From: Clostridia bacterium | GTDB lineage: Bacteria > Bacillota > Clostridia > TANB77 > CAG-508 | Assembly (NCBI GenBank): GCA_017469445.1 | Contig: JAFUGK010000002.1 | Location: 124,001-188,000 of the forward strand | Direction of reading: 5' to 3' | Length of the DNA stretch: 64,000 nt | Shown: positions 1 to 64,000 of the stretch, in pieces | Position numbering within the stretch: the stretch's first letter is position 1 | Layout of the letters: every line of letters begins with the position of its first letter | Made by a program: the position numbers and the translations under genes | The notes under the pieces: model-generated | Told to the model about the DNA's origin: nothing | What the model saw: the letters and a program-made list of their open reading frames with translations, nothing else | The model's database searches: none

Positions 1-1
1 A

Positions 2-805
2 ACTAAATATGTAGATGATAGTAAAATAACAGATCACTACGCTATAATTCCAACAGGTCAAGGATTTGAGAATTATGATAAGCTTACAGATTTACAAAAA
101 AATGTATATAAAATTATTGTAACAAGATTTTTAGCAATATTTTATCCACCAGCAGAATATAGCAAAATTCAGGCAACTGTACAAATAAACGTAGAAGGAG
201 ATAAAGTAGAGAATTTTAATTGCAGTGCTAAAATTTGTTTAAAGCAAGGATTTTTAGAAGTATTAAAAGAAGATAAAAAGAAAAATGTAAAAAGAAAAGA
301 AGATGAAGAAGAAAATACAGATGATGAAAAACAAGCAAACTTAGATATTTTAGCAAAATTAAAAAAAGGACAAGAAGTGGCGATTGTTAATTTTGAATTA
401 AAAGAAGCGGAAACTACACCACCTACTAGATATAATTCAGGATCAATAATACTAGCAATGGAAAATGCGGGTAAACTAATAGAAGATGAAGAACTAAGGG
501 AACAAATAAAAGGTGCAGGAATAGGTACAAGTGCAACAAGGGCAGAGATAATTAAAAAACTAGAAAAAATAAAATATATTGAAATTAATAATAAAACACA
601 AATAATAACACCAACCTTAAAGGGAGAAACTATATATGATGTAGTGAAACTTTCTATGGCAGATATGCTAAACCCAAAGCTTACAGCAAGCTGGGAAAAA
701 GGGTTGGAAATGGTGGCTAAAAAAGAAATAAAGCCAGAAGAATTTATGGAAAAATTAGAAAAGTATATAAAGCAAAAAATAGATAAATTAGTAGTTAAAT
801 TTTAA
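2..805 (+). CDS. topB: DNA topoisomerase III (type IA), C-terminal part, 5' truncated by window edge
   Basis: The reading frame is open from base 2, so the gene begins before the window; about 267 residues are visible. Type IA topoisomerases relax or decatenate DNA through a transient 5'-phosphotyrosine break. The motif KITDHYAIIPT near the visible N-terminus is the conserved TopB segment downstream of the active-site tyrosine, and IGTSATRAEII (about residues 173-183 of the visible part) is another family signature. The protein ends in a lysine-rich tail with no CxxC zinc-ribbon pairs, which fits TopB better than TopA. An ATG at 377 lies inside the frame and is not the real start. A short GC-rich hairpin follows the stop. 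Family assignment is secure; TopB versus a TopB-like plasmid or ICE paralogue cannot be settled from a fragment. Confidence 0.9.
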   Translation, partial: TKYVDDSKITDHYAIIPTGQGFENYDKLTDLQKNVYKIIVTRFLAIFYPPAEYSKIQATVQINVEGDKVENFNCSAKICLKQGFLEVLKEDKKKNVKRKEDEEENTDDEKQANLDILAKLKKGQEVAIVNFELKEAETTPPTRYNSGSIILAMENAGKLIEDEELREQIKGAGIGTSATRAEIIKKLEKIKYIEINNKTQIITPTLKGETIYDVVKLSMADMLNPKLTASWEKGLEMVAKKEIKPEEFMEKLEKYIKQKIDKLVVKF

Positions 806-830
806 AGACATATTTTAATAAAGAATGTAA

Positions 831-856
831 GAGGAGGCAATTTGCCTCCTTTAAAC
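831..856 (+). terminator. Hairpin terminator after topB
   Basis: Perfect 9-bp stem (AGGAGGCAA / TTGCCTCCT) with a 1-nt centre, followed only by a short TTTA tract. It sits 25 nt after the topB stop. The U-tract is weak, so efficiency is uncertain. Confidence 0.55.
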
Positions 857-986
857 ATAAATAAAAACTCGAATAATGTCGAAGTGTGACATACGATTTT
901 TGTTGAAATATTAGAGTATATATGGTAAATTTAAAATATCAAATTAGTTTTAATTCATTTTTAACTACTAAATGTTCAGTTTTAAT

Positions 987-1020
987 CTGGCAACTCGCCA
1001 AACAAATCAAATATAAAAAA
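987..1020 (+). repeat. Short palindromic repeat, TGGCAACTCGCCA type, copy 1
   Basis: Contains TGGCAACTCGCCA followed by AACAAATCAAATAT and an A-run. Similar stretches occur at 1661-1686 and 4977-5018. The centre is a small GGC/GCC hairpin. All three copies lie within the first 5 kb, in intergenic DNA around the toxin-antitoxin and transposase genes. They may be REP-like remnants. Confidence 0.45.
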
Positions 1021-1097
1021 AGAAACTTATAAAAATATTCAATAATATCTAAATTTGTGGTATACTACAATTATAGTATAAAGAGAGGTGTATAATT

Positions 1098-1337
1098 ATG
1101 CAACGTATAACAAATATTCAAGAATTAGAAACTGCAATAAACCAAAATGGAGAACTAGTAGTAAGCAAAAATAGTAAAAATAATGTAATAGTAATGAGCA
1201 TGGAAGAATATAGAAAGAAGATATTAAAAAAAGAAATAGAAGAACATTTATTAAAAGCTGAAGAAGATATAAAAAATGGTAGAATAAAAGATGCAAGACT
1301 AGTATTTAAGGAGTGGAAAGAAAAATATGGAATATAA
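1098..1337 (+). CDS. RelB/Phd-type antitoxin of a toxin-antitoxin pair
   Basis: A 79-residue protein whose N-terminal half (MQRITNIQELETAINQNGEL, then VVSKNSKNNVIVMSMEEYRK) matches the Phd/YefM/RelB pattern of a DNA-binding fold ending in 'vimsmeey'. The charged C-terminal helix (about residues 38-79) would be the toxin-neutralising segment. The start has a clear ribosome-binding site (AGAGAGGTG). It overlaps the start of the next gene by 11 bp, the usual translational coupling of antitoxin to toxin. Such antitoxins normally repress their own promoter, so autoregulation is likely but inferred. Family placement between Phd/YefM and RelB is not certain. Confidence 0.8.
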   Translation: MQRITNIQELETAINQNGELVVSKNSKNNVIVMSMEEYRKKILKKEIEEHLLKAEEDIKNGRIKDARLVFKEWKEKYGI

Positions 1338-1641
1338 TATACAATTAACTGATGAGTTCATAGAAGGAATTGATGAAATCTGTTATTATATTTCATCAAC
1401 ATTAAAATCTCCAGTTGCCTCGAATAAATTAAGACAAAAAGTAATGTACACTATTCTTACATTAGAAAAATCACCAAGAATGTTTACTAAAATTGAAAAA
1501 TTTAGTAAGACAAAGAAACAATATAGAAGAATAGTTGTAAATAATTATGTGATATTATATACAATTGATGAAGAAAAAAAGACAATATATATTGCACATA
1601 TTTATTATCAAGGAAGAAATTACATAGATAATTTATTTTAA
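1327..1641 (+). CDS. RelE/ParE-superfamily toxin
   Basis: A 104-residue protein starting 11 bp inside the antitoxin gene. It has the RelE/ParE layout: an N-terminal strand (YNIQLTDEF), two helices carrying 'EGIDEICYYIS' and 'SNKLRQKVMYTILTLEKSP', then a beta sheet ending in YRRIVVNNYVILYTIDEE and IYIAHIYYQGRNY. The arginine in 'YRRIVV' and the tyrosine near the end (Y-Q-G-R-N-Y) are where RelE-type RNases keep functional residues. Members either cleave mRNA on the ribosome (RelE) or poison gyrase (ParE); the sequence alone does not decide which. The pair probably acts in stress response or element maintenance. Confidence 0.8.
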   Translation: MEYNIQLTDEFIEGIDEICYYISSTLKSPVASNKLRQKVMYTILTLEKSPRMFTKIEKFSKTKKQYRRIVVNNYVILYTIDEEKKTIYIAHIYYQGRNYIDNLF

Positions 1642-1660
1642 TTGTTATTTTATTTTTATC

Positions 1661-1686
1661 ATGGCAAATCGCCAAACAAATTCCAT
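1661..1686 (+). repeat. Short palindromic repeat, TGGCAAATCGCCA type, copy 2
   Basis: TGGCAAATCGCCAAACAAAT lies 20 nt after the toxin stop. It matches the copy at 987-1020, so the TA pair is flanked by two direct copies about 0.67 kb apart. Confidence 0.45.
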
Positions 1687-1852
1687 AGGCTGAAAATATA
1701 TTTAATAATAATTTTTAATTGAGAAAACAATAGAAACAAGTGAATTTTATTTAAAATGGGATAAGTAAAATTTTTATATTATACATATTGAATTTTCCCT
1801 TTAATTATGCTATAAAATAGATAAATAGTTTATTATATATCGAGGTGAACAT

Positions 1853-3985
1853 ATGAAGAGTGAAAAAGGTTCAGTAACTATATATGTTACAATTGCATGC
1901 TTGTTTGTGTTGATAATTGGAATTGCAAATTATGTGCTTTTAACTAACAAGCAAGTAGCACAAGCAGAAATGGTAAATGAAATAGAAAAACAATATAATT
2001 CAAGCGTAAGTTTAGAGCAGACATATAATAGTTATAATGGTGGAGAAATAATACCAATAGATTCACTAGAGAATTTTAAAAAAATAGGAACTGGAGAGAA
2101 AGTTTATATAAATGGCAAAGTATATACATTTGGAACTGATAGCACATATGTATTACAAACAAATTTAACATATGATGGAAATTATGATGACATGATAACA
2201 AGAATAAAAAACAACAATATAGTAGTAACAGGAGATGGCTACGAAATAGCAGTAACAAAAGACGGGGTAACAGATTACTATGTAAGCAAATGGAATTATA
2301 CTGTACCAAGAGGAAAAGTATACGGTAGTTTATATAAAATAAGTGATGATGAGTATCATTTAATTTTCAATGCAAGTGGAAACTTGGCAAAGGGGTATAC
2401 AGAAGAGCAATTGGTTTATGCAGACCAAAGGCAAGATATAAGTAATAGTGGATTAGTTGATCAAGATGAAAATGAAAATTGGGTATTTAATGCGTATTGG
2501 CTTGAAAAAGCAGATAAAATAACAAAAGTAAGAATAGAAGAAGAAATAATGCCTACAAGCACAGAAGGATATTTTTATGGGTTAACACAAATAAAAGAAA
2601 TAGAAGGAATGCAGAATTTAAATACAAGTGAAGTAACCAATATGAGACTTATGTTTTATAAATGCAATAATTTAACTAATTTAGAGGTAAATCATTTTAA
2701 TACGAGTAAAGTAACAAACATGAGAGGCGTATTTTCTAAATGTACAAATTTAGCAAGTTTGGATTTAAGTAGTTTTAACACAAGTAACGTAACAACAATG
2801 TATTGTATGTTTTATGAATGTACAAGTTTAACAAATTTAGATTTAAGTAGTTTTAATACAAGTAATGTAGAAACAATGGCATCAATGTTTGATCATTGTA
2901 CAAGTTTAACAAATTTAAATTTAAGTAGTTTTAATACAGCAAAAGTAACAGATATGTATTGTATGTTTTATCAATGCACAAGTTTAACAAGCTTAGACAT
3001 AAGTAGTTTTAATACAAGTAATGTAGAAACAATGAGATCAATGTTTGATCATTGTACAAGTTTAACAAATTTAAATTTAAGTAGTTTTAACACAAGTAAT
3101 GTAACAGATATGTATTGTATGTTTTATCAATGTACAAGTTTAATAACAATATATGTAGGAAATGGTTGGACGACAAGTGCTGTTGCAGAAAGTACAAGTA
3201 TGTTTAATCATAGCACTAATCTTGTAGGAGCTATATCATATGATTCAACTAAACTAGATGCGACTTATGCAAATTGGAAAACAGGTTATTTGACATATGC
3301 GGTATGGAAAGATAATACCATTCCAGAGATAGCAACAGAGACTAGAAGCTATGTAAGCTCAAATTTTTCGAGTTGGACATTATCAGGTGGAGCATATGTT
3401 GACGGAAATGGATATTTAGTAATACCATCATCAACAGCAGTAGCATATAAAAATTTTAGAGCATATGGAGTAACATGGGATAGTATGTATAAATATAAAA
3501 CACTAGATAATACTTCTGGTGGTATTATAGAGGATTTCTATTATTATAGCCAAAACAATACAGAGTTGTCTAAAACAGGGAAAAGAACTGCAAGAGCTCA
3601 TGGAGATGCAAATGGAACATGGAAGGATTCAAGAAAAGAGGCTCAAATTGCATATCCAGAGGCATATTATACAAAAGTAAGATTTTTTTGGAGCTCATCA
3701 TATGTATCTAAAGCTTATGTTATAAAAGATTTTAAATTTATAACAGATAGAGAAGCAAGTGATGAAGGAAAGATTATTTATGTAACAGCAACAGATGAGC
3801 ATAGTGGAGTAAAATTAACAAAATGGATTTCAGGAACAAAAACAATTAGTGATTTTAAAAGTAATGGAACAGAATTTACAAATTGGTTTACTGTAACAGA
3901 GAATGGAACATATACAATATATGCAGAAGACAATAATGGAAATGGTAATGTCAAAGTGGTTACAATTACTGGAATAAGCAAATAA
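1853..3985 (+). CDS. BspA-like surface protein with DUF285 leucine-rich repeats and a prepilin-like N-terminus
   Basis: A 710-residue protein. The N-terminus (KSEKGSVTIYVTIACLFVLI) is one hydrophobic helix behind a basic stretch ending in G, which resembles clostridial pseudopilin or signal-anchor sequences. Residues about 250-440 hold roughly eight 23-25-residue repeats of the type LDLSSFNTSNVTTMYCMF, the BspA/DUF285 leucine-rich repeat seen in surface adhesins of gut and oral anaerobes. The repeat region is visible at DNA level as near-identical ~72-bp units (about 2620-3150). The C-terminal third has Ig-like or carbohydrate-binding-like beta sequence (EHSGVKLTKWISGTK, ENGTYTIYAEDNNGNG). 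No LPXTG or lipobox was seen. It is probably displayed on the surface for adhesion; the exact ligand is unknown. Confidence 0.75.
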   Translation: MKSEKGSVTIYVTIACLFVLIIGIANYVLLTNKQVAQAEMVNEIEKQYNSSVSLEQTYNSYNGGEIIPIDSLENFKKIGTGEKVYINGKVYTFGTDSTYVLQTNLTYDGNYDDMITRIKNNNIVVTGDGYEIAVTKDGVTDYYVSKWNYTVPRGKVYGSLYKISDDEYHLIFNASGNLAKGYTEEQLVYADQRQDISNSGLVDQDENENWVFNAYWLEKADKITKVRIEEEIMPTSTEGYFYGLTQIKEIEGMQNLNTSEVTNMRLMFYKCNNLTNLEVNHFNTSKVTNMRGVFSKCTNLASLDLSSFNTSNVTTMYCMFYECTSLTNLDLSSFNTSNVETMASMFDHCTSLTNLNLSSFNTAKVTDMYCMFYQCTSLTSLDISSFNTSNVETMRSMFDHCTSLTNLNLSSFNTSNVTDMYCMFYQCTSLITIYVGNGWTTSAVAESTSMFNHSTNLVGAISYDSTKLDATYANWKTGYLTYAVWKDNTIPEIATETRSYVSSNFSSWTLSGGAYVDGNGYLVIPSSTAVAYKNFRAYGVTWDSMYKYKTLDNTSGGIIEDFYYYSQNNTELSKTGKRTARAHGDANGTWKDSRKEAQIAYPEAYYTKVRFFWSSSYVSKAYVIKDFKFITDREASDEGKIIYVTATDEHSGVKLTKWISGTKTISDFKSNGTEFTNWFTVTENGTYTIYAEDNNGNGNVKVVTITGISK

Positions 3986-4022
3986 AGTATCATAAGGACG
4001 GGAAATTTCGCAACAAGGCTGC

Positions 4023-4046
4023 TTTTGGGGACACCTACCAAAAACA
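4023..4046 (+). repeat. RAYT-flanking inverted repeat, left (GGGGACACCTACC)
   Basis: 24 bases containing TTTTGGGGACACCTACC that are perfectly inverted at 4929-4952 on the far side of the transposase gene. The same word also forms the 35-bp palindrome at 14621-14693. This layout is expected for the cognate REP sequences of a RAYT. Confidence 0.75.
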
Positions 4047-4093
4047 GGTTGATTTAATTTAATATGTATAGTATAATAAATAAAAAAATGGGG

Positions 4094-4131
4094 GCTTATA
4101 AAATTTTATTTTATGAGCTCTCTTGTTTTTT
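4094..4131 (+). terminator. Hairpin with long T-tract upstream of the RAYT gene
   Basis: GCTTATAAAA pairs with TTTTATGAGC (one wobble), followed by CTCTTG and a run of twelve T. It sits between the flanking repeat and the transposase ribosome-binding site, so it may insulate the transposase from upstream transcription. Confidence 0.55.
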
Positions 4132-4155
4132 TTTTTAGAAAGGAGATATTTTAAA

Positions 4156-4920
4156 ATGCCAAGATTAGCTAGAAAGTATCTAGAAACATCTTTTTTACAT
4201 TTGATAGTGCAAGGAGTTAATAAAGAGTATATTTTTTATAAAAAAGAATATATAGAAAAGTATTTAGAAATATTTAAAGAAAATAGCGACAAATATAATT
4301 ATACAATAATTGCATATTGTGTAATGAATAATCATGCACATTTTTTGATTTATGCTGAAGATATGAATAAACTCGCAAAAGGAATGCAGAAAACCAATTT
4401 ATTGTTTGCACAGATGTATAATAGAAAAGAACATAGAGTGGGAGTAGTATTTAGAAATAGATATCAAATAGAACCTATTTATAATCTGAAATATCTTATA
4501 AATTGTATAAAATATATACATAATAATCCTGTAAAAGCAAAAATGGTTTTAAAATGCGAAGACTATGAGTATTCGACATATAAGGATTATGCCAATAATG
4601 TTGGCGTAAGTAGAAGTGAAATAATGAAAAAAATATTTGGGAAAAAATGTAACTATTTAGAACTGTTTAACGAAAGTCCTAATAATAGATTTATGGATAT
4701 TGAAGAGTATTCTTCTGAACAGAAAAAACAATATATATTAGAAGCTATTTATGAATTTAGAAAGAGATATTGTAAATCTACTTTTGAGATATTTTCAGAT
4801 AGAGATGTGTTAAAAAAATTGATATGGTTTTTAAAAGAAAAATTTGGATGTACATATGTAGAAATTAGAAATTATTTTGAAATTTCGCGAGGAACAATGG
4901 AAAGCTTAAAAATTAAATAA
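4156..4920 (+). CDS. REP-associated tyrosine transposase (RAYT, IS200/IS605-like Y1 family)
   Basis: A 254-residue protein. The ATG at 4156 is preferred over an in-frame upstream start because AAAGGAGAT lies just before it. The HUH motif is NNHAHFLIY (about residues 57-65) and the catalytic tyrosine is in KYIHNNPVKA (about residues 121-130), both typical of the TnpA_REP/Y1 family. The C-terminal ~80 residues contain a helix-turn-helix-like segment (FGCTYVEIRNYFEISRGTM) seen in many RAYTs. RAYTs nick single-stranded REP palindromes through a 5'-phosphotyrosine bond and are thought to spread REP elements. Here the gene is bracketed by a perfect 24-bp inverted repeat (4023-4046 and 4929-4952). 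The frame is intact and catalytic residues are present, so activity is plausible. Confidence 0.9.
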   Translation: MPRLARKYLETSFLHLIVQGVNKEYIFYKKEYIEKYLEIFKENSDKYNYTIIAYCVMNNHAHFLIYAEDMNKLAKGMQKTNLLFAQMYNRKEHRVGVVFRNRYQIEPIYNLKYLINCIKYIHNNPVKAKMVLKCEDYEYSTYKDYANNVGVSRSEIMKKIFGKKCNYLELFNESPNNRFMDIEEYSSEQKKQYILEAIYEFRKRYCKSTFEIFSDRDVLKKLIWFLKEKFGCTYVEIRNYFEISRGTMESLKIK

Positions 4921-4928
4921 TTTCTATA

Positions 4929-4969
4929 TGTTTTTGGTAGGTGTCCCCAAAAACAGGTGTCCTCAAAAA
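4929..4969 (+). repeat. RAYT-flanking inverted repeat, right, plus partial second copy
   Basis: 4929-4952 is the exact reverse complement of 4023-4046. It is followed by AACAGGTGTCCTCAAAAACA, a degenerate partial copy in the same direction, which gives the mosaic look of a BIME-type REP cluster. Confidence 0.75.
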
Positions 4970-4976
4970 CATTTTT

Positions 4977-5018
4977 TATCCGGCGAATCGCCCAATTAAT
5001 CAAATATTAAAAAATTTC
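4977..5018 (+). repeat. Short palindromic repeat, CGGCGAATCGCCC type, copy 3
   Basis: GGCGAATCGCC is a perfect hairpin followed by CAATTAATCAAATATTAAA, matching the copies at 987 and 1661 including the downstream CAAATAT. It lies directly upstream of the response-regulator promoter. Confidence 0.45.
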
Positions 5019-5027
5019 ATAAAAAAC

Positions 5028-5056
5028 TTGTACAAAATATATAAATGTGATATAAC
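5028..5056 (+). promoter_or_regulatory. Predicted housekeeping sigma promoter for the two-component operon
   Basis: TTGTAC, 17-nt spacer, TATAAC, located about 30 nt upstream of the response-regulator start codon. Confidence 0.6.
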
Positions 5057-5088
5057 TATTTATAGAATTTAGGGGGCGTGATTATTTC

Positions 5089-5817
5089 ATGGAAGAATTT
5101 GTAGATACTAAAAAAACGATATTAATAGTAGATGATGAAAAACCAATAGTAGAAATACTTATGTATAATCTTGAAAGAGAAGGTTATAACACAATAGAAG
5201 CATATGATGGCGTAGAAGCTGTAAATTTGGCATTAGAGAAAAAACCAGATTTAATATTGCTAGATATAATGTTACCTAAGATGGATGGATTAGCAGTATG
5301 TAAAAGAATAAGACATTCACTTCCTAATGTACCAATTTTAATGCTTACTGCAAAAGCAGAAGAAATAGATAAAATACTAGGATTAGAATTAGGTGCAGAT
5401 GATTATATTACAAAGCCATTTAGTGTAAGAGAATTAATGGCTAGAATTAAAGCTAATTTAAGAAAGATAGAAGCAAATAATTTAAAAGATGAAATAAAAG
5501 ATGAAACAAATACTAATGTTATTACAATAGGTGATTTATCTTTAAATTTGGACAAATTTGAAGTAAAAGTAAATGGTCAAACAATAGATTTAACATTAAG
5601 AGAATTTGAAGTATTAAAATATTTAGCTGGTCAACCAGGTCAAGTTGTAACAAGAGAAGTACTTCTTGAAAAAGTTTGGGGATATGAATATTATGGAGAT
5701 ATAAGAACAGTTGATGTTACAGTAAGAAGAATAAGAGAAAAAATAGAAAAAGATACCTCAAATCCAAAGATTTTGATTACAAAAAGAGGAGTCGGATATT
5801 ACATAGCAAATAATTAG
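5089..5817 (+). CDS. walR: OmpR/PhoB-family response regulator, WalR-like
   Basis: A 242-residue regulator. The receiver domain (about 9-125) has the acidic pocket D15-D16, phospho-acceptor D59 in LLDIMLP and the conserved lysine in DDYITKPFSV. A winged-helix DNA-binding domain (about 145-240) carries LTLREFEVLKYLAGQPGQVV and RTVDVTVRRIREKI. It is followed by its cognate kinase after a 60-nt gap containing a terminator-like hairpin. The sequence style (ILIVDDEKPIVEIL, YNLEREGY) is closest to WalR/PhoP-type regulators of Firmicutes, which control cell-wall metabolism or the phosphate response. WalR is my best guess; PhoP/PhoB remains possible. Confidence 0.85.
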   Translation: MEEFVDTKKTILIVDDEKPIVEILMYNLEREGYNTIEAYDGVEAVNLALEKKPDLILLDIMLPKMDGLAVCKRIRHSLPNVPILMLTAKAEEIDKILGLELGADDYITKPFSVRELMARIKANLRKIEANNLKDEIKDETNTNVITIGDLSLNLDKFEVKVNGQTIDLTLREFEVLKYLAGQPGQVVTREVLLEKVWGYEYYGDIRTVDVTVRRIREKIEKDTSNPKILITKRGVGYYIANN

Positions 5818-5829
5818 TATATTATTGAT

Positions 5830-5858
5830 TTAGGGTAGCAAAGGCTACCCTAAATTTT
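5830..5858 (+). terminator. Attenuating hairpin between response regulator and kinase
   Basis: TTAGGGTAGC / GCTACCCTAA, a perfect 10-bp stem with a 4-nt loop, followed by ATTTTTG. Being inside the operon, it may lower kinase expression relative to the regulator. Confidence 0.7.
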
Positions 5859-5876
5859 TGGAGGGAGAAATTTATT

Positions 5877-7358
5877 TTGAAAAATATTCAAACACAGATA
5901 ATATTAATATTTACAATAATCGGAATAGCAGTATTGGTTGCACTAGGACTTTTATTTAATTATCAACTAGGAAACATACAAGAAAGCATTATGCAAAATC
6001 AAAATATTGAATTAATTACTCAAAGAGAAATGGAGCAAGTTAGAAATATTACAATATATGCGATTGCTACATATGTAGTTATTGCAGTAGTAATAGGAAT
6101 TTTTGTTAGAAAAGTTATTATAAAACCAATGTATAAACTAACAGAAAATGCAACAGAAATTGCTAATGGTAAAATGGTAGATATGGATAATATGATGCCT
6201 ACAAAAATTCGAACAGATATTGATGAGCTTGTTAAAGCATTTTGCATGATGAATAATGAACTTAATGAAAGATTTAATGAAGCAAGCCGTCAGAAGAAGC
6301 AAATTGAAACAATACTATTACACATGACAGATGGTATTATTGCTTTTGATATAGATGGAGAGATAATTCACATTAACCCAGCTGCTAAAAATTTACTAGA
6401 ACTAACAGATAAAGAAGATAATTTTGATAAAATATTTAATAAATTAGAATTAAATATGAATATAGAAAAAATTATATACTTAGAGAATTGGACATCCACA
6501 GAGCAAAAAATAAATGTAAAAGATAGATATGTAAATTTATTGTTTGCACCATTTAAAAACGAAAATGATAGACCAGGTGGAGTAATCGCAGTTATACAGG
6601 ATATTACAGAGCACATAAGACTAGATAATATGAGAAAAGAATTTGTTGCAGATGTATCTCATGAATTAAAAACACCAATAACATCAATAATGGGATATTC
6701 AGATACTTTGCTAGAAGGAGAATACGAAAAAGATATACAAGATAAATTTTTAGGTGTAATATCTTCAGAAGCCAAAAGAATGGCAAGGCTTGTAAATGAC
6801 TTATTAACACTATCTAAATATGATAATAAACAAAATAAATATGAAAAAGTCGAATTCGATTTAGGAGAGCTAGTAAAACAAACTCAAGAGAACTTAGCAT
6901 TAGAAATACAAAAAAAGAATCAACATGTAGAATGCTATGTTACAGCAGATGTTCCACTTGTTTATGCAGATAGATATGGAATAGAAAGAGTTGTAATAAA
7001 TATATTAACAAATAGTATAAAATACACACCAGAAGGCGGAAATATAAAAATATATGTAGGTTTTGTTTATAATGATGCATATATAAAAATTATAGATAAT
7101 GGAATAGGAATTCCAGAAAAAGATTTGGACAGGATTTTTGAAAGATTTTATAGAGTAGATAAAGCAAGAACTAGAGCAATGGGAGGAACAGGACTAGGAC
7201 TTTCAATAGCAAAAGAGATACTAGATCAAAACGGAGGAAGCATAGACATAAAGAGTGTTCAAGATAAAGGTACAGAAGTAGTTATAAGAGTACCTACAAA
7301 AGCAGTAGAGAATAGACAAAAAAATGAGGTTGAAAGCTTGATAAATGAGCAAGAGTAA
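5877..7358 (+). CDS. walK: Sensor histidine kinase with HAMP and PAS domains, WalK-like
   Basis: A 493-residue membrane kinase starting at TTG with GGAGGGAG upstream. Two transmembrane helices (about 8-28 and 58-78) enclose only about 30 extracytoplasmic residues, so it lacks the large sensor domain of Bacillus WalK or PhoR. HAMP follows (about 78-130), then a PAS domain (about 140-245, starting HMTDGIIAFDIDGEIIHINP). The HisKA box VSHELKTPITS has the phospho-accepting histidine at about residue 262. The ATP-binding domain has NILTNSIKYT, DNGIGI and GGTGLGLSIAKEI. It would autophosphorylate and pass phosphate to the preceding regulator. With such a short loop the signal is probably membrane or intracellular. 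Confidence 0.85.
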   Translation: MKNIQTQIILIFTIIGIAVLVALGLLFNYQLGNIQESIMQNQNIELITQREMEQVRNITIYAIATYVVIAVVIGIFVRKVIIKPMYKLTENATEIANGKMVDMDNMMPTKIRTDIDELVKAFCMMNNELNERFNEASRQKKQIETILLHMTDGIIAFDIDGEIIHINPAAKNLLELTDKEDNFDKIFNKLELNMNIEKIIYLENWTSTEQKINVKDRYVNLLFAPFKNENDRPGGVIAVIQDITEHIRLDNMRKEFVADVSHELKTPITSIMGYSDTLLEGEYEKDIQDKFLGVISSEAKRMARLVNDLLTLSKYDNKQNKYEKVEFDLGELVKQTQENLALEIQKKNQHVECYVTADVPLVYADRYGIERVVINILTNSIKYTPEGGNIKIYVGFVYNDAYIKIIDNGIGIPEKDLDRIFERFYRVDKARTRAMGGTGLGLSIAKEILDQNGGSIDIKSVQDKGTEVVIRVPTKAVENRQKNEVESLINEQE

Positions 7359-7394
7359 TGTATAATAGATATGCTATAAAGAAAGGAAATAAAA

Positions 7395-8048
7395 ATGGGA
7401 ATAGAAATAAATCCAAAATTAAAAGAGGCATTAGAGTGGGCTTATTGCATAATAATTGCAATAGTACTAGCATTACTTGTTAAATTTTATATAGGAATAC
7501 CAACAGTAGTGCAGCAAGTATCAATGTTTCCTACACTTGTAGAAAACCAAAGATTAATTTTAGATAGAACAGTTAGGACTTTTCATAAAGAATTAAAAAG
7601 AGGAGATATAGTTACATTTGAATCACCAAGTTCAGTTAGAATATCTTCATTTGAAGCAGATTTTGATAATCCTGTTGCAAAATATGAAAATGAGCCAGAA
7701 GGTTTGATGGCAAGGTTTGTTTATTATGTTTTGGAAACTAATAAAGAAAGCTTTATAAAAAGGGTTATTGGAGTTGCAGGAGACCATGTTAAGATTGAAA
7801 ATGGAAAAGTATATTTAAATGGTGAATTGCTAGATGAACCATATTTACAACCAGAAATAGAAACAGATGCAGGCCATGGCGAAGTATTTATGGATGTTGT
7901 AGTACCAGAAGGAACAGTTTTCCTTATGGGAGATAATAGACCAAGGAGTACAGACAGTAGATCTTTTGGATGTATTCCTTTAGAAAAAATAGAAAGTAGA
8001 GTTTTAATAAGATTTTGGCCATTAAATTTATTTGGAACAGTTGATTAG
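7395..8048 (+). CDS. lepB: Type I signal peptidase
   Basis: A 217-residue membrane protease that removes Sec signal peptides. One N-terminal transmembrane helix (about 14-34) is followed by the catalytic serine S43 in QVSMFPTL and the general-base lysine K122 in SFIKRVIGVAGDHV. Conserved box E, GDNRPRSTDSRSFG, lies near residue 178. A single membrane span and short length are typical of Gram-positive SipS-type enzymes. It starts 36 nt after the kinase and is followed at 8 nt by holB, so it probably belongs to the same transcript. Confidence 0.93.
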   Translation: MGIEINPKLKEALEWAYCIIIAIVLALLVKFYIGIPTVVQQVSMFPTLVENQRLILDRTVRTFHKELKRGDIVTFESPSSVRISSFEADFDNPVAKYENEPEGLMARFVYYVLETNKESFIKRVIGVAGDHVKIENGKVYLNGELLDEPYLQPEIETDAGHGEVFMDVVVPEGTVFLMGDNRPRSTDSRSFGCIPLEKIESRVLIRFWPLNLFGTVD

Positions 8049-8056
8049 GAGGAAGA

Positions 8057-8953
8057 ATGCCTTTTGAAAAAATAATAGGTAATGAAAAGATAAAAGAACT
8101 ATTAACAAAAACCATTAATTCAAATACAGTGGTTAATGCATATATGTTCTTAGGAAAAGCTGGAATAGGGAAAATGCTTTTTGCAAAAGAATTTGCACAA
8201 AGCATTTTATGCCAAGGAAAAGGAAGTAAACCTTGTAATAAGTGTAAATCTTGCATGGAATTTATAGGCAACAGTAATCCAGATATTAGTATAATAGAGC
8301 CAGATGGAAACTCTATAAAAATAGAACAGATAAGAATGTTAAATTCCAAAATAATGGAAAAGCCAGTAACATCAAATAAAAAAGTATACATTATTAATGA
8401 TAGCGAAAAAATGACAGTTGAGGCACAAAATTGTTTATTAAAAACATTAGAAGAACCACCAGTTTATGCCACTATTATTTTAATTTGCTGTAATGAAACC
8501 AAAATGCTTACAACAATAAAATCTAGATGTACTAAAATTACATTTGCATCAATAAGTAATAAAGATTTAAAACAATACATAAATGATGTAGATGATAGTA
8601 TTATTAGCTTTGCTGATGGAAGTTTAGGAAAATTACTACAGATAAAGGACAAACAAGAATTATATAGTAATATAGAAAAAATAATTAATTCTCTAGAAAA
8701 TATGCCAAAGAGTAAAGTTTGGAATTCATGTGATATAATATACAAATCTCAAGATGAAATAAATGAGATATTAGATTATATGAATATATTGTTCTTAAAC
8801 AAAGGGAAAGCCGAAGAAAAATATTTAAATTGCATAGAAATTGTAGAAAAAGCAAAAAGAAGGTTACTTTCAAATAGTAATTTTAATATGACAATAGATA
8901 ATTTGCTTATTTCAATATGGGAGGAAATTAATGAAAAATATAGTAGGAGTTAG
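8057..8953 (+). CDS. holB: DNA polymerase III delta' subunit (clamp-loader)
   Basis: A 298-residue AAA+ clamp-loader subunit. It begins FEKIIGNEKIKELL, and the Walker A-like region is GKAGIGKMLFAKEFAQ. A zinc-binding cysteine cluster (CQGKGSKPCNKCKSC) and the motifs KVYIINDSEKMTVEAQNCLLK and LEEPP follow, all diagnostic of delta'/tau proteins. The protein is shorter than DnaX and lacks its C-terminal region. Its end overlaps the next gene by 23 nt; holB next to a yaaT-type gene is the standard arrangement in Firmicutes, which supports the call. Confidence 0.9.
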   Translation: MPFEKIIGNEKIKELLTKTINSNTVVNAYMFLGKAGIGKMLFAKEFAQSILCQGKGSKPCNKCKSCMEFIGNSNPDISIIEPDGNSIKIEQIRMLNSKIMEKPVTSNKKVYIINDSEKMTVEAQNCLLKTLEEPPVYATIILICCNETKMLTTIKSRCTKITFASISNKDLKQYINDVDDSIISFADGSLGKLLQIKDKQELYSNIEKIINSLENMPKSKVWNSCDIIYKSQDEINEILDYMNILFLNKGKAEEKYLNCIEIVEKAKRRLLSNSNFNMTIDNLLISIWEEINEKYSRS

Positions 8954-9848
8954 GTTTAAGAAACCAGGGAAAATATATTTTTTTGACCCAAAGAATCTAA
9001 AAATACCTAAAAATGCACATGTTATAGTAGAAACAGCAAATGGTGATGCTTTTGGAGAAGCTGTTATAGTTAATAGATTAATACCTGAAAACAAAATAGT
9101 AACACCACTAAAAAAAGTTATTAGAATTGCAACATATAAAGATGAAAAGCATTATGAAGAAAACAAGAAAAAAGAAGCAGAAGCAATGAAAATATGCTTA
9201 GAAAAAATAGAAAAACACAAATTAGATATGAAACTTGTAGATGTGGAATATAAATTTGATAATACAAAAATATTATTTTATTTTACAGCAGATGGAAGAA
9301 TAGACTTCAGGGAATTAGTAAAGGATTTAGCTGCAATTTTTAAAGTAAGAATAGAATTAAGACAAATAGGTGTAAGAGACGAGATAAAAAGAATTGGCGG
9401 AAATGGAGTTTGCGGTAGAGAACTATGCTGTTGCTCTTTTCTAGGAAATTTTGAAGCAGTTTCTATAAAAATGGCAAAAGAGCAAAACATATCTTTAAAT
9501 CCATCAAAAATATCTGGAAATTGTGGCAGATTAATGTGCTGCTTAAAATATGAACAAGAGGCATATGAAGAAAAATTATCTAGATTACCTAGAATTGGAG
9601 CAATAGTAAAAACGGCAGATGGAGAAGGAGAAGTATGCCAAGTAGAAACACTAAAAGAAAGAGTAAAAGTAAAGTTTAAAGATAAGGATGAAGTATTCTT
9701 TAAAAGATATGATTTACCAGAGATTGAAATAATAAAAAATGTTGAAAAAGATGAAGAAGAAACAGATGAAGATATTGAAGAGTTAAAAGAGTTACAAAAG
9801 CTAGAAAATTTAGATAAAATAGATAGTACAAATTCAGATGAAATATAG
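8931..9848 (+). CDS. yaaT: PSP1-domain protein, YaaT/RicT family
   Basis: A 305-residue cytoplasmic protein. The PSP1 core includes the cysteine-rich signature GVCGRELCCCSFLGNF (about residues 157-172) and NCGRLMCCLKYEQEAY (about 198-213). In Bacillus subtilis YaaT (RicT) works with YlbF and YmcA in a [4Fe-4S]-containing complex that directs RNase Y maturation of certain mRNAs and affects sporulation and competence. The acidic C-terminal tail (about 260-305) is variable in the family. It overlaps holB by 23 nt with GGGAGG upstream of the start, so the two are translationally coupled. Confidence 0.88.
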   Translation: MKNIVGVRFKKPGKIYFFDPKNLKIPKNAHVIVETANGDAFGEAVIVNRLIPENKIVTPLKKVIRIATYKDEKHYEENKKKEAEAMKICLEKIEKHKLDMKLVDVEYKFDNTKILFYFTADGRIDFRELVKDLAAIFKVRIELRQIGVRDEIKRIGGNGVCGRELCCCSFLGNFEAVSIKMAKEQNISLNPSKISGNCGRLMCCLKYEQEAYEEKLSRLPRIGAIVKTADGEGEVCQVETLKERVKVKFKDKDEVFFKRYDLPEIEIIKNVEKDEEETDEDIEELKELQKLENLDKIDSTNSDEI

Positions 9849-9862
9849 GAGGTGTAATAAAA

Positions 9863-10033
9863 ATGGCATACAAAATTAATGAAAATTGTGTAAAATGTGG
9901 TTCTTGTGCAGCATCATGCCCAGTAAGTTGTATTTCTGAGGGAGATGAAAGATTTGTAATAGACCCAGAACAATGTATAGAATGTGGAACATGTGCAGCT
10001 ATTTGCCCAGTTTCAGCACCAGAATTAGATTAA
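9863..10033 (+). CDS. 2[4Fe-4S] ferredoxin, clostridial type
   Basis: A 56-residue ferredoxin. Two cluster-binding motifs are visible, CVKCGSCAASCP and CIECGTCAAICP, giving the eight cysteines of a classical clostridial ferredoxin. The start codon follows AGGAGGTG. It lies 14 nt after the yaaT-like gene and may be co-transcribed. It carries low-potential electrons, for example from the pyruvate:ferredoxin oxidoreductase encoded at 18.6-21.9 kb. A weak hairpin (GGAAG...CTTCC) follows before dltA. Confidence 0.95.
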   Translation: MAYKINENCVKCGSCAASCPVSCISEGDERFVIDPEQCIECGTCAAICPVSAPELD

Positions 10034-10081
10034 GAATAGGAAGGGAGAATTAAAATTCTTCCTTCGCTTTTGGGAGAAGAT

Positions 10082-11602
10082 ATGATAAAGAATATATTGC
10101 AATTATTAGAAAACACAGTAGAATTATTTCCAAATAAAGTTGCATTTGGAGATGATAAACGAGAAATTACATATGTAGAATTTTTAAAAAATTCTAAAAA
10201 AATAGGTTCATGTGTTGCTAGTAAAAAAGTAACACAAAAACCTATAATTATTTTTATAGATAAAACAGTGAATTGTTTAGAGGCTATGATGGGTGTAATT
10301 TATAGTGGAAATTTTTACACTATATTAGATACAAAGACTCCTGTAGAAAGAGCAAAAAGCATAATAGATACATTAGACCCAATTATGATAATAACAGATG
10401 AAAAAAATGAAAAAAAGATGAGTGCTCTTAATATTCAAAATATAGAAGTTTTAATGTATGAAGATGCAGTAGATTATAAAATAGATGAAGAGACTCTAAA
10501 AGATATAAGGGACAAGCAAATAGATACAGATATATTGTATGTACTATTTACATCAGGCTCAACTGGAATTCCAAAAGGAACTGTTCTAACGCATAAAGCA
10601 GTAATATCATATACAACATGGGTAAAAGATACGTTTGACATTAATGAAAACACAATATGGGGAAGCCAAACACCATTTTATTTTAGTATGTCTATAACAG
10701 ATGTGTTTTCTACAATAATTACAGGTGCAACACTTTATATAATACCTAAAATGTATTTTTCGTTTCCTGTAAAACTTATAGAATATATGAATGAAAAAAA
10801 GATAAATTCTATTTATTGGGTACCATCAGCATTATGCATTGTAGCAAACCTTGGAACATTAAAAACTGCAGAATTTGAGAGCTTGCAAAAGATATTATTT
10901 GCAGGTGAAGTTATGCCAGTTAAACAATTAAACGAATGGATTCAAAAATTGCCTAATGCACAATTTGCAAATTTATATGGGCCAACAGAAACAACAGATA
11001 TTTGTTCATATTATGTAATAGATAGAAAATTTGAAAATGATGAAAGTATTCCAATGGGAAAACATTGCAATAATTGTGGTTTAATCATTGTAGATGAAAA
11101 TGGAAATGAAATACTTCCTACAAAAGATAAGGAGAGTAAAATTGGGGAATTACTTGTAAGAGGAAGCTTTTTAGCATCTGGATATTACAAAAATCCGGAA
11201 AAAACGAAAGAAGCATTTGTACAAAATCCAATAAATAATAGTTATCCTGAAATAGTATATAGAACAGGAGATTTAGTTAAATATAATAAAAGAGGAGAAT
11301 TAATATATATTTCTAGGAAAGATTATCAAATAAAACATATGGGGTATAGAATAGAACTTGGAGAAATAGAAAGAAATATATATGGTATAGATAAAATAGT
11401 TTTATGTGCTTGTATCTATGACGAAAAAGAACAAAAAATAGTTTTATTTTATCAAGGCGAATTGGAAATAGAAGAATTAGCAGAAGAGGCAAATAAAAGA
11501 CTACTTCCATATATGAGACCCAATAAATATATTAAAGTAAGCCATATGCCATATAATGCAAATGGTAAAATAGATAGAAAAAAATTAAAAGGAGAAATGT
11601 AA
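10082..11602 (+). CDS. dltA: D-alanine-carrier protein ligase DltA (acyl-adenylating enzyme)
   Basis: A 506-residue AMP-forming enzyme that activates D-alanine and loads it onto DltC. The ATG at 10082 is preferred over an upstream TTG because GGGAGAAG then serves as ribosome-binding site. Adenylation motifs in order: FTSGSTGIPKGTVLTHKAV (about residues 158-176), YGPTETTDICSYYV (about 299-312), YRTGDLVKYN, and the C-terminal NANGKIDRKKLK with the catalytic lysine. Length and architecture match DltA rather than multidomain NRPS proteins. The following dltC starts one base after its stop, and dltB and dltD complete the operon. Confidence 0.9.
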   Translation: MIKNILQLLENTVELFPNKVAFGDDKREITYVEFLKNSKKIGSCVASKKVTQKPIIIFIDKTVNCLEAMMGVIYSGNFYTILDTKTPVERAKSIIDTLDPIMIITDEKNEKKMSALNIQNIEVLMYEDAVDYKIDEETLKDIRDKQIDTDILYVLFTSGSTGIPKGTVLTHKAVISYTTWVKDTFDINENTIWGSQTPFYFSMSITDVFSTIITGATLYIIPKMYFSFPVKLIEYMNEKKINSIYWVPSALCIVANLGTLKTAEFESLQKILFAGEVMPVKQLNEWIQKLPNAQFANLYGPTETTDICSYYVIDRKFENDESIPMGKHCNNCGLIIVDENGNEILPTKDKESKIGELLVRGSFLASGYYKNPEKTKEAFVQNPINNSYPEIVYRTGDLVKYNKRGELIYISRKDYQIKHMGYRIELGEIERNIYGIDKIVLCACIYDEKEQKIVLFYQGELEIEELAEEANKRLLPYMRPNKYIKVSHMPYNANGKIDRKKLKGEM

Positions 11603-11603
11603 G

Positions 11604-11834
11604 ATGGACGAACTTTTAAAAATTTTAAATAATGTAAAACCAGGAGTAGATTTTGAACATGAAGAAAATATAATGGAGGATGAAATAATTGATTCATTTG
11701 ATATTGTAACACTTGTTTCAATGATAAATGATGAATTCGATATTGAAATTACACCAGCAGATTTAGTTCCGGAAAATTTTAAATCTGCAAAAACAATTTA
11801 TAATATGATTGAAAGATTACAAAATGAGGTTTAG
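11604..11834 (+). CDS. dltC: D-alanyl carrier protein DltC
   Basis: A 76-residue acyl-carrier protein. The 4'-phosphopantetheine attachment serine is in IIDSFDIVTLVSMI (about residue 31), and the acidic helix composition is typical of carrier proteins. It starts 1 nt downstream of the dltA stop and is followed 3 nt later by dltB, so translation is tightly coupled. Its role is to carry activated D-alanine from DltA to the DltB membrane machinery. Confidence 0.9.
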   Translation: MDELLKILNNVKPGVDFEHEENIMEDEIIDSFDIVTLVSMINDEFDIEITPADLVPENFKSAKTIYNMIERLQNEV

Positions 11835-11837
11835 AAA

Positions 11838-13418
11838 ATGCTTATTAATTCGATACAATTTATTTTATTTATAATAATACTTTTACTAATTTATAAAATA
11901 ATGCCTAAAAAATATAAGTGGACAGTTTTATTGATAGCAAGCTATATCTTTTATTTTTTAAATAGCTCTAAATTAATTGCTTTTATATTGGTATCTACTA
12001 TTTCAATTTATTTTGTTGCAATTAAAATGCAAAAGATAGATGAAAAAGCAAAAATTCAAGCTAAAAATATAGAAGATAAAGAAGAAAAAAAGAAATTAAA
12101 AAATAAAGCAAAGAAAAAGAAAAAAATAGTTTTAGCAGTAGGTATTATTTTTAACTTAGCAATATTGGTATTTTTAAAATATTCAGGCTTTATAGCTGGA
12201 AGTTTAAATACAATACTACATATAAATTTACCAATATTTAAATTTATATTACCACTAGGAATTTCATACTATACTTTACAAGCAATTAGCTATATTGTAG
12301 ATGTGTATAGAGGAAAAGTGGAGGCTGATAAAAATATAGCACGAGTTGCTTTATTTGTTGCATATTTTCCCCAATTAGTTCAGGGACCAATTGGAAGATA
12401 TGATGAGCTAGCAAATCAATTATATAACCCACATGAGATAACATTTAAGAATTTAACATATGGTTCTGAGTTAATGCTTTGGGGTTATTTTAAGAAAATG
12501 GTAATAGCAGATAGAGTTGCAATGTATGTTAATGGAGTATTTGCAGATTATGCAAATTATTCAGGCCCAATAATAATTATGGCAATAATTGGTTATACAC
12601 TACAAATATATGCTGAATTTTCTGGAGGAATAGACATAGTTCGTGGTGCTTCACAAATGTTTGGAATAGAGTTAGTAGAAAACTTTAAAAGACCATTCTA
12701 TTCAAAATCTGTTGATGAATTTTGGAGAAGATGGAATATTACTTTAGGAACTTGGCTAAAAGATTATGTTTTTTATCCAGTTTCATTATCTAAAGTGACA
12801 TTAAAATTAACGAATTTTTCTAGAAAAATATTTAAGACATCATACTTTGCAAAAATAGTTCCAATTTCATTACCATTATTATGTGTATGGCTTGGAAATG
12901 GATTTTGGCATGGCTCTGGTTTAAAATATATAGTATATGGATTATACTATTATGCAATAATGATGCTTGGAAAAATATTTGAACCAGTGGGTAAAAAAAT
13001 AATTTCTTTATTAAAAATAAATGTAGAAGCATGGAGCTATAAATTATGGCAAATGTTAAGAACATGTGGATTTGTATGCATAGGAATGCTTATATTTAGA
13101 GCAGAAAATTTAAATGCGGCTATTCAAATGTTTAAATCTATATTTAATGTACATAATTTAGAAAGAATTTTTAATGGTGAAGCATTTTTAATTGGTGGAA
13201 TGACTATTGCAGATATTGTTGTTTTAATAATTGCAACAGTAATATTTATAGGAATAAGTATTGCAAAAGAGCATGGAAAAAATATTAGAGAAAGCTTTGC
13301 AAAACAGAATTTAGCATTTAGATGGGTAATCTTATATGGCTTAATATTTGCAATAATAGTATTTGGAGCATATGGACAAGGGTACAATCCACAAAGCTTC
13401 ATATACGGACAATTTTGA
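11838..13418 (+). CDS. dltB: MBOAT acyltransferase DltB
   Basis: A 526-residue polytopic membrane protein of the MBOAT family. About ten hydrophobic segments are visible. The conserved histidine is in GNGFWHGSGLKYIVYGLYY (about residues 353-371), and the family motifs QLVQGPIGRYDEL and EFWRRWNITLGTWLKDYVFYP are clear. DltB passes D-alanine from DltC across the membrane for teichoic-acid D-alanylation. A lysine-rich stretch (residues about 80-95) sits in the first cytoplasmic loop. The stop codon lies inside the left arm of the structured repeat at 13410-13537. Confidence 0.92.
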   Translation: MLINSIQFILFIIILLLIYKIMPKKYKWTVLLIASYIFYFLNSSKLIAFILVSTISIYFVAIKMQKIDEKAKIQAKNIEDKEEKKKLKNKAKKKKKIVLAVGIIFNLAILVFLKYSGFIAGSLNTILHINLPIFKFILPLGISYYTLQAISYIVDVYRGKVEADKNIARVALFVAYFPQLVQGPIGRYDELANQLYNPHEITFKNLTYGSELMLWGYFKKMVIADRVAMYVNGVFADYANYSGPIIIMAIIGYTLQIYAEFSGGIDIVRGASQMFGIELVENFKRPFYSKSVDEFWRRWNITLGTWLKDYVFYPVSLSKVTLKLTNFSRKIFKTSYFAKIVPISLPLLCVWLGNGFWHGSGLKYIVYGLYYYAIMMLGKIFEPVGKKIISLLKINVEAWSYKLWQMLRTCGFVCIGMLIFRAENLNAAIQMFKSIFNVHNLERIFNGEAFLIGGMTIADIVVLIIATVIFIGISIAKEHGKNIRESFAKQNLAFRWVILYGLIFAIIVFGAYGQGYNPQSFIYGQF

Positions 13419-13537
13419 AAAATAATTATGATTTGGAGTTGTTAAACTGCGTTCGAAAATCCTGCGACGTACTCTTGTACGCCTCGGATTATTCTCACTT
13501 GTTTGCCTATCCAAATACATAATTCTTTTCCAAAATC
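13410..13537 (+). repeat. Structured palindromic element, AACTGC...TTGTTTGCC core, copy 1 (dltB-dltD)
   Basis: A core (about 13438-13509) containing TTGTTAAACTGC, AATCCTGCGACGTAC, GTACGCCTCGGATTATTCTC and TTGTTTGCC is shared with 63829-63901. Around it, left arm 13417-13437 pairs with right arm 13510-13530 (e.g. ATTTGGA / TCCAAAT). The arm sequences differ from those of the other copy yet remain complementary. It lies between dltB and dltD and could act as an mRNA stability element or attenuator, or be a REP-like mobile element. Confidence 0.75.
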
Positions 13538-13570
13538 TTTTATTATTTTAGAAAGGATAGAGATAAAAAC

Positions 13571-14593
13571 GTGAAAAATTTTTTTAAAGCAACTATTTTT
13601 TTTATAATACTTATACTTTTAATAATAGTTTTATCTAAAGTAATGAATCCTAGTGGTGGGGTTAAGATGTGGTATTCTTCAAATTCAATATTGGATTTTT
13701 ATGAACAAACAAAGGATACGATTGATGTTATTTATACAGGGAATTCTTGTATTTATTCAGCAGTATCACCGCTAGAAATATATGAAAATACGGGAATAAC
13801 AGGTTATAATTTATCAACAGGTGGCCAAAAAATATGGTCATCCTACTATTTAATAAAAGAAGCTTTTAGATTGCAAAAACCAAAATTGATATTTGTTGAA
13901 GTTGGAGAATTGTTTTCATATGCAGATGTTGAGCAAGAAAGAGAAAAAAGATATGTAATCGACTCAATGGAATTTAGTTTAAACAAGATGGAAATGATTA
14001 ATGATAATATATATAATTTTTCATTTGAAGATAAATTAGGATGTGTTTTTCCGTTATTTAGATATCATACTAGATGGTCAAATTTAGATGAAACAGATTT
14101 TAGAAAGATAATTTCTAAAGAAGAAATAATGTATAAGGGGTATGATTTAGTAAAGATAGTAAAGAAATATACAGGCAAAAGACAAGAACATGGAAATAAG
14201 GCAAGAGCTCAACTTTCAGCAGATGCTGAAAAATATGCTAGTAAAATTGTGGAGCTTTGCAAAGAAAAAAATTGTAAATTAGTATTTATAAAAATACCAG
14301 ATCCAAATGTGTGGACTGAGGAGAAACACAATGCTGTAGTAGATTTAACATCTAGATTAGGAGTAGAATATATAGATCTAAGTTATGATAATTTAGCTGG
14401 TATTAATTGGGAAACAGATACACAAGATGTTGGTGACCATTTAAATATAGCAGGAGCAGAAAAAATATCTAATTATATAAGCGACTATTTAGTTAATAAT
14501 ACAGATTTTGAAGACCATAGGCAAGATAGTAAGTATACCAGTTGGAATATGGATTTAGAAACTTATAATTTAAAAAAACAACAGCAAAATTAA
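13571..14593 (+). CDS. dltD: DltD-like SGNH/GDSL-fold protein of the dlt operon
   Basis: A 340-residue protein with one N-terminal membrane anchor (about 7-26) and an extracytoplasmic SGNH-hydrolase-like domain. The block-I serine appears in VIYTGNSCIYSAVSP (about residues 54-68) and the C-terminal catalytic Asp/His pair in DVGDHLNIAGAEKI (about 292-305). It starts at GTG behind GAAAGGATAG. It is shorter than typical DltD (about 400 residues), but its place after dltB makes it the functional DltD. DltD is thought to accept or transfer D-alanine on the outer face of the membrane. The polymer modified here, lipoteichoic acid or another polymer, is not known. Confidence 0.8.
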   Translation: MKNFFKATIFFIILILLIIVLSKVMNPSGGVKMWYSSNSILDFYEQTKDTIDVIYTGNSCIYSAVSPLEIYENTGITGYNLSTGGQKIWSSYYLIKEAFRLQKPKLIFVEVGELFSYADVEQEREKRYVIDSMEFSLNKMEMINDNIYNFSFEDKLGCVFPLFRYHTRWSNLDETDFRKIISKEEIMYKGYDLVKIVKKYTGKRQEHGNKARAQLSADAEKYASKIVELCKEKNCKLVFIKIPDPNVWTEEKHNAVVDLTSRLGVEYIDLSYDNLAGINWETDTQDVGDHLNIAGAEKISNYISDYLVNNTDFEDHRQDSKYTSWNMDLETYNLKKQQQN

Positions 14594-14620
14594 AAGAGAC
14601 ACCTGTTTTTGGAATGTCAA

Positions 14621-14693
14621 TGTTTTTGGGGACACCTACCGAAAGCAGCTTGAAAAAATTTCAAGCTGCTTTCGGTAGGTGTCCCCAAAAACA
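14621..14693. repeat. REP palindrome (35-bp perfect arms) with GGGGACACCTACC ends; probable bidirectional terminator
   Basis: Arms 14621-14655 and 14659-14693 are perfectly complementary around a 3-nt centre. The outer 19 nt of each arm carry the RAYT-repeat word TTTTTGGGGACACCTACC. A partial copy (GAGACACCTGTTTTTGG) precedes it at 14596. It separates dltD (+) from a convergent minus-strand gene, so it probably terminates both transcripts as well. Confidence 0.8.
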
Positions 14694-14710
14694 TCTATTG
14701 ATAGGTTGTG

Positions 14711-15754
14711 TTATTTAGTTTCCTCTTTTTTTCTTGATGGAAGCAAACATAAGGCACCTACAATAATTGGGGCATAAAAGGTATATAATCTCCAGAACAA
14801 AATAGACATATTAATTGTTCCATGTTTGAAAATAGTTTTAAATATTAGTAAAAATCCACCTTCTGCACCTATTCCAGCACCAGGGGTTGGAATAAATGTC
14901 ATAACAAGAAGTAAGAAAGCTTGAGCAGGAATTATTTGGAATACAGATAATCCACTATTTCCGAAAGCTCTGTATACCATGTATGTTATTGTGTAGTATG
15001 ATAAGCATTGAACTATAGAAATAACAAACATTTTGGATACCAATACTTTTTGACTTTTCATAAACTTAAATTGTTTATTAAAATTGGCAATACTTTTATC
15101 TAATTTTCTAGTGGTTTTTGGAACATTTTTTATAATTTTTATTTTGCCCAAAAGTTTTATAATAGGATGTGCAATAGAAGGGATAACTTTTTTGTTGATT
15201 CCTGCTACAATTACAATAACTATAGCAAAAATGTTAACAGCAAAGCTGATTATTGCAATCCAAATAAAATTATCCATTAAACTTATAAAAAAATTAAATT
15301 GAAAAATTACAATAATAAAGGTAAATAAAACTAAGGCCATTTGATAAACTATAAATTTTAAAGCTAGCATAGAAAAAGAATCGCTTACCTTTTTGCCAGT
15401 TTTATTTAGTTCGTATGCCTGCATAGGCTGACCTCCTGAGCAAAAAGGGGTTATATTATTAAAAAGTTGACCAACCATTGATACTCTTAAAGATTCTAAA
15501 AATTTTTGATCAGGGTATAATTTTTTTAATGGTAAATGTAAAGTAAGACCTTCGCAAAACCAGAAAAATAATATGCAAAGCGCTCCACCTAAAACCCATT
15601 TGAGGTCAGCATTTTTAAGTAAATCAACTATGCTATCAATTCCATCTACACTAACCATATATATGAATAAACCAATAAAAATAATTACAATAAGTATAAA
15701 GTTTACTATAGTTGTCTTTTTACTTGTTGGTTTAGATATCTGCTTTTTCCCCAT
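14711..15754 (-). CDS. YbhN/UPF0104-family membrane protein (MprF flippase-like domain)
   Basis: A 347-residue integral membrane protein. The ATG at 15754 is chosen over a TTG 18 nt upstream because GGTGGTGAT then forms the ribosome-binding site. About eight hydrophobic helices are visible, with the family signatures ITPFCSGGQPMQAYEL (about 106-121) and FIPTPGAGIGAEGGFLL (about 284-300). This domain is shared with the flippase half of lysyl-phosphatidylglycerol synthase (MprF), but the synthase domain is absent. It is a likely lipid transporter or flippase; the substrate is unknown. Position beside dlt fits a role in envelope charge or lipid modification. Confidence 0.82.
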   Translation of the reverse strand: MGKKQISKPTSKKTTIVNFILIVIIFIGLFIYMVSVDGIDSIVDLLKNADLKWVLGGALCILFFWFCEGLTLHLPLKKLYPDQKFLESLRVSMVGQLFNNITPFCSGGQPMQAYELNKTGKKVSDSFSMLALKFIVYQMALVLFTFIIVIFQFNFFISLMDNFIWIAIISFAVNIFAIVIVIVAGINKKVIPSIAHPIIKLLGKIKIIKNVPKTTRKLDKSIANFNKQFKFMKSQKVLVSKMFVISIVQCLSYYTITYMVYRAFGNSGLSVFQIIPAQAFLLLVMTFIPTPGAGIGAEGGFLLIFKTIFKHGTINMSILFWRLYTFYAPIIVGALCLLPSRKKEETK

Positions 15755-15932
15755 AATTTTAATCACCACCAAAGTTATATATTAAAATAAGGTAAATGTC
15801 AAATCTTCTACAGCATACTTCTTTTTAATATATTATAGTAATCTATTAATTTATAATGTAACAAGACTTGAGTTTTTTGTTAATTTGCTATATAGTATAT
15901 TATAACTAAAAACAGAAAGGGATATTACAAAA

Positions 15933-16754
15933 ATGATAAGAAATGAGTTAGAAGCTATAAAGGCAATCAGAGAAGGTGTTTCACTAAAAGATATAGATTC
16001 GGAATTTAGAACAAGGAAAATAGTAGAAGAAGCAGTAAGAATAGATGGCTTAGAATTAATGAATGCAGATAGAACTTTTAGAAATGATTTAGAAATAGTA
16101 AAACTCGCTGTTGCACAAAATGGATTAGCATTAGAATATGCATCTCTTAGTTTAAGAGATAATGAAGAAGTAGCATTAATTGCTACAAGGCAAAATGGAT
16201 TAGCTTTGCAACATTGTGGACACAAGACAAGAAATAATGTAAATATAGTTCTAGAAGCTGTAAAAGGATGCGGATTAGCCTTAGCATATGTGGGAGAAGA
16301 ACTAATTGTAGATAAAGATTTAATTAAAGGTGATAAAGAAAAAATTAATAGATATATTACGATAGTAAAAGAGGCTGTAAAAGAAAATGGAATGGCACTT
16401 AAGCTTGCAACTGAAAAAATACAAGATAATGATGATGTAATAGATTTGGCAATAGAAGAAAATGGAGGAGCAATAAAATATGCAAGTAGAAGACATAGGG
16501 GTAATGAAGAATTAATGTGGAGGGCAATGCATAACTTAAAAGGAAATTGTACTCAAGAATCAATTATAGAGTATGCAACAGCTAATATAAAAAATAATTT
16601 AAAAGAGAGACTAAAAAATGAATTATTAGAAAAGCAAAAGAAAGAGTTTGAAGAAAGAATAAAAATAAATACTAAGATTGAAACTATTAAAAGTAAGCAA
16701 TCAGATATAAAAGAAGAAATAGTTGAAAACCAAAAAATTTGTTATGATGAATAA
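15933..16754 (+). CDS. DUF4116-repeat protein
   Basis: A 273-residue soluble protein built from about four to five ~45-residue DUF4116-like repeats. Each has a pattern such as EIVKLAVAQNGLALEYAS or ALIATRQNGLALQHCG, with helices ending in 'NGlAL.ya'. The last ~60 residues are a charged coiled-coil-like tail (KNELLEKQKKEFEERIKI). No signal peptide or catalytic motif was seen. The function of DUF4116 is not established. It precedes the anchored toroid protein by 74 nt, possibly in one transcript. Confidence 0.7.
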   Translation: MIRNELEAIKAIREGVSLKDIDSEFRTRKIVEEAVRIDGLELMNADRTFRNDLEIVKLAVAQNGLALEYASLSLRDNEEVALIATRQNGLALQHCGHKTRNNVNIVLEAVKGCGLALAYVGEELIVDKDLIKGDKEKINRYITIVKEAVKENGMALKLATEKIQDNDDVIDLAIEENGGAIKYASRRHRGNEELMWRAMHNLKGNCTQESIIEYATANIKNNLKERLKNELLEKQKKEFEERIKINTKIETIKSKQSDIKEEIVENQKICYDE

Positions 16755-16828
16755 AAAATTATCAAGTTGTCTAAAAGTTAAATACAGATTACTGTAAATA
16801 GAAATGAATTGAAAAGGAATAGGATAAA

Positions 16829-18529
16829 ATGAATAAAAAGTTAAAAATTTTATTAATTAGTTTAGCTGTAATAATTGCTGTAGTAGGAATATTATTTTTA
16901 TTACAAAATCAAGGAAGCAAAAATAATAGTAAAATAGATTCTTTAATTGAAGCATATTTAAATAGTGAATATAAAAATCAAAATGAGAATATAGCAATTA
17001 TTTCAGTAAGCAATAAAAAATCACAAGCTATTGTTAAAAGTGCAAAAGGTAATTCAATTCAAGAGGCATTTGATAAAGCTAAAGAAAAAATAAACAAATA
17101 TATAACATCAAAAAAATATGAACCATATTGGATAAAACTTGATATAGTATATGAAACTAAAACCATATCACAAACTGAATTTAATATTATGCTAGAGCAA
17201 AATACCAATAGTTATAATTTGAGAAAAGGAATTATTCTAAATGAAGATATTACATTACTAGAAGAGGAACTTAATGCTAATATGATAATTGATTATGAGA
17301 ATAAATGCATAAGTTTAGAAAATTTAAATAACTATTTGGAAAGACGAGGAGAAAAGAAAATAGAAAAACTTTCAGACGAGTTAACACTTTTTACAAGTTT
17401 GAGATTTTTTAAAGATGAAAATGATAAAATATACAAATTATATGATGATGATTTAAATGCAGGACGCAGAGTAATAGAGAATATCAAAAAAGAAGATGTA
17501 GAATATATTATACAAAATGCTAGTAAATATTTAGCTAATATGTTAAAAAAAGATGGACAATTTACATATGGGTATAGAGCAATAAAAAATAAGGAATTAA
17601 GTTCATATAATATATTAAGACATGCAGGAAGTGTGTGGTCTTTAATAGTTTGTTATGACCAAAATGCAGGTGATAGAAATGAAAGAAAAGCAATAATTAA
17701 TAAAGCAATGGTTTATTTGGGAAGTCAAATGAAAAGTAAAGATGAAAATACGGCATATGTAGTTGAAGAAAAATCAAATGAAATTAAACTAGGAGGTAGT
17801 GCAATTCCTATTTTAGCAATGTGTGAATATACAGAAAAATTTGAGGACGAAAGTTATATGGAAATTGCTAAAAAACTAGGAAATGGAATTTTAAGTATGC
17901 AAAAAGAAGATGGAAGCTATATACATGTTTTAAATTCAGAGGATTTTCAATTAAAAGAAGAACAAAGGACTGTGTATTATGATGGTGAAGCAACATTTGC
18001 ATTAGCTAAGTTATATAGTATTACTAAAGAACAAAAATACTTAGAAGCAGCCAAAAGAGCAATACAATATTTTATAGATAATGATTATGCACAATACTGT
18101 GACCATTGGATATCATATGCTGTAAATGAAGTAACAAAACATGTAGATAATAATAGCTATTATGAATTTGGATTAAAAAACATACAAGATAACTTATCTA
18201 AAATATACAAAAAAACAAATACGTCACATACTAATTTTGAGATGTTAGTACAGGGATATGAATTATATAATAGGATAAAAGAAAAAAATATAGAGTTAGA
18301 ATATTTATCTGAATTTGATGCTACTGAATTAGAAAATACACTTATGTACAGGGCAAATTATCAGCTAAATTCATACTTATATCCAGAAGTTGCAATGTAT
18401 TTAACAGAACCTAGTAAATACTTAGGAACATTCTACATAAGAAACGATGGATTCAGAGTAAGAATAGACGATATACAACATTCAATTTTAGGATATTATT
18501 ACTTCTTGAGAACTTTTCTAAATGAGTAA
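16829..18529 (+). CDS. Membrane-anchored extracellular protein with alpha/alpha-toroid (six-hairpin) domain
   Basis: A 566-residue protein with a single N-terminal anchor helix (about 5-23) and an extracellular body. Residues about 235-560 show helical-hairpin repeats with motifs such as SSYNILRHAGSVWSL, LGGSAIPILAMCEY, GILSMQKEDGSYIHV and YYDGEATFALAKLY. These are typical of (alpha/alpha)6 toroid folds of glycosidases, epimerases and terpenoid-cyclase-like proteins. No specific glycoside-hydrolase family signature is clear, so a glycan-processing role is inference. A very strong 22-bp inverted repeat follows its stop. Confidence 0.6.
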   Translation: MNKKLKILLISLAVIIAVVGILFLLQNQGSKNNSKIDSLIEAYLNSEYKNQNENIAIISVSNKKSQAIVKSAKGNSIQEAFDKAKEKINKYITSKKYEPYWIKLDIVYETKTISQTEFNIMLEQNTNSYNLRKGIILNEDITLLEEELNANMIIDYENKCISLENLNNYLERRGEKKIEKLSDELTLFTSLRFFKDENDKIYKLYDDDLNAGRRVIENIKKEDVEYIIQNASKYLANMLKKDGQFTYGYRAIKNKELSSYNILRHAGSVWSLIVCYDQNAGDRNERKAIINKAMVYLGSQMKSKDENTAYVVEEKSNEIKLGGSAIPILAMCEYTEKFEDESYMEIAKKLGNGILSMQKEDGSYIHVLNSEDFQLKEEQRTVYYDGEATFALAKLYSITKEQKYLEAAKRAIQYFIDNDYAQYCDHWISYAVNEVTKHVDNNSYYEFGLKNIQDNLSKIYKKTNTSHTNFEMLVQGYELYNRIKEKNIELEYLSEFDATELENTLMYRANYQLNSYLYPEVAMYLTEPSKYLGTFYIRNDGFRVRIDDIQHSILGYYYFLRTFLNE

Positions 18530-18541
18530 AAACAGAGGACG

Positions 18542-18603
18542 AAAAAATGTGGACGTGTCTAAAAATTATCAAAGTGATAAATTTAGACACGTCCACATTT
18601 TTT
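18542..18603. terminator. Bidirectional terminator palindrome
   Basis: Arms 18542-18563 and 18582-18603 are a perfect 22-bp inverted repeat (TGTGGACGTGTCTAAA type) with A-rich and T-rich ends. The 18-nt loop is itself nearly palindromic. It lies between the convergent toroid gene and porB. Its GTGGACGTGTC word resembles, but is not identical to, the GGGGAC repeats elsewhere. Confidence 0.8.
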
Positions 18604-18605
18604 TC

Positions 18606-19562
18606 TTATTCTTCTTTATTTGTAATTTCTTCTAAATCAAGCAATGCTTGCCAGCGAGAATCTACTTCTTTTTGGAACTCTTGTATCATCCACTCATTTC
18701 CAGGTTCAAACATATGTCTAAATCTTTTTTGTGGTCTTAAGAATTCTTCAATTGGTTTCTTTTCTTTTGGTTTATAGTTTATTTTATATTTTCCATTTAT
18801 AACTTCGTATAAAGGCCAGTAGCAAGTTTCCATAGCAAGTTTATTTATAAGCATTAAATCTTCTGTTGGGTAGCCCCAACCTCTTGGACATGGTGCAAGT
18901 ACATTTAAGAATGCAGGTCCTTCTGTATATATTGCTTTTTCAGCTTTTTCGTATAAATCTTTAAAATTATTAACAGCTAAAGTTTGTGCTGCATAAGGTA
19001 TATGGTGTGAAACCATTATTTCTGTTAAATCTTTACGAGATTGCATTTTGCCAGGTATAACTGAACCTGCTGGAGATGTAGTTGTATCTGCAAATTTAGG
19101 AGTTGCAGAAGAACGTTGTATACCTGTATTCATGTATGCACCATTATCATAACATACATATACCATGTCGTGGCCCCTTTCGAATGCCCCAGACATACTT
19201 TGTATACCAATATCGTATGTACCACCATCTCCACCAAATGTTATAAATTTTGTGTTTTTATCTTGTGGTAATTTTCCTTGCCTTTTCATAGATTTATATG
19301 CAGCTTCAACACCAGATTCAGTTGCAGCTGCACATTCGAATGCAGTATGTATAAATGAATCTGTCCAAGCTGTATATGGATAAATAAAAGTTGAAACTTC
19401 CATACAACCTGTAGCATTACAGATAACAGCATGATCTTCCGGCTTTAATGCTCTTAATACCATTCTTGCTATTGGAGGTGCTCCACATCCAGCACACATT
19501 CTATGACCAGAAGTTAATCTTGAAGGCTTTTCAGCCATTATTTCTTTTAAATTATATCCCAT
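18606..19562 (-). CDS. porB: Pyruvate:ferredoxin oxidoreductase, beta subunit
   Basis: A 318-residue thiamine-diphosphate-binding subunit. Visible motifs are the N-terminal cluster and TPP region GHRMCAGCGAPP (about 19-30) and NATGCMEV. The TPP/Mg2+ motif is FGGDGGTYDIGIQSMSGAFERG (its first part FGGDGGTYDIG is the GDG core). YDNGAYMNTGIQRSSATP follows. PorB decarboxylates pyruvate to acetyl-CoA with PorA, sending electrons to ferredoxin. Its start overlaps the end of porA by one base, so the two are translationally coupled. It is the last gene of the porG-porD-porA-porB operon. Confidence 0.95.
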   Translation of the reverse strand: MGYNLKEIMAEKPSRLTSGHRMCAGCGAPPIARMVLRALKPEDHAVICNATGCMEVSTFIYPYTAWTDSFIHTAFECAAATESGVEAAYKSMKRQGKLPQDKNTKFITFGGDGGTYDIGIQSMSGAFERGHDMVYVCYDNGAYMNTGIQRSSATPKFADTTTSPAGSVIPGKMQSRKDLTEIMVSHHIPYAAQTLAVNNFKDLYEKAEKAIYTEGPAFLNVLAPCPRGWGYPTEDLMLINKLAMETCYWPLYEVINGKYKINYKPKEKKPIEEFLRPQKRFRHMFEPGNEWMIQEFQKEVDSRWQALLDLEEITNKEE

Positions 19563-20749
19563 TATTTTTCACCTCGAACTCCTAAATATCTATAAGGTCT
19601 ATCAACTTTGCCAGTTTTAACAATTTCTTCTAAATTTGTAAATACTTCTGTAATATCCTCTTCAGTAGTATCGCGACCACCTATACCGTAAATATAGCTT
19701 ATAGCAGGAACATGTACACCATTTATTAACATTCCAGAAGTGACATCAGTAAATAATGGACCACCAACAGCATTTAATCCATCAGCTTTATCTAAAATTG
19801 CAACAGCTTTTAAATTTTTTATAGCATTTGCAATTGTTTCTGCTGGGAAAGGTCGAAATACTCTAACTTTTATAACTCCTGCTTTGATACCTTTTTCTCT
19901 TAAATTATTTACTGTATGCTTTGCAGTACCAGCAGTTGAATTCATACATATAACTGCTATTTCTGCATCTTCCATTTTATATTCTTCAATGAATCCATAT
20001 TTTCTACCAGTCAATTTTTCAAAATCCTTTGCAACATCCAAAATTACCTGTTTTGCCTCTACCATAGCTTGTGCTTGTTGCCTTTTGTGTTCAAACAAAT
20101 ATGCTTGCAAATCTAAAGGACCAATAGCAATAGGTTCTTTGTCATTTAATAGATAATGTTCAGGATGATATTCGCCAACAAATTTTTTTACTGTTTCATC
20201 ATCTTCAATTTCTATGTTTTCAATAGCATGTGATGTTATGAATCCATCTTGACATATCATTACAGGAAGTAGCACTTTTTTATTTTCAGCAATTCTGTGT
20301 GCCATAAGAAGATTATCATAAACTTCTTGGTTATTTTCAGAAAAAATTTGTATCCAACCAGAATCTCTTGCACCCATTGCATCAGAATGGTCATTATGTA
20401 TGTTTAATGGACCAGATACGGCTCTATTTACTAAAGACATAACAATAGGTAATCTAAGGCTAGATGCAATATATAGCATTTCCCACATTAAAGACATTCC
20501 ATTTGCAGATGTAGCAGTCATAGCTCTTGCACCTGCTGCTTCTGCACCTATACAAGCACTCATAGCACTATGTTCACTTTCAACTGCAACAAATTCTGTA
20601 TCTACTTTTCCGTTACTTACGAAACTAGAAAAGTATTGAGGAATTTCTGTAGATGGTGTAATAGGAAATGCAGCAACAACATCTGGATTGATTTGCCTCA
20701 TAGCAGTTGCGGCAGCTTCATTGCCACTTAGGCGTTCTCTAATTTTCAT
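19562..20749 (-). CDS. porA: Pyruvate:ferredoxin oxidoreductase, alpha subunit
   Basis: A 395-residue subunit. The N-terminus KIRERLSGNEAAATAMRQIN and AAFPITPSTEIPQYF are the classic PorA opening. VESEHSAMSACIGAEAAGAR contains the conserved glutamate that activates TPP, and TATSANGMSLMWEMLYIA follows. The C-terminal half has the transketolase-C-like domain (IKVRVFRPFPAETIA). The start codon lies 24 nt downstream, on the minus strand, of the structured element at 20774-20853, which could influence translation. Confidence 0.95.
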   Translation of the reverse strand: MKIRERLSGNEAAATAMRQINPDVVAAFPITPSTEIPQYFSSFVSNGKVDTEFVAVESEHSAMSACIGAEAAGARAMTATSANGMSLMWEMLYIASSLRLPIVMSLVNRAVSGPLNIHNDHSDAMGARDSGWIQIFSENNQEVYDNLLMAHRIAENKKVLLPVMICQDGFITSHAIENIEIEDDETVKKFVGEYHPEHYLLNDKEPIAIGPLDLQAYLFEHKRQQAQAMVEAKQVILDVAKDFEKLTGRKYGFIEEYKMEDAEIAVICMNSTAGTAKHTVNNLREKGIKAGVIKVRVFRPFPAETIANAIKNLKAVAILDKADGLNAVGGPLFTDVTSGMLINGVHVPAISYIYGIGGRDTTEEDITEVFTNLEEIVKTGKVDRPYRYLGVRGEK

Positions 20750-20773
20750 TTTTATTCACTTCTTTCTTTATTT

Positions 20774-20853
20774 GTAAGGGGACGCATCTTAAAATATGGT
20801 CAATAGCTATAGGGTTAAGATACATCCCCATACTTATGAGCTAGTGATGTCAT
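20774..20853 (-). promoter_or_regulatory. Structured 5' element (GGGGAY stem family) upstream of porA
   Basis: On the minus strand this reads TGACATCACTAGCTCATA, then GGGGATGTATCTTA, a loop with TTGACCATA, then TAAGATGCGTCCCC and TTACA. The two arms make a continuous 14-bp RNA stem that includes two G.U pairs. It ends 24 nt before the porA start codon. Related copies lie upstream of porD (21201-21279), the trmH-like gene (32209-32284) and lysS (53763-53842). Confidence 0.7.
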
Positions 20854-20881
20854 ATTACAAAATACTCTCCTTAATTATATT

Positions 20882-21172
20882 CTAATTTTCTTTCATTTCG
20901 ATGGCTTTAAAAGGGCAAACCTTGGCACAAACACCACATCCCTTACAAGCATCGTAATCAAAATCTTCACGTTTTTGGTCTTTATTTACGGGTATTGCAT
21001 CATCAGGGCAAACAGGGAAACAAAGGCCACATTGTGTACATTTTTCACTAATGTATACTGGCTTTACACTACGCCATGAGCCGGTTTTAAATTCTTTTGC
21101 ATTTCCAGCAGTATATATGTTGCCACCAGGAGTTATGTCTTGCCAGGTTATGTTTGAATCGATTTTTTTCAT
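20882..21172 (-). CDS. porD: Pyruvate:ferredoxin oxidoreductase, delta (ferredoxin) subunit
   Basis: A 96-residue subunit. The start at 21172 (MKKIDSNITWQDITPGG) is preferred because upstream in-frame codons fall inside the repeat element and GAAAGGAAAT lies before this ATG. Two 4Fe-4S motifs, CTQCGLCFPVCPDDAI and CKGCGVCAKVCPFKAI, carry electrons from the TPP site. The segment GSWRSVKPVYISEKC is typical of PorD. It sits between porG and porA, each separated by a ~0.1-kb spacer holding a GGGGAC-type element. Confidence 0.93.
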   Translation of the reverse strand: MKKIDSNITWQDITPGGNIYTAGNAKEFKTGSWRSVKPVYISEKCTQCGLCFPVCPDDAIPVNKDQKREDFDYDACKGCGVCAKVCPFKAIEMKEN

Positions 21173-21200
21173 ATTTAATAATTTCCTTTCAATAATATTT

Positions 21201-21279
21201 GTAAGGGGACACTTCTTTCCCATAGGTCACTTCTATAATGTTAAGAAATGTCCCCTTACCTATGAGCTAGTGATGTCAT
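21201..21279 (-). promoter_or_regulatory. Structured 5' element (GGGGAC stem family) upstream of porD
   Basis: Minus-strand reading: TGACATCACTAGCTCATAG, GGGGACATTTCTT, a loop containing GTGACCTAT, AAGAAGTGTCCCC, TTACA. The 13-bp stem differs from the porA copy at several paired positions with pairing kept, and has one G.U pair in the sense orientation. The element ends 28 nt before the porD start. Confidence 0.7.
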
Positions 21280-21293
21280 ATTTCAAAATTGTT

Positions 21294-21872
21294 TTAAAGC
21301 TTTTTGATGGACTGCAAGGCAATTTGTAATGCCTTCATATTTCCATCAATAACTTCAGGTTTTTTAGCAAATTTATGCTTAAAAGAACCAATCATATCAT
21401 TTATAAATTCTTCATCAGTCATAACACCTGTAACTTTAACTACTGCAGCAAGCATAGGTGTATTAGGAAAATATTTTCCTAAACATTCTGTAGATATTTT
21501 TCTTGCATCAATAGTATAAATATCACCTTTATAGTTATTCAAATGTGATTTTATATATTTGCTATCTTTTGTTGTATTAATAATAATTGCACCATCCTCT
21601 TTTAAACCAGCTGTAACATCAACACTTTCTAAAAGAGAATCATCAACTACTGCAACATAATCTGGGTAATATATATTACTATGAATATAAATAGGACTAT
21701 TGCTTATTCTGTTATATGCAGTTATAGGTGCTCCCATTCTTTCTGGACCATATTCAGGAAAACCTTGAATATATTTTCCAGTATTAAAAGCGGCATCAGC
21801 TAAAAGCAAAGAAGCAGTTTTTGCACCTTGACCACCACGGCCGTGCCATCTAATCTCTATTAAATCTTTCAT
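21294..21872 (-). CDS. porG: Pyruvate:ferredoxin oxidoreductase, gamma subunit
   Basis: A 192-residue subunit. The N-terminus LIEIRWHGRGGQGAKTASLL is the family hallmark, followed by QGFPEYGPERMGAPITAYNR. It is first in the por operon, with AGGAGG before its ATG. The gamma subunit completes the four-subunit enzyme that converts pyruvate and CoA to acetyl-CoA, CO2 and reduced ferredoxin in anaerobes. A GGGGACG-type palindrome lies about 70 nt upstream, so all three leading segments of this operon carry related hairpins. Confidence 0.95.
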   Translation of the reverse strand: MKDLIEIRWHGRGGQGAKTASLLLADAAFNTGKYIQGFPEYGPERMGAPITAYNRISNSPIYIHSNIYYPDYVAVVDDSLLESVDVTAGLKEDGAIIINTTKDSKYIKSHLNNYKGDIYTIDARKISTECLGKYFPNTPMLAAVVKVTGVMTDEEFINDMIGSFKHKFAKKPEVIDGNMKALQIALQSIKKL

Positions 21873-21939
21873 TAATAAAAACCTCCTATAATTAGTTGTA
21901 TTAAGTATATTATTTTATTTCAAATCTGTCAATGTTTCA

Positions 21940-22007
21940 TTGGGGACGTTTCTGAATTGGGAATCATTCCCCATTTGGAAACGTCCCCAATTGGGAACTG
22001 TTCCCAA
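21940..22007. repeat. Compound GGGGACG palindrome upstream of porG and of the OLE-like RNA
   Basis: TTGGGGACGTTTC (21940-21952) pairs with GAAACGTCCCCAA (21978-21990), with an inner GGGAAT/ATTCCC stem. A second small palindrome, TTGGGAACTGTTCCCAA, follows at 21991-22007. It sits in the divergent intergenic region and may terminate or attenuate. It is related to the other GGGGAC repeats only by its outer word. Confidence 0.6.
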
Positions 22008-22052
22008 CAGGGGACACATTTTCAAAATAAGAATTAAAAAAATCATAAAATT

Positions 22053-22081
22053 TTGAAAAAAATAATAATATATGTTATAAT
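22053..22081 (+). promoter_or_regulatory. Predicted promoter of the OLE-like RNA
   Basis: TTGAAA, 17-nt spacer, perfect TATAAT. Predicted transcription start is about 22088-22090. No ORF with a ribosome-binding site follows for more than 0.9 kb, which supports a dedicated RNA gene. Confidence 0.75.
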
Positions 22082-22087
22082 AAATAT

Positions 22088-22660
22088 GTGGTGCATTATT
22101 CTAGTTATGCTATCTATTACGAGGGCGGGGCTAAAAATCCGCTAAAGGGCACATCGATGAAGTTCCTTGCCTGTGCGCGAAATGCCAGTTTTGCGTGTGG
22201 GTAGGGAGTAAGAAGTCAGGAAAGTATGTAACGGCATACATATGATTCTCCTTGCTTCGTGGAGGCTTAAAAGAATTAATCTTTTGAGTATAACCTATAT
22301 AACGTGCCAAGACACAATATATAGTGTAGCCTGTCTTGAGTGTTGGGATTGGAATTAACAGCAAAGAATCTCAATTGTGGTAGCTAGATAATTGAAATTC
22401 AAAGTTATGAAATTTCTTGGTGCAAAAGAGACTAGTAATAATAAATAGCATATTAAGGAAAACTTCTAGAATGTTTACCTGTTAAGGTATGGAAACCTAA
22501 GGATTAAGGTACGGATTTAAGTGGCAATCTGGTTTTCTTGTTAAATCAAGAGTGTTTTCTTTAAATGGAAACAGCTAAATAGTAATGTTTAGTAGAAAAT
22601 AGAGAAAATCAACTAGACCTAAACCGTAAAGTTTACTTAGGTTTTTACCACAATTATTGT
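22088..22660 (+). ncRNA. Large structured non-coding RNA, probable OLE RNA
   Basis: About 570 nt with no credible ORF, noticeably higher GC at its 5' end than the surrounding intergenic DNA, and a perfect sigma-type promoter just upstream. Many internal complementary segments are visible, for example GCACA/TGTGC near 22150-22177, TATGTAACGGCATACATA near 22226-22243 and AACCT-rich pairings further on. A hairpin with ACCTAA/TTAGGT and a TTTTT tract (about 22617-22647) would end it. The OLE family (ornate, large, extremophilic RNA, roughly 600 nt) is typically found upstream of oapA; here the next gene encodes a small multi-helix membrane protein that fits OapA. Assignment rests on size, structure and that neighbour, not on an alignment. 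A covariance-model search would settle it. Confidence 0.68.
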
Positions 22661-22668
22661 TAACAAAT

Positions 22669-22831
22669 AAACAGCTAATATATTATTATTTTGAAACGAC
22701 GCGCAGTTTGTGAAAACGCCGATTCATACAGATTAGGAAGATTAACTGCTCTAATTTTGAAAAAAATTATAGTTGCTTATATGATTAGTTTTCTCAGTAA
22801 GGAGTGAAAAATAATAATATATTAGCTGTTT
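22669..22831 (+). repeat. Nested-palindrome element, CGCGCAGTTTG core, copy A
   Basis: Arms 22669-22692 and 22808-22831 form a perfect 24-bp stem. The ~115-nt core contains GACGCGCAGTTTG, ATTCATACAGAT, AGATTAACT, CTAATTTTGAAAAA, TATATGATTAGT and CAGTAAGGAG. The same blocks occur in the same order on the minus strand of 44506-44666, inside different arms. It lies between the OLE-like RNA and oapA. It could be a separate small RNA, a 3' domain of the OLE transcript or a mobile element. Confidence 0.75.
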
Positions 22832-22861
22832 ATAATAATTGAAAGTAAGGCAATTTAAAAC

Positions 22862-22991
22862 CCGCCAAATCTTAGCCGGTGTTGGATATTTTCTAATTCA
22901 CTGGGGACACTTTTTAACATAAAAGAAATGTCTAGGAGTTAAGAAGTGTCCCCAGTAAGTGAAAGAAAAATGCAACACCTACGTTTGGCTA
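22862..22991 (+). repeat. CCGCCAAA hairpin repeat, copy 1, with a GGGGAC hairpin nested in its loop
   Basis: Outer stems GCCAAA/TTTGGC and GGTGTTG/CAACACC with the conserved internal segments TCTTAGCC and TACG. In the other three copies the apical loop is TCCAAGTATTC-like. Here it is replaced by about 55 nt containing TTCACTGGGGACACTT paired with AAGTGTCCCCAGTAAGTGAA, a GGGGAC-type hairpin. The element ends about 33 nt before the oapA-like start. Confidence 0.8.
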
Positions 22992-23024
22992 TTTTTGCAT
23001 TTAAATAAAAGGAGAGAGTATTAA

Positions 23025-23561
23025 TTGAAAAAAGATAATAAAGAAAAAACAGAAGTGTCGTGGTTTATAATAATATTTGTAGTAACATTTATGTTATCAA
23101 TTTTATTTTCGTTTATCTCGACAAATGCAATAACAGGATTAGAAATAGCACCTGCTTTAATTATATTAATAATTGTAATATTTGTAGGTATTGCATTTGA
23201 TTTGGTTGGAGTAGCTGTAACAGTAGCAAAGGAAGAAGGATTTCATGCACAAGCTAGTAAAAAGATAATAGGTGCAAAAACTTCTTTAAAATTAATTAGA
23301 AATTCAAGTAAGGTCGCCAATATATGTGCAGACGTAATTGGAGATATTTGTGGTGTATTAAGTGGTGCAATAAGTGCAATAATATCAATAAAAATCACAG
23401 AAAAATTAGGACTAGATTTTAATATTCAGTTTATAATAAGTGCTATAGTAGCATCTTTAACAGTAGGCGGAAAGGCAATAGGAAAGGGCATTGCAAAAAA
23501 CCATGCAGAGGAGATAATAGAATCTATTGGTAAAATAGAACATCTTTGGAAGCGTAAGTAA
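23025..23561 (+). CDS. oapA: Probable OLE-associated membrane protein OapA
   Basis: A 178-residue membrane protein starting at TTG with GGAGAGAG upstream. Four hydrophobic segments are visible (about 12-33, 39-63, 108-128 and 133-152). Between the second and third lies a polar, basic stretch (KKIIGAKTSLKLIRNSSK, then VANICADVIGDICGVLSG). OapA proteins are small four-helix membrane proteins that bind OLE RNA and anchor it at the membrane, and the conserved basic plus D-rich segment here matches what I recall of that family. The gene is directly downstream of the OLE-like RNA. A simple rho-independent terminator follows. If the upstream RNA is not OLE, this should be called a conserved membrane protein only. 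Confidence 0.68.
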   Translation: MKKDNKEKTEVSWFIIIFVVTFMLSILFSFISTNAITGLEIAPALIILIIVIFVGIAFDLVGVAVTVAKEEGFHAQASKKIIGAKTSLKLIRNSSKVANICADVIGDICGVLSGAISAIISIKITEKLGLDFNIQFIISAIVASLTVGGKAIGKGIAKNHAEEIIESIGKIEHLWKRK

Positions 23562-23584
23562 AAAATATTAATAATAAAAATAAG

Positions 23585-23627
23585 AAAACAATATATTATT
23601 TAGAAAAAATAATATATTGTTTTTGCT
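23585..23627 (+). terminator. Terminator after oapA
   Basis: A 17-bp AT-rich perfect stem (AACAATATATTATTT / AAATAATATATTGTT) with a 5-nt loop and TTTTTGCTTTT tail. Confidence 0.75.
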
Positions 23628-23717
23628 TTTAAAAAGCATGTATATCTACGGAAATACAAAATAAAAATTTTTTGTAAAAAAATTGTAATATTTTTGTAAT
23701 ATTTTTGTATTAATTCA

Positions 23718-23746
23718 TTGACTTTTTACTCAAAACATAATAAGAT
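23718..23746 (+). promoter_or_regulatory. Predicted promoter of minDE-rodA
   Basis: TTGACT, 17-nt spacer, TAAGAT, about 60 nt before the minD start codon. Confidence 0.6.
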
Positions 23747-23804
23747 ATATAAATAGAAAAGTAAGAAAATAAAATTATATTCAATAATTTTAAGGAGGAA
23801 AAAC

Positions 23805-24602
23805 ATGGGAGAAGTTATAGTTATAACATCTGGAAAAGGTGGAGTTGGAAAAACTACTACAACAGCAAATTTAGGTGCAGCACTAGCATTACAAGGTAAA
23901 AAAGTTGTGCTTATTGATACAGATATTGGACTTAGAAATCTAGACGTAGTTATGGGATTAGAGAACAGAATAGTTTATGACATAGTAGATGTTGTTGAAG
24001 AAAAATGTAAATTAAGACAAGCTTTAATTAAAGACAAGCGTTTTGCTGAGCTTTTCTTACTTCCAGCTGCTCAAACAAGAGATAAAAGTGCAGTAAATGA
24101 AGAACAAATGAAAGAATTAACAGGAAAATTAAAAGAAGAATTTGACTATATCCTTATTGATTGCCCAGCTGGAATAGAGCAAGGGTTTAAAAATGCCATA
24201 GCAGGTGCGACAAGAGCAATTGTTGTATCTACAGCAGAAATTTCTTCCATAAGAGATGCAGATAGAATAATAGGTTTACTAGAAGCTTCTGAAATAAAAA
24301 ATCCAGAACTTGTAGTAAATAGGTTAAGACCAAATATGGTTAAAAAAGGTGAAATGATGGACGTTGATGATATAGTAGATTTATTATCAATAGATCTTAT
24401 TGGAGTTGTTCCAGATGATGAGTATATAATTACTCAAACAAATAAAGGTGAACCAGTTGTATCAAATAAAAAAGCTCCATCAGGAAAAGCCTATATAGAA
24501 ATAGCTAGAAGAATATTAGGAGAAAATGTTGAAATAACAATACCCGGTAGAGAAAAAGGATTTTTTGGAAAGGTAAAAAGTATTTTTAAGAAAAACAAAT
24601 AA
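23805..24602 (+). CDS. minD: Septum site-determining ATPase MinD
   Basis: A 265-residue deviant-Walker P-loop ATPase. SGKGGVGKTTTTANLG (residues 9-24) carries the signature lysine K11 plus K16. VLIDTDIGLRNLDVVMGLENR and DYILIDCPAGIEQGF follow. The C-terminus is basic and amphipathic (KGFFGKVKSIFKK), the expected membrane-targeting helix. MinD places the division inhibitor at the poles. It is followed by minE after 24 nt with GGAGG before the minE start. Confidence 0.96.
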   Translation: MGEVIVITSGKGGVGKTTTTANLGAALALQGKKVVLIDTDIGLRNLDVVMGLENRIVYDIVDVVEEKCKLRQALIKDKRFAELFLLPAAQTRDKSAVNEEQMKELTGKLKEEFDYILIDCPAGIEQGFKNAIAGATRAIVVSTAEISSIRDADRIIGLLEASEIKNPELVVNRLRPNMVKKGEMMDVDDIVDLLSIDLIGVVPDDEYIITQTNKGEPVVSNKKAPSGKAYIEIARRILGENVEITIPGREKGFFGKVKSIFKKNK

Positions 24603-24626
24603 TAGTAAAATTGTGGAGGATATAGT

Positions 24627-25193
24627 ATGTTTGAGAAAATGATAAACTTTTTTAAAGGATTACAGAAAAAGGATAAGCAAGAAACAGGTTCTAAAGATGC
24701 TGCAAAAGAAAGATTACATTTGGTTCTAATGCAAGATAGAGCAAATGTATCTGCAGACTTTCTTGAACTTATGAAACAAGAAATAATAGAGGTAATAAAA
24801 AAATATATAGAAATAGATGAAAAGGCTATAGATGTTAGGCTTACAAATAAAGCAAATGATGATGGAACAACAGGCGCACCAGCACTATATGCTAATATTC
24901 CAATAATGAATATAAAGCATGAAATGAATAAAAAACAAGAAGTTAATGTAGGGGCAATCAATGCTCATCCGGAAGAAGATAAGAAGGAAGAAGAAAGTAA
25001 AGAAGACAAAAAAGATAAAGAAAAAGAAGAAGATAATAAATCAGAAAACAGAAATGAAGCAGTTGAGGAGAGCAGTACTTTTACGGAGAAAAATGAAAAA
25101 ACAGAAAATGTAGAAAAGCAAGAAGAAAATAAAAAGCCAGAAGTAGAAGAAAAAGTAGAAGAAAAGGAAACAGCAGAAATAAGTAAAGAGTAA
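24627..25193 (+). CDS. minE: Cell-division topological specificity factor MinE with extended acidic tail
   Basis: A 188-residue protein. The first ~90 residues match MinE: an N-terminal amphipathic stretch (MFEKMINFFKGLQKK), then KERLHLVLMQDRANVSADFLELM and a beta segment KAIDVRLTN. Typical MinE is about 85-100 residues. This one continues for about 95 residues of low-complexity, Glu/Lys-rich sequence (about 108-188) with no hydrophobic content, likely disordered. MinE stimulates MinD ATPase activity and drives oscillation in organisms that have it. The tail's role is unknown; it is encoded by A/G-rich DNA and could have grown by repeat slippage. Confidence 0.88.
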   Translation: MFEKMINFFKGLQKKDKQETGSKDAAKERLHLVLMQDRANVSADFLELMKQEIIEVIKKYIEIDEKAIDVRLTNKANDDGTTGAPALYANIPIMNIKHEMNKKQEVNVGAINAHPEEDKKEEESKEDKKDKEKEEDNKSENRNEAVEESSTFTEKNEKTENVEKQEENKKPEVEEKVEEKETAEISKE

Positions 25194-25215
25194 ATTTAAC
25201 ATATGAGGGAATAAG

Positions 25216-26322
25216 ATGAAAAGAAGAATATTGAAAAATATGGATTGGGGAATACTCATATGTGCAATAGCATTGTTAATAATAGGCTTAGTTGCGTTAA
25301 TGTCAGCAACACAAAATTCGGAATCTGAAGAACTTGTAAAACAAATGCAATGGTTTGCAATGTGTATACCTATTGTAATAATAGTAATATGCATAGATTA
25401 TGAACTTATTGCAAGAGTATCACCAATATTTTATGGTATATTTATATTACTTTTAATAGGGGTACTTTTTACTAAACCTATTAATGGTGCAAGAAGCTGG
25501 TATGATTTAGAATTTTTTCTATTTCAACCAGCAGAATTTGCAAAAATATTTGTAATAGTATTTTTAGCATATGCAATATCTAAAGTACAAGAAAGAAAAA
25601 AAGATGAAATAAATAAGCCATGGAAATTAGCATTACTACTACTTATACCAATAGTTCCAATAGCATTAATAATAAAACAACCAGATTATGGAACAGCTTG
25701 TGCATTTATAGTAGCAACAATATTAATACTTTATGCTGCAGGAATTAGAAAAAGATATATAATATCTGCAATAGTTATAGTTGCAATTATGGTACCTATT
25801 GCATATTTTTATCTTTTACCAAGCCATGCAAAACAGAGAATAGATGTATATTTAAATCCAAATATTGATCCTCGTGGGGCAGGGTATAATATTATTCAAT
25901 CTAAGCTTGCAATAGGTGCAGGAGAGCTTTTTGGTATGGGAGTTTTAAAAGGCAATCAAACACAACTTGGATTTTTATATCCTAAAACTACAGATTTCAT
26001 ATTCTCTGTAATCGGAGAAGAAATGGGATTTTTAGTAACTAGTGCAATAGTTTTAATATATGTAACTCTGATTGTAAAAGCAATATACATAGCGAAAACT
26101 GCAAAAGATGAGCTCGGATCGTATATTGCCATAGGAATAGCAGGAATATTCTTGTTCCACATGACAGAAAACATAGGTATGACAATAGGACTTTTACCTA
26201 TAACAGGAGTACCACTTCCCTTTATTAGCTATGGAGGAAGTGCAATGATAACTAATTTTATTTTAATTGCATTATTATTAAACATAAGTGGAAGAAGGCA
26301 AAAAGCAATATTTATAGAATAA
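25216..26322 (+). CDS. rodA: SEDS-family peptidoglycan glycosyltransferase RodA/FtsW
   Basis: A 368-residue polytopic membrane protein with about ten hydrophobic segments. SEDS signatures are visible: WYDLEFFLFQPAEFAKIFVI, KQPDYGTACAFI, QSKLAIGAGELFGMG, FIFSVIGEEMGF and TGVPLPFISYGGSAM. SEDS proteins polymerise lipid II with a cognate class B PBP. Linkage to minDE is a common Firmicutes arrangement and favours RodA (elongation) over FtsW. It starts 22 nt after minE. Confidence 0.92.
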   Translation: MKRRILKNMDWGILICAIALLIIGLVALMSATQNSESEELVKQMQWFAMCIPIVIIVICIDYELIARVSPIFYGIFILLLIGVLFTKPINGARSWYDLEFFLFQPAEFAKIFVIVFLAYAISKVQERKKDEINKPWKLALLLLIPIVPIALIIKQPDYGTACAFIVATILILYAAGIRKRYIISAIVIVAIMVPIAYFYLLPSHAKQRIDVYLNPNIDPRGAGYNIIQSKLAIGAGELFGMGVLKGNQTQLGFLYPKTTDFIFSVIGEEMGFLVTSAIVLIYVTLIVKAIYIAKTAKDELGSYIAIGIAGIFLFHMTENIGMTIGLLPITGVPLPFISYGGSAMITNFILIALLLNISGRRQKAIFIE

Positions 26323-26333
26323 TAGGAGAAAAA

Positions 26334-27308
26334 ATGTATTTACAAAAATTAAAAATAGGAAATGTAGAATTAGAAAATAACATATTATTAGCTCCAATGG
26401 CAGGTATTACAGACCTGCCATTTCGAATATTGTGCAGAGAAAATGGTGCAGGTTTAGCTTGTACAGAAATGGTTAGTAGTAAAGCAATATTTTATGGAGA
26501 TGAAAAAACAAAAAAATTACTAGAGGTAGATGGGGAAAAAAGGCCAATTGCTGTTCAACTATTTGGAAGCGATATAGAGGCAATGGAAAAGGCTACAGAG
26601 TATGTAAATGATATAGCGGATATTATAGATATAAATGCAGGATGTCCAGCACCTAAAATAGTAAAAAATGGAGATGGTAGTAGACTATTACTTGACTTAG
26701 AATTATTTGAAAAGGTAATAAAAGCAGTAGTACGAAAAAGTACACGTCCTGTAACTGTAAAATTAAGAAAAGGTTGGAATACAGAAAATATAGTCGCTTT
26801 AGAAGCTGCAAAGATTGCAGAAAAAGCAGGTGTTAGCAGTATTACAATACATGGAAGAACAAGAGAAGATTTTTATTCAGGAGAAGTGGATTTAGAAATA
26901 ATAAAAAAGGTAAAAGAGGCAGTAAAAATACCTGTTATAGGAAATGGAGATATTAGAACACCAGAAGATGCTAAAAACATGTTTGAAAAAACAAATGTGG
27001 ATGGAATTATGATTGGAAGAGCTTCAATTGGAAATCCTTGGATATTCAATCAAATAAAAGAATATCTTAAAACAGAGAAAGCACCAATTCCAATATCTAA
27101 TGAAGAAAAATTAAAAGTAATACTAAGGCATTTGCAAATGGAAATAGATTTAAAAGGGGAACTTGTTGCAGTAAGGGAAATGAGAAAGCATATAGCATAT
27201 TATATAAAGGGAATGCCAGAGGCTACTAAGGTAAGAGAAAAAATCAATACTCTGCAAACTCAAAATGAAGTTATAGATTGTCTTACAGAATACTTTAAAA
27301 ATATGTAG
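26334..27308 (+). CDS. dusB: tRNA-dihydrouridine synthase
   Basis: A 324-residue flavoenzyme. LAPMAGITDLPFRILCRENG is the Dus N-terminal signature. The catalytic cysteine is in INAGCPAPKIVKNGDGS (about residue 102). ITIHGRTREDFYSG and VIGNGDIRTPEDA bind FMN and substrate, and DGIMIGRASIGNPWIF is conserved. The enzyme reduces uridine in the tRNA D-loop. DusB is the usual single Dus of this subgroup. It begins 11 nt after rodA, so it belongs to that operon; a strong terminator follows. Confidence 0.95.
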   Translation: MYLQKLKIGNVELENNILLAPMAGITDLPFRILCRENGAGLACTEMVSSKAIFYGDEKTKKLLEVDGEKRPIAVQLFGSDIEAMEKATEYVNDIADIIDINAGCPAPKIVKNGDGSRLLLDLELFEKVIKAVVRKSTRPVTVKLRKGWNTENIVALEAAKIAEKAGVSSITIHGRTREDFYSGEVDLEIIKKVKEAVKIPVIGNGDIRTPEDAKNMFEKTNVDGIMIGRASIGNPWIFNQIKEYLKTEKAPIPISNEEKLKVILRHLQMEIDLKGELVAVREMRKHIAYYIKGMPEATKVREKINTLQTQNEVIDCLTEYFKNM

Positions 27309-27313
27309 AATAA

Positions 27314-27341
27314 ATATAGGTAGGGATACCTATATTTTTTT
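27314..27341 (+). terminator. Terminator after dusB
   Basis: ATATAGGTA / TACCTATAT with a 4-nt loop and a seven-T tract. Confidence 0.8.
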
Positions 27342-27368
27342 GCATTTTTTAGTAAATATACTAAAAGT

Positions 27369-27446
27369 CCGCCAAATCTTAGCCGGTGTTGGATGTTTTC
27401 TTTCTCCAGGTATTCGAAAGAAAAATGCAACACCTACGTTTGGTTA
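27369..27446 (+). repeat. CCGCCAAA hairpin repeat, copy 2
   Basis: CCGCCAAATCTTAGCC, GGTGTTG / CAACACC, TTTTCTTTC / GAAAGAAAA, loop TCCAGGTATTC, ending TACGTTTGGTTA. The terminal pair is G.U in the sense RNA. It ends 14 nt before the start codon of the next gene, directly against the ribosome-binding site, and follows the dusB terminator, so it would lie in that gene's leader. Confidence 0.8.
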
Positions 27447-27460
27447 CTTGGGAGGTAAGA

Positions 27461-28096
27461 TTGAAAAACAAAAAAATAATTATATTTATTATGCTAGTTA
27501 TAATTTTAATTTGTTCATTTTTTATTGTAAAAATTAATTATAAAAAAATAAATTTTGGAAATACTATAAGTAGCAAAAGTGTAGATTCAATTGTAAATAA
27601 TATTTTAAATATGAAATCGTATCAGGCAGATATTTTGGTAAAAGTAGTAAGTAATAAAAATGAGAATATATATAAAATGAAACAGCAAAACATAGAAGAG
27701 AAAGCATATAAGCAAATAATTGAGGAGCCAAGCGAGCTAAAAGATATAGAAATAGTTTTTAGAGATAATAAATTAGAAATAAAAAACAATAAATTAAATT
27801 TAACTAAATTATATGAGAATTACAAATATATTTCAGAAAATGCTTTAATATTAACATCATTTATAAAAGACTATAATTCGGAAACAGAAAAAGGATTAAG
27901 AGAAACAGAAAATGAGATTATTTTAGAAGTTAAAATAAAAAATGAGTTAAACAAATATGAAAAATATAAAACATTATATGTAGATAAACAAACAGGAAAT
28001 CCTACTAAACTTGAAATAAAAGACATATCACAAAATGTACGAGTTTACATATTATATAATGAGATAAAAATTAATAGTTTGCAAGAAATAGTATAA
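27461..28096 (+). CDS. Exported LolA-like protein, possibly GerS-type germination factor
   Basis: A 211-residue protein. The TTG start at 27461 is chosen because GGGAGGTAAG lies just before it and in-frame codons further upstream fall in the hairpin repeat. The N-terminus is a signal or anchor helix (NKKIIIFIMLVIILICSFFI). The body has the LolA/GerS-like pattern VDSIVNNILNMKSYQADILVKV...YKMKQQN and a C-terminal LYVDKQTGNPTKLEIKD. C22 follows no clear lipobox. In Clostridioides a lipoprotein of this fold (GerS) is needed for spore-cortex hydrolysis; that role here is inference from fold and spore-former context. Confidence 0.55.
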   Translation: MKNKKIIIFIMLVIILICSFFIVKINYKKINFGNTISSKSVDSIVNNILNMKSYQADILVKVVSNKNENIYKMKQQNIEEKAYKQIIEEPSELKDIEIVFRDNKLEIKNNKLNLTKLYENYKYISENALILTSFIKDYNSETEKGLRETENEIILEVKIKNELNKYEKYKTLYVDKQTGNPTKLEIKDISQNVRVYILYNEIKINSLQEIV

Positions 28097-28184
28097 TTTA
28101 AAGCAGGCTAAAATTTGTGTCTAATATTTAAAATATATCTAAAACAATTAAAATCTAATTATGTAATAATAGGAGTGAACATAA

Positions 28185-28529
28185 ATGGTAATAAAAAGAG
28201 GAGATATGTTTTATGCAGATTTAAGCCCAGTAATTGGTTCAGAGCAAGGTGGAATACGACCTGTTTTAATTATTCAAAATGATGTGGGGAATAAATATAG
28301 TCCAACTGTAATAGCAGCTGCTATTACTTCGCAAATAAATAAAAACAAATTACCAACACACATAGAAATAGATTCAGAGGAGTTTGGACTTAAATCGGAT
28401 TCTGTTGTTTTAGCAGAACAAATTAGAACAATAGATAAAAGTAGATTAAAAGAAAAAATAGGGCATATAGATGATGAAAAAGTAATGGACAGAATAAATA
28501 ATGCAATAGGAGTAAGCTTTGGTTTGTAG
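28185..28529 (+). CDS. mazF: MazF/PemK-family endoribonuclease (EndoA)
   Basis: A 114-residue toxin. [20 protein letters not shown] (residues 4-23, containing the RGD.f.adLsPv.GSEqgg signature) and [12 protein letters not shown] are diagnostic of Maz[10 protein letters not shown] and the C-terminal segment containing [12 protein letters not shown] are also conserved. EndoA cleaves mRNA at short U-rich sites. No MazE-like antitoxin gene is present directly upstream, where the exported LolA-like protein lies, so the antitoxin is either elsewhere or absent. A terminator follows. Confidence 0.93.
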
Positions 28530-28538
28530 ATATTAGGG

Positions 28539-28570
28539 AGACACTTTTCAAAAATGAGAGGTGTCTTTTC
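28539..28570 (+). terminator. Terminator after mazF
   Basis: AGACACTTTTCA / TGAGAGGTGTCT hairpin with a 4-nt loop and TTTTCTT tail. Confidence 0.65.
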
Positions 28571-28640
28571 TTAAATATCTTTTATTTTCCCCTAAAATGT
28601 AGTATAATATATAGAATTACTTTATTTTTAGGAGAGTAAA

Positions 28641-31600
28641 ATGAATTCACTAATAAGTATATTGGAAAAGAAAGATAAGTTTAAAGCTTATATAGAAGAT
28701 GTAAAAAAAGGTGTAAATCCAATGATGTTATCTGGACTTACAGATAGCGGAAAGGTTCATCTTTCTTATGCTACGAAAATTTTTAGCGAAAAGCCGATTT
28801 GCTTAGTAACATATAATGAAATTCAAGCAAGAAAGCTTGCTAATGGCTTAAGATATTACGATAAGGATGTATGTTATTTTCCTAAAAGAGAAATAGTAAC
28901 ATATGATTATTTAGCAGAAAGCAAAGATTTGTTAAATCAAAGAATCGATTGTCTAAATAAGATTAAAAGTGGTAAGGGGAAAATTATAGTTACAACAATT
29001 GAAGCTGCAATGCAAAAAACAATTTCAAAAGAAGTTTTATATAAACATCAATTATCTTTAGAAGTTGGGAAAGAATATAATTTAGAGACCATTAAAGAAA
29101 ATCTTATAAAACTTGGCTATGAAAGGTTTGAAATAGTAGAAGGAAAAGGGCAATTTAGCATAAGAGGTGGAATTGTAGATATTGCAACAGAAGAAAAAGA
29201 AGGAGTTCGTATAGAATTTTGGGGAGATGAAATAGATTCTATAAGAATGTTTAATGTATATACTCAACGTTCTACAGAGATGGTAAAAAATGTGGAAATC
29301 TATCCTGCAAATGAATTTATTTTAGAAAAACCTATAGAAAAAATTTGTTATGAAATTGAAAAAACAAATTATGCAGATGAAGATTTAGAAGAAATTAGAA
29401 ATGGAAATTATTTGAATAAGATAGATAAATATTTTAATTCTTTTTATGAAAAACAAGATTCAATATTAGATTATATTTCAAATGATTATATTATTATTTT
29501 AGATGAAATAAAGAAAATAAGACAAAGGGCAGAAAATATTATAAAAGACAACGAAAGTATAAGTAAAAACTTAATCGAAAGAGGAAAAATAATTCCAGAA
29601 GCTTTAAAAGTTATGGATAAATATGAAGAAGTAGAAAAAAGAATAGAGAATAAACAAACCATATATTTAGAAGCACAAGATATTGGCTTTGTAGATTCGA
29701 AGACTATGCATGCAAAAAGAAACGGATATAGCTTTAGCTATAGGGAGGTGAACTTTTTTCGCTTTGGATTTGATCTATTCTTTGAGGAGATTGAAAAGGC
29801 AAGGAAAGCTCAAAAAATAGTAGTTATCATCGCAGGAAGCAAGGATAATGGGAAAAAAATATCAGACCTTTTATTTGAAAAGGAAATAAACAATGTTTTT
29901 ACTGAAAAATTAGATGTCTTATTAAATGCAAATACTGTATATATTACTACAGGTACATTGGAGGCAGGATTTGAAGCATATGATTTTAATCTACTTGTAA
30001 TATCTGCAGGTGAAATTTTCACTACAAAAAAAACAAGGACTAAAACAAATAAAATATATAAAGATGCAGAAACAATAGTGTTTTCAGATTTGAAAATTGG
30101 AGATTATGTTGTTCATAAAAACCATGGAATTGGTCAATTTATTGGCGTAAATACAATAACAGCAGACAAGATAACAAAAGACTATATTAAATTAAAATAT
30201 AGAGGAGACGATATTTTATATATTCCAACAAATCAGTTAGATAATATTAGAAAATATGTAGGAGTTGGAGAAAAAAGTGCGCCAGATTTAAATAGCTTAG
30301 GTAATAAAGAGTGGTCAAATACAAAAAGAAAAGTAAAGGCAAATTTACAAGAAGTTGCAAGAGAACTTTTAGAACTATATGCTAAAAGAGAAAAAGCTGT
30401 AGGTTATGCATTTTCTAAAGATACTCCATGGCAAACTCAATTTGAAAATAGTTTTGCTTATGAAGAAACAGATGATCAATTGAGATGTATAGAAGAAATG
30501 AAAAAAGATATGGAAGCACCAAAACCAATGGATAGACTACTTTGTGGAGATGTTGGATATGGAAAAACAGAAGTTGCTATACGAGGTGCTTTTAAGGCTT
30601 GTATGGATGGAAAACAAGTTGCATATTTAGTTCCAACTACAATACTTGCAAACCAGCAATATGAATCATTTAAAGAAAGAATGAAAGAGTTCCCAATTAG
30701 AGTAGAATTACTAAATAGATTTAGGACAAAAAAGCAACAAGAAGAAACAGTGAAAAAACTAAAATTAGGTGAGGTAGATATTGTAATTGGAACACATAGA
30801 TTACTAAGTAAAGATATAGAGTTTAAAAATTTGGGTATGCTTATAGTAGATGAAGAGCAAAGATTTGGTGTAAAGGCAAAAGAGAAAATAAAAGAAATGA
30901 AAAATAATATAGATGTATTAACAATGACAGCAACTCCAATACCTAGAACTTTGCATATGTCTGTTGTTGGAATTAGAGATATGTCTGTTATATACGAGCC
31001 ACCTCAAAACAGAAAGCAAGTTCAAACTTATGTGCTTGAATATGATGAAGAAGTTGTAAGAGAAGCAATTACTAAAGAACTTGAAAGAAGTGGACAGGTA
31101 TTTTATTTGTATAATAATGTTGAAGGAATTCAAAAAAAGGCAAACACAATACAAGAATTGGTACCTGAAGCTAAAGTAGTGTATGCACATGGAAAAATGA
31201 CAGGTAAAGAAATAGAAGAAATAATGGAAGAATTTATTAGAGGCGAAACTAATGTGCTTGTTTGTACTACAATTCTTGAATCTGGAATTGATATTCCAAA
31301 TGCAAATACAATTATAGTCGAAAATGCAGATAGACTTGGATTAGCACAGTTATATCAAATACGTGGAAGAGTGGGAAGATCAGATAGGCAAGCATATGCA
31401 TATATAACTTATAAAAGAGATAAAATGCTTTCTGAAGAAGCGGATAAAAGATTAAAAGCTATAAAAGAATTCACTGAATTTGGATCAGGATTTAAAATAG
31501 CAATGAGAGACTTAGAAATTAGAGGCGCTGGAAGTTTATTGGGTGAAATGCAACATGGACATTTAGACCAAGTTGGATATGATATGTATTGCAAAATATT

Positions 31601-32072
31601 AGATGAAGTTGTAAAAGAAATGAAGGGAATAGAGGTAGAAGAAGAAATTGATGTGCAGATTGATATTAATGTTTCTAGCTATATTCCAGATGAATTTATT
31701 GATAATAGTAATCAAAAGATAGAGATATATCAAAATATAGCACTTTGCAAAAATGAAGAAGATATTCAAAATGTTGTAGATGAAATAATAGATAGATATG
31801 GTAGAATTCCAGAAGAAATAGAAAACCTTCTTGAGATTACAAGAATAAAAAATTTATGCAGACAAAAAGGTATTGTTAAAATTGCTCAAAAGTTAAATAG
31901 TGTAGTTTTTTATTTTGATATGGATAAATTTAATGGAGATAATGTGCAAGCTTTATTAGAAAAGTACAAGAATAGAATGCAGTTTTCACCAAGTAGGAAT
32001 AGTTATATTACGCTTAAAAATGTTCAGAATGATATTATTAAAGAGATTAAAGATTTTCTTGAAATCTGTTAA
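28641..32072 (+). CDS. mfd: Transcription-repair coupling factor Mfd
   Basis: A 1143-residue ATP-dependent translocase that displaces stalled RNA polymerase and recruits UvrA. The N-terminal UvrB-homology part contains LVTYNEIQARKLANGLRYY and KGQFSIRGGIVDIA. The RNAP-interacting domain begins near residue 480 (LKIGDYVVHKNHGIGQFIGV). The RecG-like motor has LLCGDVGYGKTEVAIRGAFK (Walker A), IVDEEQRFGVKAKEK (DEEQ box), TMTATPIPRTL and QIRGRVGRSDRQAYAY. The C-terminal TRCF domain ends the protein. Length is normal for the family and the frame is intact. Confidence 0.97.
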   Translation: MNSLISILEKKDKFKAYIEDVKKGVNPMMLSGLTDSGKVHLSYATKIFSEKPICLVTYNEIQARKLANGLRYYDKDVCYFPKREIVTYDYLAESKDLLNQRIDCLNKIKSGKGKIIVTTIEAAMQKTISKEVLYKHQLSLEVGKEYNLETIKENLIKLGYERFEIVEGKGQFSIRGGIVDIATEEKEGVRIEFWGDEIDSIRMFNVYTQRSTEMVKNVEIYPANEFILEKPIEKICYEIEKTNYADEDLEEIRNGNYLNKIDKYFNSFYEKQDSILDYISNDYIIILDEIKKIRQRAENIIKDNESISKNLIERGKIIPEALKVMDKYEEVEKRIENKQTIYLEAQDIGFVDSKTMHAKRNGYSFSYREVNFFRFGFDLFFEEIEKARKAQKIVVIIAGSKDNGKKISDLLFEKEINNVFTEKLDVLLNANTVYITTGTLEAGFEAYDFNLLVISAGEIFTTKKTRTKTNKIYKDAETIVFSDLKIGDYVVHKNHGIGQFIGVNTITADKITKDYIKLKYRGDDILYIPTNQLDNIRKYVGVGEKSAPDLNSLGNKEWSNTKRKVKANLQEVARELLELYAKREKAVGYAFSKDTPWQTQFENSFAYEETDDQLRCIEEMKKDMEAPKPMDRLLCGDVGYGKTEVAIRGAFKACMDGKQVAYLVPTTILANQQYESFKERMKEFPIRVELLNRFRTKKQQEETVKKLKLGEVDIVIGTHRLLSKDIEFKNLGMLIVDEEQRFGVKAKEKIKEMKNNIDVLTMTATPIPRTLHMSVVGIRDMSVIYEPPQNRKQVQTYVLEYDEEVVREAITKELERSGQVFYLYNNVEGIQKKANTIQELVPEAKVVYAHGKMTGKEIEEIMEEFIRGETNVLVCTTILESGIDIPNANTIIVENADRLGLAQLYQIRGRVGRSDRQAYAYITYKRDKMLSEEADKRLKAIKEFTEFGSGFKIAMRDLEIRGAGSLLGEMQHGHLDQVGYDMYCKILDEVVKEMKGIEVEEEIDVQIDINVSSYIPDEFIDNSNQKIEIYQNIALCKNEEDIQNVVDEIIDRYGRIPEEIENLLEITRIKNLCRQKGIVKIAQKLNSVVFYFDMDKFNGDNVQALLEKYKNRMQFSPSRNSYITLKNVQNDIIKEIKDFLEIC

Positions 32073-32098
32073 AGTATTAATAAATTTATCACTAAAAT

Positions 32099-32176
32099 CC
32101 GCCCAATCTTAGCCGGAGATGGATATTTTCTTTCTCCAAGCATTCGAAAGAAAAATACATCGCCTACGTTGGGCTA
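32099..32176 (+). repeat. CCGCCCAA hairpin repeat, copy 3
   Basis: GCCCAA pairs with TTGGGC, and GGAGATG pairs with CATCGCC (one mismatch). Both stems differ from copies 1, 2 and 4 while the internal segments TCTTAGCC, TACG and the loop TCCAAGCATTC are kept. Located just after mfd and upstream of the second-family element at 32209. Confidence 0.8.
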
Positions 32177-32208
32177 TTTTGTGAGACAATGGGATAACTT
32201 TGAAAACG

Positions 32209-32284
32209 GACATTACTAGCTCATAAATATGGGACATTTCTTAGCATAAGAGGAATGACCATAGGTAAAGAAGTGTCCCCTTAC
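32209..32284 (+). promoter_or_regulatory. Structured 5' element (GGGAC stem family) upstream of the trmH-like gene
   Basis: ACATTACTAGCTCATA, then GGGACATTTCTT, loop with ATGACCATA, then AAGAAGTGTCCC and CTTACA. Stem pairs continuously with one sense-strand G.U pair. It ends 24 nt before the start codon, the same spacing as the porA, porD and lysS copies. Confidence 0.7.
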
Positions 32285-32308
32285 AAGTAAAAAAAGAGGA
32301 GGATTTAT

Positions 32309-33094
32309 ATGCAAATAATTTCTAGTAAGGAAAATGAGATAATTAAACACATTAAAAAGCTTAAAGATAAGAAATACAGAGACCTAAACAATGAATTTGT
32401 TGTTGAGGGAATTAAGCTTGTAAAAGAAGCAATTGCAGAGAATACTAAAATTAAGCAAATTGTAGTATGTGAAAGTTGTATTGAGGATGGAACTATAGAT
32501 AAGAAAACACTTTATGAAATTGCAAAATATAATTGCATATATGTAACTGAAAATATGTTTAATTTTTTAACCGATGTAGTAAATCCACAAGGCCTTCTAG
32601 CTGTGATAGAAAAGGAAAGCGATAATTTAGAAATAAATTACAACGAGGATTTCATTTTAATATTAGATAATTTGCAAGATCCAGGAAATTTAGGTACAAT
32701 TTTAAGAACTGCAGATAGTGTAAATTTAAAGCAAATTATTGTTTCTAAAAATAGTGCAGATGCATATAATCCTAAGGTTGTTCGTTCTACAATGGGTGCG
32801 ATTTTTAGAGTTAAAATAATAGAAAGTGACAATTTGGTAGACACTATTAATGAAATTAAAAAGCACAATTTTACTGTAATGGCAACAGATTTAAAAGAAG
32901 CTTCAAGCATATATGATGAAAAACTTAGTAAATGTGCTGTAGTTATTGGAAATGAGGCTAATGGGGTTTCTAAAGAGGTTTTAAATGCTGTAGATAAGAA
33001 AATAAAAATTCCTATGCTAGGAAAAACAGAAAGCCTAAATGCATCTGTTGCAACAGGGGTTATTTTATATGAATATGTAAGGCAAAAGATTTAA
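32309..33094 (+). CDS. TrmH/SpoU-family RNA 2'-O-methyltransferase (RlmB-like)
   Basis: A 261-residue SPOUT methyltransferase. An N-terminal L30e-like substrate-binding domain (residues 1-100, DLNNEFVVEGIKLVKEAI) is followed by the knotted catalytic domain. Its three SpoU motifs are LDNLQDPGNLGTILRTAD (motif 1, about 118-135), VVIGNEANGVSKEV (motif 2, about 211-224) and IPMLGKTESLNASVATGVIL (motif 3). These bind SAM and the target 2'-OH. The family methylates 23S rRNA or tRNA; the exact base is not visible. AGAGGAGG precedes the start, and two different repeat elements lie in the leader. Confidence 0.92.
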   Translation: MQIISSKENEIIKHIKKLKDKKYRDLNNEFVVEGIKLVKEAIAENTKIKQIVVCESCIEDGTIDKKTLYEIAKYNCIYVTENMFNFLTDVVNPQGLLAVIEKESDNLEINYNEDFILILDNLQDPGNLGTILRTADSVNLKQIIVSKNSADAYNPKVVRSTMGAIFRVKIIESDNLVDTINEIKKHNFTVMATDLKEASSIYDEKLSKCAVVIGNEANGVSKEVLNAVDKKIKIPMLGKTESLNASVATGVILYEYVRQKI

Positions 33095-33181
33095 TATAAT
33101 ATGAACTTTGCCAGAAAGCTTCCATTCCTTGCTTATATGAATCATATAATGCAATAAACGATTGAAAAAATGGAGAAAAAT

Positions 33182-33838
33182 ATGAAAAAAGTAGTTGTAA
33201 TTTTTACTATAACATTTCTAATAGTATGTATAGTTTTAGGAGCTATGATTATATCAAATAAAAACAAGCAATATTATACTGAAGAAGATTTTAATATAGA
33301 ACGATTAATTAGCCAAACAGATTATGATAATGATGGAATAGATGATTATACTGATATATTAGAAGGAGCAAGAATAGAAGCTAAAAATAAGCCTAAATAC
33401 AAAAATGCATATTATTCAGGAGGTTACCCGCCAGAAGATGAAGGGGTATGTACTGATGTTATATGGCGAGCTTTAAAAAATGCAGGATACATGCTAAAAG
33501 ATATGATAGATGAAGATATAAAAAATAATGTAGATAAATATCCTAGAGTTCAGGGTAAGCCAGATCCTAATATAGATTTTAGAAGAGTACCTAATTTAAA
33601 GGTATATTTTGAAAGAAATCAAATAAGTTTAACCACAGATTTAACTGAAATAGAAAAGTGGCAAGCTGGGGATATTGTAATTTTTGGTAATAGCCATGTA
33701 GGAATAATATCTGATAAAAGAAATAAAACAGGAGTACCATATTTAATACACAATGGAGGACAGCCTATACGTGAAGAAGATATATTAGAGTTATATAATA
33801 ACTTTAATCCAATAACAGGCCATTACAGAATGAAGTAA
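33182..33838 (+). CDS. DUF1287 exported protein (NlpC/P60-like amidase fold)
   Basis: A 218-residue protein. The second ATG (33182) is preferred because the first (33170) overlaps the TGGAGAAAAAT ribosome-binding site. N-terminal membrane helix (about 2-23). DUF1287 signatures are NAYYSGGYPPEDEGVCTDV (cysteine about residue 89), RRVPNLKVYFER, and AGDIVIFGNSHVGIISDKRN with the histidine about residue 178. A final catalytic-like H sits in PYLIHNGG. The Cys-His arrangement resembles NlpC/P60-type peptidases, suggesting cell-wall hydrolysis, but no DUF1287 activity is assured. Confidence 0.8.
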   Translation: MKKVVVIFTITFLIVCIVLGAMIISNKNKQYYTEEDFNIERLISQTDYDNDGIDDYTDILEGARIEAKNKPKYKNAYYSGGYPPEDEGVCTDVIWRALKNAGYMLKDMIDEDIKNNVDKYPRVQGKPDPNIDFRRVPNLKVYFERNQISLTTDLTEIEKWQAGDIVIFGNSHVGIISDKRNKTGVPYLIHNGGQPIREEDILELYNNFNPITGHYRMK

Positions 33839-33900
33839 AAATATTTTATTTTAAAATTACTAATAAAGTTTTTTATTTTGTGAGAGAATAAGATTACTAA

Positions 33901-33917
33901 AGGAGGAGATTTATATT
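33901..33917 (+). promoter_or_regulatory. Strong Shine-Dalgarno placed before an AUU codon in frame with rnr
   Basis: AGGAGGAGAT is followed after 4 nt by ATT at 33915, which opens a frame continuous with rnr (SRKHKKGRRVEYRMPKK). The annotated-looking ATG at 33957 has no comparable site. This suggests initiation at AUU, or a sequencing error in an ATG. Confidence 0.5.
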
Positions 33918-33956
33918 AGTAGAAAACATAAAAAAGGTAGAAGAGTTGAATATAGA

Positions 33957-35747
33957 ATGCCTAAGAAACAAAAAAAAGAAATAAAAATAGACCAAGAAGA
34001 TAAAGAAGAATTACTAAACCAAAAGATTTTAGGAACTTATGAAAAGAGTAAAAATTTTGGCTTTGTGGTGCCAGATTTTAAAAAACTTCCAACAGATATT
34101 TTTGTTTCAAAAAAGAATTCTAAAAAGGCTAAAAATGGGCAAAAAGTATTAGTACAAATTACAAAAGTGCCTAAAAAAGGAAAATCTTTAGAAGGTAATA
34201 TAATAGATGTAATAGGTAGTGCTGATTCACGTGATATAGAAATGAAATGCTTAGTAAAAGAATATGATGTGCCAGAAAAATTTCCTAAAGAGGTTATTCT
34301 AGAGGCTAAGGCTATTAATCAATTAGTAGATAAAAAAGATATTCCAAATAGAGTAGATTTTAGAGATTTAAACATATTTACAATTGATGGAGAAGACTCT
34401 AAAGATTTAGATGATGCAGTTTCTGTAAGTAAAGATGAAAATGGAATTTATACTTTGGGAGTTTACATAGCAGATGTAAGCTACTATGTAAAACCAGGTA
34501 CTAATTTGGATAAAGAGGCATTAAAAAGAGGGACAAGTATATACATGCTAGATAGAGTAATTCCAATGCTTCCATTTGAATTGTCTAATGGAATTTGTAG
34601 TTTAAATGCAGGAGAAGATAGATTTGTTTTAGCAATAACTATGAAAATTGATAAAAAAGGAATTGTAAAATCTTCTAAAATATCAAAAGGGATAATTAAT
34701 GTAAAAGAAAGAATGACATATACCAATGTGGCTAAAATAATAGAAAATTCTGATAATGAAGTTACAAAAAGATATGAAAAATATATAACTGATTTTAAGT
34801 TAATGGAAGAACTAGCACACATTTTAAAGAAAAGAAGAATGAGTAATGGAAGTCTAAATTTAAATATTCCAGAAACTAAAATAGAATTTGATGAAAATGG
34901 AAAAGTAATAGATATAAGAAAGTATGAACTAAGCTTTGCAAATGAAATAATTGAACAATTTATGCTTACTGCAAATGAAGAAATTGCAGAAACATTTTAT
35001 AATTTGAAAATACCATTTATTTATAGAGTTCACGAAGTACCTGATGTAGATAAAATAGAAGAATTAAATAAGTTTTTATTTGATATGGGGTATAAAATAA
35101 AAGTAAATAAAAAAGGAGAAGTTAGTCCAAAGGAATTTGCGGAGATTTTAAATGATATTGAAGGTAAGCCAGAAGAAAAAGTAATATCAACATTTATATT
35201 AAGAACTTTAAAAATTGCTAGATATGAAAGTGAAAATAAAGGACATTTTGGAATAGCAAGTAAATATTATTGCCATTTTACATCACCAATTAGAAGATAT
35301 CCAGATTTATTTATTCATAGAGTAATATCTGAATATTTAAACAATAACAATAGTATTCCAGATAAGAAATTGCAAAAGTTTGCAAAGCAAGCAACATCAT
35401 ATGCTGAAAAATCTTCTGAAAGAGAAAAAATTGCACAAACTATAGAAAGGGAGGCAGAAGATATTAAAAAAGCTGAATTTATGGAAGATAAAATTGGAGA
35501 GGAATTTGATGGAATAATTAGTGGAGTAACTCAATTTGGTGTATTTGTGGAACTTGAAAATACAGTAGAAGGGTTAATTAGATTTGAAAATTTAGCTGAT
35601 GATTATTTTGAGTATAACGAGTCTAAAAAAATGCTTATAGGTGAGCATACAGGAAGAATATTTAAAATAGGAGATTGTGTAAAAGTTAGAGTAATAGAAG
35701 CAAGTAAATTACTAAGAAGAGTGTCTTTTGAATTAGTTAATAAATAA
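33957..35747 (+). CDS. rnr: Ribonuclease R
   Basis: A 3'-to-5' processive exoribonuclease; 596 residues from the ATG, 610 if translation begins at AUU 33915. A cold-shock/OB segment comes first (GTYEKSKNFGFVVPDFKKL). The RNB catalytic domain has FTIDGEDSKDLDDAVSVSKD (metal-binding aspartates), YIADVSYYVKPGT, RGTSIYMLDRVIPMLP, NGICSLNAGEDRFVL and HFTSPIRRYPDLFIHR. The C-terminal S1 domain begins GEEFDGIISGVTQFGVFVEL. It lacks the N-terminal helix-turn-helix of longer RNase R proteins. It decays structured RNA and takes part in rRNA quality control. The 3' end overlaps a convergent small gene by 11 bp. Confidence 0.95.
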   Translation: MPKKQKKEIKIDQEDKEELLNQKILGTYEKSKNFGFVVPDFKKLPTDIFVSKKNSKKAKNGQKVLVQITKVPKKGKSLEGNIIDVIGSADSRDIEMKCLVKEYDVPEKFPKEVILEAKAINQLVDKKDIPNRVDFRDLNIFTIDGEDSKDLDDAVSVSKDENGIYTLGVYIADVSYYVKPGTNLDKEALKRGTSIYMLDRVIPMLPFELSNGICSLNAGEDRFVLAITMKIDKKGIVKSSKISKGIINVKERMTYTNVAKIIENSDNEVTKRYEKYITDFKLMEELAHILKKRRMSNGSLNLNIPETKIEFDENGKVIDIRKYELSFANEIIEQFMLTANEEIAETFYNLKIPFIYRVHEVPDVDKIEELNKFLFDMGYKIKVNKKGEVSPKEFAEILNDIEGKPEEKVISTFILRTLKIARYESENKGHFGIASKYYCHFTSPIRRYPDLFIHRVISEYLNNNNSIPDKKLQKFAKQATSYAEKSSEREKIAQTIEREAEDIKKAEFMEDKIGEEFDGIISGVTQFGVFVELENTVEGLIRFENLADDYFEYNESKKMLIGEHTGRIFKIGDCVKVRVIEASKLLRRVSFELVNK

Positions 35748-35901
35748 ACCAAACAGCATAATTTGAATATATGAATCCAAAGATTCCTAAAGCAATAACA
35801 AGATAACCAGCAATCTTGTTATTGCTTTTTATTTCAAAAATTCCATATGACAGTGTTTTTATAATTGCAAAAATTGTAAATAAGGTTACGAATGTATTCA
35901 T
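35737..35901 (-). CDS. Small hydrophobic membrane protein
   Basis: A 54-residue protein, MNTFVTLFTIFAIIKTLSYG and onward, with two predicted transmembrane helices separated by FEIKSNNKIAG. The start at 35901 is chosen because AGAAAGGATT lies before it. It reads away from the ger operon in the same direction and overlaps the rnr stop by 11 bp. I do not recognise the family; proximity to germination genes hints at, but does not show, a sporulation role. Confidence 0.55.
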   Translation of the reverse strand: MNTFVTLFTIFAIIKTLSYGIFEIKSNNKIAGYLVIALGIFGFIYSNYAVWFIY

Positions 35902-35972
35902 TATATTAAATCCTTTCTTATAGGCAATTAATATATAAAATTTATTCAATTTCCTCGGCTTGCTACGTGTTA

Positions 35973-36045
35973 TACAAATTCTAAAGATACAGCAAGCGAG
36001 TCTCTCACTTCTGCTTCCTCCCTTGCCATATCTTAAGAATTTGTA
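35973..36045. repeat. Stem-loop with 17-bp arms and GC-richer core downstream of gerC
   Basis: Arms 35973-35989 and 36029-36045 pair with one mismatch (ACAAATTCT...AGAATTTGT). Inside are GCAAG/CTTGC and a 25-nt loop. It could terminate the ger operon on the minus strand, though no T-tract follows. It has the same long-arm, structured-core layout as the other nested elements, but no second copy is in this window. Confidence 0.5.
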
Positions 36046-36121
36046 CTAACACTCCACGGCACATTCGTCATTTCATAAATTTTTATATTAATTGCTTGTA
36101 TAGCTTACTATTTAATAAAAA

Positions 36122-37354
36122 TTAATTTTTAATAATCAAATTTCCATTATTAACATCAGTATTAACTTTTATATTGAAAAAAGCATTTTTATAATTTGCT
36201 CCCCAATTTTGATTATGAAAATCTGTTATAGTAGAAAATTTGCTTAGCATGTATTTCCCAAAACCAATCGTATCTGAATGTAATTCTTTAGAGGTTTTAT
36301 ATAAATAATCCAATATGTGGCTTTCGAGGTAATTATTAGCATATTCTGAAATTATCTTTAAATTTTCTTTAGTAGAGTAATCTGATTTTGTATACAAAGA
36401 TTCTATATTTGCTTTTAAATCTATTTTACAGTTAATATATGGTGAACCATTTACTAAATTTACATTTATATTAGGAGGAGATAATTGAGTTAATGATAAA
36501 TTGATAATACTAGTGTTATCAAATGGATTAGGAATATTTATTATTGCATTTTGCAATTTATTTTGAAGTATTAAATGACAGATTGAATCCATTGAATTTA
36601 ACTCACCAATTAAATAACCATTATGAAAAACAGCCAATCCACTTATTTGCATATTGTTTTTGTTTTCAATAAAAGCTTGCCCTTCCTTATAGCTTGTATC
36701 TATATCTATATAATTTACATCATTTGGAATAGTGTGTGTTGAAGGAGTATTTATACCAGCTAAAATTGCAACAGAATCATATGAATCGTCATGCAATGCT
36801 CTATAAAAATCTGATAAATCAACATTCATTGAATAGCCAGTATAATCACCAGAATTTACAACAACCTCATAAAATCTAGCAGTTTGTTTTATTAATACAG
36901 GTTTTGTAATTTCTATAAAGTCTTTTGCTGCACATTTAGAAATAGCGATACTACAGCCTGGCCTTATTTCAACATTTCCATTTAAGCACACAATTTCATT
37001 GCTAATACCGTTTACAGCAAATTCTTCAGAAAAAACAACAATTTTACAATGTGATAAATTTAGCTTCTTACTAATATAGCTATTTATTATATTTAATCCA
37101 GAATTTATTGTAGAACACTCAACAGTAGTAGTAGTAGCTCCACTGGTTTGCTCTGAACCTTCACTATCAGATGAACCGGATGAAGGAGTAGCAATTTGAA
37201 GAGTTAATTTAATTAAATTATTTTCTCCTTTATCTATTCCAATTGCAATAACATAAGCTAGGTTCTCTATACTTTGATTGTTAACATTATATCTTGAAAC
37301 TGCAATTAAAATTATAAAAAGAGCAACAAAAGCAAATGTAAATATTTTTTTCAT
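36122..37354 (-). CDS. gerC: Spore germination receptor subunit C (Ger(x)C lipoprotein family)
   Basis: A 410-residue exported protein. The N-terminal hydrophobic segment (FTFAFVALFIILIAVSRYNV) is a signal helix, without an obvious lipobox cysteine, which is unusual because GerC proteins are normally lipoproteins. Family signatures are NLAYVIAIGIDKGENNLIKLTLQ (its first part), LNLSHCKIVVFSEEFAV and AVFHNGYLIGEL. The C-terminal part has the expected VNTDVNNGNLIIKN ending. GerC sits outside the spore inner membrane and works with GerA and GerB. AAAAGGAG precedes its ATG. It is the third gene of the gerA-gerB-gerC operon. Confidence 0.88.
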   Translation of the reverse strand: MKKIFTFAFVALFIILIAVSRYNVNNQSIENLAYVIAIGIDKGENNLIKLTLQIATPSSGSSDSEGSEQTSGATTTTVECSTINSGLNIINSYISKKLNLSHCKIVVFSEEFAVNGISNEIVCLNGNVEIRPGCSIAISKCAAKDFIEITKPVLIKQTARFYEVVVNSGDYTGYSMNVDLSDFYRALHDDSYDSVAILAGINTPSTHTIPNDVNYIDIDTSYKEGQAFIENKNNMQISGLAVFHNGYLIGELNSMDSICHLILQNKLQNAIINIPNPFDNTSIINLSLTQLSPPNINVNLVNGSPYINCKIDLKANIESLYTKSDYSTKENLKIISEYANNYLESHILDYLYKTSKELHSDTIGFGKYMLSKFSTITDFHNQNWGANYKNAFFNIKVNTDVNNGNLIIKN

Positions 37355-37408
37355 TCAAAAATTCTCCTTTTACTATTTAGTATATGAGCAATTAATCTTT
37401 AGTAAAAT

Positions 37409-38503
37409 CTAATTGGAATTAAATGGTTTCTTCTTACTTTTTAAATATGAAATTAACAAAATAGAGAAAAGTAATATAAATAGGGCAATTGTATAATATG
37501 AAAAAACATTTCTTTGTAAAAACCTTAGGTCTGTAATATCTTTTATGGATATAACAAAACCAAGAATTATAGCACCAAAAGCATACATAGAGCCAGTCCT
37601 ACTAGACGACATTGTCATCTGCTTGAAAGTATCTGTTAAAAAGAAAAATATAATGCTTAAATATGCAAAAGAGCTTAAGATCCATAAGAAAAAGTATAAT
37701 GCATCAACTCTTTCTAAAAAGTTTCCAAAAGATAAAATTCTAGATAGTAAATAAATAGAAAACAAATCCTCTGTTGCATATGAAAAAGGAAACTGCAAAA
37801 GTAGTGAAACTACAGTTAAAAGTAGGTATAAAGAAGATATAATAATAGAAATCAGTCCAATTTTTTTGTATTTGGTAGTATCGTTAAGTAAAGGGTTAAT
37901 TAAAAATAAATATATTAATCCGCTAAATGCATAAATATTTGTATCATGTGTTAAAAAAGTGTCTTTAAAACTGTAACCAAAAATAGGAAATAAACTACTA
38001 AAATTTGTTCCAAAAAAACTCACACCAAACAAAATAAGGATAGGAATAAAAAGTAAATACAATCCCATAAGATTATTTTTAACTATAACTGTAATATCAT
38101 GCTTTGCAACAACTATTGCAGCAATAAGAAATGTTAAAATAAGATAAAGAATGCTAATATTAGATAAGTAAATAACATGTATATATCTGCACATATTTCC
38201 AATTATTATTGTTGCTGATAAAATAAAGAAACCGATTAAAGCTATGCATACAATGGATTTTAGAACTTTACCAGCTAAAAAATTAGAAATGTCAATAATG
38301 CTTAAATTTAAAAATTTACTAAATAGTTTATTCATTGCTAAAAAAAGAAAAATAGCTAAGATACTAATGAAAATGGTGTGAAGCCAAGCACCAGAAGCTG
38401 TATCTATTATTATGTCTTTTGCAACACTAATTAGAACTTGATTAACCATTATAACCACAATTAGTGCAATTGCTTCTATTGTAGATATTTTTTTGTAATC
38501 CAA
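37409..38503 (-). CDS. gerB: Spore germination receptor permease subunit B
   Basis: A 364-residue integral membrane protein with about ten hydrophobic segments, of the APC-type GerAB family that binds the germinant in the spore inner membrane. It starts with TTG (MDYKKISTIEAIALIVVIMV) behind AAAGGAGGAG. Typical segments include TIFISILAIFLFLAMNKLFS and VDALYFFLWILSSFAYLSII. The gene lies 17 nt after gerA and 54 nt before gerC, giving the standard order A-B-C. The length is normal. Confidence 0.9.
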   Translation of the reverse strand: MDYKKISTIEAIALIVVIMVNQVLISVAKDIIIDTASGAWLHTIFISILAIFLFLAMNKLFSKFLNLSIIDISNFLAGKVLKSIVCIALIGFFILSATIIIGNMCRYIHVIYLSNISILYLILTFLIAAIVVAKHDITVIVKNNLMGLYLLFIPILILFGVSFFGTNFSSLFPIFGYSFKDTFLTHDTNIYAFSGLIYLFLINPLLNDTTKYKKIGLISIIISSLYLLLTVVSLLLQFPFSYATEDLFSIYLLSRILSFGNFLERVDALYFFLWILSSFAYLSIIFFFLTDTFKQMTMSSSRTGSMYAFGAIILGFVISIKDITDLRFLQRNVFSYYTIALFILLFSILLISYLKSKKKPFNSN

Positions 38504-38520
38504 AATTTCTCCTCCTTTGC

Positions 38521-40197
38521 CTAATCTTTAGGCTTTTTCCATAACATACTGATATTTCCAGCATCTTTAGGTCGCTTTGTGGCTAAAAAGTTTGCTCTCT
38601 TTTCTCTTAGCCAAATAGGGCTTAAGAAAATAGTGGCAGCAGTATCTTTATTACCTATAGGGAAATATGGCTCTAAGTATGGTACACCAAAAGATTTAAG
38701 ACCTCCCAATATTCCAAAATAAATAAATAATCCAAGTGCAATTCCCAAAAATCCAGAAATATAACCTAAAAATAGAAATATAAAGCGTAAGAATCTTAAA
38801 GTAAATCCAAGAGAATAATCTGGCACTGCAAAAGAGCATATAGCAGTAATAGAAACTATTATAATTAATATTGGGCTAACAATACTTGCATTAACAGCAG
38901 CTTCACCCAAAATAAGTGCTCCAACAATACCTATGGTAGGTCCAATTGGGGAAGGTACACGTAGTCCAGCTTCTCTAATAAGTTCAAAAGAAACCTCCAT
39001 TAAAACAATTTCGAAAATAATAGGAAATGGAACAGATTCTCTAGAGGCTGCTATTGAAAATAAAAGCTCTGTTGGAATAAGTTCTGGATGGTATATGGTT
39101 GTTGCAATATATATACCAGGTAGCAAAAGAGAAAAGAATATGGCTATAATCCTTATAATTCTCAGAATATTTGAAAATTGCTGTTTTAAATTTAAATCTT
39201 CAGGAGATGAAATAAAGTCTACTAAAATGCCTGGAGCAACTAAAACATATGGAGAACCATTTATAATAATTGCAACTCTACCATTAAACAATAGGTTTGC
39301 AACTCTATCTGGTCTTTCAGTAGAAATAAGCTGAGGAAAGCTAGTAAAACCTTCATCTTGTATTAATTGCTCTAATTCTCCTGCAGAAATAATAGAATCC
39401 ACATCCAAATTATTAATTCTATATTTAACTTCACCAACTAATTCATCATTAGCAATATTTTTTAAATAGCAAATAGCTATATTTGTTTTACTTACATTTC
39501 CAACAGTAGTATTTTCAATAATTAAATTTTCGTTATTTATAATTCTTCTTAAAATAGATGTATTTACCCTTAAGACTTCAACAAAAGCCTCTTGTGCACC
39601 TTTTACAACTACTTCATTTTGAGGAACTGAAACAGTTCTATGCTTAAAACCCTTAACATCCAAGCTAAAAGCTATTGGAAGTGTATCTACAAATAAAGCA
39701 CAATTTCCAGAATTAATTTCAGAAATAATGTCTTTAAATTCTTTTATTTTTTTAATATCGTTTTGAGGAAGTAAACAGTTAAAAATATAGTTTTCCAAGT
39801 TGAATTTTTTTACTTTTCTAACTGTAATATTATTGCTAATTGCAACAGAGGTGGTCTTTGGTTTATTATCTTTATCTATTAACATTAATGGCTTTAAAAT
39901 AAAATTATTAATAATTTCAGCATCAACCATTCCATCTATAAACACAATACAGGCATTATATTCTCTTCCGTGACTTGAAAAAATGAATTCCCTAAATTTA
40001 ATATCTCTGCTAATTAATGCATTATATTTAACTTTTAAATATTCTAAATTTACACTTAAAGTAGGGTGTATATTTTTATATTCTACTTCATTAGATTCTG
40101 TATTTTCATTTATTGTATTACTTGGAAGAGAAAATTCGTAATCTTTATTTTCTCTATAAACAAATATATTTTTTAATAAATCTAAAATTTGATTCAT
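38521..40197 (-). CDS. gerA: Spore germination receptor subunit A
   Basis: A 558-residue GerA/SpoVAF-family membrane protein. A soluble N-terminal domain (about 1-290) contains FVDGMVDAEIINNFILKPLM and NLDVDSIISAGELEQLIQDE. The membrane domain (about 300-510) has DRVANLLFNGRVAIIINGSP, FPIIFEIVLMEVSFELIREA, PSPIGPTIGIVGALILGEAA and a long hydrophobic end. The last ~50 residues are polar (EKRANFLATKRPKDAGN). Subunit A forms the channel that responds to germinants. AAAGGAG precedes the ATG. The presence of a complete A-B-C set shows this organism makes germinable endospores. Confidence 0.95.
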   Translation of the reverse strand: MNQILDLLKNIFVYRENKDYEFSLPSNTINENTESNEVEYKNIHPTLSVNLEYLKVKYNALISRDIKFREFIFSSHGREYNACIVFIDGMVDAEIINNFILKPLMLIDKDNKPKTTSVAISNNITVRKVKKFNLENYIFNCLLPQNDIKKIKEFKDIISEINSGNCALFVDTLPIAFSLDVKGFKHRTVSVPQNEVVVKGAQEAFVEVLRVNTSILRRIINNENLIIENTTVGNVSKTNIAICYLKNIANDELVGEVKYRINNLDVDSIISAGELEQLIQDEGFTSFPQLISTERPDRVANLLFNGRVAIIINGSPYVLVAPGILVDFISSPEDLNLKQQFSNILRIIRIIAIFFSLLLPGIYIATTIYHPELIPTELLFSIAASRESVPFPIIFEIVLMEVSFELIREAGLRVPSPIGPTIGIVGALILGEAAVNASIVSPILIIIVSITAICSFAVPDYSLGFTLRFLRFIFLFLGYISGFLGIALGLFIYFGILGGLKSFGVPYLEPYFPIGNKDTAATIFLSPIWLREKRANFLATKRPKDAGNISMLWKKPKD

Positions 40198-40349
40198 TAT
40201 AATAACTCCTTTAATTAGTATTATGTACCAAAAATACTAAAATATATACTATGGAAAATTTTTGAAAAATAGGCATAATATTGCTAAAAATTAATATACA
40301 TTTATTAAAAGTTTAGTGTACAAACATTTTGTTAGGAGGTTAAATTTGT

Positions 40350-41828
40350 ATGGAAAACTTAAGAATATATGAAGACATTGCAAAAAGAACAGAAGGAGAC
40401 ATATATGTTGGTGTAGTTGGTCCAGTAAGAACAGGAAAATCTACTTTTATAAAAAAATTCATGGATTTACTTGTAATACCAAATATAGAAAATGAATACA
40501 AAAAGGAAAGAGCAACAGATGAATTACCACAAAGCGCAGCAGGAAGAACAATAATGACAACAGAGCCCAAATTTATACCAAATGAAGCTGTAGAAATTAC
40601 TTTAGATGATAATATTAAATTGAAAACAAGGCTAGTAGATTGTGTAGGATATTTAGTGAATAATGCAATAGGATATTTAGAAGATGATATGCCAAGAATG
40701 GTAAAAACCCCATGGTCAGCAGAAGAAATTCCTTTTGAAAGTGCTGCAGAAATAGGTACTAGAAAAGTAATTGCAGAACATTCTACAATAGGAATATTAG
40801 TAACAACAGATGGAAGTATAACAGATATACCAAGAGAAGATTATATAGAAGCAGAAGAAAGAGTTGTAAAAGAATTAAAAGATTTAAAGAAGCCATTTGT
40901 AATTGTATTAAATTCAGAAGATCCTGAGTCAAACTATACAGTTGAACTTGCAGAAAAACTAGAAAAAAAATATGGTGTAAGTGTTATGAGAGTAAATTGC
41001 TTGAATTTAGGAATAGATGATATAAATCAAATATTTAATAAAGTTCTTTATGAATTTCCAATAGAAAGAATAAATATACAATTTCCTAAATGGGTAGATG
41101 GTTTAGATACATCAAATGAAATAAAACAAACATTATATAATAGTATAAAAGAAGCGTTTAAAGGAATACAAACTATAAAACAAGTAAGTTCAGGAGTAGA
41201 AAAAATAAAGCAAACAGATATAGTAAATAGAGTAATAACAGATGAAATACAACTTGGTACTGGAGCTGTATCAATAGATATAAATTTAAAAGAAGAATTA
41301 TTTTATCAAATATTAACAAATATAACAGGAGTAAATTTACAAAACGAGGGAGATTTGTTTGCAATAATAACAGATTTAGCAAAAGTAAAAAAAGAGTATA
41401 GTAAAATAGAATATGCAATACAAGAGGTAAAAACGAAAGGATATGGGATAGTAACTCCTGGAATGGAAGATTTAATTTTAGATGAACCAGAAATGGTAAA
41501 ACAAGGTTCTAGGTTTGGGGTAAAACTTAAGGCAAAAGCACCAAGTATACATATGATTAAGGCAGATATAGAAACAGAGGTATCTCCAATCGTTGGAAGT
41601 GAGAAACAATCGGAGGAATTAGTAAATTACTTGTTATCTGAATTTGAGAATGATCCAAAGAAAATATGGGAATCTAACATATTTGGTAAAAGCTTGCATG
41701 AGCTTGTAAATGAAGGACTTCAAAATAAATTAAGTAGAATGCCAGAAGAAGCACAAGCAAAATTACAAGAAACGTTAGAAAGAATAGTAAACGAAGGAAG
41801 CGGAGGCTTAATATGCATAATATTGTAA
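40350..41828 (+). CDS. spoIVA: Stage IV sporulation protein A, spore-coat morphogenetic ATPase
   Basis: A 492-residue protein with the hallmark start ENLRIYEDIAKRTEGDIYVG. The Walker A box is GPVRTGKSTFIKKFM (G24-S31 region) and the sensor-like segment ATDELPQSAAGRTIMTTEPK follows. SpoIVA polymerises on the outer forespore membrane and forms the platform for coat assembly. The C-terminal ISRGTL-like end is RIVNEGSGGLICIIL, matching the family's membrane-targeting tail. It is transcribed divergently from gerA. The call places this genome firmly among endospore formers. Confidence 0.97.
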   Translation: MENLRIYEDIAKRTEGDIYVGVVGPVRTGKSTFIKKFMDLLVIPNIENEYKKERATDELPQSAAGRTIMTTEPKFIPNEAVEITLDDNIKLKTRLVDCVGYLVNNAIGYLEDDMPRMVKTPWSAEEIPFESAAEIGTRKVIAEHSTIGILVTTDGSITDIPREDYIEAEERVVKELKDLKKPFVIVLNSEDPESNYTVELAEKLEKKYGVSVMRVNCLNLGIDDINQIFNKVLYEFPIERINIQFPKWVDGLDTSNEIKQTLYNSIKEAFKGIQTIKQVSSGVEKIKQTDIVNRVITDEIQLGTGAVSIDINLKEELFYQILTNITGVNLQNEGDLFAIITDLAKVKKEYSKIEYAIQEVKTKGYGIVTPGMEDLILDEPEMVKQGSRFGVKLKAKAPSIHMIKADIETEVSPIVGSEKQSEELVNYLLSEFENDPKKIWESNIFGKSLHELVNEGLQNKLSRMPEEAQAKLQETLERIVNEGSGGLICIIL

Positions 41829-41869
41829 AAATTATATATACATTATTTGAATTTGTATAGCACAAATGT

Positions 41870-41946
41870 CCGCCAAATCTTAGTCGGCGTTGGATATTTT
41901 CTTTCTCCAAGTATTCGAAAGAAAAATGCAACGCCTACATTTGGTT
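41870..41946 (+). repeat. CCGCCAAA hairpin repeat, copy 4
   Basis: GGCGTTG pairs with CAACGCC, where copies 1 and 2 have GGTGTTG/CAACACC: a T-A to C-G compensatory change. Loop TCCAAGTATTC and the TTTTCTTTC/GAAAGAAAA stem are conserved. It lies after spoIVA and upstream of the promoter of the FtsH-like gene. Confidence 0.8.
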
Positions 41947-41992
41947 ACTTTTGCTATATTAATAAATGCATCTAAAATTTCATGAACAACAT

Positions 41993-42021
41993 TTGCAAAT
42001 TTATGTAAACAATGGTATAAT
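41993..42021 (+). promoter_or_regulatory. Predicted promoter of the FtsH-like protease gene
   Basis: TTGCAA, 17-nt spacer, perfect TATAAT, about 93 nt before the start codon. Confidence 0.65.
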
Positions 42022-42114
42022 AAATATGTATTAAAATTTATTAATAGGGAGGAAGATTTATTTAAGTTTAGTTGTTAAAAATTTTTTGTTATATAATTTA
42101 AATGGAGGCGAACT

Positions 42115-42864
42115 ATGAAAAACATTAAAAAGTATTTAAATTATGTTAAAGAAAAAGTAAAAGCATTTCAGAACGAATATGAGATGATAAGTGTTATTTT
42201 AGTAGCATTTATAATATTTATGTTTTTTATGTTTCCGGTAGATGCTCTGCTTAAAATTGCATTGGCTTTCTGGTTATCTATGAATGTTATCAAATTAGTT
42301 AAAGAAAAACGGATAAGAAAACTAATAAAGCCGTTTAGGAAGAATTTAGACGAAGTAAAAGAGCCGGAATTAACAGAAGAAGAGAAAATTGTATCTTCTG
42401 GGCATGAGGCAGGACATGCATTGATGTGTTATTTAATATCAGATTTATGTACAGTAGAAAAAATAACAATAGTTCCTGAGGGTATTTTTTTAGGACATGT
42501 AGATTTTATTGATAATGAAATGGTTATTAGAAAAAAATACTATTTGGAGCAGATTTATATTCTTATTGCAGGACTGGTTGCAGAAGATGTACTTTTTGGT
42601 GAACACTGCAACGGATGTGCAAAAGATGTAATGGAAGTAAGACAATTAGCATGTAGTATGCTAAATTCCGGAATGGGCAAAAAGCTTGCATATTCAGAGA
42701 TTGATTCGGCAAAAGAAGTAGACTATTTCTTACAAGAAGTTAGAAGAAGGGCAACAATTATTTTGACAGAAAATAAGGATGTATTAATAAAACTTCAAAA
42801 TGAAATATTAAAGAAAGGGACATTAAATGGACAGCAAATGCTAGATGTAATCGAAAACGAATAA
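42115..42864 (+). CDS. M41 (FtsH-like) metallopeptidase without AAA+ domain
   Basis: A 249-residue protein with two hydrophobic segments (about 24-62) and a soluble peptidase domain. The zinc site is SGHEAGHALMCYL (about residues 97-109, HEAGH), followed by IAGLVAEDVLFGE and a third-ligand region NGCAKDVMEVRQLA. These match the C-terminal protease of FtsH. The AAA+ ATPase module that normally unfolds substrates is absent, so it is either a specialised membrane protease or depends on a separate ATPase. Placement between spoIVA and ylbJ suggests, but does not prove, a sporulation link. A strong bidirectional terminator follows. Confidence 0.8.
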   Translation: MKNIKKYLNYVKEKVKAFQNEYEMISVILVAFIIFMFFMFPVDALLKIALAFWLSMNVIKLVKEKRIRKLIKPFRKNLDEVKEPELTEEEKIVSSGHEAGHALMCYLISDLCTVEKITIVPEGIFLGHVDFIDNEMVIRKKYYLEQIYILIAGLVAEDVLFGEHCNGCAKDVMEVRQLACSMLNSGMGKKLAYSEIDSAKEVDYFLQEVRRRATIILTENKDVLIKLQNEILKKGTLNGQQMLDVIENE

Positions 42865-42878
42865 ATTTAAGTAAATTA

Positions 42879-42913
42879 AAACGTACTAAGCTTAATTTAA
42901 GCTTAGTACGTTT
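42879..42913. terminator. Bidirectional terminator between convergent genes
   Basis: Perfect 17-bp inverted repeat AAACGTACTAAGCTTAA / TTAAGCTTAGTACGTTT with a 1-nt centre, followed by CCTTTTTTT on the plus strand and an A-rich run on the other side. Confidence 0.85.
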
Positions 42914-42920
42914 CCTTTTT

Positions 42921-43965
42921 TTAAATATCATAATTAAAAATCATACTATTTTGCAGAATTATAAAAGTGTATAATGCGGCTAAAAATCCATGTAGTAATT
43001 TCCCTATTATGTATGGCTTTATAGAAATATTGCTTTTTGATGTTATGCTTAATACTTGTAGCATTACAGATATTCCTCCAAATCCTAATAAAAATGCACA
43101 TAAAATAATATTAATTGAAATTGTTTTATTAGGAATAACACATACTTTGCTAATACCATTTGTTAGTTCTATTATTCCAGAAAATAATCCGTTAATGTAG
43201 TCTTTAGGAATATTAAAAGCAGAAGAAAAAATATTAGTTAAAATATCGAAAAAATGGATATTGTCAAGCATAGAATTTATAACAGAAAAAAGTACTACAA
43301 ACCCACCAATCATTACAGTTGTACTTATTGCTTTTTTTATACTTATTCCTAAAACTTCTCCTAAATTATTAATATTTACAATTTCTATACTTTCTGAAAG
43401 GTTGTTAGTTCTTAAATTTTTTGCTTTTTTAAATTTCCAAAATCTAAATAAAAAGCCAACACTAATACAAGCTAGTATATGCGTAAATAGTAGTAAAAAA
43501 CCAATACTTGTATTACTAAAAAGCCCACTTCCAACAGTACCAACTATAAATAAAGGACCAGAATTATTTGTAAATGCAATAAGCCTTTCACATTCAATAG
43601 GTGTACAAATATTTTTTTCTTTAAAATCTGCAACAATTTTTGCTCCTGTAGGGTAACCACTGATAATTCCCATTAAAAAAGGGAAAGAGCCTTCACCCGG
43701 AATATTAAAAATAGGTCTCATAATTCCGGTTTAACATTTTTCCTAAATAATATACTATATTTGTATGTGATAACAATTCTGTTGCAATAAAGAATGGAAG
43801 TAATGAAGGTAAAACTGAATTTGCAAATAGTAATAAGCCATTTTGTGCAGCTTTTATGTTTGATTTGGAGAATACTATGAGAGAGATTGTAAATAGCAAA
43901 AATATTAGAGGTATTATGCTTCTTTTAAGCTTGGTAGGAATAATATGTATTTTAGAATTTGTCAT
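42921..43965 (-). pseudogene. ylbJ: Sporulation membrane protein YlbJ, split by a +1 frameshift
   Basis: Two adjacent minus-strand frames together encode one YlbJ-type nucleoside-transporter-like membrane protein. The N-terminal part (43965-43705) ends LSHTNIVYYLGKMLNRNYE and then stops. The C-terminal part continues with MRPIFNIPGEGSFPFLMGII and SGYPTGAKIVADFKEKNICT through to the end. In intact YlbJ the text runs '..LGK.LN..MRP.FN.PG..', so the break is at about 43722-43726, where removing one A (GGAATTATG to GGATTATG) restores the frame. YlbJ is needed for heat-resistant spores in Bacillus. Explanations are a genuine inactivating mutation, a sequencing or assembly indel, or much less likely programmed frameshifting. 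The remainder of both halves is well conserved, favouring a very recent mutation or an error. Confidence 0.8.
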
Positions 43966-44018
43966 AATATCACCTTATATATTTATATAAGAATTTGGTG
44001 ATGATATGATAAAAAATA

Positions 44019-44047
44019 TTGCTAAATAAAAGAAATAATGATATAAT
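44019..44047 (+). promoter_or_regulatory. Predicted promoter of ndk
   Basis: TTGCTA, 17-nt spacer, perfect TATAAT, about 33 nt before the ndk start. Confidence 0.6.
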
Positions 44048-44080
44048 TTCACTGTTATTAAAAAAAGAGGGGGAATAAAA

Positions 44081-44485
44081 ATGGAAAGAACATATATTAT
44101 GTTAAAACCAGAAACAGTAAAAAGAGGATTAATGGGAGAGATTATATCTCGTATTGAAAGAAAACAATTTAAGATTACAAGTATGAAAATGATGATATTG
44201 GATGAGCCAATTTTAAGAGAACACTATGCGCATATAGCAGATAAACCTTTCTTTCCTGAAATAGTGGCAAACATGACTTCAGGACCTGTTGTTGCAATGA
44301 TAGTAGAAGGTGAAGATGTAGTTCAAGGAATGAGAAATATAATGGGACCTACAAAATGGCTAGAAGCACCTGCTGGAACAATTAGAGGAGATTTTGCAAA
44401 TAATACAGGAATGAACTTAATTCATGGCTCAGATTCAGTAGAAAATGCAGAAATTGAAATTAAGAGATTTTTTGGAAATGTTTAA
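44081..44485 (+). CDS. ndk: Nucleoside diphosphate kinase
   Basis: A 134-residue enzyme that equilibrates nucleoside tri- and diphosphates. ERTYIMLKPETVKRGLMGEI is the N-terminal signature. The phospho-accepting histidine is in NLIHGSDSVENAEIEI (about residue 115), and the nucleotide-binding segments HYAHIADKPFFPE and GPVVAMIVEGEDVV are present. Length is slightly short but normal. It appears to be a single-gene transcript with its own promoter. Its terminator hairpin is unusual because it contains the element at 44506-44666. Confidence 0.95.
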   Translation: MERTYIMLKPETVKRGLMGEIISRIERKQFKITSMKMMILDEPILREHYAHIADKPFFPEIVANMTSGPVVAMIVEGEDVVQGMRNIMGPTKWLEAPAGTIRGDFANNTGMNLIHGSDSVENAEIEIKRFFGNV

Positions 44486-44505
44486 GTTCTAGACTATTAA
44501 TATTT

Positions 44506-44666
44506 AGCCAAGAAATAATAAAATTTTTTTGCTCCTTACTGGTCAGACTAATCATATAAATAAAATAGAAATTTTTCAAAATTAGAAAAGTTAATCTATC
44601 TGATCTGTATGAATATGAGTCTTCCCAAACTGCGCGTTGCTACAAAAATGTTATTATTTCTTGGCT
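44506..44666 (-). repeat. Nested-palindrome element, CGCGCAGTTTG core, copy B, within the ndk terminator
   Basis: Arms 44506-44521 and 44651-44666 are a perfect 16-bp stem (AGCCAAGAAATAATAA and its complement), followed on the plus strand by TTTTTATTTTG, so the arms look like a rho-independent terminator for ndk. The minus strand of the loop carries, in order, AACGCGCAGTTTG, ATTCATACAGAT, AGATTAACT, CTAATTTTGAAAAA, TATATGATTAGT and CAGTAAGGAG, matching 22669-22831. Total length is 161 nt versus 163 nt for copy A. Confidence 0.75.
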
Positions 44667-44715
44667 TTTTTATTTTGAACATATCCAATTCAAAATATTT
44701 AAAGTGGTGGTATTT

Positions 44716-46761
44716 TTGGATTTAAATAAAGATGTAAAATTTGTAAAAGGTGTAGGACCTAATAGAGTTTTGCTATTAAACAAATTAGGTATATTTACAC
44801 TTAAAGATTTAATTGAATATTATCCAAGAGATTATGAAGATAGAAGTAAACCTAAAAAAATAATAGAAGTACTAGACGGAGAAGAAGTACTAATACAAGC
44901 AGTAGTACAAACCAAAGTGGTTGAAGCAAGAATAAGAAAAGGATTAAGTATTTACAAGGTAAAAGTTGCAGATGAAACAGGTTTTATGGAAATAACTTGG
45001 TATAATCAGCCATACATTAAAGCACAAATTAAACAAGGCGAAAAATATAATTTCTTTGGAAAAGTAAATTTTAAATATAATAAAAAAGAGATGAATACAC
45101 CTGTATTTGACAAATCAAGTAATGCTAAAAATACAGGAAAAATAATACCACTTTATCCATTAACATATAATTTATCACAAAATGTCTTGAGAAAAATAAT
45201 TGAAAATGGGATGCAAGAAGTAGAAGGTAATTTACCAGAAACTTTACCAGAATATATTTTAAAAGAGAATCAATTGTATTCATTAAATATGGCAATGAAA
45301 AAGATTCATTTTCCAGATAGTTTTGAAGATTATGAAAATAGTAGAAAAAGATTAGCTTTTGAAGAAATGTTAATAATGCAACTTGCACTTTTAAAACTAA
45401 AGGGAGATTATGAAGAAGAAAAAAACGGAATTGAATTTAGTAAAGATGTTAAGATGTCAGACATAATAGATAATTTACCATTTAAATTAACTAAAGCACA
45501 GCTTAAGGTATTACAAGAAATTGATGATGATATGGAAAATAAAAAGCCTATGAATAGGCTTTTACAAGGAGATGTTGGCTCAGGTAAAACAGTAGTTTCA
45601 ATAATAGCTGCATATAAAGCGGTTAAAAGTGGATATCAAGCAGCAATAATGGCTCCAACAGCTATTTTGGCATCTCAACATTTAGAAAGCTTTACACAAA
45701 TTTTAAGCAGATATGGAATAAAATGTGAATTATTAGTTAGTAATATTACTAAAAAAAGAAAAGAAGAAATTTTGGAAAATTTAAAAAATGGGCAAATAGA
45801 TATAATAATTGGAACACATGCTTTATTAGAAGAAAATGTAGTATTTAAAAACTTAGGATTAGTTGTAACAGATGAGCAACATAGATTTGGTGTAAAACAA
45901 AGAAGTACAATAGTAGCAAAAGGTAATAATCCAGATACATTAGTAATGACTGCAACACCAATTCCTAGAACATTAGCATTAATACTATATGCTGACTTAG
46001 ATATTTCTATAATTGATGAGTTACCACCAAATAGGCAGAAAATAGATACATATGCAGTAACAAAGCATTTAGAAAATAGGGTGAACGATTTCATAAAAAA
46101 ACAGCTAGATGAAGGAAGACAAGCATATGTGGTATGCCCATTAGTAGAAGAAAATGAGGAAATAAATGCAAAGTCTGTACTAGAATTAGCTGATAAGTAT
46201 AAAGAAGAAATCTTTCCTAATTATAGAGTTGAGTATTTACATGGAAAAATGAGGCCAAAAGAAAAAGATGCTATAATGCAAGAATTTAAAGATGGGAAAA
46301 TTGATGTGTTAATATCTACAACAGTAATTGAGGTAGGAGTTAATGTGCAAAATGCAAGTATAATGGTTGTAGAAAATGCAGAAAGATTTGGGTTAGCACA
46401 ATTACATCAGCTAAGGGGAAGAGTAGGTAGAGGAGAATATAAGTCATATTGTATATTAAAATACCAAGGTAATTCAGATGTAGTAAAACAAAGAATGCAA
46501 GTAATGCAGGAAACAAATGATGGATTTAAAATATCTGAAAAAGACTTAGAACTACGTGGCTCAGGAGAGTTTTTTGGAACTAAACAACATGGACTTCCAG
46601 AATTTAAGATAGCAAATATTTTTGAAGATATGCCAATGCTAAAAAATATTCAAATAATATCACTAAAAATCATAGAAGAAGATCCTAATTTAGAATTAGA
46701 AAAGAACAAATTACTAAAACAAGCTGTTGATAAAAAGTTTATGGCAGGGGTAGATATGTAG
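44716..46761 (+). CDS. recG: ATP-dependent DNA helicase RecG
   Basis: A 681-residue helicase; TTG at 44716 is preferred, with GTGGTGG as a weak ribosome-binding site, though a GTG 12 nt upstream is possible. The N-terminal wedge and OB domain include VKFVKGVGPNRVLLLNKLGI and IKVADETGF-like sequence. Motor motifs: LLQGDVGSGKTVVSIIAAYK (Walker A), VVTDEQHRFGVKQRS (DEQH), VMTATPIPRTLALI and LHQLRGRVGRGEYKSY. The C-terminal end with LELRGSGEFFGTKQHGLPEF is diagnostic. RecG regresses stalled replication forks and processes recombination intermediates. Length is normal. Confidence 0.96.
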   Translation: MDLNKDVKFVKGVGPNRVLLLNKLGIFTLKDLIEYYPRDYEDRSKPKKIIEVLDGEEVLIQAVVQTKVVEARIRKGLSIYKVKVADETGFMEITWYNQPYIKAQIKQGEKYNFFGKVNFKYNKKEMNTPVFDKSSNAKNTGKIIPLYPLTYNLSQNVLRKIIENGMQEVEGNLPETLPEYILKENQLYSLNMAMKKIHFPDSFEDYENSRKRLAFEEMLIMQLALLKLKGDYEEEKNGIEFSKDVKMSDIIDNLPFKLTKAQLKVLQEIDDDMENKKPMNRLLQGDVGSGKTVVSIIAAYKAVKSGYQAAIMAPTAILASQHLESFTQILSRYGIKCELLVSNITKKRKEEILENLKNGQIDIIIGTHALLEENVVFKNLGLVVTDEQHRFGVKQRSTIVAKGNNPDTLVMTATPIPRTLALILYADLDISIIDELPPNRQKIDTYAVTKHLENRVNDFIKKQLDEGRQAYVVCPLVEENEEINAKSVLELADKYKEEIFPNYRVEYLHGKMRPKEKDAIMQEFKDGKIDVLISTTVIEVGVNVQNASIMVVENAERFGLAQLHQLRGRVGRGEYKSYCILKYQGNSDVVKQRMQVMQETNDGFKISEKDLELRGSGEFFGTKQHGLPEFKIANIFEDMPMLKNIQIISLKIIEEDPNLELEKNKLLKQAVDKKFMAGVDM

Positions 46762-46844
46762 CATAAAATTTTGCTAAGATATTGAAAAAAGTAGAAAATA
46801 TATGTATAATAAAATAGAATTTATAACAAAAGAAAGAGGTAATT

Positions 46845-48101
46845 ATGTGTAAAAAAGAATTGCTTAATAAATCTAAAGGAATTACTTTAATATCATTAGT
46901 TATTACTATAATAGTGCTATTGATATTAGCCGGTGTAGCATTAAATTCATTGATAGGAAGCACAAGTATTATAGAAAATGCAAACAAAGCTGCAGATTCA
47001 TACAATAATGCAGTGGAAAAAGAAAATACCGAACTTAGAAAAATTGTTAATATAATCAAAAGTGATGGAACATATGAAGAAGAAATACTAAATGAGCAAG
47101 GTTATTTAACTCAAAATTATAATTATAAATCAAGTACAAATTCAAATTTAAAAATAACAATTCCTAAAGGTTTTGCATTACTAAATGCAAGTGGTAATGT
47201 TGTAACTAATACACAAGAGTATGCTACAATATTAACAGATGCAAATATAACAGGAAATGGAATTGTGGTAAAGGCAAAAGATGGTAGTGAATTTGTTTGG
47301 GTACCAGTACAAGATGTAACAGATATGTATTGGACATCAGACACACGAAGAGTTGGACAGATGTATTTCAATGATTCTGGAAATAATTTTGGAACAAAAA
47401 GAACTCAATACCAAACAAATGGAGGAATAGGAGAAGCAACTACAGTAGATGCTGATGGAGAAAGTAGTAATACTTTAGTATCAGGAGAAAATTCAGATAC
47501 TAAAAAAGCAGCAACTCTTAATAAATTCCAAAGTGAATTTGAGGCAATGATAACAAGTGTTCAAACATATGGAGGATTTTATGTCGGAAGATATGAAACA
47601 AGTGTAATTAACGAAAAAGTAAAATCTGTAAAAACAACTGTTGTAGATCAAATTTTAAGAGCAGAAGAATATGAATCAAAAGACCAGTGTGTAAATAATT
47701 GGTATGGCTTATATAATACAGCACAAAGATATGCTTCAGATGCAGGAGTTAGTAATTCAGTTACATCATGTATGATTTGGGGATGTGCATATGACCAAAT
47801 AATGTTATGGATGCAGAACAATGGTATTAATGTTAAAAGTACAGAAATGACACAAGGAAATTTTGGAAATGATTATATAAATACAGGTTCAAATGATAGC
47901 TATAAATTTAACAATATTTATGATTTGTGTGGAAATCATTTAGAATGGACAATGACATCTATGTGGAGCGGAAGGGCTGTTAGAGGTGGATACAAAGGAT
48001 CAACAGGAGATAAAACAGCCATGTCATCTTCAGAAGGAGTGGGACCATCTGCACAAAAATCTGAGGCAACAACAAGAATTCAATTATTTTTAAAAGTGTA
48101 A
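46845..48101 (+). CDS. Pseudopilin-type protein fused to an FGE/SUMF1 (C-type-lectin-fold) domain
   Basis: A 418-residue protein. Residues 10-33 (KSKGITLISLVITIIVLLIL) match the prepilin-peptidase motif of clostridial pseudopilins: a basic leader ending in G, then a ~20-residue hydrophobic helix. A coiled segment follows (ENANKAADSYNNAVEKENTE). The C-terminal ~260 residues have the formylglycine-generating-enzyme pattern: FVWVPVQDV, YGGFYVGRYETS, NIYDLCGNHLEWTMTS and RAVRGGYKGS. The catalytic cysteines of true FGE are not evident, so a ligand-binding or structural role is more likely. The protein is probably a surface-exposed minor pilin or anchored protein. Neighbours recG and valS are unrelated. 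Confidence 0.75.
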   Translation: MCKKELLNKSKGITLISLVITIIVLLILAGVALNSLIGSTSIIENANKAADSYNNAVEKENTELRKIVNIIKSDGTYEEEILNEQGYLTQNYNYKSSTNSNLKITIPKGFALLNASGNVVTNTQEYATILTDANITGNGIVVKAKDGSEFVWVPVQDVTDMYWTSDTRRVGQMYFNDSGNNFGTKRTQYQTNGGIGEATTVDADGESSNTLVSGENSDTKKAATLNKFQSEFEAMITSVQTYGGFYVGRYETSVINEKVKSVKTTVVDQILRAEEYESKDQCVNNWYGLYNTAQRYASDAGVSNSVTSCMIWGCAYDQIMLWMQNNGINVKSTEMTQGNFGNDYINTGSNDSYKFNNIYDLCGNHLEWTMTSMWSGRAVRGGYKGSTGDKTAMSSSEGVGPSAQKSEATTRIQLFLKV

Positions 48102-48122
48102 GACTGAAAGGAAAATGAAAAA

Positions 48123-50774
48123 ATGAAAAAATTAGAAGGAAGCTATAATCCAAAAGAATTTGAAGAAAAACTATATGAAGAATGGGAAAAAAATGGGTAT
48201 TTTAAACCAAGTATGGATAAGAATAAAAAGCCATATTGTATAATGATGCCTCCTCCAAATGTAACAGGAAAACTACACATGGGACATGCATTAGATGGAA
48301 CAATACAAGATGTTCTAATTAGAACTAAAAGAATGCAAGGATATGACACATTATGGCTTCCAGGAAGTGACCATGCAGCAATATCAACCGAAATGAAAGT
48401 TGTACAAAAACTAAAAGCAGAGGGAAAGTCTAAAAAAGAATTAGGAAGAGAAAAATTCCTAGAGGAAGCTTGGAATTGGACACATGAATATGGTGGAATA
48501 ATTCAAAAGCAACAAAGAAAAATAGGGTGCTCATGTGATTGGGAAAGAAATAGATTTACATTAGATGAAGGAATGTCTGATGCAGTTTTAGAGCAATTTG
48601 TACGTTTATACGAAAAAGGCTTAATTTATAAAGGGACTAGAATGGTAAATTATTGCCCAAGCTGTAAAACAACTATTTCAGATGCAGAGGTAGAATACAA
48701 AGAGGAACCATCACATTTATGGCATATTAGATATGAAATAGTAGGTGAACCTGGTAAATATGTTGAAATAGCAACAACAAGACCAGAAACAATGCTAGGA
48801 GATACTGCAGTAGCTGTACATCCAGATGATGAACGATATAAAGATATAGTAGGGAAGAAATGTATACTTCCATTAATGAACAAAGAAATTCCAATTATAG
48901 CAGATGAATTTGTTGAAAAAGAATTTGGAACAGGTTGTGTAAAAATAACCCCTGCACATGATATGAACGATTATCAAGCAGGATTAAAACATAATTTGGA
49001 AATAATCGAAGTATTTGATGAAGATTACAAAATGGGAGATTTGCTTCCAGAACTAAAAGGAATGGAGCTTGTAGAGGCAAGAAAGAAAATTGTAGAAATG
49101 CTAGAAAAAACAGGCAATCTAGTTAGTACAGAAGATTATGTACATAATGTAGCTAAATGTGAAAGATGTAAATCTACAATAGAACCTAAAATATCACTTC
49201 AATGGTTTGTATCTATGAAAGATTTAGCAAAAAGAGCAGCAGATTCTGTAAGAGAAGGTAAAACAAACTTTGTCCCAAAAAGATATGAAAAACAATACTT
49301 TAATTGGTTAGATAATATTCAAGATTGGTGTATATCTCGTCAATTATGGTGGGGACATAGAATACCAGCATATTATTGTGAAGACTGTGACAATATAATA
49401 GTTTCAAAAACAGTACCAGAAAAGTGTGAAAAATGTGGTAGTACACATCTACACCAAGATGAAGATACATTAGACACATGGTTTAGTTCTGCATTATGGC
49501 CATTTTCAACACTTGGATGGCCAAATACAGAAAGTGAAGATTATAAAAGATTCTACCCAACAAATGTGCTAGTTACAGGCTTTGATATTATAACTTTCTG
49601 GGTATCTAGAATGATGACACAGGGATTAGAATTTACAGATATAGAGCCATTTAAGGATGTGTTAATCCATGGAATAATAAGAGATAGCCAAGGAAGAAAA
49701 ATGTCTAAAACACTTGGAAATGGTGTTGATCCACTAGAAGTAGTAGAAAAATACGGGGCAGATAGTTTAAGATTTTCAGTTTTATCTGGAACAACAATGG
49801 GAAATGATATTAAATATATGCCAGAAAAACTAGAGCAAGCATCTAACTTTGCAAACAAAATTTGGAATGCAGCTAAATTTATAATAATGAACGCTGTAGA
49901 AGATGAAAAGGTAATAGAGTTTAGTAAAAATATTAACCAAGAAGACTTAAAACTAGAGGATAAATGGATTATAAACAAACTAAATAGATTAATTGCAGAG
50001 GTAACACACAATATAGAAAATTATGATTTGGGAATTGCTCTTGATAATATTTATGCATTTATTAGAGATGAATTTTGCGATTGGTATATAGAAATGGCAA
50101 AATCTAGAATATATAGTGAAAATGAAGAAGAAAAAATTAAAGTATGCTATGTTTTAGATTATGTATTTAGAACATCAATGAAATTACTTCACCCATTTAT
50201 GCCATTTGTAACAACTGAAATTTATAGATGTCTAATAAAATATGATAATAACGAATTGATGGTTTCACATTGGCCAGAAACAAATAAAAGTCTAGATTAC
50301 AATGAAGAAGAAGCACAACTTGAAACAATAAAAGAAATAATAGTAGAGATAAGAAATATAAGAACAAAGATGAATGTTCATCCAAGTAAAAAGTCTAAAC
50401 TAATATTTGTAACAACAGAATTAAAAGAAGCAATAGAGAATTCAAAAGAATTTATTAGTAAATTAGGATTTGGAAACGAAATAGTAGTACAGCAAAATGA
50501 GGCAAATATATCTTCAAATGCAATATCAATAATAAAAGATAAAGTAAAGCTATTTATACCATTTGAGGAATTAGTAGATATTGAAGAAGAAAAAGCAAGA
50601 TTAGAAAACGAAAAAACAAGATTAAAATCAGAAGTTGCAAGAGGGGAGAAGATGCTTTCAAACCCAGGCTTTGTAAATAAAGCACCAAAGGCAAAAATAG
50701 AAGAAGAACAAGCGAAACTTGCAAAATACAAACAAATGCTAACTGAAGTAGAAGAAAGATTAAGCAAGATGTAA
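48123..50774 (+). CDS. valS: Valyl-tRNA synthetase
   Basis: An 883-residue class I synthetase. The HIGH-like motif is PPPNVTGKLHMGHALDG (about residues 41-57) and the KMSKS motif is GRKMSKTLGNGVDPLEV (about 524-540). The CP1 editing domain contains IATTRPETMLGDTAVAVHP. A zinc-like cluster is visible in CPSCKTTISDAEV and CEDCDNIIVSKTVPEKCEKC. The C-terminal coiled coil (EEKARLENEKTRLKSEVARG) is typical of ValS. It is followed by a strong terminator. No T-box leader was recognised in the 21-nt gap after the pseudopilin gene. Confidence 0.97.
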   Translation: MKKLEGSYNPKEFEEKLYEEWEKNGYFKPSMDKNKKPYCIMMPPPNVTGKLHMGHALDGTIQDVLIRTKRMQGYDTLWLPGSDHAAISTEMKVVQKLKAEGKSKKELGREKFLEEAWNWTHEYGGIIQKQQRKIGCSCDWERNRFTLDEGMSDAVLEQFVRLYEKGLIYKGTRMVNYCPSCKTTISDAEVEYKEEPSHLWHIRYEIVGEPGKYVEIATTRPETMLGDTAVAVHPDDERYKDIVGKKCILPLMNKEIPIIADEFVEKEFGTGCVKITPAHDMNDYQAGLKHNLEIIEVFDEDYKMGDLLPELKGMELVEARKKIVEMLEKTGNLVSTEDYVHNVAKCERCKSTIEPKISLQWFVSMKDLAKRAADSVREGKTNFVPKRYEKQYFNWLDNIQDWCISRQLWWGHRIPAYYCEDCDNIIVSKTVPEKCEKCGSTHLHQDEDTLDTWFSSALWPFSTLGWPNTESEDYKRFYPTNVLVTGFDIITFWVSRMMTQGLEFTDIEPFKDVLIHGIIRDSQGRKMSKTLGNGVDPLEVVEKYGADSLRFSVLSGTTMGNDIKYMPEKLEQASNFANKIWNAAKFIIMNAVEDEKVIEFSKNINQEDLKLEDKWIINKLNRLIAEVTHNIENYDLGIALDNIYAFIRDEFCDWYIEMAKSRIYSENEEEKIKVCYVLDYVFRTSMKLLHPFMPFVTTEIYRCLIKYDNNELMVSHWPETNKSLDYNEEEAQLETIKEIIVEIRNIRTKMNVHPSKKSKLIFVTTELKEAIENSKEFISKLGFGNEIVVQQNEANISSNAISIIKDKVKLFIPFEELVDIEEEKARLENEKTRLKSEVARGEKMLSNPGFVNKAPKAKIEEEQAKLAKYKQMLTEVEERLSKM

Positions 50775-50783
50775 GAACACTAA

Positions 50784-50812
50784 AAAACCACCCGTGAAAC
50801 GGGTGGCTTTTA
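50784..50812. terminator. Terminator after valS (bidirectional)
   Basis: CCACCCGT / ACGGGTGG, perfect GC-rich 8-bp stem with GAA loop, CTTTTAC tail and an AAAAA run on the opposite side, serving both valS and the convergent gene. Confidence 0.85.
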
Positions 50813-50836
50813 CTATTATCAATTAACTAAATATTG

Positions 50837-52663
50837 TTAAGGCTCTTTTTCTTCTTCTACATCTGCTTTTTGTTTTGATAATTCAGCTATCATTGAGTTT
50901 AACTGATTTGCTTTTGCAATATCATGTGCTCTAATGGCTTGAACTTTTTCGGCTTGTAAATTTAAAATTTGTTGATCTATGTCATTACTATTTTGCCCTG
51001 GTTTTCCTAATCCTTTTGCTACTAAAGATAGTTTATCAGAGCTATCTTTAGTAACTTTCACATCATTATTAACTTTTAAACTATTATTAAATGCTTGTTT
51101 TTGGTCTAATATATCGTTAATATCGTCTTCTTCTAAAACTCCCATTTGACCAAAACTTACATCATTAAGTTTTGATTCATCTATAGTTCCTGGTTTCTTT
51201 TTTTGAGTTACAACTTTTTCTTCATCATCTAAAGTCTCCATTGTACCCATTTGACCAGCACTTACATCTGCAAGTTTAGATTCGTCAACTTTAAATTCAG
51301 TATTTGATTTTTTTGCATCAAAATCATCTAACATTTTACTTAAATCAGATTCTGTAAGATGTAAATTTGATTTAGATACATTTGAAGTTGGTTTTTTCTC
51401 AGAAATATCAATATTTTCTGTTTTAATATCTTGAGATGAAACATCGCTTGATTTAACTGTAGAAGTATTATCAAGTATTGAACCTATAGTTCCCATTTTG
51501 TTGATTTCTTCCCAACTATATATTCGCTTATCATCAGATCTTTCTTTCTTTTTATATGTGCGATATTCAGTAGTTTTTGCCTTTTTTGCGTTTCCCATTT
51601 TAGAGTCTTTTTCGTTTTCTATAATAATACTTTTGGCATTAGTTAAATCTTGAGGTTTTTCATCATTAGCTACTGTTATTGTATTATCTGTTTCTACTTT
51701 GTCCTCAATATCATCTATTTTTACTGCATTATCTTGTTTAACTTCTTTAGGAGCTTGTTCTCTTAATTTATCTAAAGGAGATTTATAATCTGCAGGATCT
51801 CCTAAGTGTAATCTTGCTAATGTAAGTTCTTGTCTACGTCCTTCTAATTTAATTCTGTGTGCTTCTAGTGAATTTGCAAGTGAATTATTTCCAGCAATTT
51901 TTTGTGCAGATATTTCAGTTTTTAAATGTACAAGAACCTCTGATAGTTTTTCTTCTTCAGAACGTGGGACATTGTTTATATGATCAAACTCATAAATATG
52001 CATTAAATGATTAACCATAGCATCAGCTTCTTGAGTTGAAGCTATATTGTTTTCTGATTTTTCAACTTCAATAGTGTTTTGCTTTTCTACAGTAATATCT
52101 TTAGTACTATCTGTAGGTTTTTCTGTAATTATTTCTTCTTTATCTTTTTCAACTGGTGTAACAACAATGTCGTTGTTGTTTTCTGATTTGTTTTCAATTT
52201 TTTCATTTTTATTTTGTGGATTATTCAATATTTGTGAAACTTTTTCTACTTGTTTAACTGCATCTGCAGATTTATCAAAAATGTTTCCTCTTCCATTTAT
52301 TATATCTTGAACATCTTGTATAGTTCTATTTGCTGCATTTACAGTATCTTTTGTTTTGTTTATTACAGCTACTGGATTATTTTTATCCATGCTAAGATCT
52401 ACAATGGTACCATCTGGCATTACTTTAGTAGCAGTTTGTGTATTTACAGGTGATGCTTGAGTAACCTTAGCATTAAAATCACCACTAAGTTCTTGAAGAT
52501 TAATTTCTTTACTATTTTCTGCTGCTTCAACATTTGAACCGTTAAGAACAGCTGTTGCTACAGCAGCTGCAGCTAAAGCATTTTTTGCTTTTTTGCCAGG
52601 CACAATTTTCTTAAAAAAACTTTTTAATCTTGAAAAAAATGATTTTTTTTCTTTTTCTTCCAT
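50837..52663 (-). CDS. Large exported or anchored repeat protein of unknown function
   Basis: A 608-residue hydrophilic protein. A basic N-terminus (KKSFFSRLKSFFKKIVPGKK) precedes a hydrophobic Ala-rich stretch (NALAAAAVATAVLNGSNVEA), which looks like a long Sec signal peptide ending AEAAEN-like. The body is rich in Asn, Lys, Asp and Ser. Near the C-terminus a short motif recurs: DESKLADVSAGQMGTMETLD, then DESKLNDVSFGQMGVLEED, and an earlier EEINKMGTIGSILDNTS. A helical segment with two Lys-Glu-rich repeats (LHLGDPADYKSPLDKLREQA region) is also visible. I recognise no family. Codon use is native. The neighbouring, divergently transcribed gene is a foreign-looking exported protein. Confidence 0.65.
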   Translation of the reverse strand: MEEKEKKSFFSRLKSFFKKIVPGKKAKNALAAAAVATAVLNGSNVEAAENSKEINLQELSGDFNAKVTQASPVNTQTATKVMPDGTIVDLSMDKNNPVAVINKTKDTVNAANRTIQDVQDIINGRGNIFDKSADAVKQVEKVSQILNNPQNKNEKIENKSENNNDIVVTPVEKDKEEIITEKPTDSTKDITVEKQNTIEVEKSENNIASTQEADAMVNHLMHIYEFDHINNVPRSEEEKLSEVLVHLKTEISAQKIAGNNSLANSLEAHRIKLEGRRQELTLARLHLGDPADYKSPLDKLREQAPKEVKQDNAVKIDDIEDKVETDNTITVANDEKPQDLTNAKSIIIENEKDSKMGNAKKAKTTEYRTYKKKERSDDKRIYSWEEINKMGTIGSILDNTSTVKSSDVSSQDIKTENIDISEKKPTSNVSKSNLHLTESDLSKMLDDFDAKKSNTEFKVDESKLADVSAGQMGTMETLDDEEKVVTQKKKPGTIDESKLNDVSFGQMGVLEEDDINDILDQKQAFNNSLKVNNDVKVTKDSSDKLSLVAKGLGKPGQNSNDIDQQILNLQAEKVQAIRAHDIAKANQLNSMIAELSKQKADVEEEKEP

Positions 52664-52778
52664 AATATAAATACCTCCAATATATTTAAACTTTTGTAAT
52701 TTTTCGATAAATACTCATAAAATAATTATACCATTTTTAAAAAGATAAGTCAATTTTTATATGAAATTTGGGGAAAAT

Positions 52779-52807
52779 TTGCAAAAAACATTATTTGGTG
52801 CTATAAT
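52779..52807 (+). promoter_or_regulatory. Predicted promoter of the 52.9-kb exported-protein gene
   Basis: TTGCAA, 17-nt spacer, perfect TATAAT. It gives a leader of about 110 nt ending in AAAAAAAGGAGAG. The promoter and leader are AT-rich like the host even though the gene is not. Confidence 0.7.
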
Positions 52808-52923
52808 ATAAGTATAATCGTAAGATTAAATCTTTAGAAAGGGTAATAGTGTTGTTTGTTGTTCCATAACGTCGATAGTATTAATGTAATTATAAATTTA
52901 AGACAAAAAAAGGAGAGATTATC

Positions 52924-53634
52924 ATGATGAAAATGAAAAATTTAGCAATTACTGTAGCAGCAATGGGAACCGTATTGGCAGCAGCTAATGTTGCTAGTGC
53001 AAACGAAATCAGCACGCTGGATCAGATGTTCAAGGCCAGCAAGGTCCCTGTAATTGTAAGGTCCTTTGACCTGAAAGCAGGCCATGAGAACGAAGGCGGC
53101 CAGATGGTTGCTAACGAAATCATGGAAGTGGACTCTGTGATGGGAACCCAGCAGCTTGTTGCTGGAAAAACTAAAGCAGGTTTCACCTGTGCGAGTCCCT
53201 TAAGTGGGAAAACCCGCATTACCTTTTTGGTTGTTAACCCTGACACGGCACAGAAGCTGCACAACAACTTCTTGGCAATGAATGCCAACACTCAGGCTCG
53301 CCAAGTAGGCCCCACCTATCGGTGGACTACCGAAAAGATTGAGATGAGTGCTGAGCTGGCCAACAGGTTAGCAGCAAAAGGTCTGTATGATCCTGTTCGG
53401 ATGACCGTAATCTCCGGCAAGATTAAAGACCGTGAGCCGGTTTGGATTAAGTACGTGAAAGGCGCGGCTGGCTTATTCAGCATCGGCAAAGGGTTGTCTG
53501 ATTTGGGCAAGCCGTATAACAATGGTGTGGAAAACGTTCTGAATGGGGCGTTGACTTTGGGTACTCTGTACACAAAGACCACTGCGATGTTTGGCAATGC
53601 TTCAACTGTAGGCAACCTGAGTGGCGGATTCTGA
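52924..53634 (+). CDS. Exported protein of unknown function with foreign base composition
   Basis: A 236-residue protein with a cleavable-looking signal peptide (MKNLAITVAAMGTVLAAANV then ASAN). The mature part begins EISTLDQMFKASKVPVIVRS and has no motif I recognise. The C-terminal third contains a hydrophobic, Gly-rich segment (KGAAGLFSIGKGLSDLGKPY and NGALTLGTLYTKTTAMFGNA) that may be membrane-associating. Codon use changes abruptly after the signal peptide: CGC, CGG and CGT for Arg and CTG for Leu, against AGA and TTA in neighbours. A textbook terminator follows. Recent horizontal acquisition is likely. Its role is unknown. Confidence 0.7.
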   Translation: MMKMKNLAITVAAMGTVLAAANVASANEISTLDQMFKASKVPVIVRSFDLKAGHENEGGQMVANEIMEVDSVMGTQQLVAGKTKAGFTCASPLSGKTRITFLVVNPDTAQKLHNNFLAMNANTQARQVGPTYRWTTEKIEMSAELANRLAAKGLYDPVRMTVISGKIKDREPVWIKYVKGAAGLFSIGKGLSDLGKPYNNGVENVLNGALTLGTLYTKTTAMFGNASTVGNLSGGF

Positions 53635-53654
53635 TTCGCTGTCTCAACTCTTCC

Positions 53655-53690
53655 CCCAGGTCGTTAATTCGACCTGGGTTTTTCTTTTTT
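53655..53690 (+). terminator. Terminator after the foreign exported-protein gene
   Basis: CCCAGGTCG / CGACCTGGG perfect stem with TTAATT loop followed by TTTTTCTTTTTT. GC-rich stem, consistent with the foreign composition of the gene. Confidence 0.9.
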
Positions 53691-53762
53691 ATACCTTTTC
53701 CTTTACAAATTGCCCATTTTATTATATAATAAAATGCATAAAAAAGGAGAAATGCTTAAAAT

Positions 53763-53842
53763 ATGACATTACTAATTCATAAGAATGGGGATGTATCTTA
53801 GCCCTAATGCTATTGACCATATTTTAAGATGCGTCCCCTTAC
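53763..53842 (+). promoter_or_regulatory. Structured 5' element (GGGGAY stem family) upstream of lysS
   Basis: TGACATTACTAATTCATA, GGGGATGTATCTTA, loop with ATTGACCATA, TAAGATGCGTCCCC, TTACA. The stem pairs over 14 positions with two U.G wobbles in the sense RNA. It ends 22 nt before the lysS start codon. It is not a T-box: no AGGGTGGNACCGCG motif is present. Confidence 0.7.
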
Positions 53843-53864
53843 ATTAATACAAGGAGAGGTTAAA

Positions 53865-55349
53865 ATGGAAAATAATGAAGAACAAGAGTTAGACATGAAC
53901 AAGCTTATGAAGGTTAGAAAAGAAAAATTAGAAGAGTTACAAGCAAATGGCAAAGATCCATTTGAAATAACTAAATATAATAGAACACATAATAGTAAGC
54001 AAATAAAAGATAATTTTGAAGAATTAAATGAACAATATGTTAGCATAGCTGGTAGAATGGTTGGAAAAAGAGTTATGGGTAAAGCATCTTTTTGCCATAT
54101 CCAAGATATGCAAGGAAAAATTCAATGTTATGTAAGTTTAAATGATTTAGGAGAAGAAGATTACAAAGCATTTAAAACATATGATATTGGAGATATAATT
54201 GGAATAACAGGTTTTGTATTTAAAACAAGAACAGAAGAAATTTCTGTACACGCAAAAAATGTTGTTCTACTTTGCAAAGCTTTAAGACCATTACCAGAAA
54301 AATTCCATGGTTTAAAAGATACAGATTTAAGATATAGACAAAGATATGTAGACTTAATTGTTAATCCAGAAGTTAAAGAAACATTCTTAAAAAGAACTAA
54401 AATTATAAAAGAAATAAGAAATGTGTTAGATTCAAAAGGATATCTTGAAGTAGACACACCTATACTTAACACTATAGCAGGTGGGGCTGCTGCAAGACCA
54501 TTTATAACACATCACAATACATTAGATATGGATATGTATTTAAGAATAGCAAATGAGTTATACTTAAAAAGATTAATAGTTGGTGGATTTGACAAAGTTT
54601 ATGAAATGGGAAGAATGTTTAGAAATGAAGGAATATCTATAAAGCATAATCCTGAATTTACAAACATAGAACTATATTCAGCATATGAAGATTATAATGA
54701 TATGATGGATGTAGCAGAAGATATTATTTCTACTGTTGCACAAAGAGTTTTAGGAACAACAAAAATTACATATCAAGGAACAGAAATAGATTTAACACCA
54801 AAGTGGAAAAGAATTACTATGATAGATAGTATAAAAGAAGTAACAGGAATTGACTTTAACAATATTCAAACAGATGAAGAAGCAAAAAATATTGCAAAAG
54901 AATTAAAATTAGAATATGAAGAAACAATGACAAGAGGACATATTATAAATTTAGTATTTGAAGAAAAAGTTGAAGAAACATTAATTCAACCAACATTTAT
55001 ATGTGATTACCCAGTAGAAGTATCTCCACTTACAAAAAGAAAAGTTGAAGACAAGAGATTAACAGAAAGATTCGAATTATTTATTGGTGGAAGAGAATAC
55101 GGAAATGCATATTCAGAATTAAACGATCCAATTGACCAATATGAAAGATTTTTAAAACAAGTTGAAGCAAGAGAAGCTGGCGATGAAGAAGCAAATATGA
55201 TGGATGAAGACTTTGTAAATGCTTTAGAGTATGGTATGCCACCAACAGGAGGATTAGGACTTGGAATAGATAGATTAATTATGCTTTTAACAGATTCAGC
55301 TTCTATTAGGGATGTTCTATTGTTCCCAACTATGAAACCATTGAATTAA
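53865..55349 (+). CDS. lysS: Lysyl-tRNA synthetase, class II
   Basis: A 494-residue synthetase. The ATG at 53865 follows AAGGAGAGGT; in-frame codons upstream lie inside the structured leader. An N-terminal OB-fold anticodon domain (about 55-170, [20 protein letters not shown]) leads to the class II core. Motif 2 is [20 protein letters not shown] and motif 3 is [14 protein letters not shown] (about residues 467-480). It charges tRNA-Lys. The leader element suggests possible post-transcriptional control shared with porA, porD and the trmH-like gene. Confidence 0.96.
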
Positions 55350-55384
55350 CACATTTAAAATGGAAAGGATATTAAAAATTAGGA

Positions 55385-55900
55385 ATGCTAAAATTTGTAG
55401 AGAATCCATATTTTAGGGGATGCAAAGATGTTATTTTAAAGAAAGACAATAAAGAATTAAATATATTTTATGGAGGAAATTTAGATATATATTTTGAAAT
55501 GACTGATACGGAAAATTTTGAAAGTGAAACCATAGAATATATAGTAAAGAATGAAGAAAAAACGTGGATATATTTCAATAGATTAATTAGTGAAATTATT
55601 AATAGTAATGATATTGATTCAAAGAATGAACTAGTTAAAAATAATACTATTAATTGGTATAGTGATGAAACATACAAAGAAGCGGCAAATATATTATCAA
55701 TAAAAAAAGAAAAAGAAGGAATAAGGCTTGTTTTTCATAAAAATTCTGATTATGAATCTTACTCATTAGGAATACCTATAAGAATAAGAAATGTAGGCTC
55801 AAGATATAAACCATTTAATATGAGTTTTATGAAACTATATAATGAATTCCAAGAATTAGCAAAAAAGGAAGAAGAAAAAATAATGGAAGAAGAAAGATAA
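55385..55900 (+). CDS. Conserved-looking protein of unknown function upstream of fic
   Basis: A 171-residue soluble protein, MLKFVENPYFRGCKDVILKK onward, with no signal peptide. Residues 15-75 are mainly beta and charged, and the end is a lysine/glutamate-rich helix (LAKKEEEKIMEEER). I do not recognise the family. The +1 frame stays open for about 20 codons beyond the stop (KDKIDEYKKSFYESMKDN), so a frameshift near the A-rich end cannot be excluded. It precedes fic by 72 nt and could be its partner, but it lacks the Fic-inhibitory [ST]xxxE[GN] motif. Confidence 0.5.
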   Translation: MLKFVENPYFRGCKDVILKKDNKELNIFYGGNLDIYFEMTDTENFESETIEYIVKNEEKTWIYFNRLISEIINSNDIDSKNELVKNNTINWYSDETYKEAANILSIKKEKEGIRLVFHKNSDYESYSLGIPIRIRNVGSRYKPFNMSFMKLYNEFQELAKKEEEKIMEEER

Positions 55901-55972
55901 AATAGATGAATATAAGAAAAGTTTTTATGAATCAATGAAAGACAATTAAATAAAAAATTATGGAGGAAAAGA

Positions 55973-56578
55973 ATGATTTTAGAAAACAAATTAAATATTA
56001 CTGATCCAGCAGAACTTGCAAGAGAAGAAGAGAGAATAAGTAAAAGAAAAGCAAAAGAATTATTCGAAACAGGCTATTTAAATACGTTAAAACCTGGCAC
56101 TTTTGCTTCTTTACAAGCAATTCATAAATACTTATTTGAAGATGTATATTATTTTGCTGGAGAAGTAAGAAATGTAGATATGGCAAAAGGTAATTTTAGA
56201 TTTATACCAATTGCATATATTAATGAGGCAATAGCAAATATTGAAAAAATGCCACAATCAAATTTTGAAGAAATAATAAAAAAATATGTTGAAATGAATA
56301 TTGCACATCCTTTTAGAGAAGGAAATGGCAGAAGTACAAGAATTTGGCTAGATTTAATATTAAAAAAAGAATTAAATAAAGTAGTTGATTGGAGCAAGAT
56401 TGATAGAGCAGATTACTTATTTGCAATGGAACGTAGCCCAATAAAGGATACAGAAATTAAAGAATTGATTAGGCAAAGCTTGACTGACGAGGTAGAAAAT
56501 CGAGAAGTATATATGAAAGGAATTGAAAGCAGTTATTTATATGAAGGTTATTGGACATTTAGAATAGAAGATTTATAA
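55973..56578 (+). CDS. fic: Fic-family adenylyltransferase, class III self-inhibited type
   Basis: A 201-residue protein. The Fic core motif HPFREGNGRSTR (about residues 105-116) is complete, with the catalytic histidine and the phosphate-binding loop. The C-terminal sequence SYLYEGYWTF contains S187-x-x-x-E191-G192, the [ST]xxxE[GN] inhibitory motif positioned as in class III Fic proteins (for example the ~190-residue Neisseria Fic). Such enzymes AMPylate target proteins, in known cases gyrase or topoisomerase, when inhibition is relieved. The helix before it (LIRQSLTDEVENREVYMKGI) is also typical. GGAGG precedes the ATG. A strong terminator follows. Confidence 0.92.
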   Translation: MILENKLNITDPAELAREEERISKRKAKELFETGYLNTLKPGTFASLQAIHKYLFEDVYYFAGEVRNVDMAKGNFRFIPIAYINEAIANIEKMPQSNFEEIIKKYVEMNIAHPFREGNGRSTRIWLDLILKKELNKVVDWSKIDRADYLFAMERSPIKDTEIKELIRQSLTDEVENREVYMKGIESSYLYEGYWTFRIEDL

Positions 56579-56598
56579 AAGTATTTAGGGTTAATTAT

Positions 56599-56636
56599 AA
56601 AAGTATGCATTTCATCTTTTGAAATGCATACTTTTT
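56599..56636 (+). terminator. Terminator after fic
   Basis: AAAGTATGCATTTCA / TGAAATGCATACTTT perfect 15-bp stem with TCTTT loop and TTGC tail. Confidence 0.85.
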
Positions 56637-56700
56637 GCTATTTTATAAGGATATATTAAAGAAAAAAGAGCCAATAAGTATACATAATATTAGGAGAATG

Positions 56701-56729
56701 TTTACAATTCTTGAAAATAGTGGTATAAT
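56701..56729 (+). promoter_or_regulatory. Predicted promoter of the trimeric autotransporter gene
   Basis: TTTACA, 17-nt spacer, perfect TATAAT. The leader is about 135 nt and contains a second strong ribosome-binding-site-like GAAAGGAGGAT at 56778-56788 that is not followed by a usable start codon. Confidence 0.65.
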
Positions 56730-56870
56730 ATAAAAAGATATTGTAACAACAATATTTATTTGAAGTACAGGATATTACGAAAGGAGGATAGTATTTAAAT
56801 CAAGCAAGATTGTAAGTAAGTTAGTTTTAGCATTAAAAAATTTAATTAAGTGAAAAGGAGAAAAAACAAC

Positions 56871-59261
56871 ATGGCAAAATTAAAAATGCAGAAATTAACG
56901 AAAGTAGTATTGGCGGCTGTTATGGCAATGAGCATTTGCGGAACTGCGCTTGCAGCACAGCATCCGGATAATACCCGGGGCCGTGTAGTACATGTTGAAT
57001 ACCAGAACACCACAGATAGTGACGGGTTGAATGATCCTAATATCAATCATCCTGCTCTTAATCATGATTCGGATTGTGGAGAATATCTCCATGATACTGA
57101 CCTTACTGTTGGTGACCTGAACAAGGTAACGGATGCTTTGGTTGCCAATGAACAGATGCTTAATAGTCAGCTTAAAGATGAAGCTGCAAAGCGTGCTGCG
57201 GCTGATGTTGTATCCGGAAGTGTTGTAAACACAGACATTGTTTTGAAAAAAGGTGATAACTCCACAGTAGTAATTGATGCTTCTAGCTTGATAGGCGCGT
57301 CATCTGATACTTATGTAGCAGCTGGAAGCTATGATGGAGATTCGCAAACTATCACCCTTGAAAGGAACAATGGTAAAGAAAATATTGACATTAAATTGGA
57401 CAATGTTGCCAAAGCAAGTGATGTGAATAATCTGGAAGAGCGGGTTTCTACAAATGAGACCAATATCCAGAATCTGGACAATCGTGTTACGAATAATACG
57501 ACGAACATTACCAATTTGCAAGGTGATGTAAACAATCTGGAAGAACGGGTTTCTACAAATGAGACCAACATCCAGAATCTGGACAATCGTGTTACGAATA
57601 ATACGACGAACATTACCAATTTGCAAGGCGATGTAAACAATCTGGAACAGAGGGTTTCGACAAATGAGACCAACATCCAGAATCTGCAGGGCGATACCAT
57701 TAAAGATGGTAATTTTGCGGACAACACTATTACCTTAAACCGTAATAGTGGCGAGAATGCCATTACAATGAGTGGAATCGCAAGTACCACAGATGTTCAG
57801 AATGAAGCTGCAAAACGTGCGGCAGATGACATTGTTTCCGGTAGCTTGGTGGATACCAATATTGTTCTGACCAAGGGCAGTGGTGATGAAATTAAGATTG
57901 ATGCATCCAGCTTGGTAGGTTCAGTTACCGACACGTATGTGACGGAAGGTAGCTATGCAAGTGATTCTCAGACCATTACCCTTAAAAGGAATAATGGAAA
58001 AGAGGATATCAACATTAAGCTGGACGATGTTGCTAAAGCGGGTGATGTGACCAATCTGGAACAGAGGGTTTCGACCAATGAGACCAATATCCAGAACATT
58101 GATGGTCGTGTGACCAACAATGAAACGAACATCAAAAACCTGCAAGGCGATGTCATTAACGGTGGTACATTTGCTGATAACACGATTACTCTTACTAGAG
58201 TTAGTGGGGAAAATCCTGTAGTTATTGGCGACATTGCAAGTGCACAAGATTTGCAGTCCGAGGTAACTCGTAGCACCGGCAAAGATGATGAACATGATGC
58301 TGGGATTGCGGCCAACAAGAAAGCAATCGAAGACGAGGTAACTCGTAGCACTGGCAAAGATGACGAGCATGATGCTGGGATTGCGGCCAACAAGAAAGCA
58401 ATCGAAGACGAGGTAACTCGTAGCACTGGCAAAGATGACGAACATGATGCTGGGATTGCGGCCAACAAGAAAGCAATTGAAGATGAGGTAACTCGTAGCA
58501 CCGGCAAAGATGACGAACATGATGCTGGGATTGCGGCCAACAAGAAAGCAATCGAAGACGAGGTAACTCGTAGCACTGGCAAAGATGACGAACATGATGC
58601 TGAGATTGCGGCCAACAAGAAAGCAATCGAAGATGAGGTAACTCGTAGCACCGGCAAAGATGACGAGCATGATGCTGGGATTGCTGCTAACAAAGCTGCA
58701 ATTGAAAACGAAGCAAAAGTTCGTGAAAACGCCGATAACGTTTTGACCGGCGAGGACATTGCAAGTGGTCACATGGATGGCAATACTCTTGTTTTAAATA
58801 AAAATAACAAGAAAACTGTAGAAGTTGATGGTATTGCTACTACTGCTGATCTTGACAATCTGCAAGGCCAGGTCTCTAATAATAAAACAGAAATCCAAAA
58901 TAATAAAGAACGGATTGAAAAAGAGACCAAAGAACGCCAGGCCGAGGATAAGCGCTTGGATGAAAGAATTGACGGCGTCGAACAGAATGTAGGCAATCTT
59001 GGTGGAGAAATTAGGCGGTTAGACGGCAGAATCAATAAAGGTGTTGCATTGGCAATTGCTCATGCTTCTTTAAAACCTTTGCAGTATGATCCGCATTATA
59101 AATTTAGCGGAGCATTTGGAGTAGGCAGCTTCCATGGCGAAAATGCTATTGCTGCAGGTCTGTTCTATCAGCCTAACGAAAACATCGCATTCAACCTTTC
59201 TATTTCCAATTGCGGAAGTGAAAAAGGCTTTGGCGGTGGAGTAAGTATCAGATTTAAATAA
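56871..59261 (+). CDS. Trimeric autotransporter adhesin (YadA-type) with foreign base composition
   Basis: A 796-residue protein. The signal peptide is KVVLAAVMAMSICGTALAA (residues about 10-28); no ESPR extension is present. A head-like or linker region follows, then coiled-coil stalk repeats. One 35-residue type (NNLEERVSTNETNIQNLDNR...) occurs about three times (57427-57690), and a perfect 25-residue tandem repeat (EVTRSTGKDDEHDAGIAANK plus KAIED) occurs six times (58258-58707). The C-terminal ~70 residues match the YadA anchor: an amphipathic helix (GVALAIAHASLKPL), then four beta strands (FSGAFGVGSFHGENAIAAGL, FYQPNENIAFNLSISN, GFGGGVSIRFK). This anchor inserts as a trimer in an outer membrane through the BAM machinery. 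Arg is CGT/CGG and GC is much higher than in neighbours, pointing to transfer from a diderm such as a member of the Negativicutes. Confidence 0.9.
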   Translation: MAKLKMQKLTKVVLAAVMAMSICGTALAAQHPDNTRGRVVHVEYQNTTDSDGLNDPNINHPALNHDSDCGEYLHDTDLTVGDLNKVTDALVANEQMLNSQLKDEAAKRAAADVVSGSVVNTDIVLKKGDNSTVVIDASSLIGASSDTYVAAGSYDGDSQTITLERNNGKENIDIKLDNVAKASDVNNLEERVSTNETNIQNLDNRVTNNTTNITNLQGDVNNLEERVSTNETNIQNLDNRVTNNTTNITNLQGDVNNLEQRVSTNETNIQNLQGDTIKDGNFADNTITLNRNSGENAITMSGIASTTDVQNEAAKRAADDIVSGSLVDTNIVLTKGSGDEIKIDASSLVGSVTDTYVTEGSYASDSQTITLKRNNGKEDINIKLDDVAKAGDVTNLEQRVSTNETNIQNIDGRVTNNETNIKNLQGDVINGGTFADNTITLTRVSGENPVVIGDIASAQDLQSEVTRSTGKDDEHDAGIAANKKAIEDEVTRSTGKDDEHDAGIAANKKAIEDEVTRSTGKDDEHDAGIAANKKAIEDEVTRSTGKDDEHDAGIAANKKAIEDEVTRSTGKDDEHDAEIAANKKAIEDEVTRSTGKDDEHDAGIAANKAAIENEAKVRENADNVLTGEDIASGHMDGNTLVLNKNNKKTVEVDGIATTADLDNLQGQVSNNKTEIQNNKERIEKETKERQAEDKRLDERIDGVEQNVGNLGGEIRRLDGRINKGVALAIAHASLKPLQYDPHYKFSGAFGVGSFHGENAIAAGLFYQPNENIAFNLSISNCGSEKGFGGGVSIRFK
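57427..57690 (+). repeat. 105-bp coiled-coil coding repeats in the adhesin gene
   Basis: Units start AATCTGGAAGAGCGGGTTTC-like and encode NLEERVSTNETNIQN plus LDNRVTNNTTNITNLQGDVN. Two complete, nearly identical copies and one partial copy are present, with only a few synonymous differences, which suggests recent duplication. Confidence 0.85.
58258..58707 (+). repeat. Six 75-bp tandem repeats in the adhesin stalk
   Basis: Each unit begins GAGGTAACTCGTAGCAC and encodes 25 residues (EVTRSTGKDDEHDAGIAANK KAIED). Copies differ only at a few synonymous positions (ACY, GAY, ATY) plus one Gly-to-Glu change. The frame is kept, so copy number could vary and change stalk length. Confidence 0.92.
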
Positions 59262-59277
59262 TTATTCGGTATATCCT

Positions 59278-59312
59278 AAAAAAGTGTCCCAATAATATGG
59301 GACACTTTTCTT
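59278..59312 (+). terminator. Terminator after the adhesin gene
   Basis: AAAAGTGTCCC / GGGACACTTTT with an 8-nt loop and CTTTTG tail. The word GTGTCCC again echoes the GGGGAC repeats. Confidence 0.8.
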
Positions 59313-59388
59313 TTGTTTAACAATTGAAAAATAGAGTAATATATGATATAGTATATAAAAAATTTGTTAAAGTTTGAAAGGAATTAAT

Positions 59389-60111
59389 ATGTTTGGTTTA
59401 GATAAAAGATTTATTTATATATTTATTGCAATTATGGCTGTGAGATTTTTAGCAACAGCTTCAAGTGATACTCTTATTGGATTAGTACTTACAATACCAG
59501 CAGTATTAATAGCAATGACATTCCATGAATTTGCACATGCAAAAGCTGCAGATATGCTGGGAGATGAAACACCAAGAATACAAGGAAGACTTAATTTAAA
59601 TCCATTTTCTCATGTTGATCCAATTGGATTTGCGATGCTTATATTTGCAGGGTTTGGATGGGGTAGACCAGTAGAAATAAATCCTAACAATTTTAATAGA
59701 AATATGGAGCTTACAAAAGCAGAAGCCATTGTCGCATTTGCAGGACCTGCAATGAATTTTGTTCTTGCTATAGTTTTTATGATAATATATGTGGCAATGT
59801 ATGCATTTGGCCTAATTAATAGCCAATTAATGTATTATGTAGCACTAATTGTAAATTATATAGTAGTAATAAACATTGGGCTAGGAGTATTTAATTTAAT
59901 TCCTCTTCCACCATTAGATGGTTCAAAAATACTTATGCATTTTTTACCATACAATGCAAGAGCATGGTTTGAAAAGAATCAATGGTATTTTTATATTGGA
60001 TTTATAATTATATTCATAACTGGAATTGCAGGAGATATCATTAGTCCAGCTATTGATGGAATTTATAATGGACTTGAACATATTATTAGAACGATGTTTA
60101 ATGTTGGATAA
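59389..60111 (+). CDS. M50-family (site-2-protease-like) membrane metalloprotease
   Basis: A 240-residue membrane protein; ATG at 59389 is preferred to an upstream TTG, with GAAAGGAA as ribosome-binding site. The zinc motif is FHEFAHAKAADMLGD (HExxH, about residues 46-50), and the second metal-binding segment is FNLIPLPPLDGSKIL (NxxPxxxxDG, about 170-184). About five to six hydrophobic segments are visible. It matches the short 'site-2 protease family' of Firmicutes near ribosomal or cell-division genes. It cleaves membrane-embedded substrates. Its substrate is unknown. Confidence 0.92.
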   Translation: MFGLDKRFIYIFIAIMAVRFLATASSDTLIGLVLTIPAVLIAMTFHEFAHAKAADMLGDETPRIQGRLNLNPFSHVDPIGFAMLIFAGFGWGRPVEINPNNFNRNMELTKAEAIVAFAGPAMNFVLAIVFMIIYVAMYAFGLINSQLMYYVALIVNYIVVINIGLGVFNLIPLPPLDGSKILMHFLPYNARAWFEKNQWYFYIGFIIIFITGIAGDIISPAIDGIYNGLEHIIRTMFNVG

Positions 60112-60129
60112 ATTTATTGAAATGTATAT

Positions 60130-60300
60130 GCGAAGTTACTATATAAAATATTTTTTTCTTTAAAAGCACTCTATAGCAGGGTAATAGCTGACCAGACGGG
60201 GCCCCTTCGAAGAAGAATGCTCAAAGTCTGGCAGCGCTTCGCGGGTCTTCGGGAACTGTCGGCTTTATAAATCAAAAAATATTTTATATAGTAACTTCGC
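60130..60300. repeat. Nested palindrome with 27-bp perfect arms and GC-rich structured core
   Basis: Arms 60130-60156 and 60274-60300 are exactly complementary (GCGAAGTTACTATATAAAAT and its inverse plus an A/T run). The 117-nt core is far more GC-rich than surrounding DNA and contains internal pairs such as CCAGAC/GTCTGG, GGGGCCCC and AAAGC/GGCTTT. No ORF is present. It lies between the M50 protease gene and tsaD. It is a single copy here; the layout matches the other nested elements. Confidence 0.75.
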
Positions 60301-60342
60301 AAAAATAATTAGACAAATTATTTTTCGGCAAGGAGAGAAAAA

Positions 60343-61341
60343 ATGAAAGATATACTAGTTTTAGGAATTGAATCAAGTTGCGATGAAACTTCCGCAGCTG
60401 TTGTAAAAAATGGTAGGGAAGTTTTATCTAATGTAATAAATTCACAAATAAGAATACATGAAAAGTTTGGTGGAGTAGTACCAGAGATTGCTTCAAGAAG
60501 TCATACAGAAGTAATAAATCAAGTGGTAAAACAAGCTTTAAAAGATGCAAATGTTAAATTAGAAGATATTGATGTAATATGCCCAACATATGGACCGGGA
60601 TTAGTTGGAGCGTTGCTTGTAGGTGTATCTTATGCAAAGGCATTAAGCTTTAGCACAAAAAAACCACTTGTAGGAGTAAACCACATAGAAGGACATATAG
60701 CAGCAAATTATATTACATTTAAAGAATTAGAACCACCATTTATATGCCTTGTAATTTCAGGAGGCCATACACATTTAATACACATAAAATCATATACAGA
60801 TTTTGAAATACTTGGTAGAACTAAAGATGACGCAGTAGGCGAGGCTTTTGATAAAGTGGCAAGGGTAGTAGGATTAGGATATCCAGGAGGGCCAAAAGTA
60901 GATAACCTTGCAAAACAGGGAAAACCTAATATAGATCTTCCAAAAGCTCATACAGAAGGGCTAAACTTTAGCTTTAGTGGAATAAAAACAGCAATACTAA
61001 ATATGTATCATAAAAATCCAGATATTAATAAAGCTGATTTATGTGCAAGCTTTGAAAAAAATACAGCAGAAGTTTTAATAAAGAATACATTGGAAGCATT
61101 AAAACAAACAGGACTAAAAAAAGTGGCATTAGCAGGTGGAGTTTCTGCAAATAGTTATATTAGAAATGAATTTTACAAATTAGAAGAAATGGGAATTGAA
61201 GTATATTATCCAGATTTAAAACTTTGTACAGATAATGCAGCCATGATAGCATCTGCTGGATACTATAGCTATATAAATGGAAGAACTTCCGATTTGACAT
61301 TGAATGCTATCCCAAATTTAAAGATAGGAGAATTTAAATAA
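60343..61341 (+). CDS. tsaD: tRNA N6-adenosine threonylcarbamoyltransferase
   Basis: A 332-residue ASKHA-fold enzyme. [20 protein letters not shown] is the conserved start. The metal ligands are in [12 protein letters not shown] (HxxxH, about residues 109-120) and [14 protein letters not shown] near the C-terminus. [16 protein letters not shown] and [11 protein letters not shown] are also typical. It transfers the threonylcarbamoyl group to A37 of ANN-decoding tRNAs with TsaB and TsaE. Its stop codon overlaps the start of the next gene by one base. Confidence 0.97.
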
Positions 61342-62018
61342 TGAGTATATATGCAATATCAGATTTACATTTATCTTTTAATAATAGTAAACCAATGGAT
61401 ATTTTCGGGAAAGAATGGGAAGGACATGAAAGTAAGATAAAGAAAAGCTGGGAAGAAAATGTAAAAGACGAAGATTTAGTTCTAATCCCAGGAGACTTTT
61501 CGTGGGAAACATATTTAAAAGATACATATAAAGATTTTGAATATTTAAATGAATTGCCAGGGAAAAAGCTATTGTTAAAGGGAAACCACGATTATTGGTG
61601 GACAACAATTTCAAAAATGAGAAATTACTTAAAAGAAAATAATTTTAATAACATAGATTTCATATTTAATAATAGTTATTGCTTTGAAAATTATGTAATA
61701 GTTGGAACACGTGGCTGGTCCCCATCTGAAGACGGAGATACAGATAAAATGATAAAAAGAGAAGCAGCAAGGCTTGAATTATCATTTACAGATGGAATAA
61801 AGAATTATGGAGAAGATAAAGAATTTATTGTATGTACACATTATCCACCAATGAAAGAGCTTTTACAAGTTATGAAAAAATATAATGTAAAAGTATGCTT
61901 ATATGGGCATTTACATGGAACAAGCCAAAAAGATATTGTAGAAGGAATGGTAGATGGAGTAAATTTGAAAATGGTAAGTTCAGACTATTTAAATTTTAAA
62001 ATTGAAAAAATTGTATAA
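61341..62018 (+). CDS. Calcineurin-like metallophosphoesterase
   Basis: A 225-residue phosphoesterase. Metal-binding motifs in order: AISDLHLSF (D-x-H, about 5-12), LIPGDFSWE (GD), LLLKGNHDYWW (GNHD, about 75-81), CTHYPPM (H) and LYGHLHGTSQ (GHxH). The family hydrolyses phosphomono- or diesters; this clostridial subgroup often sits beside tsaD but its substrate is not known. The start overlaps the tsaD stop by one base, so expression is coupled. Confidence 0.9.
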   Translation: MSIYAISDLHLSFNNSKPMDIFGKEWEGHESKIKKSWEENVKDEDLVLIPGDFSWETYLKDTYKDFEYLNELPGKKLLLKGNHDYWWTTISKMRNYLKENNFNNIDFIFNNSYCFENYVIVGTRGWSPSEDGDTDKMIKREAARLELSFTDGIKNYGEDKEFIVCTHYPPMKELLQVMKKYNVKVCLYGHLHGTSQKDIVEGMVDGVNLKMVSSDYLNFKIEKIV

Positions 62019-62096
62019 ATATTATGTAAATATATAGAAATTATCAAATTAATGTGATATAATACTTTTACAACAAAAGATAGGAGGTAAATTACT

Positions 62097-62393
62097 ATGA
62101 CTAAAATCTGCGTTCGGGATTCAGAAGGCGTAATGAGATTTGTTAAGGCCGAATATGTTTCGGACTATGATTCGGAAGGCAAGCTAAAAATCTTCAAATA
62201 TGCAGATAATTTATATGCTCTGCTGCGAATTGAAGATTGGAAGGTAATGGTTGAAGGTGCAGGTGAAATCCAGAAAGTAAAAAATGGGATGTCCTATTAC
62301 ACAAACAAAAAAGGTGAATGGGGAATCCTAAATGACAGGGGGGAAATCACATGCCCTGCCGGTGTGCTGAAATCCAGCAGAAAGGAACAATAG
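62097..62393 (+). CDS. Small protein with WG-like motif and foreign base composition
   Basis: A 98-residue protein, TKICVRDSEGVMRFVKAEYV onward. Near the C-terminus, TNKKGEWGILNDRGEITCPA resembles one WG beta-repeat unit ('G.WGliD..G.ii.P'). No signal peptide. GC is clearly higher than in the flanking metallophosphoesterase and tig genes, with codons CGG, CTG and TGC. AGGAGG precedes the ATG and a terminator follows, so it is a self-contained one-gene unit. Function unknown. Confidence 0.65.
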   Translation: MTKICVRDSEGVMRFVKAEYVSDYDSEGKLKIFKYADNLYALLRIEDWKVMVEGAGEIQKVKNGMSYYTNKKGEWGILNDRGEITCPAGVLKSSRKEQ

Positions 62394-62407
62394 TAGTTGA
62401 ACCAATG

Positions 62408-62440
62408 TAGGCATCTGAAATAAGGTGCCTTCTTTTTTTA
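62408..62440 (+). terminator. Terminator after the small WG-like gene
   Basis: AGGCA...TGCCT stem with TCTTTTTTT tail. Confidence 0.7.
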
Positions 62441-62449
62441 TTCAAACTC

Positions 62450-62477
62450 TTGCAAATTTAGGAATGTGTGGTATAAT
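62450..62477 (+). promoter_or_regulatory. Predicted promoter of tig
   Basis: TTGCAA, 16-nt spacer, perfect TATAAT, about 45 nt before the tig start. Confidence 0.65.
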
Positions 62478-62520
62478 ATGTTAGCATATTGCAAAAATAT
62501 ATTTGGAAGGATTGAATACA

Positions 62521-63804
62521 ATGAGTGTAAAAGTTGAAAACACAGAAAACAAAAACGAAGTAAAATTAGAATTTACTATTGAAGCAGAAAAATTTGAACA
62601 AGGGATGAAAAAAGTTTATGTAAAAAATGCAAGATATTTTAATATACCAGGATTTAGAAAAGGTAAAGCTCCATATAATATAGTAGAAAAACAATATGGA
62701 CCAGAAATATTCTATGAAGATGCATTTAATGAAGTTGTTCCAGAAATATACGAAGAAGCAATAAAAGGTAACAACATAGAAGCAGTAAGTGCACCTAAAA
62801 TAGATGTAATTCAAATGGAAAAAGGAAAAGAACTTAAGTTTACAGCTATAGTTCAAATTAAGCCAGAGGTAAAACTTGGAAAATATAAAGGTATAGAAAT
62901 TCCAAAAGTAGAGTATAATGTAACTGATGAAGATGTACAAAAAGAGTTAGATACAATGGCAGATAAGAATTCTAGACTTGTAACAGTAGATGACAGAGCA
63001 GTAGAAGATAAAGATATTGCAATAATCGATTTCGAGGGTTTTGTAGACGGAAAAGCTTTTGATGGTGGAAAAGCAGAAAATCATGAATTAACAATCGGAA
63101 GCCATACATTTATAGATGGATTCGAAGACCAAGTTATTGGAATGAAAATTGATGAAGAAAAAGAAATAAAAGTAAAATTCCCAGAAAAATATTTTTCAGA
63201 AGAATTAGCTGGAAAAGATGCAACATTTAAAGTAAAATTACATGAAATAAAAAAGAAAGAATTACCTAAAATAGATGATGAATTTGCTAAAGATGTTAGT
63301 GAATATGACTCATTAGAAGAATTAAAAGCAAGCATTAGAAAAAGACATGAAGAAGAAAATGAACATAGAGCAAAACATGAAAATGAAGACAATGCAATAA
63401 AAGCAGTTTGTGATAATTCCGAAGTAGATATACCATCTGGAATGGTAGAAACAGAGCTTAATAGAATAATGCAAGACATGGATATGCAATTAAGCTATCA
63501 AGGAATGAATTTATCTAGATACCTTCAAATGATTGGAAAATCTGAAGAAGATTTTAGAAAAGATTATGAAGAACAGGCAAAAGAGTCTGTAAAAACAAGA
63601 TTAGTATTAGAAGCTGTTTCAAAAGATGCAAAAATAGAAGCATCAGATGAAGACATGAAAGCAAAATTAGAAGAAATGTCAAAGGCTTATGGAAAGCCAG
63701 TAGAAGAATTAGAAAAAAATGAAGAATTAAAGAAATATGTAGAAGAGAATTTAAAAACAGAAAAAACAATTGAGTATATATTAACTAATGCAAAGATAAA
63801 ATAG
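62521..63804 (+). CDS. tig: Trigger factor, ribosome-associated chaperone and prolyl isomerase
   Basis: A 427-residue chaperone. ATG at 62521 is preferred over an upstream TTG, with GGAAGG as ribosome-binding site. The ribosome-binding domain (residues 1-115) contains the signature GFRKGKAPYNIVEKQYG. The FKBP-type isomerase domain (about 150-240) includes DKDIAIIDFEGFVDGKAFDG. The C-terminal helical chaperone arms make up the rest. It is followed by clpP, the usual tig-clpP-clpX order, with a structured element in the gap. Confidence 0.97.
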   Translation: MSVKVENTENKNEVKLEFTIEAEKFEQGMKKVYVKNARYFNIPGFRKGKAPYNIVEKQYGPEIFYEDAFNEVVPEIYEEAIKGNNIEAVSAPKIDVIQMEKGKELKFTAIVQIKPEVKLGKYKGIEIPKVEYNVTDEDVQKELDTMADKNSRLVTVDDRAVEDKDIAIIDFEGFVDGKAFDGGKAENHELTIGSHTFIDGFEDQVIGMKIDEEKEIKVKFPEKYFSEELAGKDATFKVKLHEIKKKELPKIDDEFAKDVSEYDSLEELKASIRKRHEEENEHRAKHENEDNAIKAVCDNSEVDIPSGMVETELNRIMQDMDMQLSYQGMNLSRYLQMIGKSEEDFRKDYEEQAKESVKTRLVLEAVSKDAKIEASDEDMKAKLEEMSKAYGKPVEELEKNEELKKYVEENLKTEKTIEYILTNAKIK

Positions 63805-63926
63805 TGTTGAAAAATAATTTGCGAATTTCGTTGTTAAACTGCACTCGAAAATCCTGCGACGTACAATCGTACGCCTCGGATTATTCTCGCTTGTTTGCCT
63901 AGAAATTCACTAAATTATTTTCCAAC
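63805..63926 (+). repeat. Structured palindromic element, AACTGC...TTGTTTGCC core, copy 2 (tig-clpP)
   Basis: The core (63829-63901) shares TTGTTAAACTGC, TCGAAAATCCTGCGACGTAC, GTACGCCTCGGATTATTCTC and TTGTTTGCC with 13438-13509. Left arm 63805-63828 pairs with 63902-63926 (GAATTTC / GAAATTC, AATAATTT / AAATTATT). The arm sequences differ from copy 1 but complementarity is kept. Confidence 0.75.
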
Positions 63927-63957
63927 AAATCTAAACATAATTAAGGAGGAAAAATTA

Positions 63958-64000
63958 ATGGTAGAAGAAAGAAATAGTTTAGTACCTTACGTAATTGAGC
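63958..64000 (+). CDS. clpP: ATP-dependent Clp protease proteolytic subunit, 5' end only
   Basis: Fourteen residues are visible before the window ends: VEERNSLVPYVIE. The segment LVPYVIE fits the start of mature ClpP ('LVPmViEqt..'), AAGGAGG precedes the ATG, and clpP normally follows tig in Firmicutes. Little else can be judged. Confidence 0.75.
   Translation, partial: MVEERNSLVPYVIE

Follow-up and report, generated by a model that had tools for sequence, protein, structure and literature searches.

One gene in the window, by which we mean the whole stretch of 64,000 nucleotides analysed here, raises a question about its host. Its product ends in a membrane anchor of the YadA type, as found in trimeric autotransporter adhesins, and type V secretion is bound to an outer membrane. 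The surrounding genes are those of a spore-forming member of the Clostridia, apparently a monoderm. How did such a gene arrive there, and what could its product do? The answer that we consider probable, though well short of certain, is that an adhesin of Negativicutes type was acquired by spore-forming Clostridia devoid of an outer membrane, that each of the two sequenced species of the genus now carries it, and that it would be exported by the Sec pathway as a fibre.

An intact gene for a trimeric autotransporter adhesin

The host genome (G000) comprises 1.53 Mb in 26 contigs and is 94% complete. It contains the adhesin gene as a single copy, on contig C5 (190,380 bases) and about 7 kb from the contig end. 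The open reading frame is intact, from the ATG at 56871 to the stop codon at 59259-59261 (Table 1). As read from the sequence, the N-terminus combines a basic start, a hydrophobic core and an ALA-A site, and is a predicted Sec signal. Repeated beta modules and coiled-coil stalks lie between this signal and the anchor, and the first stalk array resembles trimeric coiled coils such as that of gp26.

The anchor consists of a helix end and four beta strands, the last of which forms the C-terminus without any tail. Pfam YadA_anchor (PF03895) matched residues 738-795 over positions 2-60 of the 60 in the profile, with E=3.1e-11 and above the curated cut-off. AlphaFold, given 30 homologues, modelled the last 187 residues as one long helix of 75 residues and four strands, with a mean pLDDT of 87. 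The top Foldseek matches of this model were the membrane anchors of Hia (2gr7), AtaA (9vnj) and YadA (2lme). The complete YadA anchor that a first, sequence-only reading of this DNA had placed at the end of the protein is therefore real in both sequence and modelled fold. No LPXTG, SLH or other wall-binding domain was detected by Pfam in the window protein. Overall, sequence and fold identify it as a trimeric autotransporter adhesin, a designation that carries no claim of type Vc secretion.

Upstream of the gene, the sigma-A-type promoter agrees with the consensus at 11 of 12 positions and has TG ahead of the -10 element; this is a match to the consensus, the start being unmapped. The earlier reading had found the promoter to look like the host's. 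The element is indeed present, but its host-like look comes down to AT content and a near-universal consensus, by which donor and host are indistinguishable. A copy of the promoter from another host gene was also considered and was discarded, as no match was obtained in the sampled host sequence.

Table 1. Features of the adhesin locus and its conserved flanks (positions in the window)
Feature	Positions	Strand	Basis
lysS, left conserved flank	53865..55349	+	synteny
171-aa ORF and Fic-domain gene, host composition, between lysS and adhesin	55385..56578	+	ORFs
Fic-domain gene	55973-56578	+	PF02661, E=3e-12
Sigma-A-type promoter, TTTACA-17-TATAAT, extended -10	56701..56729	+	consensus scan
Ribosome-binding site AAAAGGAG	56853..56860	+	10 nt 5' of adhesin ATG, sequence reading
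Trimeric autotransporter adhesin gene	56871..59261	+	ORF, 796 aa; PF03895; composition
Predicted Sec signal peptide, residues 1-29 (MAKLKMQKLTKVVLAAVMAMSICGTALAA)	56871..56957	+	AxA-type cleavage site, by sequence reading
Stalk array 1	57414..57686	+	105-bp (35-aa, five-heptad) unit, 2.6 copies; Tandem Repeats Finder
Stalk array 2	58259..58693	+	75-bp (25-aa) unit, 5.8 copies, 95% matches; Tandem Repeats Finder
YadA membrane anchor, residues 738-796	59082..59258	+	Pfam, AlphaFold, Foldseek, tail comparison
Intrinsic terminator	59280..59309	+	12-bp stem, T-rich run; scan
M50 site-2-type protease gene, right conserved flank	59389..60111	+	39/39 relatives

Foreign composition between host-like flanks

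The GC content of the adhesin gene is 38-48% as compared to about 25-32% in the flanks, with a sharp step at the gene borders. Its GC3 value is 0.38, while most flanking genes have values of 0.13-0.17 and the phosphoesterase gene 0.20. Arginine codons are mixed in the adhesin gene (14 CGT, 2 CGC, 5 CGG, 5 AGG and 4 AGA), whereas those of the host lysS and valS genes are nearly all AGA. Thus, the foreign GC content and arginine codons noticed at first sight were confirmed. So were the host-like flanks, with lysS on the left and the M50 gene on the right in conserved order. The region 55340-59400 contained no convincing terminal repeats of the mobile-element type.

The adhesin gene is one of three GC-rich genes lying within 10 kb, out of few in the sampled host sequence. 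The second (52924-53634, +) is a secreted ORF of 236 aa with a GC3 of 0.54; searches against Pfam, NCBIfam and PHROG, 250 Negativicutes-type genomes and other relatives gave no match. Its counterpart in the other genome of the genus (G001) is 207 aa long and 27% identical, and occupies the same place between the gene for a 608-aa protein and lysS; the intergenic DNA upstream is orthologous there (69% over 153 bp). A structure model of the 236-aa protein reached a pLDDT of 43 and was set aside. The third GC-rich gene (62097-62393, +; 98 aa, GC3 0.41, no known family) follows the phosphoesterase gene; in G001, the gene at the corresponding position is 50% identical to it. The 608-aa protein itself (50837-52663, -) has host composition, contains repeats and may have a signal or membrane segment. 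It is 27% identical to its G001 counterpart as compared to 64-92% for its neighbours, and is a candidate fast-evolving surface protein. Elsewhere in the window, a full-length OLE RNA (RF01071, 358 bits, E=1e-101) was located at 22072-22667 (+), with a 178-aa ORF at 23025, 3' of it. In G001, the acetate kinase gene (L005 17459-18700, -) shows a raised GC3 of 0.29, and it is possible that this gene was transferred as well.

Distribution and origin of the anchor

The anchor was found in 2 of 292 family genomes, both belonging to the host genus, and in 9 of the 398 genomes sampled from the phylum. A profile made from the host pair matched 142 of 300 sampled genomes of a class that LpxC, numerous adhesins and relationships within the phylum led us to take as Negativicutes (the class of genome G457); many of these genomes contained multiple copies. 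Negativicutes-type homologues were collected with a 31-row alignment. When the whole protein or both host copies served as query, genome-collection and viral scans returned the G001 contig or nothing, the peptides used there not being the conserved ones. Within the phylum, a genome of another family (G679, 320 contigs) carries a YadA-type head-and-anchor protein with a tail, in an open frame of 902 aa (L018).

In the anchor tree, the two host copies group together with support of 100/98 and join G755, a genome of the Negativicutes-type class, at 98/96; this join is flagged as a meeting of long branches, in a sampling that left out Fusobacteria and Synergistetes. Anchors from proteobacterial plasmids stand apart at 100/99. 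G755 is the nearest relative and yet is just 42% identical over 138 residues, which indicates that the true donor is unsampled. Overall, the nesting of the host pair among Negativicutes-type anchors, apart from the proteobacterial ones, supports a transfer from a Negativicutes-type diderm. A phage origin was rejected. Phage searches with the full protein gave no match; with the anchor they gave PHROG 8062 and weak similarity to some phages of Enterobacteria. Viral contigs bearing Negativicutes-type anchors are all more distant, and no phage genes lie beside the window adhesin.

Two loci in two species

G001, the sole other genome of the genus, is a separately named MAG (BRZ_KF bin28). It carries a sister gene at the start of its contig C5, of which the last 263 residues are open and the remainder is cut off by the contig end. 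The two adhesins are 66-69% identical over the last 187 residues. Both carry a pore-helix histidine and, in the region of the third hairpin, a cysteine, neither of which occurs in the Negativicutes rows. However, their loci differ. A family-conserved amidase gene lies 3' of the G001 adhesin, whereas in G000 the gene 5' of the amidase ortholog is aminopeptidase-like and no adhesin is present there. In G001 and many sampled genera, lysS lies directly 5' of the M50 gene, and it is also close before it in part of the order; three extra genes separate the two in G000, none in G001. The lysS-M50 adjacency is ancestral in the group. At the same junction, the family member G002 carries another gene, in which the Fic-like motif HPFGEGNTR occurs (L099 504-1343). 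The junction is possibly an insertion spot for Fic genes, and because the G002 gene looks unrelated, the Fic gene of the window may have its own history.

These loci raise the question of whether the adhesin was acquired once or twice. If one unsampled donor lineage had passed the gene to each species independently, this would explain the different loci, the unequal GC3 (0.38 for the whole window gene, 0.27 for the G001 fragment) and a raw synonymous difference of 0.70 between the copies as compared to 0.43-0.60 in host genes. The last of these comparisons is misleading because AT-rich host genes saturate early. After correction for composition, the fourfold distance is 1.19 for the adhesin (95%: 0.64 to saturation), no different from the 0.94 (0.75-1.22) of pooled host core genes, and the raw excess was accordingly abandoned as proof of separate transfers. 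In addition, the two host copies are each other's closest relatives in the tree. We therefore give two transfers a substantial but minority share of the probability. The data are compatible with a single acquisition that preceded the species split, with later relocation of the gene: the fourfold distance of the adhesin, close to that of the host core genes, fits an acquisition before the split, and so does its partly adapted GC3. As to the recent transfer from a diderm such as Negativicutes that had been one option at the outset, a transfer is supported by foreign composition, presence in 2 of 292 family genomes and tree position, but these fourfold distances do not show it to be recent.

Possible selection on the adhesin

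Between the two host copies, the anchor evolved with a dN/dS of about 0.12. All 11 of the hydrophobic barrel residues that changed stayed hydrophobic, for which a simple codon model gives a chance of about 0.005. In the case of one transfer, this low ratio arose in the monoderm host, which would imply a use for the protein in that setting; in the case of two, the ratio may stem from the donor.

A transferred gene without function, its product exported or not, could also persist for a time in slow decay or turnover. Such a gene would sit easily with unlike loci in two species, codon usage that is still unadapted, a missing wall-anchoring domain and a host that offers the anchor neither outer membrane nor BAM complex. 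However, the frame is open in 2 of 2 genomes (at full length in the window, up to the contig end in G001), and promoter, ribosome-binding site and terminator are intact. Moreover, a neutral 2.4-kb gene resident since the split is expected to be broken at a fourfold distance of about 1. With the low dN/dS and the conservative barrel changes also against it, we regard a functionless gene as rather unlikely, while still allowing it some weight.

One membrane or two

The Omp85 (BamA) model had no match in G000, in G001 or in three more family members; in control searches it matched seven diderm genomes, with Thermotoga and the Deinococcus group among them. LpxC was absent from G000 and G001 and was detected in three control genomes of Negativicutes type. 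Among the genes of the window are those for SpoIVA and a GerA/GerAB/GerAC set. Endospore genes had been part of the sequence-only reading, and SpoIVA, GerA, the spore permease and GerAC are solid; the dlt operon of that reading is better described as dlt-like, since the DltA and DltB models score under their curated cut-offs and the third ORF has no model match. The host is very likely a monoderm, as judged from two markers in draft MAGs that are 94% and 88% complete, with about 7% contamination in G001; as both genomes are incomplete and one is contaminated, two missing markers fall short of proving that there is one membrane.

Outer membranes without LPS are known in other phyla. A lineage with a cryptic or atypical outer membrane could hold the adhesin, and the complete anchor conserved in both species speaks for it. 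We find this very doubtful, because a model that works on diderms finds no Omp85 in the five family genomes searched, LpxC is missing, dlt-like genes accompany a full Ger/SpoIVA set, and the anchor family is absent from the 290 other family genomes. The suggestion that the host might have an outer membrane, with BAM or LPS genes as its signature, was thus not upheld.

Least probable of all is an assembly chimera or binning contamination, also raised initially: the sharp GC step, the repetitive gene type prone to bad assembly and the end of the G001 copy at a contig end would suit it, but host genes stand in conserved order on both sides, the GC step coincides with the ends of the gene, where promoter and terminator lie, and not with its interior, and a separate MAG has, next to host genes, a sister copy that differs from every sampled Negativicutes sequence and shares with the window copy residues that those lack. 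Two independent assemblies, with host genes joined at each of two loci, make an artefact very unlikely.

A missing tail and a possible fibre

Behind the barrel, both host copies have 0 residues, whereas 29-190 residues follow in 59 of 59 complete Negativicutes-type rows, some of which are near-copies. The DNA 3' of the adhesin stop codon is AT-rich and leads directly into the terminator. The tail may have disappeared during the passage into the genus, or the unsampled donor may already have been tailless. In the trimeric autotransporters of Veillonella, the anchor is followed by an SLH or coiled-coil domain that is proposed to extend to the peptidoglycan (PMC7549365).

With neither an outer membrane nor a BAM complex, as far as the genome shows, no type Vc function is possible. 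Returning to the acquired adhesin that we favour, the behaviour of its family suggests that Sec would export it, that the coiled-coil stalk and the anchor helix would make it trimerise, and that the trimer would form an adhesive fibre. Most likely, the amphipathic C-terminal strands would retain this fibre within the wall, on its surface or at the cytoplasmic membrane, or the fibre would be shed. The 11 of 11 conserved hydrophobic sites of the barrel favour an amphipathic end that has been kept. A fibre with neither outer membrane nor wall anchor may also simply be lost to the medium. The absence of this periplasmic tail from both copies is a lead toward an anchor adapted to another role, as had been envisaged from the sequence. 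A more demanding version, with one ancestral transfer, loss of the tail, selection for a surface fibre and an undescribed way of anchoring without BAM, is tentative and on the unlikely side.

A genome survey found no diderm-like secretion systems in any monoderm genome (Abby et al. 2016, PMC4793230), and in the open literature that we searched, we came upon no YadA-type protein described from a monoderm. The kind of protein is already known; what is new is its apparently monoderm setting and the missing tail. If the gene is expressed, it poses the question of whether such an anchor has a use where there is no outer membrane, for example by promoting trimerisation or by keeping the protein in the wall. 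The case is also informative on the passage of individual outer-membrane components between diderms and monoderms among the Firmicutes.

Comparison with known systems

The closest parallel is with the type Vc adhesins of Negativicutes (VtaA-I and Hag1 of Veillonella). The window protein shares with them a signal peptide, a repetitive coiled-coil stalk and a YadA anchor, as well as the Negativicutes-type anchor motif (xPLxYDP, FYxPNE), and its best sequence relatives are of this type. In contrast to them, it resides in a host without outer-membrane genes, and the host copies end at the barrel, with no SLH or coiled-coil domain behind the anchor. With the proteobacterial YadA, Hia and AtaA, it has in common the anchor fold (TM scores by target of 0.87 for 2gr7, 0.76 for 9vnj and 0.75 for 2lme) and the position of the anchor at the extreme C-terminus; however, it falls outside their group at 100/99 and its plasmid relatives are only 27-34% identical. 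Finally, it resembles the trimeric or filamentous wall-anchored adhesins of monoderms as a predicted adhesive surface fibre, but where these are fixed to the wall it has no wall-binding Pfam domain, and its C-terminus is an outer-membrane anchor.
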